Assembly (NCBI RefSeq): GCF_011320075.1
Contig: NZ_JAANPA010000020.1
Location: 1 to 48,254, forward strand
Direction of reading: 5' to 3'
DNA length: 48,254 nt
Source: Sphingosinicella sp. YJ22
GTDB taxonomy: Bacteria; Pseudomonadota; Alphaproteobacteria; Sphingomonadales; Sphingomonadaceae
Shown: positions 1-48,254 of the stretch, piece after piece
Numbering within the stretch: the stretch's first letter is position 1
Layout of the letters: the number at the start of each line of letters is the position of its first letter
Made by a program: the position numbers and the translations under genes
Notes under the pieces: model-generated
Told to the model about the DNA's origin: nothing
The model's database searches: none
What the model saw: only the letters and a program-made list of their open reading frames with translations

Positions 1-1019
1 AAGGCGTCGGCCGCGGTGCGCGCGCGCGCGCCTGCCGCGGCGGTGCGGGCGGAGGCGATCCGGCCCGCCAGGCCACCGCGCTCGGTGGTGGCGCGGCCGC
101 TGACCCGCGTGATAAGCGCGCGGGTCTCGCTCTCGCTGGCGCGCAGCATGTTGCGGCCGACCCCTTCGTCCAGCACCGCCTTGGCTTCGCCGGCAAGATT
201 GGCCTGGTCGAAGGCATTGGCCGCGGCGAGATAATCGCGCTCGCCGGCCAGCGCGCCGGTGGCGTGCAGCAGGCGCCAGATGTCGATGCGTGCCGCCGCA
301 TCGGGCTGCGCGACGTCGCGATAGCTGAGCAGCGCGTCGCGCCAATTGGTCACGCTCGGATAGGCCGTGACCAGCCGCCGCGCGAGATCGGCGGTGGCTT
401 CCCGGCGCTCGCCCTGAAGCGCCAGCGCCAGCGCCAGCTTGTAGCGGCTCTCCGGAACGCGCCGGCCGGCGGCATCGCTCGCGGCGAGAGAGCGCTGGAA
501 CAGGGTCAGGGCCTGCGCCGAATTGTTGCGCACGCGGCTGAGCTGGCCGAGCAATGCCAGCGTGTCCGGGTCGTTGGGCTGGAGCTGGGCGAGGCGGTTC
601 AGCGCGCCCTCGGCCCGCTCGAATTCGCGCTGGTCGTTGTAGATCTGGGCCTGGAGCTGGAGCAAAGCCGCGACCTCGGCGGGCTGGGCGGCGCCGCTCG
701 CCAGGATGCGCTCGATGCCGCGCAGCTGCTGCTCGGCATTGACCGTGGCGCGGCCGAGATCGAGCTCGAAGCGGCCGGTGGCGTAGCGGGCATTCGGGCT
801 CTGCGCGGCGGCGAGCGCCGCCGGCAGCGCAGCTGCCGCCGCGGCCCAGTTGCGCATCATCAATGCCTGGCTCACCGGCGCCAATGCCGTACGCTCCTCG
901 CGGGTGAATGTGAGGGCGGCCTGAGGCGCCGCAACGCCCGGCTGCGCGACGGCGGGAGAAGTCGCTGCCACCGCGGCCGCCAAAATGCCCGCGGTCGCCG
1001 CGCTGATGCCAAGCTTCAT
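1..1019 (-). CDS. Exported TPR-type repeat protein, C-terminus cut by window edge
   Basis: Reading the minus strand from an ATG at 1019 gives an open frame that runs off the left edge (about 339 residues visible). A signal peptide of about 25 residues ends at AVAQP. Helical repeats follow (for example ...AQLQPNDPDTLALLGQLSR near residue 145), typical of TPR-like folds. The start is supported by a GGGAG stretch upstream. The frame is clearly paralogous to the gene at 1135-2457: both mature proteins open with a pattern L-(T/S)-R-x-E-x-T-A-L-x-P, and the homology continues to the cut end (AGRIASART here against ASQMTQARG there). Function is unknown. Probable role is periplasmic protein-protein scaffolding, which is inference from the fold only. 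It lies downstream of its paralogue on the same strand with a terminator between them. Confidence 0.8.
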   Translation of the reverse strand, partial: MKLGISAATAGILAAAVAATSPAVAQPGVAAPQAALTFTREERTALAPVSQALMMRNWAAAAAALPAALAAAQSPNARYATGRFELDLGRATVNAEQQLRGIERILASGAAQPAEVAALLQLQAQIYNDQREFERAEGALNRLAQLQPNDPDTLALLGQLSRVRNNSAQALTLFQRSLAASDAAGRRVPESRYKLALALALQGERREATADLARRLVTAYPSVTNWRDALLSYRDVAQPDAAARIDIWRLLHATGALAGERDYLAAANAFDQANLAGEAKAVLDEGVGRNMLRASESETRALITRVSGRATTERGGLAGRIASARTAAAGARARTAADA

Positions 1020-1075
1020 GTGACCCTATCTCCCTCGAACGCCGCAGCTTGGCGTCTTTCGCTTGTCCTTAAAGC

Positions 1076-1110
1076 AAAAAGGGGAGGCGCGCCGCAAGGC
1101 GCACCTCCCC
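1076..1110 (-). terminator. Rho-independent terminator after the upstream TPR gene
   Basis: A 13-base arm (1081-1093) pairs with 1098-1110 with one mismatch around a GCAA loop. On the minus strand the stem is followed by TTTTT (1080-1076). It lies 25 bases beyond the stop of the 1135-2457 gene and 57 bases before the start of the next paralogue, so it either ends the first transcript or attenuates read-through into the second. Confidence 0.85.
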
Positions 1111-1134
1111 GGATGTCGACTTTACGTGCAGCGC

Positions 1135-2457
<1,323 letters not shown>

Positions 2458-2574
2458 GTGAGCTGCCTCCTTTGACCGCTTGCACGGGTGCGCTTCGTCA
2501 GCGCCGCCCGGAATCGCCGCGGCTCTTAACTTCAATCGGACTGGCTTGCTAGCGGCGAGCCGCTGAACCGGGGT

Positions 2575-2600
2575 TTAACCTTTGGCGAGGGCGGGGTTAA
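2575..2600. promoter_or_regulatory. Candidate operator: inverted TTAACC/GGTTAA pair in a divergent promoter region
   Basis: TTAACC at 2575-2580 and GGTTAA at 2595-2600 form an inverted repeat with a 14-base spacer in the 172-base gap between the divergent TPR gene and the CoA-lyase-like gene. Another TTAAC lies at 2526-2530. TTAA half-sites are the core of CtrA boxes (TTAA-N7-TTAA) in alphaproteobacteria, but the spacing here does not match, so the bound factor is unknown. Confidence 0.35.
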
Positions 2601-2629
2601 GGTTGGCCGCCGACGAAAGGGAGCGCGTC

Positions 2630-3439
2630 ATGGCCATTCACGATCTCACCCTGTGCCGATCCTTGCTGTTCCTGCCCGCGTCCAATCCGCGCGCGATCGA
2701 GAAAGCGCGGCAGCTGGAAGCCGACATGATCGTCCTCGACCTCGAGGATGCGGTTCCGGAGGACCAGAAGGATTCGGCGCGCGTTGCCGCCGTCGCCGCG
2801 GCCGCCGAGGGTTTCGGGGGCAGGCCGGTGGCGATCCGGATCAACGGGGTCGGGCATCGCTGCCACGGCGACGACATGATCGCGACGCGCTATTCCAAGG
2901 CGCCCTATGTGATCCTCCCCAAAGCGGAGAAGGAGCGCCAGATCGTCGGCACCCACCAGGTGTCCGAGAAGCCGGTGCTGGCGATGATCGAGACTCCCGC
3001 CGGCGTGCTGTGGGCCGGCGCGCTCGCGCCGCACACCGCGGGGCTGATCGCCGGGACCAACGATCTGTCCGCGGCGCTTCGGATCCCGCCGGGATCGGGG
3101 CGCGCCGGCCTCGTCATGGGGTTGCAGCAGGTCGTCGCGGCGGCGCGCGCCGCCGGGGTCGCCGCGTTCGACGGCGTGTATAACCGGCTGGACGATTTCG
3201 ATGGCCTCGCCGCCGAGGCGCGCGAGGGGCGAAGCTTCGGCTTCGACGGCAAGTCGGTCATCCATCCCGCCCAGATCGACACGGTCAACCAGCTCTTCTC
3301 GCCGTCGGAGCAGGAGCTTGAGGCCGCCGCCGCCCTGGTCGCGGCGGCGACCGACGGGGCGGAGCGCTACGACGGGCGAATGATCGAGGCGCTGCACGTC
3401 GCCGAGGCGCGCGCTCTGATCGCCAAGGCGCGGCGCTAG
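2630..3439 (+). CDS. HpcH/HpaI aldolase / CitE-like CoA ester lyase
   Basis: A 269-residue TIM-barrel protein of the CitE/malyl-CoA lyase superfamily, which cleaves or hydrolyses (S)-malyl-, citramalyl- or citryl-CoA type esters in a Mg2+-dependent reaction. Visible family motifs: FLPASNPR (about residue 15), LDLEDAVP (37-44), IRING (69-73, the substrate-binding Arg), LPKAE (about 96), ETPAGV (about 120, metal-binding Glu), GTNDLSA (about 141, metal-binding Asp) and GKSVIHPAQI (about 206). The ATG at 2630 has AAGGGAG upstream, so the upstream in-frame start at 2582 is not needed. No citrate lyase alpha or gamma subunits are nearby, so this is a stand-alone lyase rather than true citrate lyase beta subunit. 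Exact substrate cannot be read from the sequence. Confidence 0.88.
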   Translation: MAIHDLTLCRSLLFLPASNPRAIEKARQLEADMIVLDLEDAVPEDQKDSARVAAVAAAAEGFGGRPVAIRINGVGHRCHGDDMIATRYSKAPYVILPKAEKERQIVGTHQVSEKPVLAMIETPAGVLWAGALAPHTAGLIAGTNDLSAALRIPPGSGRAGLVMGLQQVVAAARAAGVAAFDGVYNRLDDFDGLAAEAREGRSFGFDGKSVIHPAQIDTVNQLFSPSEQELEAAAALVAAATDGAERYDGRMIEALHVAEARALIAKARR

Positions 3440-3499
3440 AGCATCGGTCTGGCCGCCACGCCGCTTGCCAGCCGCGGGGGCGCTTGGCTAAGCGACGTC

Positions 3500-5002
3500 A
3501 TGTCGCCCCGAATCCTGTCGCTGCTCGCGCCTCTGCTCGCGCTTCCCCAGGCATTGCCCGCGCAGGTTCCTGCCGGCGATGCACCGATCACGGCCGCCGA
3601 TCTTCGTCCTCATATCGACAGTCTCGCCAGCGACGCCTTCGAGGGCCGCCAGCCGGCGACTCCGGGAGAGGCGCTGACCACCAACTATCTCAGCCGCGCA
3701 CTGGCGGCGCGGGGCGTCGAGCCGGCGGGCCCGGACGGGAGCTGGCTTCAGCCGGTCGCCATCGTCGAGCGCGGGGTCGGCCGCCACGAGACCCGATGGG
3801 TTGCGAACGGGCGGCGGATCGCCGTGGCCGACGAAGCCCTGGTCCTCACCAGCCGCGACCCGCGCGCGCGTATCGCCAGCGCGCCGGTGGTCTTTGCCGG
3901 CCATGGCGCGGTCATGCCGGACCGCGGCATCGACCAGCTCGCCGGTGCCGACTTCCGCGGCGCGGTGGCGCTCGTTCTTTATGAAGGGCCGGCGGTCGAC
4001 GGCTTTCCGAGCTTCCAACAGCGCATCGCGGCACTGGCCGAGGCCGGCGCGGTCGCGGTGATCGGGATCACCGCGCCGGACCTGCCCTTCGCCCAGGTCC
4101 GCCGCGCTGCGACCCAGGGCGCGGTGGCGCTCGACGGCGGACCGCTGCCGGCGGCCTATGGCGTGATCTCCTGGGACGCCGCAATGGCCCTGTTCGAAGG
4201 GGCGGGCCGCGATCTCCAGGCAATGCTGAACGAGCAGCCCGGCTCCTCCTTCCGATCGGTGTCGCTGCCGGTGCGCGCCGGCATCGACGTGATGACCGAG
4301 GTGCGCCGCTACACCACCAACAATGTCGTCGGGCGAATCCGCGGCAGCGCCGGCGGCGGCGAGAGCGTGCTGCTGCTCGGCCATTGGGACCATGTCGGCA
4401 TCTGCCGCCCGGAAGGCGCGCCCGACCGGATCTGCAACGGCGCGGTCGACAATGCGAGCGGCATGGCGACCCTCGTAGAGGCGGCCGGCCGGCTCGGGGC
4501 GGGGGCGCGGCCGCAGCGCGACATCCTCATCCTCGCCACCACGGCGGAGGAGATCGGCCTGCTCGGCGCCGAGCATTTCGCCCGCAACCCGGTCGTCCCG
4601 TCGGGCTCGATCGTCGCGGCGGTCAACGTCGACACCGCCGCGATCCATCCGGCGGGCATGCCGGTCGCGATGATCGGCGGAACGGCCGAGATGCGGGCGG
4701 TGGCCGGCCGGGTGGCGAGCGGGCTCGGCCGCCATCTCGACGCCGACCAGGAGGCCGACCTGCTGGCCGAGCGCCAGGACGGCTGGGCGCTCGTCCGCAA
4801 CGGCATCCCGGCGATGATGGCGGGCGGGTCCTTCTCCGACATGCGGCTGCTCGTCGCCTTCCTCAACGGCGCCTATCATGGGCCGGACGACGAGGCTTCG
4901 GACTCGCTCGAGCTCGCCGGCGCCGCCGAGGACGCGACGTTGCTCGTCGCGCTCGCGCGGGCATTCGCCGATCCCGCCGCCTATCAGCCGGCCGCCCGCT
5001 AG
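3500..5002 (+). CDS. Exported M28-family zinc peptidase
   Basis: A 500-residue protein with a signal peptide of about 21 residues (cleavage near ALPA/QVP). Metallopeptidase family M28 signature elements appear in order: GHWDHVG (about 293-299), NGAVDNASGM (about 313-322), TTAEEIGLLG (about 347, general-base Glu and Zn ligand), NVDTA (about 376) and AYHGPDDE (about 457, last His ligand). Residues about 120-240 form an inserted domain at the usual PA-domain position. M28 enzymes are di-zinc aminopeptidases or related amidohydrolases; periplasmic or secreted location follows from the signal peptide. It stands between the CoA-lyase-like gene and guaB on the same strand. Peptide specificity is not predictable here. 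Confidence 0.88.
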   Translation: MSPRILSLLAPLLALPQALPAQVPAGDAPITAADLRPHIDSLASDAFEGRQPATPGEALTTNYLSRALAARGVEPAGPDGSWLQPVAIVERGVGRHETRWVANGRRIAVADEALVLTSRDPRARIASAPVVFAGHGAVMPDRGIDQLAGADFRGAVALVLYEGPAVDGFPSFQQRIAALAEAGAVAVIGITAPDLPFAQVRRAATQGAVALDGGPLPAAYGVISWDAAMALFEGAGRDLQAMLNEQPGSSFRSVSLPVRAGIDVMTEVRRYTTNNVVGRIRGSAGGGESVLLLGHWDHVGICRPEGAPDRICNGAVDNASGMATLVEAAGRLGAGARPQRDILILATTAEEIGLLGAEHFARNPVVPSGSIVAAVNVDTAAIHPAGMPVAMIGGTAEMRAVAGRVASGLGRHLDADQEADLLAERQDGWALVRNGIPAMMAGGSFSDMRLLVAFLNGAYHGPDDEASDSLELAGAAEDATLLVALARAFADPAAYQPAAR

Positions 5003-5029
5003 CGGCGCGGCCGTTCGACACCTAGATGA

Positions 5030-6526
<1,497 letters not shown>

Positions 6527-7705
6527 GTGACTCCGTCGGCCCGCGTCCAGGCGGCGATCGAGCTGCTCGACCTGGTCATTGAGGGCGCGCGCGCAGGGGG
6601 CGCCGCGGCCGACACGGTGATCGCGCGCTACTTCAAGGAGCGGCGCTACGCCGGCTCCAAGGACCGGCGCGCGGTTCGCGACCTGGTCTATCGCGCCATT
6701 CGGCGCTGCGGCGACGCGCCAGCCTCCGGCCGAGCGGCGCTGCTTGGCCTCACCCGAGACGATCCCGGCCTGGCCGAGCTGTTCGACGGCTCCGTGCACG
6801 GGCCGGCGCCGATCGCCGACGGGGAGGAAGCGGCGCCGGCCGGCCTGCTGCCGGGCTGGATCGTGCCGCGCCTCGATCCGCTGATCGCCGGGGAGGAGTG
6901 GCCGGCCCTGCTCGACCGCGCGCCGCTCGACGTGCGCGTCAATCGCCTCCGCGGCACTCGCGAGGAGGCGTTGGCGAAGCTTGCCGACGCGCAGCCGACG
7001 CCGCTGTCGCCGCTCGGCCTGCGTCTGCCCGAGGGCTTCCGGGTCGAGGAGAGCGAGGCGTGGCGCTCCGGCCTCGTCGAGATTCAGGACGAAGGCAGCC
7101 AGCTGCTCGCGCTCGCCTGCGCCGTAGCGCCCGGGGAAGTCGCCCTCGACCTGTGCGCTGGCGCCGGCGGCAAGACCCTCGCGCTCGCCGCGGAGATGGC
7201 GAACCAAGGCCGGATCCTTGCCAGCGACGCCGATCGCGGCCGCCTGTCGCGCCTCGCGCCGAGGTTGGAGCGCGCCGGCGTCACCATCGTCGAGCCGCGT
7301 CTGCTCGATCCCGGCCGCGAGGCCGAGCAGCTCGCCGACCTCGCCGGCACGCTCGATCTGGTCCTGGTCGACGCGCCCTGCTCGGGAAGCGGCACCTGGC
7401 GCCGCAATCCGGAGACTCGCTGGCGCCTGACGCCGAAGCGGCTCGACCAGCTCGTCGCCCTTCAGGCGCGCCTGCTCGACGTCGCCGCCGGCCTGCTCAG
7501 GCCGGGCGGGCGCCTCGTCTATGCGGTGTGCTCGCTACTTGCGGAGGAGGGCAGGGATCAGGCGGCCGCGCTCAGCGTTCGTTCATCGCTGGAGCCTCAG
7601 CCTGTGCCTCTGGCTGCCGGGCGTCCCGCGGGCACGGGACGGCTGCTCAGTCCCGCCGTGGACGGCACCGACGGCTTTTTCGTCGCCTGCTGGTCCCGGC
7701 CATGA
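6527..7705 (+). CDS. rsmB: 16S rRNA m5C methyltransferase, RsmB/NOP family
   Basis: A 392-residue RsmB-type protein with an N-terminal NusB-like helical domain (residues 1-about 130) and a C-terminal Rossmann methyltransferase. Motif I is DLCAGAGGKT (about 207-216), motif IV DAPCSGSGTWRRNP (about 281) carries the product-release Cys, and motif VI VYAVCSLL (about 328) carries the catalytic Cys; the usual Thr before that Cys is Val here. In the family it methylates a cytosine of 16S rRNA (C967 in E. coli) with SAM. The GTG start follows the guaB stop with no gap. Confidence 0.92.
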   Translation: MTPSARVQAAIELLDLVIEGARAGGAAADTVIARYFKERRYAGSKDRRAVRDLVYRAIRRCGDAPASGRAALLGLTRDDPGLAELFDGSVHGPAPIADGEEAAPAGLLPGWIVPRLDPLIAGEEWPALLDRAPLDVRVNRLRGTREEALAKLADAQPTPLSPLGLRLPEGFRVEESEAWRSGLVEIQDEGSQLLALACAVAPGEVALDLCAGAGGKTLALAAEMANQGRILASDADRGRLSRLAPRLERAGVTIVEPRLLDPGREAEQLADLAGTLDLVLVDAPCSGSGTWRRNPETRWRLTPKRLDQLVALQARLLDVAAGLLRPGGRLVYAVCSLLAEEGRDQAAALSVRSSLEPQPVPLAAGRPAGTGRLLSPAVDGTDGFFVACWSRP

Positions 7706-7738
7706 TAGGTCGATGAAGCCGTGCCCAAGGAGTTGATG

Positions 7739-8257
7739 ATGCGCCTCACGCCCGTTGTTCTCGCTGTCACGATTGCGGCGGCCACCATGTCGAGCGCCGG
7801 CAGCACGCAGCGGCCGGACGATCAGATCGATCCGCGCTCGACCGCCCTCGTCCAGCAAGCGCAGGGCCATGCCGCCGCCGGCCGAAGCGACGAGGCGATC
7901 GATTTCTACGAGACCGCGCTGGCCGTCGATCCGCGCAACCGCCAAGCCTATCTCGGCCTTGCCGCCGTCGCCCGGGCCCAGCGCCTGCCGGGCAAGGCGA
8001 TCGGATATTATGCTGATGCGCTGCGCATCGAGCCCAACGACATCGCGGCGCTCGCCGGCCAGGGCGAGGCTTATGTCCAGCGCGGCGCGGTGGCGCGGGC
8101 CCAGCGCAATCTCGACCGCGTGCGCGAATTGTGCGGCCGCACCTGCCCGCAGGCCAACCAACTCGCGGCGGTGATCCAGCGCGGTCCGCCGGTCGAGACC
8201 GCGCAGAGCCAGGCCCCGGCCCAGCCCGCGCCGCCGACCCCGCGCCAGCCGAACTAG
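7739..8257 (+). CDS. Small exported TPR protein
   Basis: A 172-residue protein: signal peptide ([21 protein letters not shown]), then about three TPR-like repeats ([24 protein letters not shown] and [23 protein letters not shown]) and a Pro/Gln-rich tail. AAGGAG at 7727-7732 sits six bases before the ATG at 7739, preferred over the adjacent ATG at 7736 and an upstream GTG. Function unknown. Its stop TAG overlaps the stop of convergent rsmA by three bases in a CTAG. Confidence 0.85.
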
Positions 8258-9069
8258 GCGCTCAGCTCCCGCGCGATCGCGACGAACTCGGCGATGGCGA
8301 GCGTCTCGGCGCGTCGTTCGGAGTCGATGTCGAGCCGGCCGAGCGCGTCGAGCGCTCCGGGCACCGACTTCAGGCTCTGGCGCAGCATCTTGCGGCGCTG
8401 GCCGAAGGCGGCGGCCGTGACCTGCTCCAGCTTCGCCGCGCTGACGCCTTCGGGCTGCTCGGCCGGAACGATGTGCACCACGGCCGACATCACCTTGGGC
8501 GGCGGCACGAAGGCCGAGCGGTGGACCTTCATCGCGAGCTTCGCCGTCGAGCGCCACTGGGCGAGCACAGCCAGCCGGCCATAGGCGCCGGTGCCGGGCG
8601 CAGCGACGATGCGCTCCGCCACTTCCTGCTGGAACATCAGAGTCAGCGAGCGCCACCAGGGCGGCCACGCCTCCCCGCCGAGCCAGCGCACCAGCAGGGC
8701 GGTGCCGACATTGTAGGGAAGGTTGGCGACGACATGGGCGGCGGGCACGGTTGCCGCTTCGTCGACCGCCATCGCGTCGCCTTCGATGACGTCGAGCTTG
8801 CCGGGAAAGGCCGCTTCGAGCTCGGCGAGCGCGGCGATGCAGCGGCGATCGCGCTCGACGGCGGTCACCTGGGCGCCGGCGCGGAGCAAAGCGCGGGTCA
8901 GGCCGCCGGGGCCGGGGCCGACCTCATAAGCGGGCTGGCCGTCGAGCGCGCCCGGGATCCGCGCGATCCGGTCGAGCAGCTGCTCGTCCAGGAGAAAGTT
9001 CTGGCCCAGCGCCTTGCTGGCGCTGAGGCCGTGCCGGGCGATCACCTCCCGCAGCGGGGGGAGGCTCAC
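8254..9069 (-). CDS. rsmA: 16S rRNA (A1518/A1519-N6)-dimethyltransferase
   Basis: A 271-residue KsgA/RsmA protein. ALGQNFLLD (about 17-25) binds the RNA/SAM entrance, [12 protein letters not shown] (about 45-56) is SAM motif I, ERD the ribose-binding acidic motif, and NLPYNVG (about 115-121) the NLPY catalytic motif for N6-adenine methylation. It dimethylates two adjacent adenines in the 3' helix of 16S rRNA during 30S maturation. The GTG start at 9069 overlaps the TGA of pdxA by GTGA. It is last in the lptD-surA-pdxA-rsmA order known from many proteobacteria. Confidence 0.96.
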
Positions 9070-10034
9070 GCCGCCTGCATGCGCCGCGCGCACTCCCCGG
9101 CAATGCGGATGGCGGCGATCATCGCGCCGGGATCGGCCTGGTCCTTGCCCGCGATGTCGAAGGCGGTGCCGTGGTCCGGCGAGGTGCGCACGATCGGCAG
9201 ACCGAGCGTGATGTTGATGCCTTCGTCGAAATGCAGCGTCTTCAGCGGGATCAGCGCCTGGTCGTGGTACATGCACAGGGCCGCGTCATATTGGGCGCGC
9301 TGTTGCGGGCGGAACATGATGTCGGGCGGCATCGGCCCGACCAGGTCGTAGCCCTCCTCGGCCAGGCGCTCCATCGCCGGCTGGATGAGGTCGATCTCCT
9401 CGCGCCCAAGCGCGCCGTTCTCGCCGGCATGGGGATTGAGGCCGGCGACTCCGATCCGCGGGTTTTCGATGCCGAACTGGCGCTGAAGGCCGCGGATGAG
9501 GGCGCGGCCCTTGGCCACGATGCGCTCAATGGTGAGCGCGGAGGGGACCTGGGCGAGGCCGATATGGCCGGTCACCGGCACCACCTTGAGCGTCGGACCG
9601 GCCAGCATCATCGCGACGCTGTCGGTCGAGACTCCGCAGCGCTCGGCGACGAACTCCGTCTGGCCGGGGTGGGTGAAGCCGATCGCGTAGAGCTGGGTCT
9701 TGGACACCGGCCCGGTGACGACCGCTGAAGCGGCCCCGGAACGGGTCAGGCCGACGGCGAATTCGAGGCTGTCGAGGGCGTTGCGCGCACCCTCCAGCGT
9801 GGGCCGGCCGGGAACTGCCTCGTCGCCGGCGACACGGATCAGCGGCAGGGCATGGTCGAAATGGTCGAACACGTTCGCCGGTTCGCCGATGACGGCGATC
9901 GGCCCCTTCCACACCGCTTCGATGGCCGAGACGTCGCCGACCGCGAAGAAAGGCGGCAGCCCTTCCTCGCGGCGGCGTTCCCAGCTCTTGGCGACCACCT
10001 CCGCGCCGATCCCCGCCGGATCGCCGAGCGACAC
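9066..10034 (-). CDS. pdxA: 4-hydroxythreonine-4-phosphate dehydrogenase
   Basis: A 322-residue PdxA, the NAD-dependent pyridoxine-5'-phosphate pathway enzyme. Motifs: SLGDPAGIG at the very N-terminus, GHIGLA (about 151, metal His), [11 protein letters not shown] (about 253) and [15 protein letters not shown] (about 280). The only in-frame start after the previous stop is GTG at 10034, which has no visible ribosome site and starts directly inside the conserved SLGDPAG block. An ATG at 10060 lies two bases out of frame; without one TC doublet it would add the typical N-terminus MTPLQPLA. So the start is either this weak GTG or the sequence carries a 2-base insertion. Identity is certain, N-terminus is not. 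Confidence 0.95.
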
Positions 10035-10068
10035 GGCGAGCGGCTGGAGCGGAGAGTCATCAGGTAGG

Positions 10069-11400
10069 TCAACGATATTCGATCACCGCATCGCGACGCA
10101 GGTCGCGCAGGTAGCGCTGGGCCTGCTGGTTCATCCGCTGCTCGGCGAGCGCGCTCTGGACGTCCTCGGCGGTCGGCATGCTGACCTGGCGGGGATCGTC
10201 CCGGCCGCACAGGACGAGCACGCTGACACGCTCGAGCGTGCCGAACGGCTGGGTGGCCTGGCCGACGCTCATGTTCAGAAGCAGCTGCTGAAGCTGCGGC
10301 GGCAGCTCGCGCGCCCGCGTGCCGTCGTTGGACACGAGCTCCGCCCCGATCGTCCGTGCCACTTCCGGAGCGCGGCCGCAGCCGCCCATCGCGCGGGTCG
10401 CCTGGGCAAGCTGCTCGGCGCGCGAGCGCGCCTGCGCCTCGGTCGTGCCGGCGGGCAGCTCGATCGACATCTGCATCAGGCTCAGCACGGCGTCGCGTGG
10501 GTCGGCGACCAGCACCTGGCGGGTATCGACGAGGTAGATGACCGAGAAGCCGCCGGGGACCTGGATCGGGTCGGTGATGGCCTGGACCGGCATCGACTGC
10601 ACGACCGAGGAGATTTCGGGCGGCAGCTGCTCGCCGCGCACCCAGCCGAGATCGCCGCCCCGCGCCGCGGTGCTGGCGATCGAATATTGGCGTGCATAAG
10701 CCGGGAAGGACGCGCCGCCGCGAAGCTGCTCGACGATGCGCGCCATGGTCGCGCGAACGGTCGCGGCCGTCTCCGGAGTCGCCTCCATGTAGATTTCCGC
10801 GACGTGATATTCGGCGCTTCCCTGCGAACTGCGGAGGCGCTCGAGGACGGTCTGGACCTCCTCGTCGGCGACGCTGACGCGGGTCATTCGGTAGCGCTGC
10901 AGGCGCTGCCACGACAGCTCGCCCGTGATCTGGCGCTTCACCGACCGGTCGGATGAGCCGATCGTGCGCAGATAGTCGCCGAAGCTCTGCGCGGTGTGGC
11001 CGAACTGCTGCGCGAAGCGGGCATAATATTGATCGATCTCGGCCTGCTCCACGGCCATCTCGTTCTCGCGCGCGGCCTGGATCTGGAGGGTCTCGTCGAT
11101 GAGATTGCGCAGGATCTGAGCGCGCAGCCGCTGCTGCTCCTCGGCCGACAGCGCGACCCGCTGCGACGCCACCATCAGCGCCATGCGCTGGTCGACGTCG
11201 GTCTGGGTGATGATCTCGTCATTGACCATCGCGGTGGCGCGGGCGACGTTCGGCTCGGCCTGGCCGACGAAGTTCACCTGGCTGGGGATAGCAAGCCCGC
11301 CCTGGCGCGGCTGGTCAGCGGCCGTCTGAGCGACGGCGACGACCGACAAGAAGGACCCGGCCAGCACAATGGCCGCCCTCCGAAAAGTGCCGAACTTCAT
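10069..11400 (-). CDS. surA: Periplasmic chaperone / peptidyl-prolyl isomerase SurA
   Basis: A 443-residue protein with signal peptide (cleavage near VAVA/QTA), a SurA N-terminal chaperone domain (about 40-190, with VNDEIITQTDVDQRMALM) and a parvulin domain (about 200-300, YHVAEIYM to ARGGDLGWV). A second, degenerate parvulin region follows (about 310-420). It escorts unfolded outer-membrane proteins, including LptD, through the periplasm. GGAGG lies just before ATGATG; the second ATG at 11400 has the better spacing. The gene follows lptD by 55 bases and precedes pdxA, so it is in one operon. Confidence 0.92.
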   Translation of the reverse strand: MKFGTFRRAAIVLAGSFLSVVAVAQTAADQPRQGGLAIPSQVNFVGQAEPNVARATAMVNDEIITQTDVDQRMALMVASQRVALSAEEQQRLRAQILRNLIDETLQIQAARENEMAVEQAEIDQYYARFAQQFGHTAQSFGDYLRTIGSSDRSVKRQITGELSWQRLQRYRMTRVSVADEEVQTVLERLRSSQGSAEYHVAEIYMEATPETAATVRATMARIVEQLRGGASFPAYARQYSIASTAARGGDLGWVRGEQLPPEISSVVQSMPVQAITDPIQVPGGFSVIYLVDTRQVLVADPRDAVLSLMQMSIELPAGTTEAQARSRAEQLAQATRAMGGCGRAPEVARTIGAELVSNDGTRARELPPQLQQLLLNMSVGQATQPFGTLERVSVLVLCGRDDPRQVSMPTAEDVQSALAEQRMNQQAQRYLRDLRRDAVIEYR

Positions 11401-11455
11401 CATTCCTCCGAAAAATGCAGGCCCGCTACCTGCCTTCTGCATGCTGAACATAGGC

Positions 11456-13711
11456 TTAGCGCCCAATATTCCTGAGCGCCACCCGGATCAGGAAAGTGTT
11501 GCCGCGGCGCACGTCGCCGGTCGTCTCATAGTCCCGCCGCCAGGTCAGCCCGATCTCGATGCAATCGTCGTCATAGGATATGCCGATGCGGTGACGGACC
11601 GGGTCGAAGCCGTCGGCCTGGGACAGGGGATCCTCGTCGCGGTCGGTGAGATCGACCACGGCCGAGCCGAACACCGACCAGTAGCGCGCGAAGGCGAGGC
11701 GGCCGCCGACGCGGACCTCCTCGCGGTCCTGCAAATCCTCGAACGAGGCGTCGATGTCGCGGTCGAGGCGCAAGTAGCCGGCGCTGATATAGGTCTCGTT
11801 GCTGCCGACAACCGCGTCGATCTCGTTGCGGCGAAGCGTCAGGTTGTCCTTGTCGACCCGGAAGCGGTGGGTGAACTGGATGTTGCGACCGACCTGGACG
11901 CTGGTCCTGCCGACGATGTCCGAGAAGCGGTCGGTGAGGCCGGTGCCGTCGGGGAACAGCGCGGCGCGGCTGCCGAGGCGGTAGCTCTGGCCGATGTTCG
12001 AGCGGATCTGGGCGCCGGGCAGGTCGATCACCCAGTCGGCGCCGTAGGTGATTCGGACGCCGTCTTCCCAGCGGTCGTAGCCGGGGAAGCGGTTGAGGGC
12101 GAAGAGGTTGGAATCCTCGAGATCGACGGCGCGCGCATCCTCGTTGGGGATGTCGAGATTCTCGGTGTCGGGCGAGGCGACGAGCTGCACGCGCGGGGTG
12201 AATCGGTGCGTCCCGTTCATGAACTGGCCGATGAACGGCCATTTGAGGTCGGCCGCGGCGGCGGCGATGAAGCGCCCGTGAAAGCCTTCCGACCCGCGAT
12301 AGAGCGGGTTGGTGGTGAGCAGCGTGTCGTTGGCGTGGTAGATGTCGCCGCGCAGAAAGCCCGTCAGCGTCAGCTCCTGGCCGAACGGGGTCAGGCTGCG
12401 ATGCTCGTAGCGGGCGCTGGCGAAGGCGCGCTGGGTGTCCTGGCCCTCGGTGCGCAGGATGTTGAGGCTGTTGGCCTGAAGCTCGAGGCGGCCGCCGACG
12501 ACCGGGTCGACCATCCGCCAGCGCGCGTCGATGGCGGGGAGGGCGAAGGGCTGCTGGCCGCCGATGTCGGTGGCGCGCAGGCCCTGGAACGCCCAGCCGG
12601 CGATGTTGATGTAGGAATCGGTGTCGATGCGCTCGGCCTGAACGACCGACCTGAGGCGGGTGTCGAGCGAGATGTCGTAGCGCCGAAGGAAGGTGCGGTC
12701 GCTGACCCAGCGGGCCGAGCCGGTGACGCTCCAGTGGGGGTCGAGCTGGAAGCGGCCATTGCCCTCGAGATAGGCGCGCAGGCCGGGATCCTCGGCGCCC
12801 GGCACAGTGAGGCTGCCGCGGTCGCCGTAGGTGAGATAGCCGCGGACCTGGTAGGCGCCTTGGTCGACCAGGTGGCGGAACTCCGCCTCGGCCATCGGAT
12901 AGGCGTTGGTGAAGACGTGCGGCGTGAAGGTCGCGTCCTGGTTGGGCGCGATCCGCATATAATAAGGCAGCGCGAGCTCGAGCCCGTTGGTGCCGTTGAG
13001 GCGGATGTCGGGAATGAGCAGGCCGCTGCCGCCGCCGGTCTGGCGGTCGGGATGCGACAGTCCGGGAAGGCCGATGATCGGGATCCCGAACAGGTTGAGG
13101 GTCGCGCCCTGATAGGTGATGCGCTGGCGGTTGGGGTCGTGGATGACCCGGACAGCGGTGATCTGCCAGGTCGGATCGCGCGGGCAGCCATTGTCGTCGA
13201 CGACCGGGCAGGCGGTGTAGGCGGCGCGCTCCAGAGTCGTGACCTCGTTGACCCGGACCGCGCGCTCGGCGGCGAGGCGGCCGCCATTTTCGAGCACGAG
13301 CAGCAGATTCTCGATGACTCCGTTGCGCAGCTCGTCGTCGAGCACGACGCTGTCGCCATAGGCATTGTCGCCTTCCGGGCTGGTCACCCTGACATTGCCC
13401 TCGGCGCGGACCTCGCCGCTGGTGCGCTCCCACACCACGCGGTCGGCGCGAAGGCGGTAGCCCTCGCGAGTCATGAACACCTCGCCGCTCGCGGTCACGA
13501 CCTCGGTGTTGCGGTCATATTCGAGGCGGTCGGAGCTGAACCGGACCGGCGCCTCGGCGTCGGGATCGAACACCGGGTCGATGTCGGGCGGCTGGCCGAT
13601 CGACTGGTCGGGAAGCGGCGGATCGCCGGGCTGCGCTTCGGCCTGCGCGGCCGCCGGGGCCACGAGCAGCAACGGCAGCGCCGTCCAGCAGATCGACTTG
13701 AAACGCGTCAC
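11456..13711 (-). CDS. lptD: LPS-assembly outer-membrane protein LptD
   Basis: A 751-residue protein starting at GTG 13711 (GGAAGAG upstream); the first residues form a signal peptide ending at PAAAQA. A LptA/OstA-like jellyroll follows (about 45-160, FSSDRLEYDRNTEVVTASGEV), then a long beta-strand-rich LptD barrel ending in the aromatic-poor but strand-like FLIRVALRNIG. Two Cys near residues 167-174 and one near 715 are placed as expected for the inter-domain disulfide of LptD. It inserts lipopolysaccharide (or sphingomonad glycosphingolipid/LPS-like glycolipid) in the outer leaflet with LptE. First gene of the operon, divergent from pepA across 143 bases. Confidence 0.94.
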   Translation of the reverse strand: MTRFKSICWTALPLLLVAPAAAQAEAQPGDPPLPDQSIGQPPDIDPVFDPDAEAPVRFSSDRLEYDRNTEVVTASGEVFMTREGYRLRADRVVWERTSGEVRAEGNVRVTSPEGDNAYGDSVVLDDELRNGVIENLLLVLENGGRLAAERAVRVNEVTTLERAAYTACPVVDDNGCPRDPTWQITAVRVIHDPNRQRITYQGATLNLFGIPIIGLPGLSHPDRQTGGGSGLLIPDIRLNGTNGLELALPYYMRIAPNQDATFTPHVFTNAYPMAEAEFRHLVDQGAYQVRGYLTYGDRGSLTVPGAEDPGLRAYLEGNGRFQLDPHWSVTGSARWVSDRTFLRRYDISLDTRLRSVVQAERIDTDSYINIAGWAFQGLRATDIGGQQPFALPAIDARWRMVDPVVGGRLELQANSLNILRTEGQDTQRAFASARYEHRSLTPFGQELTLTGFLRGDIYHANDTLLTTNPLYRGSEGFHGRFIAAAAADLKWPFIGQFMNGTHRFTPRVQLVASPDTENLDIPNEDARAVDLEDSNLFALNRFPGYDRWEDGVRITYGADWVIDLPGAQIRSNIGQSYRLGSRAALFPDGTGLTDRFSDIVGRTSVQVGRNIQFTHRFRVDKDNLTLRRNEIDAVVGSNETYISAGYLRLDRDIDASFEDLQDREEVRVGGRLAFARYWSVFGSAVVDLTDRDEDPLSQADGFDPVRHRIGISYDDDCIEIGLTWRRDYETTGDVRRGNTFLIRVALRNIGR

Positions 13712-13854
13712 CTTGGCTTGCTGCTCTTCCCGCCTTCGAGCGGAGCCTATTGCACCTGCCGTCGTTGGCTGCAATGGCGTGGCCCTCGTTCTGTCCTGCG
13801 CCGACGCCCGCTCCTCGTCCGCCGCAACCCGTAAGTTCGAAAGGTCCCTCGCCC

Positions 13855-15339
13855 GTGCTCAAGGTCAGCTTCGCCGCAACCCGTCCCGAAGGCGCCTATG
13901 CGCTCGCCATCCCGGCGTGGAGCGAGGACATGATCTCGGAGCGGCTCGCCGGCTTCTCCGAGCCCGCGCGCAGCCTCGCCGCACGCGCCGCCGACGCCCA
14001 GCGCTTCGAGCGCGAGCTGGCGGCGATCGCCGAGACCTTCATCGACGATGACGGTACCGCGCGCCGCGTGCTGCTCGTCGGCCTCGGCGGCAAGAGCGAC
14101 GACCAGGCGATCTACGAGCGCGCCGGCGGGGCGCTGACCGCGCGGCTTCTGACCTCGGGGGAGACCAGGCTGGTCGTCGACGTCAGCGGCCTCGACCTCG
14201 ACGCGCGCGCCGCCGCCGGGCTCGCTTTCGGCGCCGCCGCGCGCAGCTGGCGCTACGACACCTATCGCACCAAGCTCGGCCGCAAGCAGAAGCCGACTCT
14301 GGCCGAGCTGGTGGTGGTCGGCGCCGGCGCGGGTATCGAGGATGCCTGGACTCATTGCGCCGCGGTGCTCGACGGCCTCGACTTCACCCGCACGCTGGTC
14401 ACCGAGCCGGCCAATGTCGTCTACCCGGCAACCTTCGTCGAGCGCTGCCGCGACGTGATGGAACCGCTCGGGGTCGAGATCGAGGTGCTCGACGAGGCGG
14501 CGATGGAGAAGCTCGGCATGGGCGCTCTGCTCGGCGTCGGCCAGGGTTCGGAGAAGCGGCCTTATCTGCTCGCGATGCGCTGGAACGGCGGGGCGGACAA
14601 GAATGCCGCGCCGGTCGTCCTCATCGGCAAGGGCATCACCTTCGACACCGGCGGAATCTCGATCAAGCCCGCGCAGGGCATGGAGTCGATGAAGTGGGAC
14701 ATGGGCGGCGCCGGCGCGGTCGCCGGAGCGATGTGCGCGCTGGCCACCCGCAAGGCGAAGGCCAACATCGTCGCGGTCTGCGTGCTCGCGGAGAACATGC
14801 CCGACGGCAAGGCTCAGCGCCCGGGCGACGTCGTCACGTCGATGTCGGGCCAGACCATCGAGGTGATCAACACCGACGCGGAAGGGCGCCTCGTCCTGTG
14901 CGACGCGATGACCTGGGCCCAGCGTCAGTACAAGCCGAAGGTGATGGTCGACCTCGCGACTCTCACCGGAGCGATGATCATCAGCCTCGGCCACGAATAT
15001 GGCGGCATGTTCAGCAACGACGACGGCCTCGCCGGCCAGCTCGCCGACGCCGGCATGGCGACCGGCGACCGGCTGTGGCGGATGCCGCTCGGCGAGGCCT
15101 ATGACAAGATCATGGACAGCCAGATCGCCGACATGAAGAACAGCGCGTCGCGCGAGGGTGGCTCGATCACCGCCGCCTGCTTCCTGCAGCGCTTCGTCGA
15201 GCCGGGCGTGAAGTGGGCGCATCTCGACATCGCCGGCATGGTGTGGGCGGAAAAGCCCGGCCACCTCTACGACAAGGGCGCGACCGGCTATGGCGTCGCC
15301 CTGCTCGACCGCTTCGTCGCGGACAATTTCGAGGCCTGA
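13855..15339 (+). CDS. pepA: Leucyl aminopeptidase, M17 family
   Basis: A 494-residue cytosolic aminopeptidase. The M17 signatures are present: GKGITFDTGGISIK (about 257, metal-binding Lys and Asp) and NTDAEGRLVL (about 338, the family signature with metal-binding Asp/Glu and catalytic Arg). The GTG at 13855 (VLKVSFAATRP) fits the usual N-terminus of the family in related bacteria; the longer reading from 13750 would add a proline-rich non-conserved extension. The ribosome site is weak. A 7-bp hairpin (15349-15370) follows the stop. Confidence 0.94.
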   Translation: MLKVSFAATRPEGAYALAIPAWSEDMISERLAGFSEPARSLAARAADAQRFERELAAIAETFIDDDGTARRVLLVGLGGKSDDQAIYERAGGALTARLLTSGETRLVVDVSGLDLDARAAAGLAFGAAARSWRYDTYRTKLGRKQKPTLAELVVVGAGAGIEDAWTHCAAVLDGLDFTRTLVTEPANVVYPATFVERCRDVMEPLGVEIEVLDEAAMEKLGMGALLGVGQGSEKRPYLLAMRWNGGADKNAAPVVLIGKGITFDTGGISIKPAQGMESMKWDMGGAGAVAGAMCALATRKAKANIVAVCVLAENMPDGKAQRPGDVVTSMSGQTIEVINTDAEGRLVLCDAMTWAQRQYKPKVMVDLATLTGAMIISLGHEYGGMFSNDDGLAGQLADAGMATGDRLWRMPLGEAYDKIMDSQIADMKNSASREGGSITAACFLQRFVEPGVKWAHLDIAGMVWAEKPGHLYDKGATGYGVALLDRFVADNFEA

Positions 15340-15348
15340 CGACGGATT

Positions 15349-15370
15349 GACCTGCTGAGTCGGGCAGGTC
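15349..15370 (+). terminator. Hairpin after pepA, without a T-run
   Basis: GACCTGC (15349-15355) pairs perfectly with GCAGGTC (15364-15370) around an 8-base loop, 10 bases after the pepA stop. There is no long T-run, so it may be a weak terminator or an RNA 3'-end stabiliser rather than a classical intrinsic terminator. Confidence 0.5.
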
Positions 15371-15399
15371 ACTCTTCCCCGATCGAAGGGGAGGGGTTC

Positions 15400-16167
15400 A
15401 TGAACATACGGAACACTGGCCTCGGGCTGGGGGCGATGCTGCTCGGCCTGGCGATGGCCTGGCCGGCGCAGGCGCAGGACATCAACGAAGGCGAGATCGT
15501 CGTCACCGCCAGCCGCGCTCAGCAGAGCTATATCGACCCGCGCACCAACCGGGTGATCGAGGTCGACGACGACGATGCCGGAGCGCTTCCCGCGATCGGT
15601 CTTCGCCGCCGCGCCGACAATGCGCTGATCCCGGTCATCATCGCCGGCGACACCCGCGACCAGACCCAGCGCCGCGAAGAGATATTGACGATGGTGAGGA
15701 GTGCTCTCGAGCTCGCCCGCCGCTCCAACATCGAGCTTGCGATCGGCGACTTCTTCGTCGTGCCGCTGACTCCGGACAATTACCGCACGCTCGCTTTCTA
15801 CGGCGACGGGCGGCCGGACAGCGAACGCGTCGCCTTCTTCATCAAGACTCGCCTGGGCACCAGCGCCGACGAGGCCAACCAGGCCATCACCCGGCTCGAG
15901 CAGTTCATCCGCTCCGTGCCCGCCGCCGGCAGGGCGGAGATCCGCGCCAACGGCCCGCTCACCCTGTCGATCGTCGCGCCCGACCAGTATCGCAGCCAGA
16001 TCCTCGATCTGATCGCCACCGACGCTCGCTCGATCGCCGAGCGCTTCGGCCCCGACCAGCGAGTCGAGGCGCAAGGGCTCGACCGCCCGGTGCAGTGGCG
16101 CCGCGCCGGAGTCACCGAGGTGTTCCTCTACATCCCACACCGCCTCGTCTTCCGCCCGGCGGGGTGA
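15400..16167 (+). CDS. Exported protein of unknown function with TonB-box-like N-terminus
   Basis: A 255-residue protein with a clear signal peptide (cleavage at AQA/QDI) and a strong GGGGAGG ribosome site. The mature N-terminus, about residues 31-38, reads EIVVTASR, the same type of sequence as the TonB box/plug start of TonB-dependent receptors, yet the rest is too short for a receptor barrel and looks like a mixed alpha/beta globular domain (residues about 60-250; RREEILTMVRSALELARR, LGTSADEANQAITRLEQFI). Automatic labels of TonB-dependent receptor would be misleading. I do not recognise the family. It lies between pepA and a YcxB-like membrane protein on the same strand. Confidence 0.85.
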   Translation: MNIRNTGLGLGAMLLGLAMAWPAQAQDINEGEIVVTASRAQQSYIDPRTNRVIEVDDDDAGALPAIGLRRRADNALIPVIIAGDTRDQTQRREEILTMVRSALELARRSNIELAIGDFFVVPLTPDNYRTLAFYGDGRPDSERVAFFIKTRLGTSADEANQAITRLEQFIRSVPAAGRAEIRANGPLTLSIVAPDQYRSQILDLIATDARSIAERFGPDQRVEAQGLDRPVQWRRAGVTEVFLYIPHRLVFRPAG

Positions 16168-16264
16168 CGCCTGGTCGGAACGCGCCGGAAAGCATGCGTT
16201 AGGCAGATCGGTCTACCGAGACTCGCCCGGACAAGCGGTGCCGGGTGTTGTCGAGAGTGGAGCC

Positions 16265-16771
16265 ATGGGCAGGGTAAGGTTCGTTCCGTCCGAGGCGGAT
16301 CTGCTGGAGGCGAACAAGATCTGGCTCGGCATGGAACTGAGGAAGCCGAGCAACCTGATCTTCTTCCTGTCCGTGACGGTGCTGGCCGCGCTCTTCGCTT
16401 GCTATATCGCGGCGGACGGCCAGCTTCGCTGGAGCGCTCAGGCCGGCGCCATCGGCGCCGCGCTGGGGCTCGTCGCGCTCGGTCTCATTCTCGTCGTCAT
16501 TCGGCTCCGGCTCCCAGCGATGTCCCGCCGCAGCTTCGCGCAGCAGAAATGGCTCGGCGACGAGGTCGAGATGACGTGGTCGGACGACGGGATCCTGTTC
16601 GAAACATGCAACTCCCACGCGCGCCACGACTGGGACGGCTTCGGCAAATGGAGCGAAAACGGCGCCGTCTTCGTGCTGTTCTTCACGGACTCGCTGTTCA
16701 GCATGATTCCAAAGCGCGTGCTTGCCGCGCACGAAGCCGACGACCTGAGGACACGCCTCGCGCAGGGCTGA
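16265..16771 (+). CDS. YcxB-like membrane protein
   Basis: A 168-residue protein with two transmembrane helices (about residues 29-50 and 58-80), then a soluble domain ending in FSMIPKRVLAAHEADDLRTRL, the pattern of the YcxB-like C-terminal domain (a PH-like fold of unknown role, common in bacteria). The ATG at 16265 has GGAG at good distance and is preferred to the upstream GTG at 16238. It sits 58 bases before holC, but a functional link is not evident. Confidence 0.75.
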   Translation: MGRVRFVPSEADLLEANKIWLGMELRKPSNLIFFLSVTVLAALFACYIAADGQLRWSAQAGAIGAALGLVALGLILVVIRLRLPAMSRRSFAQQKWLGDEVEMTWSDDGILFETCNSHARHDWDGFGKWSENGAVFVLFFTDSLFSMIPKRVLAAHEADDLRTRLAQG

Positions 16772-16829
16772 GCATGCTCGAGCGGACCGGGCTTCGACAA
16801 GCATCGCTTCCTCGGGCTAAGGGGCGCGC

Positions 16830-17267
16830 GTGCGCATCGATTTCTACCATCTGACGGCCAGGCCGCTCGAGCAGGTGCTTCCGAGCATCTGCGAGAAGCT
16901 GCTCGCGGGCGGCGAGCGGCTGCTCGTTGTCGCCGGCGAACGGCAGGCCGAGTCGCTCGACCGCCTGTTGTGGGCCCATGCCCCGGACAGCTTCCTTCCG
17001 CACGGCCGTGCGGGCGCTCCGCGCGAGGCGGACCAACCGATCCTGATCGGGTCGGAGCCCGTTGCGGCCAACGGCGCGCGCAACATCGCGCTGGCCGACG
17101 GCGAATGGCGCGACGCGGCGCTCGCCTTCGAACGAGTCTTCTATTTCTTCGACGGCGCGACCATCGACGGGGCCCGCACCGCCTGGAAAGCGCTCAAGGA
17201 CCGCGAGGGCGCCGAACGCCATTATTGGAAGCAGGACGAGAACGGCCGCTGGTTCGAAGGACCCTGA
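16830..17267 (+). CDS. holC: DNA polymerase III chi subunit
   Basis: A 145-residue HolC protein. The N-terminus RIDFYHLTARPLEQVLPSIC and the segments GERLLVVAGE, LDRLLWAHAPDSFLPHG and the C-terminal RVFYFFDGATIDGARTAWKALK are typical of chi. In the family it bridges the clamp loader to single-strand binding protein at the replication fork. The GTG at 16830 is preceded by AAGGGG. Transcribed toward ndk, from which it is separated by a structured 198-base gap. Confidence 0.9.
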   Translation: MRIDFYHLTARPLEQVLPSICEKLLAGGERLLVVAGERQAESLDRLLWAHAPDSFLPHGRAGAPREADQPILIGSEPVAANGARNIALADGEWRDAALAFERVFYFFDGATIDGARTAWKALKDREGAERHYWKQDENGRWFEGP

Positions 17268-17298
17268 CCTTGTCGCGGCGTGCCGGCCCCGCAAGAGC

Positions 17299-17419
17299 CT
17301 GATCGTCTGAGGTCGAAGCGCCTGCTGCGCTTCGGCCGATGGCGTGAATCAGACTCTCGCAAATAGCTGAGACCAAGATTCACGTTCCAGGCGGTTTCGC
17401 CTGGAACGATCTTGGTCTA
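17299..17419 (+). repeat. Structured element before ndk: two nested/long hairpins
   Basis: Hairpin 1: GTCTGA (17305-17310) pairs with TCAGAC (17349-17354) and encloses CGAAGCGC (17314-17321) / GCGCTTCG (17327-17334). Hairpin 2: a 20-bp stem, 17370-17379 plus 17383-17392 pairing with 17399-17418, perfect except for a 3-base TCA bulge (17380-17382), loop GGTTTC. GTGAATC (17344-17350) can also pair with GATTCAC (17377-17383), which would open hairpin 2 partly. No T-run follows, so it is not an ordinary terminator. It may be a dispersed genomic repeat or the 5' leader of ndk. Confidence 0.75.
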
Positions 17420-17465
17420 GGGGAGCCGCCAAATTCCACCCCACAACCAGCTTCAAGGAACGGCC

Positions 17466-17888
17466 ATGGCGACCGAACGCACTTTTTCCATCATCAAGCC
17501 CGACGCGACCCGTCGCAACCTCACCGGCGCGGTCACCAAGATGCTCGAGGACGCCGGCCTGCGCGTCGTCGCCTCCAAGCGCATTCATATGACCAAGGAG
17601 CAGGCCGAGGGCTTCTACGGCGTTCACCGCGAGCGTCCCTTCTTCAACGACCTCGTCACCTTCATGACCTCCGGTCCGGTGGTCGTCCAGGTGCTGGAGG
17701 GCGAGGATGCCGTCGCCAAGAACCGCGAAGTGATGGGCGCCACCAACCCGGCCAATGCCGAAGAGGGCACCATCCGCAAGGTCCATGCGGAATCGATCGA
17801 GGCCAATTCGGTCCACGGCTCCGACAGCGCCGAGAACGCCAAGATCGAGATCGACTTCTTCTTCAAGCCGGAAGAGATTGTCGGCTAA
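17466..17888 (+). CDS. ndk: Nucleoside-diphosphate kinase
   Basis: A full-length 140-residue [16 protein letters not shown] at the N-terminus (catalytic Lys) and NSVHGSDS with the phosphohistidine His117 are intact. It transfers the gamma-phosphate from ATP to NDPs in the cytosol. The ATG at 17466 is preceded by AAGGAA. A bidirectional terminator follows the stop. Confidence 0.97.
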
Positions 17889-17913
17889 ACGACGACTTCA
17901 TCGACTGAACAGC

Positions 17914-17944
17914 AAAAGGGCTCCGGGTGACCGGAGCCCTTTTT
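17914..17944. terminator. Bidirectional rho-independent terminator between ndk and the SleB-type hydrolase
   Basis: GGGCTCCGG (17918-17926), loop GTGA, CCGGAGCCC (17931-17939), followed by TTTTT on the plus strand and preceded by AAAA (17914-17917), which gives a U-run on the minus strand. It serves ndk and the convergent gene ending at 17969. Confidence 0.92.
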
Positions 17945-17968
17945 CGTTCTGCCCCTGCTCAGGGTCGA

Positions 17969-18583
17969 TTAGCGGTAGAAGACGTGGTTGCCGATCGTGG
18001 CGACGCGGGTGCGGCTGCGCACGAAGGCCGGGCGCACGCGGGTCGCGTGGAAGTAGAGCGCCTCGCCGACCACCGCCTCGTGACCGTCGAGAACGTCGCG
18101 GGCCAGCGCCATGGCGCGGTTCCAGCGCGCGTTGCGCGGCGGGTTGAACGAGCGGATCGCGGAGAACTGGCCGCGCTGGTAGATCACGCCGCAGATGCTG
18201 TCGGGGAAGCGCGGCGATTCGACGCGGTTCATCACCACCTGGGCGACGGCGACCTGGCCGGTGCGCGATTCGGCGCCGGCCTCGTACAGGATGACCTTGG
18301 TCATGCACTCGAGCTCGCGGGCGCTGACGGAAACGGCTTCACTCTCCTCGGCCGCGGGCGCCTCGGGCGCGACGACGGCGGGAGTCTCGACGATCGCCGG
18401 CTGCACCGGGGCCGCGGCGGACGCCTGCGGAGCGGGAACGGACGTCTGGGGAAGGGCGGGGGCCTCGATCACCGCCGCCTGGGGCGCGGGAGAGGCGAGA
18501 AGATTCGAAGCTGGCACGAAGAGCGTGCCGGTCAGCGCGGCAGCGCCGACGGTCGCGGAGAGAAACTTGCCGCGAGAAAACAT
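17969..18583 (-). CDS. Exported cell wall hydrolase, SleB family
   Basis: A 204-residue protein. N-terminal signal sequence (to about residue 30), an Ala/Pro-rich linker (about 30-85), and a C-terminal SleB/CwlJ-type hydrolase domain (about 88-204) with CMTKVILYEAGAES, AVAQVVMNRV, SICGVIYQRGQFSA and GEALYFHAT. These enzymes cleave peptidoglycan glycan strands; the catalytic Glu is expected in the YEAGAES stretch. TGGAG six bases upstream supports the ATG at 18583 over a TTG at 18595. It is preceded by a 329-base gap with repeated AAGGTT elements. Confidence 0.88.
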   Translation of the reverse strand: MFSRGKFLSATVGAAALTGTLFVPASNLLASPAPQAAVIEAPALPQTSVPAPQASAAAPVQPAIVETPAVVAPEAPAAEESEAVSVSARELECMTKVILYEAGAESRTGQVAVAQVVMNRVESPRFPDSICGVIYQRGQFSAIRSFNPPRNARWNRAMALARDVLDGHEAVVGEALYFHATRVRPAFVRSRTRVATIGNHVFYR

Positions 18584-18731
18584 CAACAACTCCAATTACA
18601 TGCGCACGAAAGGGCACGTCCGCCGCCAAACCAAATTCGGCGGAGTGCCGCGATCCACGTCTTATCGTAGGGTGAAAGAAAGCCCGCCCAGCGATCGGGA
18701 GGAGCCTTAGGCGGTCGGTCGCAGCCGAAAC

Positions 18732-18810
18732 AACCTTTGCACGGCGAGTCGTGAGGGGTTTGGGACGGGCTGCGGGAACCTTTCGGCCGTTTTACAGCCG
18801 AAGTAACCTT
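18732..18810 (-). promoter_or_regulatory. Three AAGGTT elements upstream of the SleB-type hydrolase
   Basis: On the minus strand AAGGTT occurs at 18810-18805, 18782-18777 and 18737-18732. The outer two are part of a longer repeat, AAGGTT-NN-TTCGGCTG, and the first is followed by a TTCGGC/GCCGAA inverted pair. The whole 18584-18912 gap holds no gene that I can support. The elements look like operator or regulator sites for the hydrolase; the factor is unknown. Confidence 0.4.
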
Positions 18811-18912
18811 CTATTCCGCTGGAATCGCGCGGGTTTTCCCCACGAATGAGGCTCGATTCCGCGGATTCGAAAATGAACGCCAGATTAAAGCCGGAGCGCG
18901 AATCGCCGCGAC

Positions 18913-19554
18913 TCACTCGCCGGGAAGCGCTTGCGAGCTGCCGATCGGAAGTGGGGCGACGTCGACCAGGCCCTCGCGCAGCGCCATTGCATAGGCTTCG
19001 AGCGCGGCAGGGTAGAGGCGATGCTCCTCGGCCAGCACCCGCTGCTCGAGCGTCTCCGGCGTGTCGCGGGCCTGGATCCGGACCTCCGCCCGGGCGACCG
19101 CCGGCCCGTCGTCGAGTTCGGGCGTCACGACATGGACGGTGCAGCCGCTGACGAGGTCGCCGGCGAGAAGCGCGCGGCGGTGGGTGTCGGTGCCCTTGTG
19201 GAGCGGCAGCAGCGACGGGTGGATGTTGAGAATCCGCCCGCGCCAGCGCTCGACGAACTCGCTCGACAGCAGCCGCATATAGCCGGCGAGGGCGACGAGC
19301 TCGACGCGGTTCGCGATCAGCGCCTGTTCGATGAGCCGGTCGAACTCGGCGCGCTCCAGCCCCTTGTGGCTGTGCGACCAGGTCTTGAGGCCGAGCCGGC
19401 GGGCGACCACCAGGCCGCGCGCCTCCGGCACGTTCGAGCCGACCAGAGCGATGGTGTAGGCCCGCGCCGGGTCGCGCCGGCGATGCTCGGCCAGTGCCTG
19501 CATGTTGGTCCCGCGGCCGGAGATCAGAACCCCGACCCTGACCGGGTCATGCAT
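18913..19554 (-). CDS. purN: Phosphoribosylglycinamide formyltransferase
   Basis: A 213-residue GAR transformylase. [14 protein letters not shown] binds the phosphate, [10 protein letters not shown] lies in the folate pocket, and [20 protein letters not shown] carries the catalytic Asn-His; VTPELDDGP holds the catalytic Asp. Third step of purine synthesis using 10-formyl-THF. The start overlaps the end of purM by 8 bases (ATGCATGA), so both are translationally coupled. Confidence 0.96.
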
Positions 19555-20653
19555 TGTGCGTGGCCGTCCAATCGCGCCCGGTCGACCAGGTCCCGGCCCT
19601 TCCGGTCACGGTGCAGCCGCGCGCGCCGTCCTCGATCCGCCCGATGACGTGGACGGTCTCGCCGGCCTCGCTTAGCGCCTCGGCGACCGCGGCCTGCTGG
19701 GCCGCCTCGACGATCAGCGCCATGCCGATGCCGCAGTTGAAGGTGCGCGCCATCTCCTCGGGCTCGATATGTCCCTGCGCCTGGAGGAAGGCCATCAGCC
19801 GCGGCTGTTGCCACGAATCGGCGTCGATCCGGGCGTGGAGGCCCTTGGGCAGCACGCGCGGGATGTTCTCGAGGAGGCCGCCGCCGGTGATGTGGGCGAG
19901 CGCCTTGATCCGGCCCGTGCGGATCAGCGGCAGAAGCGAACGCACATAGATTCGCGTCGGCTCCATCAGCGCGTCGATGAGGAGGCGGTCCTGGTCGAAC
20001 ATCGCCGGACGGTCGAGCTTCCAGCCCTTGTCCGCGGCGAGGCGCCGGACCAGCGAGAAGCCGTTGGAATGGACGCCCGAGGAGGCGAGGCCGAGGATCA
20101 TGTCGCCCGCCGCAACGTCGTCCCCGGTCAGCGCCTCGCCGCGCTCGACCGCGCCGACGCAGAAGCCGGCGAGGTCATAGTCGCCGGGCGCGTACATGCC
20201 CGGCATCTCGGCGGTCTCGCCGCCGATCAGTGCGCAGCCGGCGATCTTGCAGCCCTCGGCGATCGACGCGATCACCCGTTCGGCGATGCCGCTCTCCAGC
20301 TTTCCGGTGGCGAAATAGTCGAGGAAGAACAGCGGCTCGGCGCCCTGGACCAGAAGGTCGTTGGCGCACATCGCGACGAGGTCGATGCCGACGCCGTCAT
20401 GGCGATTGCTGTCGATCGCCAGCTTCAATTTGGTGCCGACGCCGTCATTGGCGGCGACGAGCAGGGGATCCTTGAAACCCGCTTGCTTCAGATCGAAGAA
20501 GCCGCCGAAGCCGCCCAGCGACGCGTCGGCGCCGGGGCGCGCGGTCGCCTTGGCGAGCGGGGCGATGGCGCGGACGAGGGCGTTGCCGGCGGCAATGTCC
20601 ACGCCGGCATCGGCATAGGTGTAGGGGCTGTCGCGGCGTGTATCGTCGGCCAT
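19547..20653 (-). CDS. purM: Phosphoribosylformylglycinamidine cyclo-ligase (AIR synthetase)
   Basis: A 368-residue Pur[74 protein letters not shown] and [17 protein letters not shown] are all classic. ATG at 20653 fits the usual N-terminus; the frame stays open for another 3.6 kb upstream only because it lies opposite other GC-rich genes. It catalyses ATP-dependent ring closure to AIR. First gene of a purM-purN operon, divergent from the exported protein at 20726. Confidence 0.97.
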
Positions 20654-20725
20654 GGCGCTCGCTAGCCATAAGCGCCGCGGATTTCCACGCTTGGTTTTCG
20701 CTCCTTCAGCCGTCAAAAGACCCGC

Positions 20726-21838
20726 GTGACGCGTAACCTCCGCTCTTTGCTCCTCGTCTCGACCGCCGCCGCCTTCGCGCTTGGCGGCGCCGGCCTCGTC
20801 TATGCCCAGCTCGAAGGCGCCGATCGCGGCATCCCACCGATCGACAGCAGCTCCAATCTGGAGGTCGACGGCATTCAGGTCGACGTCGGCGGTGACGACG
20901 CCAACGAGGCGCGGCTCAACGGCTGGCGCGTCGCCCAGCGCCTCGGCTGGCGCAAATTGTGGGCGCGCAGCACCGGCCGCCCGGAGAATCAGGCGCCGAA
21001 CCTCAGTGATTCGGTGCTCAACGACATCGTTTCCGGAATCGTCGTCGAGGAAGAGCAGATCGGGCCGCGGCGCTATGTCGCGCGCTTGGGCCTGCTGTTC
21101 GACCGCGCCCGAACCGGCGAGATGCTCGGCCTCAGCGGCGAGATCCGCCGCTCGGCGCCGATGCTGGTCATCCCGGTGATGCGCACCGGTTCGACCGCTT
21201 ATTCGCTCGAGTTCCGCAATCCCTGGCAGAATGCCTGGGCGCAGTTCCGAACCGCGGGCAGCGCGATCGACTATGTCCGGCCGGTCGGCAGCGGCCCCGA
21301 TCCGCTGCTGCTCAACGCCGCCCAGACCGGCCGCCGAAGCCGCGGCTGGTGGCGCGCCTTGCTCGATCAATATGGCGCCGCCGACATCGTCATCCCCGAG
21401 GTCCAGCTGCGCCGACTCTATCCGGGCGGGCCGGCGGTCGCGCGTTTCACCGCCAAAATCGGTCCGGATGCTCAGGCGATCGGAAGCTTCGAGCTGCGCG
21501 CCGAGAATGCCGGACAGATCCCGGCAATGCTCGCCGACGGCGTTCGCCGGCTCGACCAGCTCTACGTCCAGGCCTTCAATGCCGGGATGCTCCGGCCCGA
21601 TCCGACCCTGGTCACCCCGGCCGCCTTCCTGCCGCCGCCGCCCCCGCAATTGCCGGAGGGCGAGATCGCCGAGCAGCCGTCGGGGCTGACCGAGATCCCG
21701 GCCCAGGAGCTGCCGGTCACCCAAGGCCCGAACGGCCCGGCCAACCTGCTGCCGCCGGCGCAGCCGGCGCCGACTCCCGTGCCAACGCCCGCACCGCCGC
21801 CCGCGCCGAGCCCGACGCCGGGTCCGAGACAGGGCTGA
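20726..21838 (+). CDS. Exported protein of unknown function, DUF2066-like, proline-rich tail
   Basis: A 370-residue protein starting at GTG 20726, with signal peptide (to about residue 28, VYAQ), a globular domain of about residues 40-290 ([73 protein letters not shown]) and a low-complexity Pro-rich C-terminus from about 295. The first part resembles DUF2066 proteins, which are exported and uncharacterised; I am not certain of the family. It precedes hdaA by 6 bases, so the two are probably cotranscribed. Confidence 0.8.
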
Positions 21839-21844
21839 CGGGCC

Positions 21845-22471
21845 GTGCAGCGGGACCAGATCGCGCTGCCCTTCGAATGGCCGGTGGCGGACCGCGACGA
21901 GGATTTCCTGGTCGGCGACGCCAACCGTAACGCGTTCATCCACCTGACCCGCTGGTCGCACTGGCCGGTCATGGCGACCCTGCTCACCGGACCGCGCAAG
22001 TCGGGCCGCTCGCTGCTCGGCCGAATCTTCGCCCGCCACACGCGTGGGAGGGTGTTCGACCGGGTGGAAGATCACGATGAGGAAGCACTCTTCCACGCCT
22101 GGAACGACGCCCAGGCGACCCGGCGGCCGCTGCTGATGATCGGCGACCGGCCGCCGCCCGGCTGGGAGATCAGGCTTCCCGACCTCGCCTCGCGCCTTGC
22201 GGCGACGCCGCAGATCGAGATCGGCGAGCCCGACGATTCCCTGCTCGCCGAGCTGATGGTCAAGCTGCTCGCCGACCGCGGCATCGCCGCGCCCGACGGC
22301 CTCGCCGATTTTCTGGTGCCGCGGATCGAGAGAAGTTATGTCGCCCTTCAGAATGTCGTCGATACATTGGATCGCGACATCCTGGCGCACCGCAAGCGGA
22401 TGACTCTGGCGGCCGCGCGCAACGCCCTGGTCGGCGCCGGGTTGATCCGGCGCGCGGCGCGGCGGGCTTGA
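21845..22471 (+). CDS. hdaA: HdaA/Hda-type regulator of DnaA activity
   Basis: A 208-residue DnaA-like AAA+ protein without DNA-binding domain. The N-terminus carries QIALPF (residues 5-10), a match to the beta-clamp-binding hexapeptide. A degenerate Walker A follows, [11 protein letters not shown] (about 48), with Arg in place of Lys, as in E. coli Hda. In Caulobacter HdaA with the clamp stimulates DnaA-ATP hydrolysis (RIDA) and so prevents re-initiation. Neighbours purM, ppk1 and ppx match the gene order around hdaA in alphaproteobacteria. Start is GTG; no clear ribosome site, in line with coupling to the upstream gene. Confidence 0.88.
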
Positions 22472-22492
22472 GAAGGGACTGGGCAGGCCAGC

Positions 22493-24670
22493 ATGGACAA
22501 TCCGGCTTCCGCGCCACCAGTCCGTGACGCCGCGCCGTCGGCGCCCGCGCCGGCCGCGGCGCCATCGCTCTACTTCAACCGCGAATTGTCCTGGCTCGCC
22601 TTCAACCGGCGGGTTCTGGAGGAGGCGACCAACGAGGCCCACCCGCTGCTCGAACGGCTTCGTTTCCTGTCCATCTCGGGCAACAATCTCGATGAGTTCT
22701 TCATGGTCCGGGTGGCCGGGCTCAAGGGCCAGCAGCTCGAAGGCGTCGAGGAACGCTCGGCAGATGGCCTGACCCCGTCGCAGCAGCTCGTCGCCATCGC
22801 GCGCGAGGCCGACGCGCTCACCGCCGCTCAGCAGGACGTGTGGTCGACCCTGATGGGGCTGCTTCGCCAGTCGGACATGGCGGTGCTCGCCGCCGACGAG
22901 ATCGGCGCGGAGGAGGGGGCCTGGCTCGATTCCTATTTCACCGAGCAGGTCTATCCGGTGATCACCCCCCAGGCGATCGACCCGGCCCACCCGTTCCCGT
23001 TCATCCCGAACAAGGGCTTCTCGCTGATCCTCGATCTCCAGCGGGTCGCCGACGGCGAGCCGATCCAGGAATTGCTGATGGTGCCGGCGACTTTGCCGCG
23101 CTTCATCAGGCTTCCGGGCGAGGCTGAACGCTACGTCGCGATCGAGACTCTGATTCGGCGGCAGATCGGCACGCTTTTCCCAGGCTACACCCTGCTCGGC
23201 GGCGGCGCCTTCCGGATCATCCGCGACAGCGACATCGAGGTCGAGGAAGAGGCCGAGGACCTCGTCCGTTTCTTCCGGACCGCGATCAAGCGCCGCCGCC
23301 GCGGCCGGGTCATCCGGCTCGAGCTCGGCGCCGACATGCCGGAGAACCTCACCGAGATGGTCCGCGACGGCCTCAATGCGACCGACGCGCTGATCTATGA
23401 ATCGACCGGCTTCCTCGGCGTCAGCGACCTCGAGCTGCTGGTCGACGCCGACCGTCCCGATCTCAAGTTCACGCCGTTCACGCCGCGCTTCCCAGAGCGG
23501 ATCCGCGAGTTTGGCGGCGACTGCTTCGCCGCGATCAAGGCCAAGGACATCATCGTCCACCACCCTTATGAGAGCTTTGACGTCGTCGTGGCCTTTCTCC
23601 GCCAGGCTGCGGAGGATCCCGACGTCGTGGCGATCAAGCAGACGCTGTATCGCGCGGGCAAGCAGTCGGCGGTCATCCGCGCCCTCATCGACGCCGCCGA
23701 GGCCGGGAAATCCGTCACTGCCGTGGTCGAGCTGAAGGCGCGCTTCGACGAGGAGCAGAATCTGCTGTGGGCCAACGCCCTCGAACGCGCCGGAGTCCAG
23801 GTCGTCTACGGCTTCATCGAGTGGAAGACCCACGCGAAGATGTCGCTCGTGGTAAGACGCGAAGAAGGCGGGCACCGCACCTACTGCCACCTCGGCACGG
23901 GTAACTATCACCCGGTGACGGCGCGCATCTACACCGACCTCAGTTACTTCACCGCCGATCCCCGGGTCGGCCGGGACGTCGCGCACATCTTCAACTACAT
24001 CACCGGCTATATCGAGCCGCAGGAGCTGGAGCTCCTGTCGATGTCGCCGCAGCGGCTGCGCAAGGACGTCACCGCGCTGATCGACCGCGAGATCCGCAAT
24101 GCCAAGGCGGGCAAGCCGGGCGCGATCTGGGCGAAGATGAATTCGCTGGTTGATGCGCCGCTGATCGACAAGCTCTACGAGGCGAGCCGAGCCGGGGTGG
24201 AGATCGAGCTGATCGTGCGCGGCATCTGCTGCCTCAGGCCGGGCTTGCCGGAAATCTCGGAAAATATCCGGGTGAAGTCGGTTCTGGGGCGTTTCCTGGA
24301 GCACAGCCGAATCTGGTGCTTCGGCAACGGCGAGGCGCTGCCGAGCCGCAAGGCCAGGGTCTATATCAGCTCCGCCGACTGGATGCCGCGCAACTTCGAT
24401 CGCCGCGTCGAATACGCCGCCCCGCTCGAGAATGCGACGGTCCAGCGGCAGGTGCTCGACCAGGTGATGGTCGCCAACATCATCGACAACGAGCAGAGCT
24501 GGCGCCTCAACGGCGACGGCACGTACAGCCGGGTCCGTCCCGGCCGCGGCGAGAAGCCGTTCAACCTACACCATTATTTCATGACCAATCCGTCGCTCTC
24601 CGGCCGCGGCGCGGCGCTCAAGACCGGCGGCAAGGGGCCTCAGAAGCTCCAGCTCTCGCGCGGCGCCTGA
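22493..24670 (+). CDS. ppk1: Polyphosphate kinase 1
   Basis: A 725-residue PPK1 with N-terminal ([18 protein letters not shown]), head ([15 protein letters not shown]), and two phospholipase-D-like C-terminal domains. [18 protein letters not shown] (about residue 445) holds the His that becomes phosphorylated, and [19 protein letters not shown] and [17 protein letters not shown] are conserved catalytic stretches. It reversibly makes inorganic polyphosphate from ATP. The gene is directly followed (6 bases) by ppx. Confidence 0.97.
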
Positions 24671-24676
24671 CCAGGA

Positions 24677-26134
24677 ATGTCTGTCCGCAAACCGGTCGCG
24701 ACGATCGACATCGGGTCGAACTCCGTCCGTCTCGTCGTTTATTCGGGGGCGACTCGCGCGCCGTCCATCCTGTTCAACGAGAAGGTGATGGCGGGGCTTG
24801 GCCGTAACATCGACGAGACCGGCAATCTGTCGCCGGAGGCCCAGCAGCGCGCCCTCGCCGCGATCGCGCGCTTCCGCCTCATCGTCGACAATATGGGCGC
24901 TGCCCGCACCCGCATCTTCGCCACTGCGGCGGTGCGCGAGGCAGCCAACGGCCCCGGCTTCCTCGACGAGGTGCGCCGGCTCGGCTTCGACCCGCTGGTC
25001 CTGTCGGGCGAGGAGGAAGCGCGCCTCGCGGGGCTCGGCGTCATTTCCGGATCGCCGGGCGCGGACGGGATCGTCGGGGACCTTGGCGGCGGCAGCCTGG
25101 AATTGGTCGACATCGGCGACGGCGAGGTCAGGCGCCGGACGTCGCTGCCGCTCGGCGTGCTTCGGCTCGTCGCGATTCGGGACAAGCCCGACGCCGCGCT
25201 TCTGCGCCGAATCTGCCGAATCCTCGAGCAGACCCATTTCCGCGAGTCGGCGGTTGGCCGGCCGTTTTACATGGTCGGCGGGTCGTGGCGCTCGCTGGCG
25301 CGGCTCGACCTCGCGTTCACCGGCCACCCGTTGCCGGTCATTCACCAGCACGTGATGGATCCGGGCCGCCCGAAGGCCTTGCAGCGCCACCTTTCCCGAC
25401 TTGCCGTGCGCGAGGCGAAGGAGACCGGAATCACGGCCGCGCGCGTGCCGGTTCTCCCCCACGCCAACCTGCTCCTGCGCGCGGTCGTCGACACGCTGCG
25501 ACCGAGCATGCTGGTCTCCTCCGCCTTCGGCGTGCGCGAGGGGCTGCTCTACGACGATCTCGACGAGGAGACGCGCCGGCTCGACCCGCTGATCGAGGAA
25601 GCGCGCGAGGCGGGGGAGGAGCATGGCCGTTTCCCCCAGCATGGCGCCCGGATCGATCGCTGGATCGCGCCGGTCTTCGACGACACGCCGGCGAGCGCGC
25701 GCATCCGCCTCGCCGCCTGCCTGCTGTCGGACATCGCCTGGGCGGCTCATCCCGATTTCCGCGCCGAACGCGGAATCGACATGGCGCTTCATGGCGACTG
25801 GGTGGCGATCGACGCCCCGGGCCGGGTCATGCTCGCCCAGGCGCTCTTCGCCAATTTCGGCGGCAGCGGCTTTCCCTATCCCGCCATGGCGGCCCTGTGC
25901 TGGGAAGGGGCGCTGAAGCGCGCCCGCCAATGGGGCCTCGCCATGCGCCTGGCGCAGAGGCTCAGCGCGGGCGTCGAGGCGCCGCTGCGCGACAGCTCAT
26001 TGCGCATCGAGGGAGACGAGCTGGTGCTTCGCCTGCCGACCCGCGACTCGGCCCTGCTCGGGGAAGTCGTCGAGCGGCGGTTGAAGGCGCTGGCGACGTC
26101 GCTCGACAGAAGGCCGCGTGCGCTGCTGATCTAG
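24677..26134 (+). CDS. ppx: Exopolyphosphatase, Ppx/GppA family
   Basis: A 485-residue protein. TIDIGSNSVRLVVY is the N-terminal phosphate-binding motif, FATAAVREAANG the adenosine-type motif, LSGEEEARLAG with the catalytic Glu, and GDLGGGSLELV the second glycine loop. The C-terminal half (from about 310) is an HD-like helical domain, as in Ppx. It hydrolyses terminal phosphate from polyphosphate and perhaps pppGpp. The ppk1-ppx pair forms one operon. The stop TAG overlaps the convergent I78 gene in a shared CTAG. Confidence 0.94.
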   Translation: MSVRKPVATIDIGSNSVRLVVYSGATRAPSILFNEKVMAGLGRNIDETGNLSPEAQQRALAAIARFRLIVDNMGAARTRIFATAAVREAANGPGFLDEVRRLGFDPLVLSGEEEARLAGLGVISGSPGADGIVGDLGGGSLELVDIGDGEVRRRTSLPLGVLRLVAIRDKPDAALLRRICRILEQTHFRESAVGRPFYMVGGSWRSLARLDLAFTGHPLPVIHQHVMDPGRPKALQRHLSRLAVREAKETGITAARVPVLPHANLLLRAVVDTLRPSMLVSSAFGVREGLLYDDLDEETRRLDPLIEEAREAGEEHGRFPQHGARIDRWIAPVFDDTPASARIRLAACLLSDIAWAAHPDFRAERGIDMALHGDWVAIDAPGRVMLAQALFANFGGSGFPYPAMAALCWEGALKRARQWGLAMRLAQRLSAGVEAPLRDSSLRIEGDELVLRLPTRDSALLGEVVERRLKALATSLDRRPRALLI

Positions 26135-26424
26135 CCGCAGTTGAAGCCGGTCACCACGATGGCGGCGTCGAGCATGATGTTGAGCCGGTCCAGCCGGTGA
26201 TCCATCGTCACCATGTCGCCCGGCCTGATCCAGCGGATCGTGCGCGAATTGGAGATTCGCATCGCCTCGGTGCCGAGCCGCTGGGTCGCCGGCTGGCCGA
26301 CCAGGCTGCCGAGATTGGCCGTGCTGCAGGCGTAGCGCGGATCGTCATTGGCCGGGATATCGTCGTTGACCGTCTCGCACCCCGCCGCCGCCAACAGGGC
26401 GAATGCCACCACCACGTTACGCAT
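26131..26424 (-). CDS. Small lipoprotein, I78-family peptidase inhibitor
   Basis: A 97-residue protein with signal sequence and lipobox-like LLAAAGC (Cys16). The mature part has GQPATQRL, the segment around RTIRWIRPGDMVTMDHRLDRLNIMLD and a closing GFNCG, which is the pattern of inhibitor family I78 (Inhibitor_I78; serine protease inhibitors with two Cys, here one remains beside the lipid Cys: residue 33 and the last Cys). The start overlaps the rnd stop by 8 bases (ATGCGTAA), so it is cotranscribed with rnd. Confidence 0.82.
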   Translation of the reverse strand: MRNVVVAFALLAAAGCETVNDDIPANDDPRYACSTANLGSLVGQPATQRLGTEAMRISNSRTIRWIRPGDMVTMDHRLDRLNIMLDAAIVVTGFNCG

Positions 26425-27595
26425 CTTGTTCCTCCGTCCGCGTCATCACCAGCTTGCCGCGCCGGACCGCGAAGGCAAGCCGCCCCTCGACAAGGTCCAG
26501 CGCGTCGCGGCCGAATTCCTCGAACCGCCAGCCCTGGAGGATGGCGAGGCCATTACGCTTGCCGGCGGCGAGCTGTTCCAGCTCCTCCGAGCGCGCCACC
26601 AGCCGCGCCGCGACGTTGCTCTCGCGGGCGCGGATCTTGAGCAGCAGCTTCAACAGGTCGGCGACCAGCGCGCCTTCCTTGCCGAGCGCAGGACCGCGCT
26701 CGTCGCGGGCGGGCATTTCGGCGGGGGAAAGCGGCTGGGCGGCGGCGAGCGCGTCCATCAACCGGGTGCCGATGTCGTTGCCCTTCCAGGCCGGCGAAAG
26801 GCCGCGCACCCGCGCTAGCGCCTCCTGGTTGACGGGCGGATGCATGGCGATGTCGGCCAGCGTCTCGTCCTTCATGATGCGGCCGCGCGGCAGGTTCTTC
26901 GAGCGCGCCTCGATCTCGCGCCACGCCGCAAGCGCCTTGAGGCGGCCAAGCACATCGGGCTTCTTGCTGGCGATCTTCACCCGCTTCCACGATTCCGAGG
27001 GGTCGTTGAGATAGTTGGTCGGGTCGGCGAGCCGCTCCATTTCCTGGTCGAGCCACGCGCCGCGGCCGGTCCGCCGCAGCCGGTCGAGCATCTTCGGGAA
27101 CAAGGTCGCGAGATGGGTGACGTCGCCGATCGCATAGTCGATCTGGCGTGCGTCGAGCGGCCGGCGGCCCCAGTCGGTGAAGCGGGCGCCCTTGTCGAGA
27201 TGCTTGCCGAGCAGGCTCTCGACGAGGTTCTGGTAGCCGACCTGCTCGCCGAGTCCGAGCGCCATCGCCGCGATCTGGGTGTCGAACAGGGGATGCGGCG
27301 TGCTTCCAGTGAGGTTGAAGATGATCTCGATATCCTGGCCGCCGGCATGGAAGACCTTGAGGATATTCTCGTTGTTGACGAGCAGGTTGAGCAGCGGCGT
27401 GAGGTCGAGATCCGGGGACTTCGGATCGATCGGCGCGGCCTCCTCGGACGAGGCGACCTGGACCAGGCACAGGTCGGGCCAGTAGCTGTTCTCGCGCATG
27501 AACTCGGTGTCGACGGTGATGAACGGCGCGGTCGCGAGGCGCTCGCACAGGGCCGTCAGTTCGTCGGTCGTGGTAATCAACGGGTGAATAAGCAT
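26417..27595 (-). CDS. rnd: Ribonuclease D
   Basis: A 392-residue 3'-5' exonuclease for tRNA 3'-end trimming. DEDD motifs are visible: VDTEFMRE (Exo I), HAGGQDIEII (Exo II), YAIGDVTHL (Exo III with the Tyr). The HRDC helical region lies at about 210-290. ATG at 27595 is chosen because the following sequence MLIHPLITT fits the family N-terminus; the longer frame from 27697 extends into the divergent aspS promoter region. Upstream gene of the I78 lipoprotein operon. Confidence 0.93.
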   Translation of the reverse strand: MLIHPLITTTDELTALCERLATAPFITVDTEFMRENSYWPDLCLVQVASSEEAAPIDPKSPDLDLTPLLNLLVNNENILKVFHAGGQDIEIIFNLTGSTPHPLFDTQIAAMALGLGEQVGYQNLVESLLGKHLDKGARFTDWGRRPLDARQIDYAIGDVTHLATLFPKMLDRLRRTGRGAWLDQEMERLADPTNYLNDPSESWKRVKIASKKPDVLGRLKALAAWREIEARSKNLPRGRIMKDETLADIAMHPPVNQEALARVRGLSPAWKGNDIGTRLMDALAAAQPLSPAEMPARDERGPALGKEGALVADLLKLLLKIRARESNVAARLVARSEELEQLAAGKRNGLAILQGWRFEEFGRDALDLVEGRLAFAVRRGKLVMTRTEEQDA

Positions 27596-27716
27596 CGCGC
27601 GCTCATAGGGAGCTTGGCCGCGGCTGAAAACTGCCTCGCTCAAGGATTGGACATATTCCTGTGAGCGGGTAGGGGGAGCGCCGATCCCAACCACCAATAT
27701 CTACTCTGACAGGGCG

Positions 27717-29543
27717 ATGAAAATGCACGCGTACCGGACCCACAATTGCGGCGAGCTCCGCGCGAGCCATGTCGGCGAGTCCGTCAAGCTGTCCGGCTGG
27801 GTCCACCGCAAGCGCGACCACGGCAATCTGCTCTTCGTCGACCTGCGCGACCATTATGGCCTCACCCAGATCGTGGTGGAGACGAGCGACGCGGCGTTCG
27901 CGGCCCTGGACACGGCGCGCACCGAATCGGTGGTGACGGTCGAGGGCAGGGTCGTCGCGCGTGACGCCGAGGTGGTGAACCCGAACCTTCCGACCGGCCA
28001 TATCGAGATCCACGCGACCGGAGTCACCGTCCAGTCGGCGGCGCAGGAGCTGCCGATGCCGGTGTTCGGCGACCAGGAATATCCCGAGGAGATCCGGCTC
28101 AAGTACCGCTATCTCGACCTTCGCCGCGAGCGGCCGCACGCCAACATCCTGCTCCGCAGCCAGGTGATCAGCTCGATCCGCCGGCGCATGATCGAGCAGG
28201 ATTTCGTCGAGTTCCAGACTCCGATCCTGACCGCGTCGAGCCCCGAGGGCGCGCGCGACTATCTCGTCCCGAGCCGGGTCCACCCGGGCAAGTTCTACGC
28301 GCTCCCGCAGGCGCCGCAGATGTTCAAGCAGCTGATCATGGTCGCGGGCTTCGACCGCTATTTCCAGATCGCGCCCTGCTTCCGCGACGAGGACGCCCGC
28401 GCCGACCGCAGCCCGGGCGAGTTCTACCAGCTCGACTTCGAGATGAGCTTCGTCACCCAGGAGGACGTGTTCAACGCGATCGAGCCGGTGCTCGCGGGCG
28501 TGTTCGAGGAGTTCGCCAACGGCAAGTCGGTCACCCCGGCCGGCCAGTTCCCGCGCATTCCCTACAGGGAATCGATGCTGAAATATGGCAACGACAAGCC
28601 GGACCTCCGCAACCCACTGATCATCAAGGACGTCACCGAGCATTTCCGCGGATCGGGCTTCGGCCTGTTCGCTAAGATGGTCGAGACCGGCAACGTCGTC
28701 CGCGCCATCCCCGCGCCGGGCACCGCCGAGAAGAGCCGCAAGTTCTTCGACGACATGAACGAGTGGGCGCGCAGCGAAGGCTTTGCCGGCCTCGGCTACG
28801 TCACCCAGAAGGGCGGCGAGCTCGGCGGCCCGATCGCCAAGAATCATGGCGAGGAGGGCATGCGCAAGCTGATCGCCGAATTGGGCCTCGGCCCCGACGA
28901 CGGCATTTTCTTCGCCGCCGGCAAGGAGAGCCAAGCGGCCAAGCTCGCCGGTCTCGCCCGCACCCGAGTCGGCGAGGAGCTCGGCCTCATCGAGCAGGAT
29001 TCCTACAAGTTCTGCTGGATCGTCGATTTCCCGATGTACGAATATGACGAGGAGGCGAAGAAGGTCGACTTCTCGCACAACCCGTTCTCGATGCCGCAGG
29101 GCGAGCTCGAGGCGCTCGAGACCAAGGACCCCTTGGACATCCTCGCCTTCCAATATGACATCGTCTGCAACGGCGTTGAGCTGTCGTCGGGCGCGATCCG
29201 GAACCACCGCCCGGACATCATGTACAAGGCGTTCGAGATCGCAGGCTACACCAGGGAAGATGTCGACACGAACTTCGCCGGCATGATCAACGCGTTCAAG
29301 TACGGCGCTCCGCCGCACGGAGGCTCGGCGCCGGGCATCGACCGAATCGTCATGCTGCTCGCCGACGAGCCCAACATCCGCGAGGTCGTCCTCTTCCCGA
29401 TGAACCAGCGCGCCGAGGACCTGATGATGAACGCGCCGAGCGAGGTCACCGCCAAGCAGCTCAAGGAGCTTCACATCCGCGTCGTTCCGCCGGCCGGCAC
29501 CAGCACGACGAAGGATCCGGCCAAGACGGTCGCCCCGGAATGA
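27717..29543 (+). CDS. aspS: Aspartyl-tRNA synthetase
   Basis: A 608-residue class IIb synthetase. N-terminal OB-fold anticodon domain ([26 protein letters not shown]), motif 2 ([21 protein letters not shown]), bacterial GAD insertion (about 290-420) and motif 3 ([19 protein letters not shown]). The first ATG is 27717; a second at 27723 ([13 protein letters not shown]) has the better spaced AGGG and may be the true start. Whether it is discriminating or also mischarges tRNA-Asn cannot be told by eye. Divergent from rnd. Confidence 0.97.
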
Positions 29544-29550
29544 CACACTT

Positions 29551-29645
29551 CCCTCCCGCTTTCGGGAGGGCGCCGGGTGGACCGGTTGAGGATGAAGCGG
29601 GCGGGGAGTACCCCCACCCCTGACCCCTTCCGCGGGCGGAAGGGG
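29551..29645 (+). repeat. Two GC-rich hairpins between aspS and ppk2 (dispersed-repeat type)
   Basis: Hairpin A: CCCTCCCG (29551-29558) / CGGGAGGG (29563-29570), just behind the aspS stop. Hairpin B: CCCCTTCCG (29624-29632) / CGGAAGGGG (29637-29645). No T-run follows either. The 3' arm of hairpin B overlaps the start of the purine-rich ribosome site of ppk2 (GGAGGG at 29643-29648). Pairs of this kind resemble intergenic palindromic repeats common in sphingomonads (from memory). Confidence 0.65.
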
Positions 29646-29656
29646 AGGGACCGCAC

Positions 29657-30445
29657 ATGACCATCGACCTGTCCGATTACGAAGCCGGCGGCGAATATCA
29701 GGGCGACTATGGGTCGGACCTGGCCGATCTCCAGGAGCGCATCGCCCGCCTGCTGGTGAGCCTGCACCTACACGGCCGCCGGGCGATCGTCGTCGCCGAG
29801 GGCTGGGACGCGGCGGGCAAGGGCGGGGCGATCCAGCGCATGACCGCCAAATGCGATCCGCGCCACTACAAGGTGTGGCCGATCGCGGCGCCGAGCGAGG
29901 GGGAAAAGGCCCGCCACTATCTCTGGCGCTTCTGGAACCGGCTGCCGCGCGACGGCGAACTCGCGATCTTCGACCGCAGCTGGTACGGCCGAGTCCTCGT
30001 CGAGCGAGTGGAAGGGCTGGCCGGGGAGGACGCCTGGCGCCGCGCCTATGACGAGATCAACGAGTTCGAGGCGCAGCAGATTTCGGACCGGACCTTGATC
30101 GTCAAATTGTTCTTCCACGTCACCGAGCAGACCCAGCGCAAGCGAATCGAGGCGCGGCTGGGCGACCCGTGGAAGCGCTGGAAGGTGACCGCGGAGGATT
30201 TCCGAAACATCCGCCGGCGCGACGACTATCTGGCGGCGATGAAGGACATGTTCCGCGAGACCGACACCCGCTGGGCGCCGTGGACGGCGATCGACGCCAA
30301 CGACAAGAAGGCGGCGCGCATCGCCGCGCTTGGGGCGGTGGCCAAGGCGCTTGCCGGCCACGTCCCGGCCAAGCCGCCGAAAGTCCGTCCCGAAATGGAA
30401 CAGGCGGCGCAGGATTTTCTGGAAGGCCGCGGCGGAAGCGCTTGA
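29657..30445 (+). CDS. ppk2: Polyphosphate kinase 2 family protein
   Basis: A 262-residue P-loop phosphotransferase. Walker A AEGWDAAGKGGAI (about 47-59), Walker B IFDRSWYGRVLVERV (about 104-118), and the lid region with KLFFHVTEQTQRKRIEARLGDPWKRWK. The PPK2 family transfers phosphate between polyphosphate and nucleoside mono- or diphosphates; the class (NDP- or NMP-phosphorylating) is not clear. Preceded by GGAGGG, 8 bases before ATG. It lies 5 kb from ppk1-ppx. Confidence 0.92.
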   Translation: MTIDLSDYEAGGEYQGDYGSDLADLQERIARLLVSLHLHGRRAIVVAEGWDAAGKGGAIQRMTAKCDPRHYKVWPIAAPSEGEKARHYLWRFWNRLPRDGELAIFDRSWYGRVLVERVEGLAGEDAWRRAYDEINEFEAQQISDRTLIVKLFFHVTEQTQRKRIEARLGDPWKRWKVTAEDFRNIRRRDDYLAAMKDMFRETDTRWAPWTAIDANDKKAARIAALGAVAKALAGHVPAKPPKVRPEMEQAAQDFLEGRGGSA

Positions 30446-30505
30446 AAAGGCGCGGTCGGAGGCGTTTGGTTAACGGCGAAGAGCCGCACCGCCTGGAGCC
30501 CGCCC

Positions 30506-30862
30506 ATGCGACACACCGCTTTCGCCGCGCTCGCCCTACTCTTGCTGGCGGCCTGCACGACCTACGACCGCTACGGCCATGACCGTCCCCATCATCGCGG
30601 CGGCTGGGACTATCGCGACGACGAGTGGGCCGGTCGCTGGGGCGGTGATGGCCTCGACCGGCTCGATCCGTGGCTCGAGGATACCGAGGAGGGGCGGGAG
30701 ATCGTGCACCGCCAGCTCGGCCCGCGCCCGTGGGGCGGGGTGTCGGTGCGCGATCTCAACATCAGCTTCCGCCGCTCGGCCGACGCCAATCGCGACATGC
30801 GCCTGACCGACGGCGAGATCCGCCTCGCTCTGTCGCGCTGGGCCGATTACGGCGGGCGCTAG
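30506..30862 (+). CDS. Small lipoprotein with one EF-hand loop
   Basis: A 118-residue protein with a clear lipobox, LLLAAC (Cys17), a His/Asp/Trp/Gly-rich region (20-50) and a canonical 12-residue EF-hand loop, DANRDMRLTDGE (residues 93-104), with acidic or Asn residues at loop positions 1, 3, 5 and 12. It is thus probably an outer-membrane- or periplasm-facing lipoprotein that may bind Ca2+; no enzymatic motif. A GTTAAC lies 32 bases before the start. Its stop shares CTAG with convergent greB. Confidence 0.8.
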   Translation: MRHTAFAALALLLLAACTTYDRYGHDRPHHRGGWDYRDDEWAGRWGGDGLDRLDPWLEDTEEGREIVHRQLGPRPWGGVSVRDLNISFRRSADANRDMRLTDGEIRLALSRWADYGGR

Positions 30863-31344
30863 GGCGCCGGATAGCTGATCGCGACCACCTCATATTCCTT
30901 GTCGCCGGCGGGGAGGCGGACCAGCCGCGTGTCGCCAACCGCGGCGCCACGGATCGCCATCGCCATCGGCGAGTAGAAGCTGATACGTCCAGCGCCGGCG
31001 TCGGCCTCGTCCTCGCCGACCAGGGTCACGACGCGCTCATTGTCGTCCTCGTCGGCGAGGGTGACGGTCGCCCCGAACCACGCCCGCGCCTGGTCCGGCT
31101 GGCGGGCGGGGTCGGTGACCTTGGCCTGCTTCATCCGCCGGGCGAGGAAGTTGATCCGCCGGTCGACCTCGCGCAGCCGCTTGCGGCCATATTGGTAGTC
31201 GGCATTCTCCGAGCGGTCGCCATTGGCCGCGGCCCAGGCGATGGTCTCGAGCAGCTTGGGCCGCTCGCCGCCGAACAGCGCCTCATATTCCTCGCGCAGC
31301 GCTCGGTAGCCGGCGGGGGTGATGTAGTTGGGACGGTCTGACAT
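30859..31344 (-). CDS. greB: Transcription elongation factor GreB
   Basis: A 161-residue Gre factor. N-terminal coiled-coil (YITPAGYRALREEYEALF to REVDRRINFLARRMKQAKV) with acidic tip GDRSENADYQYG, and C-terminal FKBP-like domain (VTLADEDDNERVVTLVGEDEADAGAGRISFYSPMA). It helps backtracked RNA polymerase by stimulating transcript cleavage. The start ATG at 31344 (MSDRPNYITP) fits the family; the longer open frame begins in a repeat. The PNYITP...G pattern and the E..ALF stretch favour GreB over GreA. Confidence 0.93.
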   Translation of the reverse strand: MSDRPNYITPAGYRALREEYEALFGGERPKLLETIAWAAANGDRSENADYQYGRKRLREVDRRINFLARRMKQAKVTDPARQPDQARAWFGATVTLADEDDNERVVTLVGEDEADAGAGRISFYSPMAMAIRGAAVGDTRLVRLPAGDKEYEVVAISYPAP

Positions 31345-31374
31345 GGCTTCAGCTAGGACAGAGGCGCATCTCCC

Positions 31375-31456
31375 GTCACCCTGAACTTGTTTCAGGGGCC
31401 ATTCGGCCGACTGCACCGCGGCACGCGGATGGATGCTGAAACAAGTTCAGCATGAC
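31375..31456. repeat. 82-base inverted-repeat element between greB and slt
   Basis: Left arm 31375-31395 and right arm 31436-31456 are inverted copies, 19 of 21 bases matching (core TGAACTTGTTTCAG). The intervening 40 bases are GC-rich. No gene is present. This motif is, from memory, a frequent intergenic repeat in sphingomonad genomes; its transposition mechanism is unknown to me. Confidence 0.8.
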
Positions 31457-31482
31457 ACAGTGCGCGTGTCGCGCTCGGCTGT

Positions 31483-33429
31483 TTAGCGCCGCCCGAGATA
31501 GTAGCTCAGCCGCGCGTTGGCCGGGCTGCGCGCCTGCTGCGGGTACATGAGGTCGTAGACCACCGCATTCTCGAGCACGCGCTGGACGTAATTGCGGGTC
31601 TCGGTGAACGGGATCCGCTCGATCCACTCGACCATGTCGACCCCGGGCGTGCGCGGATCGCCATTTTCGCGGACGAAGCGGCGGGCATTGCCCGGCCCGG
31701 CATTGTAGCTCGCGATCGCCAGCGGGTAGCTGCCGCCCCACTGGTCGAGCAGGCTGGCGAAATAGGTCGAGCCGAGGAGGACGTTGAAGTCCGGGTCGCT
31801 GGTCAGCCGGCTGAGCGAGTAGGACTGGCCGAGTTGGCCCGAGACCTGCCGCGCCGTCGCCGGCATCAGCTGCATCAGTCCGCGCGCCCCGGCCGAGCTC
31901 ACCGCCTCGCGGTCGAACAGGCTCTCCTGGCGGGTGATTCCGTGGACCACCGACCAATGGCGGTTGTTCGCCGGCGGCACGCGCAGCTCGGGGAAGCCCC
32001 AGGCATGGACGTCGGCGGCGCCCTGGCGGCGCGCCTCGCGCGAGACCAGCACGCCGAGGTCGCGCCGGCCGACCTGGCGGCCGAGCTCGGCGGCGAGCTG
32101 GCGGTGCGCGTCGTTGTCGAGGTCCTCGGCGAGCGCCCGGACGAACAGCGACTGCTGGGTCCAGCTGCCGCGCTGGCCGAGATAGCGCACGGCGGCGACG
32201 AGCGGCTTGTTGTCGAACGACTGGCGGTCCGCCGCGCTGATCGCGACGCTGCCCGACGGCGGCGAGCGCAGCGGCTGGCCGATCCGCTCGGCCGAGAGCT
32301 GGCCGTAAAACTGGTCATAGTGGCGCGCCGCCTCGGCGAAGAGCGCCCGGGCCTGCGGCTCACGGCCGGCATTGCTCGCGGCGCGGCCCGCCCAGTAGAG
32401 GCCCTTGGTCTGGCTCTGCGGCGACTGCGAGGCGCGGCCGTAGCGCTCGAACATGCCGGTCGCCTCGGCGGGCTGGCGCAGACTGCGCAGCGCGGTCGTC
32501 CCGGCGAGCCAGGTGAGGTTCGTGAACTCGTCGCGCTCGCCGAAGCTTTTGGCGCTGACGTCGGTGCCGGCCGGGTAAAGGTCGTCGACCTGGGACGCGA
32601 TGTTGTAGGCGATGCTGTGCTGGCCGTCATTGGCCGCGCCGCGGGCGAGGCTGACCATCAGCTCCATGAACTGCTCGGGATTGCCCGGCTGGCGGTCGAG
32701 GTTGCGCCGCTGCGCCATCAGCCGCCGCGCCTCGCCGGGATTGCCGGTGCGGACGAGATAGCGGGCCCGGTCGTAGAGCAGCCCGGGGTCGCGCAGGCCG
32801 GCGGCCGAGGAGAGCGCCACGGCGCTGGGCGAGCGCGCCTGGAGGGCGAGGCGGGCATCGTAGATCGGCCGCCGCGCCGGCGAGCCGTAGCTTAGCATGC
32901 GCGTCGCCGCCGCCTGCTCGCCTTCGTTGAGCAGGGCGTCGATGCGCCGGTCATGGTCGGCGGCGGTGAGCTGCGGCCCGAAGGTGGCGAGCATGCGCTG
33001 CTCGAGTTCTGCGGCGAAGGACCCGGCCGCCCAGGCGCGCCTGGCGGCGTCCGAAGCCTCCTGCGGGCGGCCCTGCGCGCGCAGCGCCAAGGCGTGAAAG
33101 GCGTGGCCGGTCGCGGTCAGCGGCGGGAAGGCGGCGAAGAAGCGCACGACCTCGCTCGCCTGGCTGATCCCGGGCGAAATCTGGCGCTCGGCCGAGCGGC
33201 GCATCGCGTCCTCGCCGGGCCAGCCGCGATGGCGCAGGAGGAAGCTCGAATAGCTTTCGAACGGCGCGGTCTGGGTCTGCCTGAGCGCGTTCCACTGGTC
33301 GATGCTCGAGCCGATATAGGCGGCCGGCGGCTGGACGACCGCAGCGACCGGATCGTGGCCGGATCCGCCAAGGCCGAGGGACAAAACGGCACCGGCCGAC
33401 AGCGCGGCCAAGGCAACTTTTCTACGCAT
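31483..33429 (-). CDS. slt: Soluble lytic murein transglycosylase
   Basis: A 648-residue periplasmic enzyme. Signal peptide at the start (MRRKVALAALSAGAVLSLGL), a long helical superhelix (about 50-480), and the SLT domain at about 490-620 with GITRQESLFDREAVSSAGARGLMQLMP (catalytic Glu) and AIASYNAGPGNARR. It cleaves the glycan MurNAc-GlcNAc bond with anhydro-MurNAc formation. The longer frame from 33540 crosses the slt-dapA promoter gap and is not used. Divergent from dapA across 109 bases. Confidence 0.93.
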   Translation of the reverse strand: MRRKVALAALSAGAVLSLGLGGSGHDPVAAVVQPPAAYIGSSIDQWNALRQTQTAPFESYSSFLLRHRGWPGEDAMRRSAERQISPGISQASEVVRFFAAFPPLTATGHAFHALALRAQGRPQEASDAARRAWAAGSFAAELEQRMLATFGPQLTAADHDRRIDALLNEGEQAAATRMLSYGSPARRPIYDARLALQARSPSAVALSSAAGLRDPGLLYDRARYLVRTGNPGEARRLMAQRRNLDRQPGNPEQFMELMVSLARGAANDGQHSIAYNIASQVDDLYPAGTDVSAKSFGERDEFTNLTWLAGTTALRSLRQPAEATGMFERYGRASQSPQSQTKGLYWAGRAASNAGREPQARALFAEAARHYDQFYGQLSAERIGQPLRSPPSGSVAISAADRQSFDNKPLVAAVRYLGQRGSWTQQSLFVRALAEDLDNDAHRQLAAELGRQVGRRDLGVLVSREARRQGAADVHAWGFPELRVPPANNRHWSVVHGITRQESLFDREAVSSAGARGLMQLMPATARQVSGQLGQSYSLSRLTSDPDFNVLLGSTYFASLLDQWGGSYPLAIASYNAGPGNARRFVRENGDPRTPGVDMVEWIERIPFTETRNYVQRVLENAVVYDLMYPQQARSPANARLSYYLGRR

Positions 33430-33538
33430 GCTGGACAGAATGTCCTCCCGCTCCTTATCAGCCGCTGAACACGGGGCCCCGCGCCCCACAAACCCTGCGG
33501 CATCTACGAGGTCGTAGGGGCGACGTTGGGAGGGTTCC

Positions 33539-34408
33539 ATGTTCCGTGGCTCGATACCGGCTCTGGTGACGCCTTTTCGCGGTGAAGCGTTTGACGATGA
33601 AACTTTCCGGGCCCACGTCGAGTGGCAAATTACCGAAGGGAGTCATGCACTTGTCCCGATCGGTACGACCGGCGAACAGGCCACGCTGGATGTCGACGAG
33701 CAGCGCCGGGTGATCCGAATCGCGGTCGAGCAGGCCGCCGGGCGGGTGCCGGTCATCGCCGGCTGCGGCTCCAATTCGACCCGGACCGCGATCGATCACA
33801 TGAAGGCAGCGGCCGATTTCGGCGCGCGCGCCGCGCTGGTCGTCGTGCCTTATTACAACAAGCCCAACCAGGACGGCATCTACGCCCATTTCGCCGCCTG
33901 CGCCGAGGCGTGCCCGCTGCCGATCGTCGTCTACAACGTGCCGTCGCGGACTGTGGCGGACATCGGTATCGAGACATTGGGGCGCCTCGCGAAGATCCCG
34001 ACCGTCGTCGCGATCAAGGACGCGACCGGCAACCTGGCGCGAGTCACCGCCCAGCGCCTCGCCTGCGGCACCGATTTCGCCCAGCTCAGCGGCAATGACG
34101 ACATGGCATTGGGCTTCAACGCGATGGGCGGCGTCGGCTGCATCTCGGTCACCGCCAACGTCGCGCCCAAGCTTTGCGCGCAATTCCAGGAAGCGACCCT
34201 CAAGGGCGACTGGAAGAAGGCCCTCGAGCTCCAGGACCGCCTCTACCCGCTCCACGCCGCCCTGTTCAGCGACGCCTCGCCGGGCCCGACCAAATATGCC
34301 CTGAGCCGCCTCCGCGACTTCCCGATTGACCTCCGCCTGCCGATGACCCCCCCGTCAGAGGCCAGCCGCCGCGCGGTCGACGCGGCGCTGGAGCATGCGG
34401 GGCTCTAA
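33539..34408 (+). CDS. dapA: 4-hydroxy-tetrahydrodipicolinate synthase
   Basis: A 289-residue DapA. GTTGEQATL (about 43-50), YYNKPNQ (Tyr about 107), VVYNVPSRT (Tyr about 132 and Arg about 137), and AIKDATGN with the Schiff-base Lys about 161 are all conserved. It condenses pyruvate with aspartate semialdehyde in the lysine/DAP route. GGGAGG lies before the ATG at 33539. In many alphaproteobacteria dapA is followed by smpB, as here except for the intervening GIY-YIG gene. Confidence 0.97.
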   Translation: MFRGSIPALVTPFRGEAFDDETFRAHVEWQITEGSHALVPIGTTGEQATLDVDEQRRVIRIAVEQAAGRVPVIAGCGSNSTRTAIDHMKAAADFGARAALVVVPYYNKPNQDGIYAHFAACAEACPLPIVVYNVPSRTVADIGIETLGRLAKIPTVVAIKDATGNLARVTAQRLACGTDFAQLSGNDDMALGFNAMGGVGCISVTANVAPKLCAQFQEATLKGDWKKALELQDRLYPLHAALFSDASPGPTKYALSRLRDFPIDLRLPMTPPSEASRRAVDAALEHAGL

Positions 34409-34414
34409 GGACAT

Positions 34415-34442
34415 CCGTCATGCCAGCGAAAGCTGGCATCTC
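34415..34442. repeat. Left palindromic repeat flanking the GIY-YIG gene
   Basis: ATGCCAGC (34420-34427), loop GAAA, GCTGGCAT (34432-34439), with CCGTC before and CTC after. It is the inverted counterpart of the repeat at 34764-34790. Compared with that copy, stem positions TG/CA are replaced by CC/GG, both arms changing together. Confidence 0.8.
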
Positions 34443-34468
34443 TGCTCGGCTGGTCGGGGAAGGCTGCG

Positions 34469-34756
34469 GTGGTGAAAGGCGGCTGGACCTATGTCATGAC
34501 CAATAGGCCACGCGGCGTGCTCTACATTGGCGTGACAAGCGACCTGGTCGAACGGGTCGAACAGCATCGGCGAGGGGCAGGCTCGGCCTTCTGTCGCAAA
34601 TATGGCCTCAAGACTCTCGTTCTCGCGGAGGAGCACGCGACCATTGACGAGGCGATTGCGCGCGAAAAGGCCATGAAGGCCTGGAAGCGAGCGTGGAAGG
34701 TCGAACTGATCGAACGAGCGAACCCGGAGTGGCGGGACCTCTTTGGTGTGGTGTAG
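34469..34756 (+). CDS. Small GIY-YIG nuclease-family protein
   Basis: A 95-residue single-domain GIY-YIG protein. The first motif is WTYVMTNRPRGVLYIGVTSDLVERVEQHR (about residues 6-34), where TYV and YIG represent the GIY...YIG pair and the conserved Arg follows; FCRKYGLKTLVLAEEH and AIAREKAMKAWKRAWKVELIERANPEW continue the fold, with a candidate catalytic Glu in AREKAMK. The family cuts DNA and occurs in homing enzymes, UvrC and repair. Two GTG codons in a row (34469 and 34472) are possible starts. It stands exactly between two inverted palindromes and separates dapA from smpB, as an inserted unit would. Confidence 0.85.
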   Translation: MVKGGWTYVMTNRPRGVLYIGVTSDLVERVEQHRRGAGSAFCRKYGLKTLVLAEEHATIDEAIAREKAMKAWKRAWKVELIERANPEWRDLFGVV

Positions 34757-34761
34757 CGGAG

Positions 34762-34790
34762 GGAGACCCCAGCTTTCGCTGGGGTGACGG
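34762..34790. repeat. Right palindromic repeat flanking the GIY-YIG gene
   Basis: ACCCCAGC (34766-34773), loop TTTC, GCTGGGGT (34778-34785), then GACGG. In reverse complement it reads CCGTCA-CC-CCAGC-GAAA-GCTGG-GG-TCTC, against CCGTCA-TG-CCAGC-GAAA-GCTGG-CA-TCTC on the left. Confidence 0.8.
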
Positions 34791-34837
34791 TTGCGGGGGC
34801 TGGCGTCGGCTTCCTGCCAGCCCTATCTCCCCGGCCC

Positions 34838-35320
34838 ATGGCCCGCCCGCGTCCCACTGCTTTCGACAAGAAGAAGATCGTCGCCGAGAACCGGCGCGCT
34901 CGGTTCGATTATGCGATCGATGAGGTCTACGAGGCTGGGATCGCGCTGACCGGGACCGAGGTGAAGTCGCTTCGCTTCGGCGAGGGGTCGATCGCGGAGA
35001 GCTATGCCGAGGTCAAGGAAGGCGAGATCTGGCTGATCAACGCCAACATCCCCGAGTTCAGCCACGGCAACCGCCACAACCATGAGCCCAAGCGACCGCG
35101 GAAGTTGCTGCTCAACCACCGCGAGATCAGCAAGATGTTCGGCGCCGTCGCGCGCCAGGGCATGACGCTGGTGCCGCTGTCGGTCTATTTCAACGGCAAG
35201 GGGCGGGCGAAGGTCGAGCTCGCGCTGGCCAAGGGCCGCAAGGCGCACGACAAGCGCGAGTACCAGGCCGAGAAGGACTGGAAGCGCGAACAAGGCCGCC
35301 TGTTAAGGGAACATGGGTGA
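34838..35320 (+). CDS. smpB: SsrA-binding protein
   Basis: A 160-residue Smp[34 protein letters not shown] at the N-terminus, [35 protein letters not shown] in the middle and the basic tail [22 protein letters not shown] are typical. It carries tmRNA to stalled ribosomes in trans-translation. The ATG at 34838 fits the family ([15 protein letters not shown]); the frame upstream to 34784 lies in the repeat. The gene follows dapA and the GIY-YIG unit. Confidence 0.96.
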
Positions 35321-35467
35321 TTTACGATTATAAGTCACCGGCGCATAATGCGGGGGTGATCGGGCGTTCGGGTGAAATGCGGATAGCGAAGTACCGTTTT
35401 GCCGAACTTGCCCTCTTGTCGGCTTGCTTCGTCGCGCCTTCCGCCCGTTTCACGGAAGGCCGGTGGA

Positions 35468-35486
35468 CCCTGGATCGAGTCCGGGG
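35468..35486. repeat. Degenerate palindromic repeat between smpB and the DUF2062 gene
   Basis: CCCTGGA (35468-35474) pairs with TCCGGGG (35480-35486) with one G-U pair, loop TCGAG. The 180-base gap 35321-35500 contains no convincing gene; the small frame at 35317-35508 is discounted. The palindrome resembles a common sphingomonad intergenic sequence (consensus GGACCCCGGATCAAGTCCGGGG-type, from memory). Confidence 0.45.
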
Positions 35487-35500
35487 CGACGGAATGACCC

Positions 35501-36079
35501 ATGCGTGACCGCCTCGCCCGCCTGATTCGCGACAACACGCCGACCCGCGAGCAGATGCAGCAGTCGAAGCTGGTGAGCCGCTTCGCCGGCCGCGCGCTGC
35601 ACAGCCAATATTGGCGCTTCACCCGCCGGTCGGTGCCGCGCGGCGTCGGCGTCGGCATCCTCATCGGCATCTTCCTGATGATCCCGGGGCTTCAGATCGT
35701 CGGAGCGACTCTCGTGTCGCTGCCGCTGCGGGCCAACGTGCCGCTCGCCGGCGCGATGACCTTCCTCAGCAATCCGGCGACGACTCCGTTCATCCTGCTC
35801 GCGTCGATCTGGACCGGCAACCAGCTCGGCTTCCATGCCGACATCTCGACCTTCCAGGCCCTGTCCGCGCGCGGCGCCGGGTTCAGCGAATGGATCGGCT
35901 GGCTGCTGTCGGACGCGGCGCCGGCCCTGTTCGCCGGGCTGTTCATCATCGGCGCGGCGGCGGGCCTCGTCGGTTATCTCGTCGCGGGCTGGATCTGGCG
36001 GGTGCGCATCGCCCGCAAGTGGCACCGCCGCCAGGAGCGCCGCCGGGAAGAACAGGCCCCGGAGCCGCTCCAGGCCTGA
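35501..36079 (+). CDS. DUF2062 membrane protein
   Basis: A 192-residue integral membrane protein. Hydrophobic segments at about residues 50-75 (GVGVGILIGIFLMIPGLQIVGATLVSLPL), 85-105 (MTFLSNPATTPFILLASIWTGNQLG) and 140-170 (APALFAGLFIIGAAAGLVGYLVAGWIW), with the family-typical PGLQ and NPxTxP stretches of DUF2062. A basic C-terminal tail follows. Function is unknown in the literature I can recall. 43 bases separate it from cckA, so cotranscription is likely. Confidence 0.85.
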   Translation: MRDRLARLIRDNTPTREQMQQSKLVSRFAGRALHSQYWRFTRRSVPRGVGVGILIGIFLMIPGLQIVGATLVSLPLRANVPLAGAMTFLSNPATTPFILLASIWTGNQLGFHADISTFQALSARGAGFSEWIGWLLSDAAPALFAGLFIIGAAAGLVGYLVAGWIWRVRIARKWHRRQERRREEQAPEPLQA

Positions 36080-36122
36080 ATCTTCGGCTTGCGCCCGGGC
36101 GCGTCTGCGCATCAGGTAGGGT

Positions 36123-38537
36123 ATGGCAAGCGTCGTCGCGGAAAGGGGATTCGCCGGGAAGGCACGGACTGGGCCGTCGCTGGCCCTGTTCGTCGCCGGC
36201 GCTCTGGTTTCCAGCGCTATCCTGTTGTGGGCGGTGCGCGACCCGCTGTTCGCCGCGGCCTTCCTCGGCGGCACCATCGCCACCGGCGGAATCCTCGCCC
36301 TGCTGGTCGGGACCGGAGGACGGGCCGAGACGGCGGCGGTCGAGGCCGAGGACGAGGCGCTCGACCCCAATCTGCTTCGCGTCGTGCTCGACGGCGCGGG
36401 CGGCGGCAGCGCGGCGCTGGCGATCACGTCGGCGTCCGACCTCGAGCTGTTCGCCGCCAACGACAGGTTCAGCCGGTGGTTCGGCGCCCCCGCGAGCATC
36501 GGCGAGCTCGCCGACGGCGTCGAGGACCCGCGCCAGCTTCACGACGCCGCTGCTCTGGCACGCGCCGAGGGCAGTGCGGTGGTCGCGTCGATGATGCTGG
36601 CCGGCGCGCCGATGCGAGTGAAGGCGCGGCTCGCCGGCGCCACCGCCGGGCACATCGTCTGGCGGTTCGATCGCGCGGAGGATGTCGATCACGCCGCCGA
36701 GGCGAAGCGGATGGTGGCGGGCGCCGCCGGCGGACGGCTGGGCGAGGCGGGCATCATGGCCGTGCTCGCCGATCCGGGCGGAACGATCCTCGCCGCCAAC
36801 CAGGTCTTCGCCGTGCGCGCGACTGGCGAGACCGGCGAGGACGTGACCGGCGCTCAGCTCGTCACCTTCCTGTCCGCGTCGAGCAGCGGCCAGTTCCACT
36901 TCACCATCGAGGGGCGCGGCGCGACTCCGCTGCGCATCATCCGGGTGCCGGTCGAGGACAGCGAGGACGGTCTCGCCATGTTCCTGATGCTCGACGAGCT
37001 CGGCTTTTCCGGCGCGAGCGGCGAGGAGGGGGTGCACGTCCTGCTCGAGCATATTCCGCTCGGCCTCGCCCTCGCCGACATGGACGGGCGCTTCACCTTC
37101 CTCAACCGCGCCTTCCGCAAGGCGGCCGGCCTTGGCCCGCAGGAAGCCGTCGCCTGGCCCGGCGACCTCGTCGTCGAGGAGGACAAGGGGGCGGTCTCCG
37201 ACTTTGTACACCGCTACGCACGCGGCCGCGGAGTCACCGGCGACCTCGCGGTGCGCCTGCGCTCGAACCCGGAGGAACCGGTCGCGCTCACCGTCGCCGG
37301 AGCGCGCGGGCTCGGCAACGCGGCGGTGCTGATGAGCCTCAAGGACAATAGCGAGGAGGCCCGGCTCAAGCGCGAGATCGCCCAGGCGACGAAGATGCAG
37401 GCGGTCGGCCAGCTCGCCGGCGGCGTCGCCCACGACTTCAACAACATTTTGACCGCGATCCTCGGCACCTGCGACCTGATGCTGATGCGGCATCTGCCGG
37501 GCGATCCGGACTATGACGACATCCACCAGATCCGGAGCAATTCGAACCGCGCCGCGAACCTGACGCGCCAGCTGCTTGCTTTCTCGCGCCAGCAGACCTT
37601 GCGGCCGCAAGTGCTGCAGCTGCCCGACGCGGTGTCGGAAGTGTCGCACCTGCTCAACCGTCTGCTCGGCGAGACGGTCAAGCTGCACGTCAAGCACGGC
37701 CGCAACCTCGGCGCGATCCGCGCCGATCCCGGCCAGCTCGAGCAGGTCATCGTCAACCTCGCGGTCAACGCCCGCGACGCGATGCAGTCGAAGGGAGAGG
37801 GCGTCGGCACCCTCAACATCGAGACCTTCGCGGTGTCGTCGGACGACGTGCGCCGGATGGGCACCGACATCCTGCCGATCGGCGACTATACCGCTCTGCG
37901 CGTCACCGACACCGGCACCGGGATTCCGCCGCACCTTCTGTCCAAGATCTTCGAGCCCTTCTTCACCACCAAGGAAGTGGGCAAGGGCACCGGTCTCGGC
38001 CTCTCCACCGTCTACGGCATCGTCAAGCAGTCGGGCGGCTTCATCTTCGCCGATAGCCAGATCGGCGAGGGGACCAGCTTCACCATCTATCTGCCGGTCC
38101 ACCAGGCCGCTGCGGCCGAGGAAGCGCCTAAGCCGAAGCTCGCCAAGGAGACCCAGAATGGCGACTGGTGGGGCAGTGGCACTATTCTCCTGGTCGAGGA
38201 CGAGGCGGTGGTGCGCGCGGTGGCCGAGCGCGCGCTCACCCGCCACGGCTACACCGTGCTGGTCGCCGAGAGCGGCGAGGAGGCGCTCGAGATCCTCAGC
38301 CGCGAAGGCGAGGTCGACCTTATGGTCTCCGACGTGGTCATGCCGACGATGGACGGCCCGACCACCGTCCGCCACGCCCGCGAGAGCCGCCCCGACCTGC
38401 CGATCCTGTTCATTTCCGGCTATGCCGAGGAGCAATTGCGGAAGTCGATCGACATCGAGAATGTCGCGTTCCTGGCCAAGCCCTTCTCGGTTCAGCAACT
38501 TGCCGAAACCGTGCGCGACACCTTGCGTGCCAAATAG
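36123..38537 (+). CDS. cckA: Cell-cycle hybrid histidine kinase CckA
   Basis: An 804-residue protein: two transmembrane helices (about 20-40 and 45-63), PAS-like regions (about 90-200 and 300-420), a HisKA domain with [14 protein letters not shown] (His about 437), a HATPase domain ([50 protein letters not shown]), and a C-terminal receiver (about 685-804, [10 protein letters not shown], phospho-Asp in MVSDVVMP about 737, and Lys in AKPF). The architecture and H-box are those of CckA, which feeds phosphate through ChpT to CtrA and CpdR. It is preceded by the DUF2062 gene and followed by a single-domain response regulator. Confidence 0.94.
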
Positions 38538-38576
38538 GTCTTTTCCTTTCCGAAACAGACGTTAACTCACGCGGAC

Positions 38577-38936
38577 ATGAGTGAAGCGCGCAGCATCCTG
38601 ATCGTCGAGGACGAGCCTCTCATCGCGATGATGCTCGAGGATTTTCTCGACTCGCTCGGCCACAAGGTCGTCGCGAGCTGCGACTCGGTGTCCGACGCGC
38701 TCGCTCATGTCGAGCAGGGCGGGTTCGACGTCGCGATCATCGACGTCCAGCTCAAGGACGGCGAGAGCGTGTGGCCGGTCGCCGACAAGCTCGCTGACGC
38801 CGGAACGCCTTTCGTCATCGCCACCGGCGGTCATGTCGAGCCGCCACCCGCGGCCCATGCCGACGCGCCGACGCTGACCAAGCCCTACACGATCGATTCG
38901 ATCGAGCCGGCGATCGCGGAGGCGATGGCCCGCTAG
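38577..38936 (+). CDS. Single-domain response regulator
   Basis: A 119-residue receiver: acidic triad IVEDEP (E11, D12, E13), phospho-acceptor D56 in AIIDVQL, the Thr in PFVIATGG, and the conserved Lys in LTKPY. No output domain is present. The PFVIATGG stretch only partly resembles the FATGUY motif of alphaproteobacterial stress regulators (I for F, no aromatic residue after the G), so assignment to that group is not made. It is 39 bases from cckA. A GTTAAC lies at 38561-38566. Confidence 0.9.
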   Translation: MSEARSILIVEDEPLIAMMLEDFLDSLGHKVVASCDSVSDALAHVEQGGFDVAIIDVQLKDGESVWPVADKLADAGTPFVIATGGHVEPPPAAHADAPTLTKPYTIDSIEPAIAEAMAR

Positions 38937-38939
38937 GCC

Positions 38940-39767
38940 GTGAACCGCCGGCCGAGACGGATGCTCGCCTTCCTGCTCATCCCCGTCGGCCTGTACCTGA
39001 TCGCCGCCGTTGCGGCCTATGTAAGCCAGACTCGGCTGATTTTTCCAAACTGGGCGGTTCCAGCCGCTGGCCCGCTGGCCCCGGGTGTCGAACGCCTCAC
39101 CCTCGACCGGCCCAATGGCGACCGGCTCGAAGGCATCTATATCCCGGCACGGCAGCATGGCGGCGACGGCACCCTCCTTCTGCTCTTTTCGGGCAATGCC
39201 TCTAACGCCCAGGCCTTGGCCGAGCATTTCGCGAGCATCTATCCCGAGCATCCGCTCGCTGCCTTCCATTATCGCGGATATGCGCCGAGCACCGGCACGC
39301 CGGGCGCCGCCGGCCTGATCGAGGACGCCCCGGCGATCCACGACCTGCTCGTCCAACGGTACAGTCCGAAGCGAGTCGTCGCGATCGGCATCAGCCTAGG
39401 CAGCGGAGTCGCCGCCCAGCTCGCGGCGCAGCGGCCGCTTGCCGGCCTCATTCTCATCACCCCGTTCGATTCGCTGGGCGCGATGGCGCGGGAATCCTAT
39501 GCCTGGCTGCCGGTCGCGCTGCTGTTCAGGCACGAGATGAGCTCGGTCGAGGCCCTCGAGGACGTGCCAATTCCGGTCGCGATCATCGCTGCCGGACAGG
39601 ACACGCTCATCCGCCCCGCCCGCACCGACGCGCTCAGGGCCGCGATTCCCAACCTCGTGTTCGACCGCGTCTTCCCCGCGGCCGGCCACAACGACATCCT
39701 CGCCCAGCCCGGGATCGAGGAGGCGATGCGCGCGGCCCTGGAAGCGGTGAGGCTCCCAGCGGCCTGA
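38940..39767 (+). CDS. Membrane-anchored alpha/beta hydrolase
   Basis: A 275-residue protein with one N-terminal hydrophobic helix (MLAFLLIPVGLYLIAAVAAYV), then an alpha/beta-hydrolase fold with nucleophile elbow GISLGSG (Ser about 150), acid AAGQDTLIRP and His AAGHNDI. Serine esterase or peptidase of unknown substrate, resembling the BEM46/YqiA-type hydrolases. The GTG at 38940 starts 3 bases past the regulator stop, so translational coupling is probable; an ATG at 38961 is possible. Confidence 0.87.
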   Translation: MNRRPRRMLAFLLIPVGLYLIAAVAAYVSQTRLIFPNWAVPAAGPLAPGVERLTLDRPNGDRLEGIYIPARQHGGDGTLLLLFSGNASNAQALAEHFASIYPEHPLAAFHYRGYAPSTGTPGAAGLIEDAPAIHDLLVQRYSPKRVVAIGISLGSGVAAQLAAQRPLAGLILITPFDSLGAMARESYAWLPVALLFRHEMSSVEALEDVPIPVAIIAAGQDTLIRPARTDALRAAIPNLVFDRVFPAAGHNDILAQPGIEEAMRAALEAVRLPAA

Positions 39768-39800
39768 GCGAGGGCAGCGACGGCAAATCCATTTTTGTTC

Positions 39801-39833
39801 TTCCTATCCGTTTCCTACTTGTTCCTATAGAAC
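39801..39833 (+). promoter_or_regulatory. recA upstream elements: near-SOS box and three phased TTCCTA repeats
   Basis: GTTT-N7-GTTC (39810-39824) matches the alphaproteobacterial LexA site GTTC-N7-GTTC at 7 of 8 core positions. TTCCTA occurs at 39801, 39812 and 39822 (10- to 11-base steps). GTTC-CTATA-GAAC (39821-39833) forms a palindrome at the last one. LexA control of recA is expected, and this is the only good candidate site. Confidence 0.5.
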
Positions 39834-39896
39834 AGATGCGGTACAGAAGCCGTCATTGATCGCGCAACGGCGACGCTCTAACGGGAGGAACAGGCC

Positions 39897-40964
39897 ATGG
39901 CGGCATCACTCAAAGTCGTTTCCGAAGGATCCCCCCTCAACGTGGACAGGCAGAAGGCTCTCGAAGCAGCGCTCGCGCAGATCGACCGCGCGTTCGGCAA
40001 AGGCAGCGCGATGCGCTTGGGCTCGAAAGAGGCCATCGACATCGAGACGATCTCGACCGGCTCGCTGGGCCTCGACATCGCGCTCGGCATCGGCGGGCTG
40101 CCGCGCGGGCGTGTCGTCGAGATTTACGGACCGGAAAGCTCGGGCAAGACCACCCTGGCGCTTCACGCGGTCGCCGAGGCGCAGAAGATGGGCGGCACCG
40201 CCGCCTTCGTCGACGCCGAGCATGCGCTCGACCCGGTCTATGCTAAGAAGCTTGGCGTCGACATCGACAATCTGATCGTCTCCCAGCCGGACACCGGCGA
40301 ACAGGCGCTCGAGATCGTCGACACGCTGGTGCGCTCGAACGCGATCGACATCCTGATCGTCGACTCGGTCGCCGCGCTCGTCCCGCGGGCGGAGATCGAG
40401 GGCGAAATGGGCGACAGCCATGTCGGCCTCCAGGCGCGCCTGATGAGCCAGTCGCTCAGGAAGCTCACCGGCTCGATCTCCAAGTCCAAGTGCCTGGTCA
40501 TCTTCATCAACCAGCTGCGCATGAAGATCGGCGTCATGTACGGCAATCCGGAGACCACGACCGGCGGCAACGCTCTGAAATTCTACGCCTCGGTCCGCCT
40601 CGACATCCGCCGCACCGGCCAGATCAAGGACCGCGACGACATCGTCGGCAACTCCACGCGGGTGAAGGTGGTCAAGAACAAGCTCGCGCCGCCGTTCAAG
40701 CAGGTCGAGTTCGACATCATGTACGGCCAGGGCGTGTCCAAGGTCGGCGAGGTGCTCGACCTCGGCGTCAAGGCCGGCATCGTGGAAAAGTCGGGCGCCT
40801 GGTTCAGCCACGACTCGGTGCGGATCGGCCAGGGCCGCGAGAACGCCAAGCAGTTCCTCACCGACAATCCCGAGCTGTTCGCCAAGATCGAAAAGGCGAT
40901 CCGCGGCCGCACCGGCGAAGTCAGCGAAGCTCTGATGACCGGCGGCGCCGACGACGAGGCCTGA
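39897..40964 (+). CDS. recA: Recombinase RecA
   Basis: A 355-residue RecA. Walker [16 protein letters not shown] (about 78-85), Walker [11 protein letters not shown], the L1/L2 region ([21 protein letters not shown]-type and [32 protein letters not shown]), and the acidic C-terminus GGADDEA. Central in homologous recombination and SOS induction through LexA cleavage. GGGAGG precedes the ATG at 39897. Confidence 0.98.
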
Positions 40965-40977
40965 GGGAGGGGCCGGG

Positions 40978-41013
40978 AGAGGGGTTGTTCGGCAAGGCCG
41001 GCGCCCCTCTTTT
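40978..41013 (+). terminator. Rho-independent terminator after recA
   Basis: AGAGGGG (40978-40984) and CCCCTCT (41004-41010) enclose a 19-base loop with a small inner GGC/GCC pairing; TTT follows on the plus strand. It lies between recA and the convergent MFS gene (stop at 41024). Confidence 0.8.
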
Positions 41014-41023
41014 GGTATGTGGT

Positions 41024-42322
41024 TCAGACCGGCCGTGTGGTCACTTCCTGAACGTCGATCTCGGCCTCGTCGTGCGAGTCGCGGCAGGGCTGGCGGTTGG
41101 CCCAGAAGGCGACCGCCAAAGCGAGCGCACCGCACGTGGTGAAGCCGATCAGGAACGGGATGGTCGTCCCGTTGAAATTCTGGCCGATGATGAAGCCGAT
41201 CGTCGCGCCGCCCATCGTGGTGATCGCGCCCTGCACCGAAGAGGCGGTGCCCGCGACATGGCCGAGCGGCTCCATCGCCAGAGCGCCGGCATTGGCGCCG
41301 ATCATTCCGAAATAGGCCATGGTCGCGGCCTGGAAGGTCACGAAGATCCACAGTTCCTCGCCCAGGGCCGCGGCGAACAGGAGGTGGGCGGCCGCCACCG
41401 CGGTGAAGCAGGACAGCGCAGTCAGCAGCAGCTTGCGCGCGCCCAGCCTCATCACCAGCCGCGAATTGGCGTAGGAGCTCAACGTCATCGGCCCGGCGAT
41501 GCAGGCGAAGACGAGGCCGATCAGCTCCGGGCGCGCGAACACGTCGAACACGATCTGCTGGATCGAGTTGATGAACGCGAACAGCGCGCCCATCAGCAAT
41601 GTCTGGGCGATGGTGTTGCCGATCGACTGGCGGATCCGCACCGTCGTCCATACCGCCTCGCCGATGCTTCGCGCCGATAGCGGGCGCCTGTTCTCCGGCG
41701 CCAGCGTCTCGGGCAGGCGCAGCACCAGCCACAAAGCGAGCACCGCGCCATAGACTCCCAACACGATGAAGATGTGCCGCCACGTCGCGATGGCGAGGAT
41801 GCCCTGGCCGAAGGTTGGCGCCAGCACCGGCACGATCATGAACACGATCATCGTGATCGACATGATCCGGGCCATTCCGGATCCCTGGTAGCGGTCGCGC
41901 ACCACCGAGATGACGAGCACCCGAGTCGCGGCGGCGGCTACGCCCTGGAGGAAGCGCGCGCCAAGCAGCAGCTCGAAGCTGGAAGCGAGCCCGGCGAGCA
42001 GGCCGAATATCCCGTAGAAGGCGAGCGCGCCGACCATCAGCCATTTGCGCCCGAACCGGTCCGACAGCGGCCCGTAAGCGAGCTGAGAGATGCCGAAGCC
42101 GAGCAGGTAGACGGTGATGACCAGCTGGCGGCGATTGTCCTCGCCGACGCCGAGCGCATCGCCGATCGCGGGCAGGGCCGGAAGCATCGAATCAATCGCC
42201 AGCGCATTCGACGCCATCAGCGCCGCCATCAGGGCAACGAACTCGGCCATGCCCGGCCCGCGCCAGCCGCGTTCGGCGGCCGCGCCGCTCGTCATCGTCT
42301 CTGGTCCGCGCAGCTTTTGCAT
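41024..42322 (-). CDS. MFS multidrug exporter, Bcr/CflA type
   Basis: A 432-residue protein with about 12 transmembrane segments. GPLSDRFGRKWLMVG is the motif A of the major facilitator superfamily (loop 2-3), and FLQGVAAAATRVLVISVVRDRY with VLAPTFGQGILAIATWRHIF resembles the Bcr/CflA drug-proton antiporter group. It probably exports small toxic compounds with protons. ATG at 42322 is used, an alternative at 42295. Divergent from the glutathione S-transferase gene. Confidence 0.88.
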   Translation of the reverse strand: MQKLRGPETMTSGAAAERGWRGPGMAEFVALMAALMASNALAIDSMLPALPAIGDALGVGEDNRRQLVITVYLLGFGISQLAYGPLSDRFGRKWLMVGALAFYGIFGLLAGLASSFELLLGARFLQGVAAAATRVLVISVVRDRYQGSGMARIMSITMIVFMIVPVLAPTFGQGILAIATWRHIFIVLGVYGAVLALWLVLRLPETLAPENRRPLSARSIGEAVWTTVRIRQSIGNTIAQTLLMGALFAFINSIQQIVFDVFARPELIGLVFACIAGPMTLSSYANSRLVMRLGARKLLLTALSCFTAVAAAHLLFAAALGEELWIFVTFQAATMAYFGMIGANAGALAMEPLGHVAGTASSVQGAITTMGGATIGFIIGQNFNGTTIPFLIGFTTCGALALAVAFWANRQPCRDSHDEAEIDVQEVTTRPV

Positions 42323-42393
42323 GGCAGGGCCTTGGTTGACGCGGCGGCGCAAGACAAGTTCCGTTTTGTTTCGCCACCAGCCGGGGAAGCGCG

Positions 42394-43017
42394 ATGATCG
42401 TCGTCCACCATCTCGAGAACAGCCGTTCGCAGCGGGTGCTGTGGATGCTGGAGGAACTCGGCCTGGACTATGAGATCCGCCGTTACGAACGCGATCCCAA
42501 GACCATGCTCGCGCCGCCGGATCTCAGGAAAGTCCATCCGCTCGGCAAGTCGCCGGTCATCGAGGATCATGGCCGGGTCGTGGCCGAGACAGGCGCGATC
42601 GTCGAATATCTCGTCGAGAAGGGCGAGGGGCGGCTCGGCCCGCCGGCGAACCGCGCCGCGGTGCTGCGCTACCGCCAGTTCCTCCATTATGCGGAGGGCT
42701 CGCTGATGCCGCTGCTGTTCACCACGCTCGTGCTCGGCCGCGTGCCCATGCTGGGCAAGACGGCGCAGAAGAAGTTCCGGCCGATGATCGAGCCGCACCT
42801 CGACTGGCTTGAGACGGAGCTTCAGGAGCGGCCCTGGTTCGCCGGCGACGAGTTCAGCGCCGCCGACATCATGATGAGCTTTCCGCTGGAGGCCGCGCGC
42901 AGCCGCGCCGGACTCGATGCGCGGCGCCCGGCGCTGGTCGAATGGCTCGAACGGATACACGCCCGCCCGGCCTATCAGGCCGCGCTCGCCAGGGGCGGCC
43001 CCTACGCCTACGCCTGA
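42394..43017 (+). CDS. Glutathione S-transferase family protein
   Basis: A 207-residue protein with thioredoxin-like N-terminal domain (residues 1-80; NSRSQRVLWMLEELGLDYEI, catalytic Ser/Ser-Gln region at NSRSQR; GKSPVIEDHG with the cis-Pro; VVAETGAIVEYL with the Glu-Thr/Ser glutathione contact) and an all-helical C-terminal domain (EFSAADIMMSFPL). It conjugates or isomerises electrophiles with glutathione. Divergent from the MFS exporter; detoxification is an inference. Confidence 0.92.
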   Translation: MIVVHHLENSRSQRVLWMLEELGLDYEIRRYERDPKTMLAPPDLRKVHPLGKSPVIEDHGRVVAETGAIVEYLVEKGEGRLGPPANRAAVLRYRQFLHYAEGSLMPLLFTTLVLGRVPMLGKTAQKKFRPMIEPHLDWLETELQERPWFAGDEFSAADIMMSFPLEAARSRAGLDARRPALVEWLERIHARPAYQAALARGGPYAYA

Positions 43018-43026
43018 GCCGCGCGC

Positions 43027-43605
43027 CTAATTGCCGCGGGGCGGGGTGCTTTGCGGCTGCTCTTGCTGAGGCGCGAGCGGCTCGCCGCGCGGGGTGAGCC
43101 TGTCCGGAAGGCGTTGGATCGGCGGCCGTTCGGGGATCGGGCGGCAGCCGGGCCGTCCGCGGTCGGCGCCTTCGCAGTCGAGCTGCGGGCGAGTCGCCGC
43201 CGGCGGCTGCTGGTTCCAGCGATTCGGCTGTTGCGGCGTGACGCTGTTGCCAGGCGGAGCTGCCGTGCCGGGCGGTGTCACCGGGGCGGTGACGTTGCCC
43301 GTCTCCGGCACCGGCATCGGAACCGTTTCGTTGATTTCCGGCGGCATCAGCATGTCGGGCGGCAGGATCTGGTTGATCGCGGGGTCCGGTCCCAGCGGCA
43401 CCGGCGCGAGCGGCTGTTGCGGCTGCGCGGTCTGCATCTCGAGCTCGTTGACCCGCGCGCGCAGTTGCTCCCGCTCGGCGACCAGGCCGCGCACCTCGAA
43501 GAAGGCCCAACCAGTCACCCCCACCGCGAGCAGGGCGGCCAACACCTGCACGACCAGCAGCGCGCGCGCCGCGGACACGAAGGCGGCGATTCGGTTCCCG
43601 CTCAT
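43027..43605 (-). CDS. Single-pass membrane protein with coiled coil and Pro/Gln-rich tail (TIR partner)
   Basis: A 192-residue protein. A transmembrane helix at about residues 15-37 (ALLVVQVLAALLAVGVTGWAFF), a short coiled-coil of about 38-58 (LVAEREQLRARVNELEMQ), then a Pro/Gln/Asn-rich tail of about 130 residues with two Cys (DCEGADRGRPGC). No known domain. The start codon overlaps the stop of the TIR gene (ATGA), so both proteins are made together. Tail location (periplasm or cytosol) cannot be told from sequence. The unit is recorded as the main unexplained system of the window. Confidence 0.82.
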   Translation of the reverse strand: MSGNRIAAFVSAARALLVVQVLAALLAVGVTGWAFFEVRGLVAEREQLRARVNELEMQTAQPQQPLAPVPLGPDPAINQILPPDMLMPPEINETVPMPVPETGNVTAPVTPPGTAAPPGNSVTPQQPNRWNQQPPAATRPQLDCEGADRGRPGCRPIPERPPIQRLPDRLTPRGEPLAPQQEQPQSTPPRGN

Positions 43606-44273
43606 CGCCGGCTCGCCTGCATGGTGCGGCCGAGCACGAAGGCGGAAATGGCGAGCAGGGCCAGGGATATGGCCAATGCGACCACGCTGATCAGGCCGAG
43701 CGCCGCCGCGCTGAGCAGGTTGCGGACTGCGAGCAGCACGCACAGCGCGACCAGCAGGGTCGCGGCGAGGCCGGCCCAGCCGAGGATGGCGACCCGCCCG
43801 AAACCCTGCAGCCGGTCCTCCGTCCGCTGGACGATCTCGACTCCGCCCGCCTCGATCGCCGGCTCCATCGCGGGGAGGGCGTCGCCGCGGACTCGTGCGT
43901 AGAGGCGGCTTTGCAGCTCCGGCCATGGCACCTGGTCGCGAGTCCCGCCCCAGGCCCGGAAGTCGAGAAAGTTGATCATCGTGAAGGGTAAGGGCAGCCG
44001 CGCCCCGTCGAAGCTGAGCTGGACCAGCTTGCCGGCGTCGAGCGCGGCATTCGCCTCGGCTCGGACCCACAGCGAATCATGCGCCGCTTTCGACCAGGCG
44101 ACCACGACGCAGCGCGCCGCGTCGATCTCGCGCTCGATCACCAGCCCGTAATCGTCGCCGGCGGTCAGGCGCTGGTCCCACCACAGGCTTCGGCCGCTTG
44201 CCTCGATCCCTTCGGCGACGGCCGTCGCGCGCCCCTGGTCGGGGCGGGCATAAGAGAGGAAGCAGTCAGCCAT
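43602..44273 (-). CDS. Membrane-anchored TIR-domain protein
   Basis: A 223-residue protein. Residues 1-about 130 form a TIR domain: DCFLSYARPDQGRA (box 1), LWWDQRLTAGDDYG (BB-loop region), VVVAWSKAAHDSLWVRAEANAAL with W69 and E73 where NADase TIRs carry the catalytic Glu, and a final LDFRAW segment. Two hydrophobic helices at about 161-183 and 189-214 anchor the C-terminus. TIR domains of bacteria often hydrolyse NAD+ or make cyclic ADP-ribose isomers; whether this one does is unproved. The ATG at 44273 fits the domain start. It leads the two-gene unit and is divergent from the DAACS symporter. Confidence 0.88.
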   Translation of the reverse strand: MADCFLSYARPDQGRATAVAEGIEASGRSLWWDQRLTAGDDYGLVIEREIDAARCVVVAWSKAAHDSLWVRAEANAALDAGKLVQLSFDGARLPLPFTMINFLDFRAWGGTRDQVPWPELQSRLYARVRGDALPAMEPAIEAGGVEIVQRTEDRLQGFGRVAILGWAGLAATLLVALCVLLAVRNLLSAAALGLISVVALAISLALLAISAFVLGRTMQASRR

Positions 44274-44303
44274 CGACTTAGGTCTAGCAGCCGCGCCCGA
44301 CCG

Positions 44304-44332
44304 TTGACAAATGGCGGCAAAGGTGGACGCAT
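44304..44332 (+). promoter_or_regulatory. Candidate promoter of the symporter gene
   Basis: TTGACA (44304-44309) matches the -35 consensus exactly; 17 bases later comes ACGCAT (44327-44332), a weak -10. It lies 30 bases before the GTG start at 44362, in the gap shared with the divergent TIR gene. Confidence 0.45.
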
Positions 44333-44361
44333 CCGCCGCACCAAAACACAAGGGGAACGAC

Positions 44362-45705
44362 GTGGGTGAACCGGTAAAGACCAAGGGCGGCATCTCGCTG
44401 CAGATGCAGATGCTGATCGGCTTCCTGGTCGGCCTCGGCGCAGGCCTCGCCGTCTATGCCGGGGCGCGGGACGCCGCCTGGGTGGATACCGTCACCACCT
44501 ATGTCACCAACCCGATCGGCCAGATCTTCCTTCGGCTGATCTTCATGCTGGTGATCCCGCTGCTGTTCTCGGCCCTGGTGGTCGGCATTTCCGAGATGGG
44601 CGAGATCCGCTCGCTGCGCCGGGTCGGCCTGCGCACGCTCGCCTATACCGTGATCGTCTCGTCGATCGCGGTGGCGGTCAGCCTCATCGTCGTCAACCTG
44701 CTCCAGCCGGGCGCGGGCGTCGACCGCGCCGCGGCCCAATCGATGCTCGCCGAATCCAGCGAGCGCGCCAGCCAGATCGTCCGAACCGGCGCCGAGCAGC
44801 CTAGCGGCATCGACGCCTTCATCACCCTCGTCCCCAACAACCTCATCGAGGCGATGGGCAGCAACGCCTCGATCATCTCGGTGATGATCTTCGCCTTGTT
44901 CTTCGGCATCGGCCTGATGCTCACCGACACGCCGAACGCGCGGCTGCTTCAGCGCGGCTTCGAAGGCCTGTTCGACGTCACGATGAAGCTCATCCTCATC
45001 GTCATCAAGCTCGCTCCGATCGCCATCGCCTGCTTCATGTTCAATCTCGCCGCGGTGTTCGGCTGGGACCTGCTCATTCGCCTGTCGGCCTATGTCGGGG
45101 TCGTCCTGCTTGCGCTCGGCATCCAGATGTTCGTGGTCTTCCCGGCCTTGCTCGCGACGCTCGGCCGCAAGAACCCGATCGCCTTCTTCCGCGAGACCCA
45201 GGAAGCCACCGTCATGGCCTTCTCGACGGCCTCGTCCAACGCGACTCTGCCGACCGCGCTGCGCGTCGCCGACGAGAAGCTCGGCCTGCCGCGCCGCGTG
45301 TCGCGCTTCGTGCTGACCATCGGCGCCACCGCCAACCAGAACGGCACCGCGATGTTCGAGGGCGTGACGGTGATCTTCCTCGCCCAGTTCTTCGGCATTG
45401 AGCTGAGCTTGGGCCAGCAGATCATGGTCATGCTGGTCTGCATCCTCGGTGGCATCGGCACCGCGGGCGTGCCGGCGGGTTCGCTTCCGGTCGTGGCGCT
45501 GATCCTGGCGATGGTCGGCCTCGATCCCGCCGCGATCGCCCTGGTGCTCGGAGTCGACCGCTTCCTCGACATGTGCCGGACCACTCTGAACGTGATCGGT
45601 GACCTCGTCGCCGCCCAGATCATCTCCGCGGGCGAGCCGAAGGACGAGGTTGTAGCGCCGCCACTCGCCGCGGAGGCGCCGCTCCCGGAGCGGGTGACGC
45701 CTTAA
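44362..45705 (+). CDS. Dicarboxylate/amino acid:cation symporter (DAACS family)
   Basis: A 447-residue transporter of the GltP/DctA type. About eight transmembrane segments and two re-entrant loops; AFSTASSNATLPTAL is the HP1 serine-rich loop, GATANQNGTAMFEG the substrate/cation motif (NMDGT in glutamate carriers), GTAGVPAGS HP2, and DRFLDMCRTTLNVIGD the last helix with the substrate-binding Asp/Arg region. It imports acidic amino acids or C4-dicarboxylates with H+ or Na+. GTG 44362 with AAGGGG upstream is preferred to ATG 44311, which has no ribosome site and overlaps the candidate -35 to -10 region. Confidence 0.93.
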   Translation: MGEPVKTKGGISLQMQMLIGFLVGLGAGLAVYAGARDAAWVDTVTTYVTNPIGQIFLRLIFMLVIPLLFSALVVGISEMGEIRSLRRVGLRTLAYTVIVSSIAVAVSLIVVNLLQPGAGVDRAAAQSMLAESSERASQIVRTGAEQPSGIDAFITLVPNNLIEAMGSNASIISVMIFALFFGIGLMLTDTPNARLLQRGFEGLFDVTMKLILIVIKLAPIAIACFMFNLAAVFGWDLLIRLSAYVGVVLLALGIQMFVVFPALLATLGRKNPIAFFRETQEATVMAFSTASSNATLPTALRVADEKLGLPRRVSRFVLTIGATANQNGTAMFEGVTVIFLAQFFGIELSLGQQIMVMLVCILGGIGTAGVPAGSLPVVALILAMVGLDPAAIALVLGVDRFLDMCRTTLNVIGDLVAAQIISAGEPKDEVVAPPLAAEAPLPERVTP

Positions 45706-45712
45706 GCAGGAT

Positions 45713-45743
45713 CTTCCCTGTCCCGGCGAAGCCGGGATGGGGA
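45713..45743. repeat. Long palindrome between symporter and EF-G-like gene
   Basis: TCCCGGC (45721-45727), loop GAA, GCCGGGA (45731-45737), extended outward by TCCC/GGGA-type pairing (CTTCCC at 45713-45718 with GGGAGG at 45740-45745, one wobble). Placed between convergent genes (stops at 45705 and 45750), it may end both transcripts, but no T-run is present. Related in layout (CCGGC-GAA-GCCGG) to the palindromes beside the GIY-YIG gene. Confidence 0.6.
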
Positions 45744-45749
45744 GGAACG

Positions 45750-47774
45750 TCAGGCCGGCTCGAGTTCCTTGTGGACGACCTTGTCGGCGAGGTGGCCGTT
45801 GAGCTCGGCCAAATGGTCGAACTCGGATTCGTAGCTCGCCAGGCCCTGGCTCAGCGACCTCAGCTCGGCGTCGAGGCCCTGCATCTCCGCCTCGGGGATC
45901 AGCGCCTCGATCCGGTCCCAGCGCGACCAGCCGTCGCGCGGCTCCATGCCGAGCATCTGGCCGCGCCGGCTGGCGATCGCCGAGGTCACTTTCGACGAGG
46001 CGCTGCCCGGGGTCGTGATCGTCACCCGCCGCACCGGCTCGAGCAGGTGGGGCGAGGCGGCGGCGAGCGCTTCGCTCATCGCGACCCGGCCCGCCGTGCG
46101 GAACGCGACCTCCGACGAATCGACGCTGTGGTAGGAGCCGTCGACCAGGGTCACCGCGACGTCGACGACCGGGAAGCCGAGCGGCCCCTTGACCATCGCG
46201 TCGCGGATGCCCGCCTCGACCGCCGGGAACCATTGCTTGGGCACGACGCCGCCGCTGATCTTCTCGTTGAATTGGAAGCCGTCGCCGCGCGGCAGAGGCC
46301 GCACTTCGATGACGACGTCGCCGAACTGGCCGTGGCCGCCCGACTGCTTCTTGTGGCGACCGCGCTGGGTGACGCTCTTGCGGACCGATTCGCGGTAGCC
46401 GACCTGCGGCAGCCGTGAGGTCACCGCGACTCCATAGCGGTTCTTCAGCCGGTCGATCGTGACCCGAATATGCTCGTCGCTGACTCCGCGCAGGCGGGTC
46501 TCGTGGACCGCTTCGTCCTGTTCCCAGGACAAAGCCGGGTCCTCCTCGACCAGCTTGTGAAGCGCGGTCGACAGGCGGACGTCGTCCTTGCGCTCCTTGG
46601 TCGCGATGGCGACGGCATAATTGGACCGGTCGAGCTCGATCTCCGGCGCCGGCGGCAATTCGCCGCTGCCGATCCAGTCGCCGGCGGCGACGCCGTCCAG
46701 CTTGGCGATTGCGACGATGTCGCCCAACCGCCCCTCGGCGGCCTTGACGACCTTGTCGCCCTGGACCTGGAAGATCGTGCCGATGCGCACCGGCTCACCG
46801 CCCGCGGTGGCCAGCTCGGCGCCCTCCCTGAGCGCGTCCCCAAAGATCCGGGCGAGAGCGAGGCGGCCCATCGCGCCGCCATGGCTGGTCTTGAACACGA
46901 AGGCGCACTGGCCTTCCGCCAGCAGCCGCTCGGCGGTCGCCTCCGGCCCCGGTGCCTCGTGGCGAAGCGCCTTGAGCAGCCGCCGAACGCCGAAGCCCTT
47001 GAGCGCCGATCCGAACAGCACCGGCACGCCGAGGCCTCGCCCGGTCTCGTTGGCGAGGTCGGCATATACCGTCTTCGGATCCGGCTCCTCGTCCATCAGC
47101 AGCGCTTCCATCAGCGCGTCGTCATGGTCGGCGAGCTGCTCCAGCATGTGGAAGCGCGCAGATTTCTCGCGCTCCTTGAGGTCGTCGGGGATCGCGCCCT
47201 GTTCGGAGGCCTGGCCGGCGCGATAGTGGAACGCCCGCTCCAGCGCCAAATCGACGAAGCCGCTGATCTTGTCGCCGTCACGGATCGGGATCTGGCGAGC
47301 GATGAGCGGCGACGCGCTCATCGGCTGAAGCGCCTCGAGCAGCGCCTGGATCGAGCCGCGCGCCTGGTCGATCTTGTTGACGAAGATGAGGTGCGGCACG
47401 CCCAGCGCCTCGAGCTTGCGCAGCGCCGGCTCGGCGAGATGGGCGCGCTCCGGCTCGGGATCGATCACCACGATGGCAAGGTCGCAGGCCGCGATGCCGC
47501 GCGCGCCGTCGGCCGAGAAGCCGATCGAGCCCGGGCAGTCGGCGATCGCGAAGCTGTCGCCGAGATAGTCGAAACGCATCAGATTAAGCTCGGTCGAGCC
47601 GCCGCGGGCCCGCGCCTCCGCGCTCGAATCGCCGACGCTGGTCTTGGCGTCGACGCTGCCCTGGCGGTCGATCGTGCCGCTTGCAAAAAGAAGGGCCTCG
47701 GCAAGGCTGGTCTTGCCAGCCCCGCCAGGCCCGACGAGCGCCACGGCTCTTGTAGCACCGGATCTGTCGGGCAT
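45750..47774 (-). CDS. Elongation factor G-like GTPase with altered G3 motif
   Basis: A 674-residue translational GTPase of EF-G domain layout. G1 is GPGGAGKTSL (about 15-24), G4 NKID (about 136), with G5-like FGSALKG. The switch I threonine region reads RGGSTELNL in place of RGITI, and G3 is DCPGSIGF in place of DTPGHVDF, so the His that activates water in EF-G is replaced by Ser. Later parts follow EF-G domains II-V (RKSVTQRGRHKKQSGGHGQFGDVVIEV is domain IV-like). Such EF-G-like paralogues are, to my memory, common in sphingomonads, with unknown role. True translocase function is unlikely without the His. Confidence 0.9.
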   Translation of the reverse strand: MPDRSGATRAVALVGPGGAGKTSLAEALLFASGTIDRQGSVDAKTSVGDSSAEARARGGSTELNLMRFDYLGDSFAIADCPGSIGFSADGARGIAACDLAIVVIDPEPERAHLAEPALRKLEALGVPHLIFVNKIDQARGSIQALLEALQPMSASPLIARQIPIRDGDKISGFVDLALERAFHYRAGQASEQGAIPDDLKEREKSARFHMLEQLADHDDALMEALLMDEEPDPKTVYADLANETGRGLGVPVLFGSALKGFGVRRLLKALRHEAPGPEATAERLLAEGQCAFVFKTSHGGAMGRLALARIFGDALREGAELATAGGEPVRIGTIFQVQGDKVVKAAEGRLGDIVAIAKLDGVAAGDWIGSGELPPAPEIELDRSNYAVAIATKERKDDVRLSTALHKLVEEDPALSWEQDEAVHETRLRGVSDEHIRVTIDRLKNRYGVAVTSRLPQVGYRESVRKSVTQRGRHKKQSGGHGQFGDVVIEVRPLPRGDGFQFNEKISGGVVPKQWFPAVEAGIRDAMVKGPLGFPVVDVAVTLVDGSYHSVDSSEVAFRTAGRVAMSEALAAASPHLLEPVRRVTITTPGSASSKVTSAIASRRGQMLGMEPRDGWSRWDRIEALIPEAEMQGLDAELRSLSQGLASYESEFDHLAELNGHLADKVVHKELEPA

Positions 47775-47877
47775 GATCGTCTCCTTCGTCCGCTGGCGCG
47801 GTCCGCGAAGAAGACGCGGGGGCGCCTCTCAAACCGAAGCGATCAGGCTCTACCTGTGCGCGGCAAAGCGCAAGGGG

Positions 47878-48254
47878 CTAATCGCCGGACCGACCGAGAT
47901 AGGCGATCAGGTCGGCCCGCTCCTGGACATCGGTGCGCACGAAGAAGCCCATGTCGGTACCCGGCGCGACCGCTTCGGAATCGGCGATGAAGCGGTCGAG
48001 CAGCTCGGGCGTCCAGCGGGGTTGCCGTGCGGCGAGCCGGCGCAGCGCTTCGGAATAGGGATAGGCGGGGTCGCTCGCGACCGGCTTGCCGACGATGCCG
48101 TGAAGCGACGGGCCGTTGGCGCTCTGCCCGGGCTCAAGGCTGTGGCAGCCATAGCATTTCACATAGGCCCGCTCGCCGCGCCGCGGGTCGCCCTCGGGCA
48201 GCGCCGCGGCGCCCGCCGCGGCCAGTCCCGCGGCGGCGGCCAGGGCCAGCTTCA
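47878..48254 (-). CDS. c-type cytochrome, start codon one base beyond the window
   Basis: The minus frame entering at 48254 gives a signal peptide (KLALAAAAGLAAAGAAALPEG, read from the base after ATG), then RRGERAYVKCYGCHSLEPGQ with a CYGCH haem motif, GPSLHGIVG, and GTDMGFFVRTDVQERADLIAYLGR holding the axial Met. This is a class I monohaem cytochrome c of the periplasm, about 125 residues. The two last window bases (48253-48254) fit the end of an ATG whose first base is at 48255, so the coding sequence is complete apart from that base, if the base is T on the plus strand. It transfers electrons; partner unknown. Confidence 0.9.
   Translation of the reverse strand, partial: KLALAAAAGLAAAGAAALPEGDPRRGERAYVKCYGCHSLEPGQSANGPSLHGIVGKPVASDPAYPYSEALRRLAARQPRWTPELLDRFIADSEAVAPGTDMGFFVRTDVQERADLIAYLGRSGD

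Follow-up and report, generated by a model that had tools for sequence, protein, structure and literature searches.

The window, by which we mean the whole 48,254-nucleotide stretch of Sphingosinicella sp. YJ22 DNA that was analysed, contains a small nuclease gene placed between two inward-facing palindromic units, in the gap between two genes that we take to be dapA and smpB, following the names in the original prediction. The features are:

33539-34408, plus strand: dapA, left neighbour, outside the cassette (stop codon at 34406-34408; gene order conserved in relatives)
34415-34442, plus strand: left CGTC-type REP, with tag CCGTC, stem ATGCCAGC/GCTGGCAT, loop GAAA and tail CTC
34469-34756, plus strand: GIY-YIG nuclease gene, 95 aa, GTG start
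34763-34790, minus strand: right CGTC-type REP, inward-facing, with tag CCGTC, stem ACCCCAGC/GCTGGGGT, loop GAAA and tail CTC
34838-35320, plus strand: smpB, right neighbour, outside the cassette, given for context only

The left unit reads CCGTCATGCCAGCGAAAGCTGGCATCTC (34415-34442, plus strand) and the right unit, on the minus strand, reads CCGTCACCCCAGCGAAAGCTGGGGTCTC (34763-34790). The original prediction described two 28-base units in opposite orientation around the GIY-YIG gene, splitting dapA from smpB, and it agrees with the DNA base for base: the units face inward, the cassette lies between the two genes, the inner stem and the GAAA loop are constant, as are the 5' tag and the CTC tail, and the units differ solely at stem pairs 2 and 3 (T-A to C-G and G-C to C-G, from left to right). 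Since both swaps are compensatory, pairing is preserved in both units. On both strands of the 48-kb window, these two units were the only GAAA-loop hairpins with at least five perfectly paired bases, and an Rfam search of the window matched no family. The left REP is separated from the GTG start by 26 bases (34443-34468), which leaves scant room for a promoter inside the bracket, so expression may need read-through from the insertion site.

Both units fit the CGTC REPs in their tag, 8-bp stem, 4-base loop and short unpaired tail. In the sections of Di Nocera et al. 2013 (PMC3733652) cited here, this superfamily is described as carrying the tag CGTC (or TGTC/CCTC) at one end of a palindrome with a stem of 8-9 bp, a loop of 4-5 bases, A-T almost invariable at stem positions one and two, and a short unpaired tail mostly fitting CCA; the repeats occur in many copies per genome, chiefly head-to-head, and are known from five phyla, being commonest in Alphaproteobacteria. 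According to the same sections, no transposase genes accompany CGTC repeats, and the family apparently has no dedicated transposase. The units in the window share with them the CGTC tag, the 8-bp stem, the 4-base loop, the unpaired tail and the arrangement in head-to-head pairs, but differ in the tail, which is CTC instead of the usual CCA, and in holding a GIY-YIG gene inside the pair, whereas those sections report no associated transposase gene. A-T is present at stem pairs 1 and 2 of the left unit and at pair 1 only of the right unit, where pair 2 is C-G.

The units belong to a repeat that is multi-copy in the window's genome. The exact core CCAGCGAAAGCTGG occurs 6 times in the whole genome and the CGTC-REP pattern 34 times, against 0 for the reversed control in either search; the pattern reached up to 168 matches in one genome sampled. 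With two mismatches allowed, the core was not above control (93 versus 151), so the enrichment in the genome rests on the exact and structured searches. Head-to-head REP pairs that enclose no gene are also present in this genome, with about 50-120 bp between their units.

The window protein matches the Pfam GIY-YIG domain (E 1.3e-12), and Pfam found no second domain. Residues Y8, Y19, R29, H33, E66 and N85 are invariant in a 67-row alignment of the family, and we take them to be the catalytic positions of GIY-YIG enzymes. The AF2 model has a mean pLDDT of 95.6, and its nearest PDB folds by Foldseek were UPF0213 BH0048 (E 0.0023) and Slx1 (E 0.015), with weak E-values and a probability of 1.00; a profile search likewise matched two UPF0213 structures, and a family of phage homing endonucleases matched weakly (E 0.00032). 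Slx1 is structure-selective and cuts branched DNA, in agreement with the titles of its structure entries, and a fold resembling it would therefore be compatible with a hairpin or cruciform substrate. With the UPF0213/Slx1 group of GIY-YIG proteins the window protein shares a stand-alone domain of ~95 residues and the nearest solved folds (1zg2 and Slx1), a likeness drawn by domain and fold alone; it differs in that its gene is bracketed by REPs and apparently mobile. A defence role and a phage origin were considered and set aside: no PADLOC family matched, and at a cutoff of E 1e-5 none of 50,697 phage records did. In 2.9 million viral contigs, a pattern-limited scan found 25 relatives.

The linkage of gene and palindromes was assessed on the best 80 of 556 confirmed relatives in GTDB species contigs (at least 556 exist), picked on protein similarity alone, with 216 genes called mechanically in the same loci as controls. 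An enrichment of palindromes around GIY-YIG genes, as opposed to random occurrence, had been proposed from the window, and it was found: an inward pair of GTC-tagged hairpins brackets 51 of the 80 homologues and none of the 216 control genes (Fisher p 7e-37). A GTC-tagged hairpin within 300 bp was present at 72/80 homologues versus 12/216 controls (Fisher p 2e-46), and the density of tagged hairpins by the gene was 33 times that past 1 kb. Random positions were bracketed in 29 of 9,133 cases; together with the control genes, this rules out chance hairpins. When double-tagged forms were included, the counts rose to 52/80 bracketed and 73/80 with any hairpin, leaving seven of the 80 with no tagged hairpin nearby. 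A second set gave 18/29 bracketed and 27/29 with any hairpin (four of its loci are short and their scoring is possibly wrong), and the contigs from the viral collection 13/25 and 20/25, respectively. Bracketed copies came mostly from Alphaproteobacteria, and also from Massilia and a bin labelled Myxococcales; Lysobacter, Undibacterium and bins labelled Nitrospinota and Chloroflexota had tagged hairpins without an inward pair, as did most copies outside Alphaproteobacteria, and some bins in the homologue set may be contaminated.

At the level of sequence, comparison across these loci showed that REP type follows protein clade and that left and right REPs match. Where REPs lie on both sides of the gene (60 loci), the two have the same loop length in 57 cases and the same inner stem in 52, compared with a shuffled mean of 21 for the stem. 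On a tree of 85 proteins (77 rows with a REP label; few columns, many forks weakly supported), 20 changes of stem type and 8 of loop length were counted, whereas 300 shuffles gave means of 36.9 and 16.7 and minima of 32 and 13, respectively. REPs with a CAGC stem and a 4-base loop dominate the window's clade, while those with a CTTGA loop fall in a separate Sphingobium clade and in a Rhizobium clade.

The four GIY-YIG matches in the window's genome comprise one full cassette copy, one truncated copy and two more distant paralogues (contigs C28 and C45), the latter without a tagged REP in the loci read. The truncated paralogue (C24:18558-18674) adjoins a different REP type, CGGG/CTTGA versus CAGC/GAAA at the window's cassette, and is apparently the remnant of a decayed second cassette. 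A second family of CGTC REPs in this genome has a CCCGC stem and a CCAGCT tail and forms many head-to-head pairs ~56-117 bp apart (contigs C1, C2, C7, C8, C15, C18 and C36). REPs of this CCCGC family adjoin none of the four GIY-YIG matches in the loci read, and their presence without a matching GIY-YIG gene counts against a strict pairing of REP and protein.

Co-occurrence of gene and repeats was then surveyed in 246 genomes of the window's order, with the REP count taken as the sum of two REP patterns. The GIY-YIG family was found in 134 genomes; at least 10 REPs, a count that takes in the REPs bracketing the genes themselves, were present in 67/134 gene-positive versus 10/112 gene-negative genomes (p 1e-12, uncorrected for shared descent). 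Fifteen gene-positive genomes match neither of the two patterns searched. A Y1 (RAYT-type) transposase, present in 48/246 genomes, gave no clear separation (21/48 with at least 10 REPs versus 56/198 without Y1, p 0.06). The 77 REP-rich genomes divide accordingly: 67 have the GIY-YIG gene and 21 have Y1, with GIY-YIG but no Y1 in 50, Y1 but no GIY-YIG in four, and neither in six. A resident RAYT was sought in the window's genome and rejected, no Y1 match (PF01797) being found.

Taken with the spread described below, we regard it as probable that REP, GIY-YIG gene and inverted REP make up a minimal mobile REPtron-like cassette whose protein serves as the cognate nuclease for the CGTC REPs on either side. 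Alternatively, the gene might be cargo carried between REPs that are moved by another enzyme, either a RAYT or some other transposase. Such an enzyme could account for the 10 REP-rich genomes that lack the gene, four of which have Y1, and the cited sections of PMC8266576 describe RAYTs as cutting and joining GTAG REPs. Yet it is a single gene family, not assorted cargo, that is flanked by tagged hairpins across Alphaproteobacteria, Massilia, Undibacterium, Lysobacter and the bins labelled Nitrospinota, Myxococcales and Chloroflexota; the protein tree tracks REP type; and neither the window's genome nor the 50 REP-rich genomes with GIY-YIG alone have a Y1 match. We therefore consider the cargo explanation unlikely.

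The REP-gene-REP unit also spreads as a whole in multiple copies, as genome comparisons showed. Erythrobacter sanguineus has 23 REP matches, including seven pairs spaced exactly 343 bp, and over 365 bp the seven corresponding REP-gene-REP units share 94.8-98.1% identity, with unrelated flanks 100-400 bp out (mean gapless identity 27-28%). Early stops are present in three of the seven copies and one copy was unscorable, so that in both multiplication and decay the units behave like mobile elements. An 18-mer from the left end occurs 11 times in E. sanguineus, each time adjoining a REP, which places the ends of the Erythrobacter unit 20-40 bp past the REPs; in S. arseniciresistens the repeated unit extends farther beyond them, and the REPs are thus not always the unit ends. 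In loci compared up to 4 kb each side of the unit, close copies in four genomes (E. sanguineus, E. donghaensis, strain E2-1 and S. arseniciresistens) share a stretch of 403-507 bp around it, and strain E2-1 has two further short shared stretches elsewhere. As with insertion sequences, there are several copies with shared ends at unrelated sites (7 full copies and 11 left ends in E. sanguineus). An Rfam search of five Erythrobacteraceae loci returned two tRNAs and nothing else. By eye, the left flanks of the Erythrobacter copies (loci L221-L231) contain a preceding hairpin with co-varying stems, GTCCGC/GCGGAC and GGCAGC/GCTGCC; its right arm occurs without the cassette in two of seven matches (L233 and L237), and this hairpin may therefore be a target repeat.

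Sites without the gene were also found. An SmpB search over 60 genomes yielded 30 loci that were read, one being the window's own and 29 those of relatives. The insertion proposed in the original prediction is matched by empty sites here: the GIY-YIG gene is present in 0/29 of the relatives' loci, although dapA is present in 28 of them, in 27 no more than about 300 bp from smpB. In at least 11 relatives, the last aligned dapA codon and the smpB start are 5-6 bases apart. In other species, the dapA-smpB gap holds other inverted repeats (loci L118, L122, L125 and L139, with REP-like hairpins in L125), and insertion of repeats into this gap thus appears to be a general occurrence.

Similar comparisons could be made at other insertion sites. 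In seven Sphingobium plasmid records, four of them aligned, the gap between fnrL and a regulator gene is fully occupied, and the GIY-YIG gene is missing from five other aligned plasmids. Two of the gene-less plasmids, TomTYG74 and TomTYG64, have there a single palindrome, double-tagged and composed of the outer halves of the two REPs, with some bases changed in TomTYG74, and a solo palindrome of this kind stands in place of the gene in one of 11 Erythrobacter copies. The A. lipoferum unit lies between sufB and sufC, interrupting the pair, and four aligned relatives have no REP at this site. In Shinella, two aligned sites are occupied and another two, also aligned, lack the gene. The dapA-smpB, fnrL, sufB-sufC, Shinella and Erythrobacter comparisons revealed no clean target-site duplication, their empty sites not being close enough, and the searched flanks of the R. 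tumorigenes and CIAT894 plasmids gave no useful empty site.

Solo double-tagged palindromes were seen at loci L229 (E. sanguineus, contig C23), L155, L156, L081 and L105, with a near case in the window's genome (L014); at L229 and L156, each half corresponds to one of the paired REPs. They look like collapsed cassettes or REP pairs and could be either deletion scars or pre-insertion targets. In the plasmid of Sphingobium sp. TomTYG73 (L160), the gene has a one-base gap relative to three aligned neighbours and is not annotated, which looks like recent decay.

If the solo palindromes were targets, the enzyme could act in the manner of homing, cutting a pre-existing REP or double-tagged palindrome, after which gene conversion would copy the cassette with the REP arms as homology. 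GIY-YIG homing enzymes are known (in the cited part of PMC1564403), the protein has its weak match to a phage homing endonuclease family, and the solo palindromes do occupy the cassette site in two Sphingobium plasmids and one of 11 Erythrobacter sites. Against this stand the unrelated flanks of the seven Erythrobacter copies with their shared sequence outside the REPs and the REP-free A. lipoferum site in four relatives, and a solo palindrome is equally explicable as a deletion scar; we consider this mode improbable, to about the same degree as the cargo explanation or slightly more so. The window gene resembles GIY-YIG homing endonucleases in being a mobile nuclease gene, but differs from them in that no intron or intein was seen, there is no second Pfam domain, and unrelated sites are reached; copying into the cognate allele only does not agree with the unrelated flanks in multi-copy genomes. 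Hardest to sustain is a service to the host, in which the nuclease would resolve or trim cruciforms or transcripts of REPs, while selection would keep the REPs on either side as regulatory or terminator elements: the Slx1-like fold and a left REP so near the start codon that it may lie in the leader would suit this role, but patchy presence (134/246), spread in multiple copies and the stop codons that some of these carry look selfish, and the two further GIY-YIG paralogues of the window's genome are without tagged REPs.

The idea that the locus is a mobile cassette with a logic like that of REPs and RAYTs is thus upheld by the linkage, the sites without the gene and the multi-copy spread, from which we infer that the GIY-YIG protein recognises, cleaves and moves the REPs. 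As in REPtrons (RAYT, or TnpA-REP, with GTAG REPs), a small nuclease gene is bracketed by inverted REPs and gene-less REP pairs occur elsewhere; the difference is an HUH Y1 transposase and a GTAG tag there versus a GIY-YIG fold and a CGTC tag here. Because neither the Y1 enzyme nor the GTAG tag is present, the window's cassette would be a REPtron by logic, not a RAYT REPtron. The association suggests that the GIY-YIG protein is the missing partner of the CGTC REPs, a family described without an enzyme of its own in the cited sections of PMC3733652. No paper linking GIY-YIG proteins with REPs was found among the matches listed from open-licence PMC papers, preprints lying outside this search, and no open-licence PMC paper contains both 'GIY-YIG' and 'repetitive extragenic palindromic'.

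In the mechanism we propose for the cassette, the protein would recognise the GTC-tagged hairpin or cruciform and nick there or close by, after which the REP-bracketed segment would be copied into a new intergenic site by the host's replication or repair. We know of no GIY-YIG enzyme that joins DNA ends, so repair or replication must finish the reaction, and this is the weakest step. Head-to-head REP pairs with no gene between them would depend on the enzyme in trans, as non-autonomous versions comparable to the REPINs that RAYTs are believed to move, while deletion between direct repeats in the two REP arms could remove the gene and leave a single double-tagged palindrome.

Going further, it is conceivable, with a chance that we put somewhat below even, that a 95-residue structure-selective hydrolytic nuclease by itself mobilises both its own gene and the host's CGTC palindromes in trans. 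Such a GIY-YIG-only transposon might then, just as tentatively, represent a new class of DNA mobile element, one without a tyrosine or serine recombinase, a DDE or an HUH enzyme. If true, GIY-YIG would be a further enzyme fold behind DNA mobility in bacteria, and the spread of CGTC REPs across several phyla would be explained. Small genes annotated merely as 'GIY-YIG nuclease family protein' or 'excinuclease ABC subunit C' would likewise acquire a meaning. In practical terms, the putative cognate nuclease gene with its REPs is a clonable unit of ~400 bp, which makes the question of the CGTC REP transposase directly testable.

Homologues are also present in 33 plasmid records, and among the 10 that were read, seven are bracketed. 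The unbracketed copies are those of Planktothrix, R. tumorigenes and Photobacterium, the last two having one near-tagged or tagged hairpin downstream. On plasmid p1 of Planktothrix agardhii (L149), the homologue has no tagged hairpins and is flanked by DISARM drmA on one side and, on the other, by a gene whose annotation is that of an MmeI-type restriction enzyme. On A. lipoferum AZO_p3 (L151), the gene is bracketed not by single REPs but by two head-to-head REP pairs, one unit of which is imperfect.
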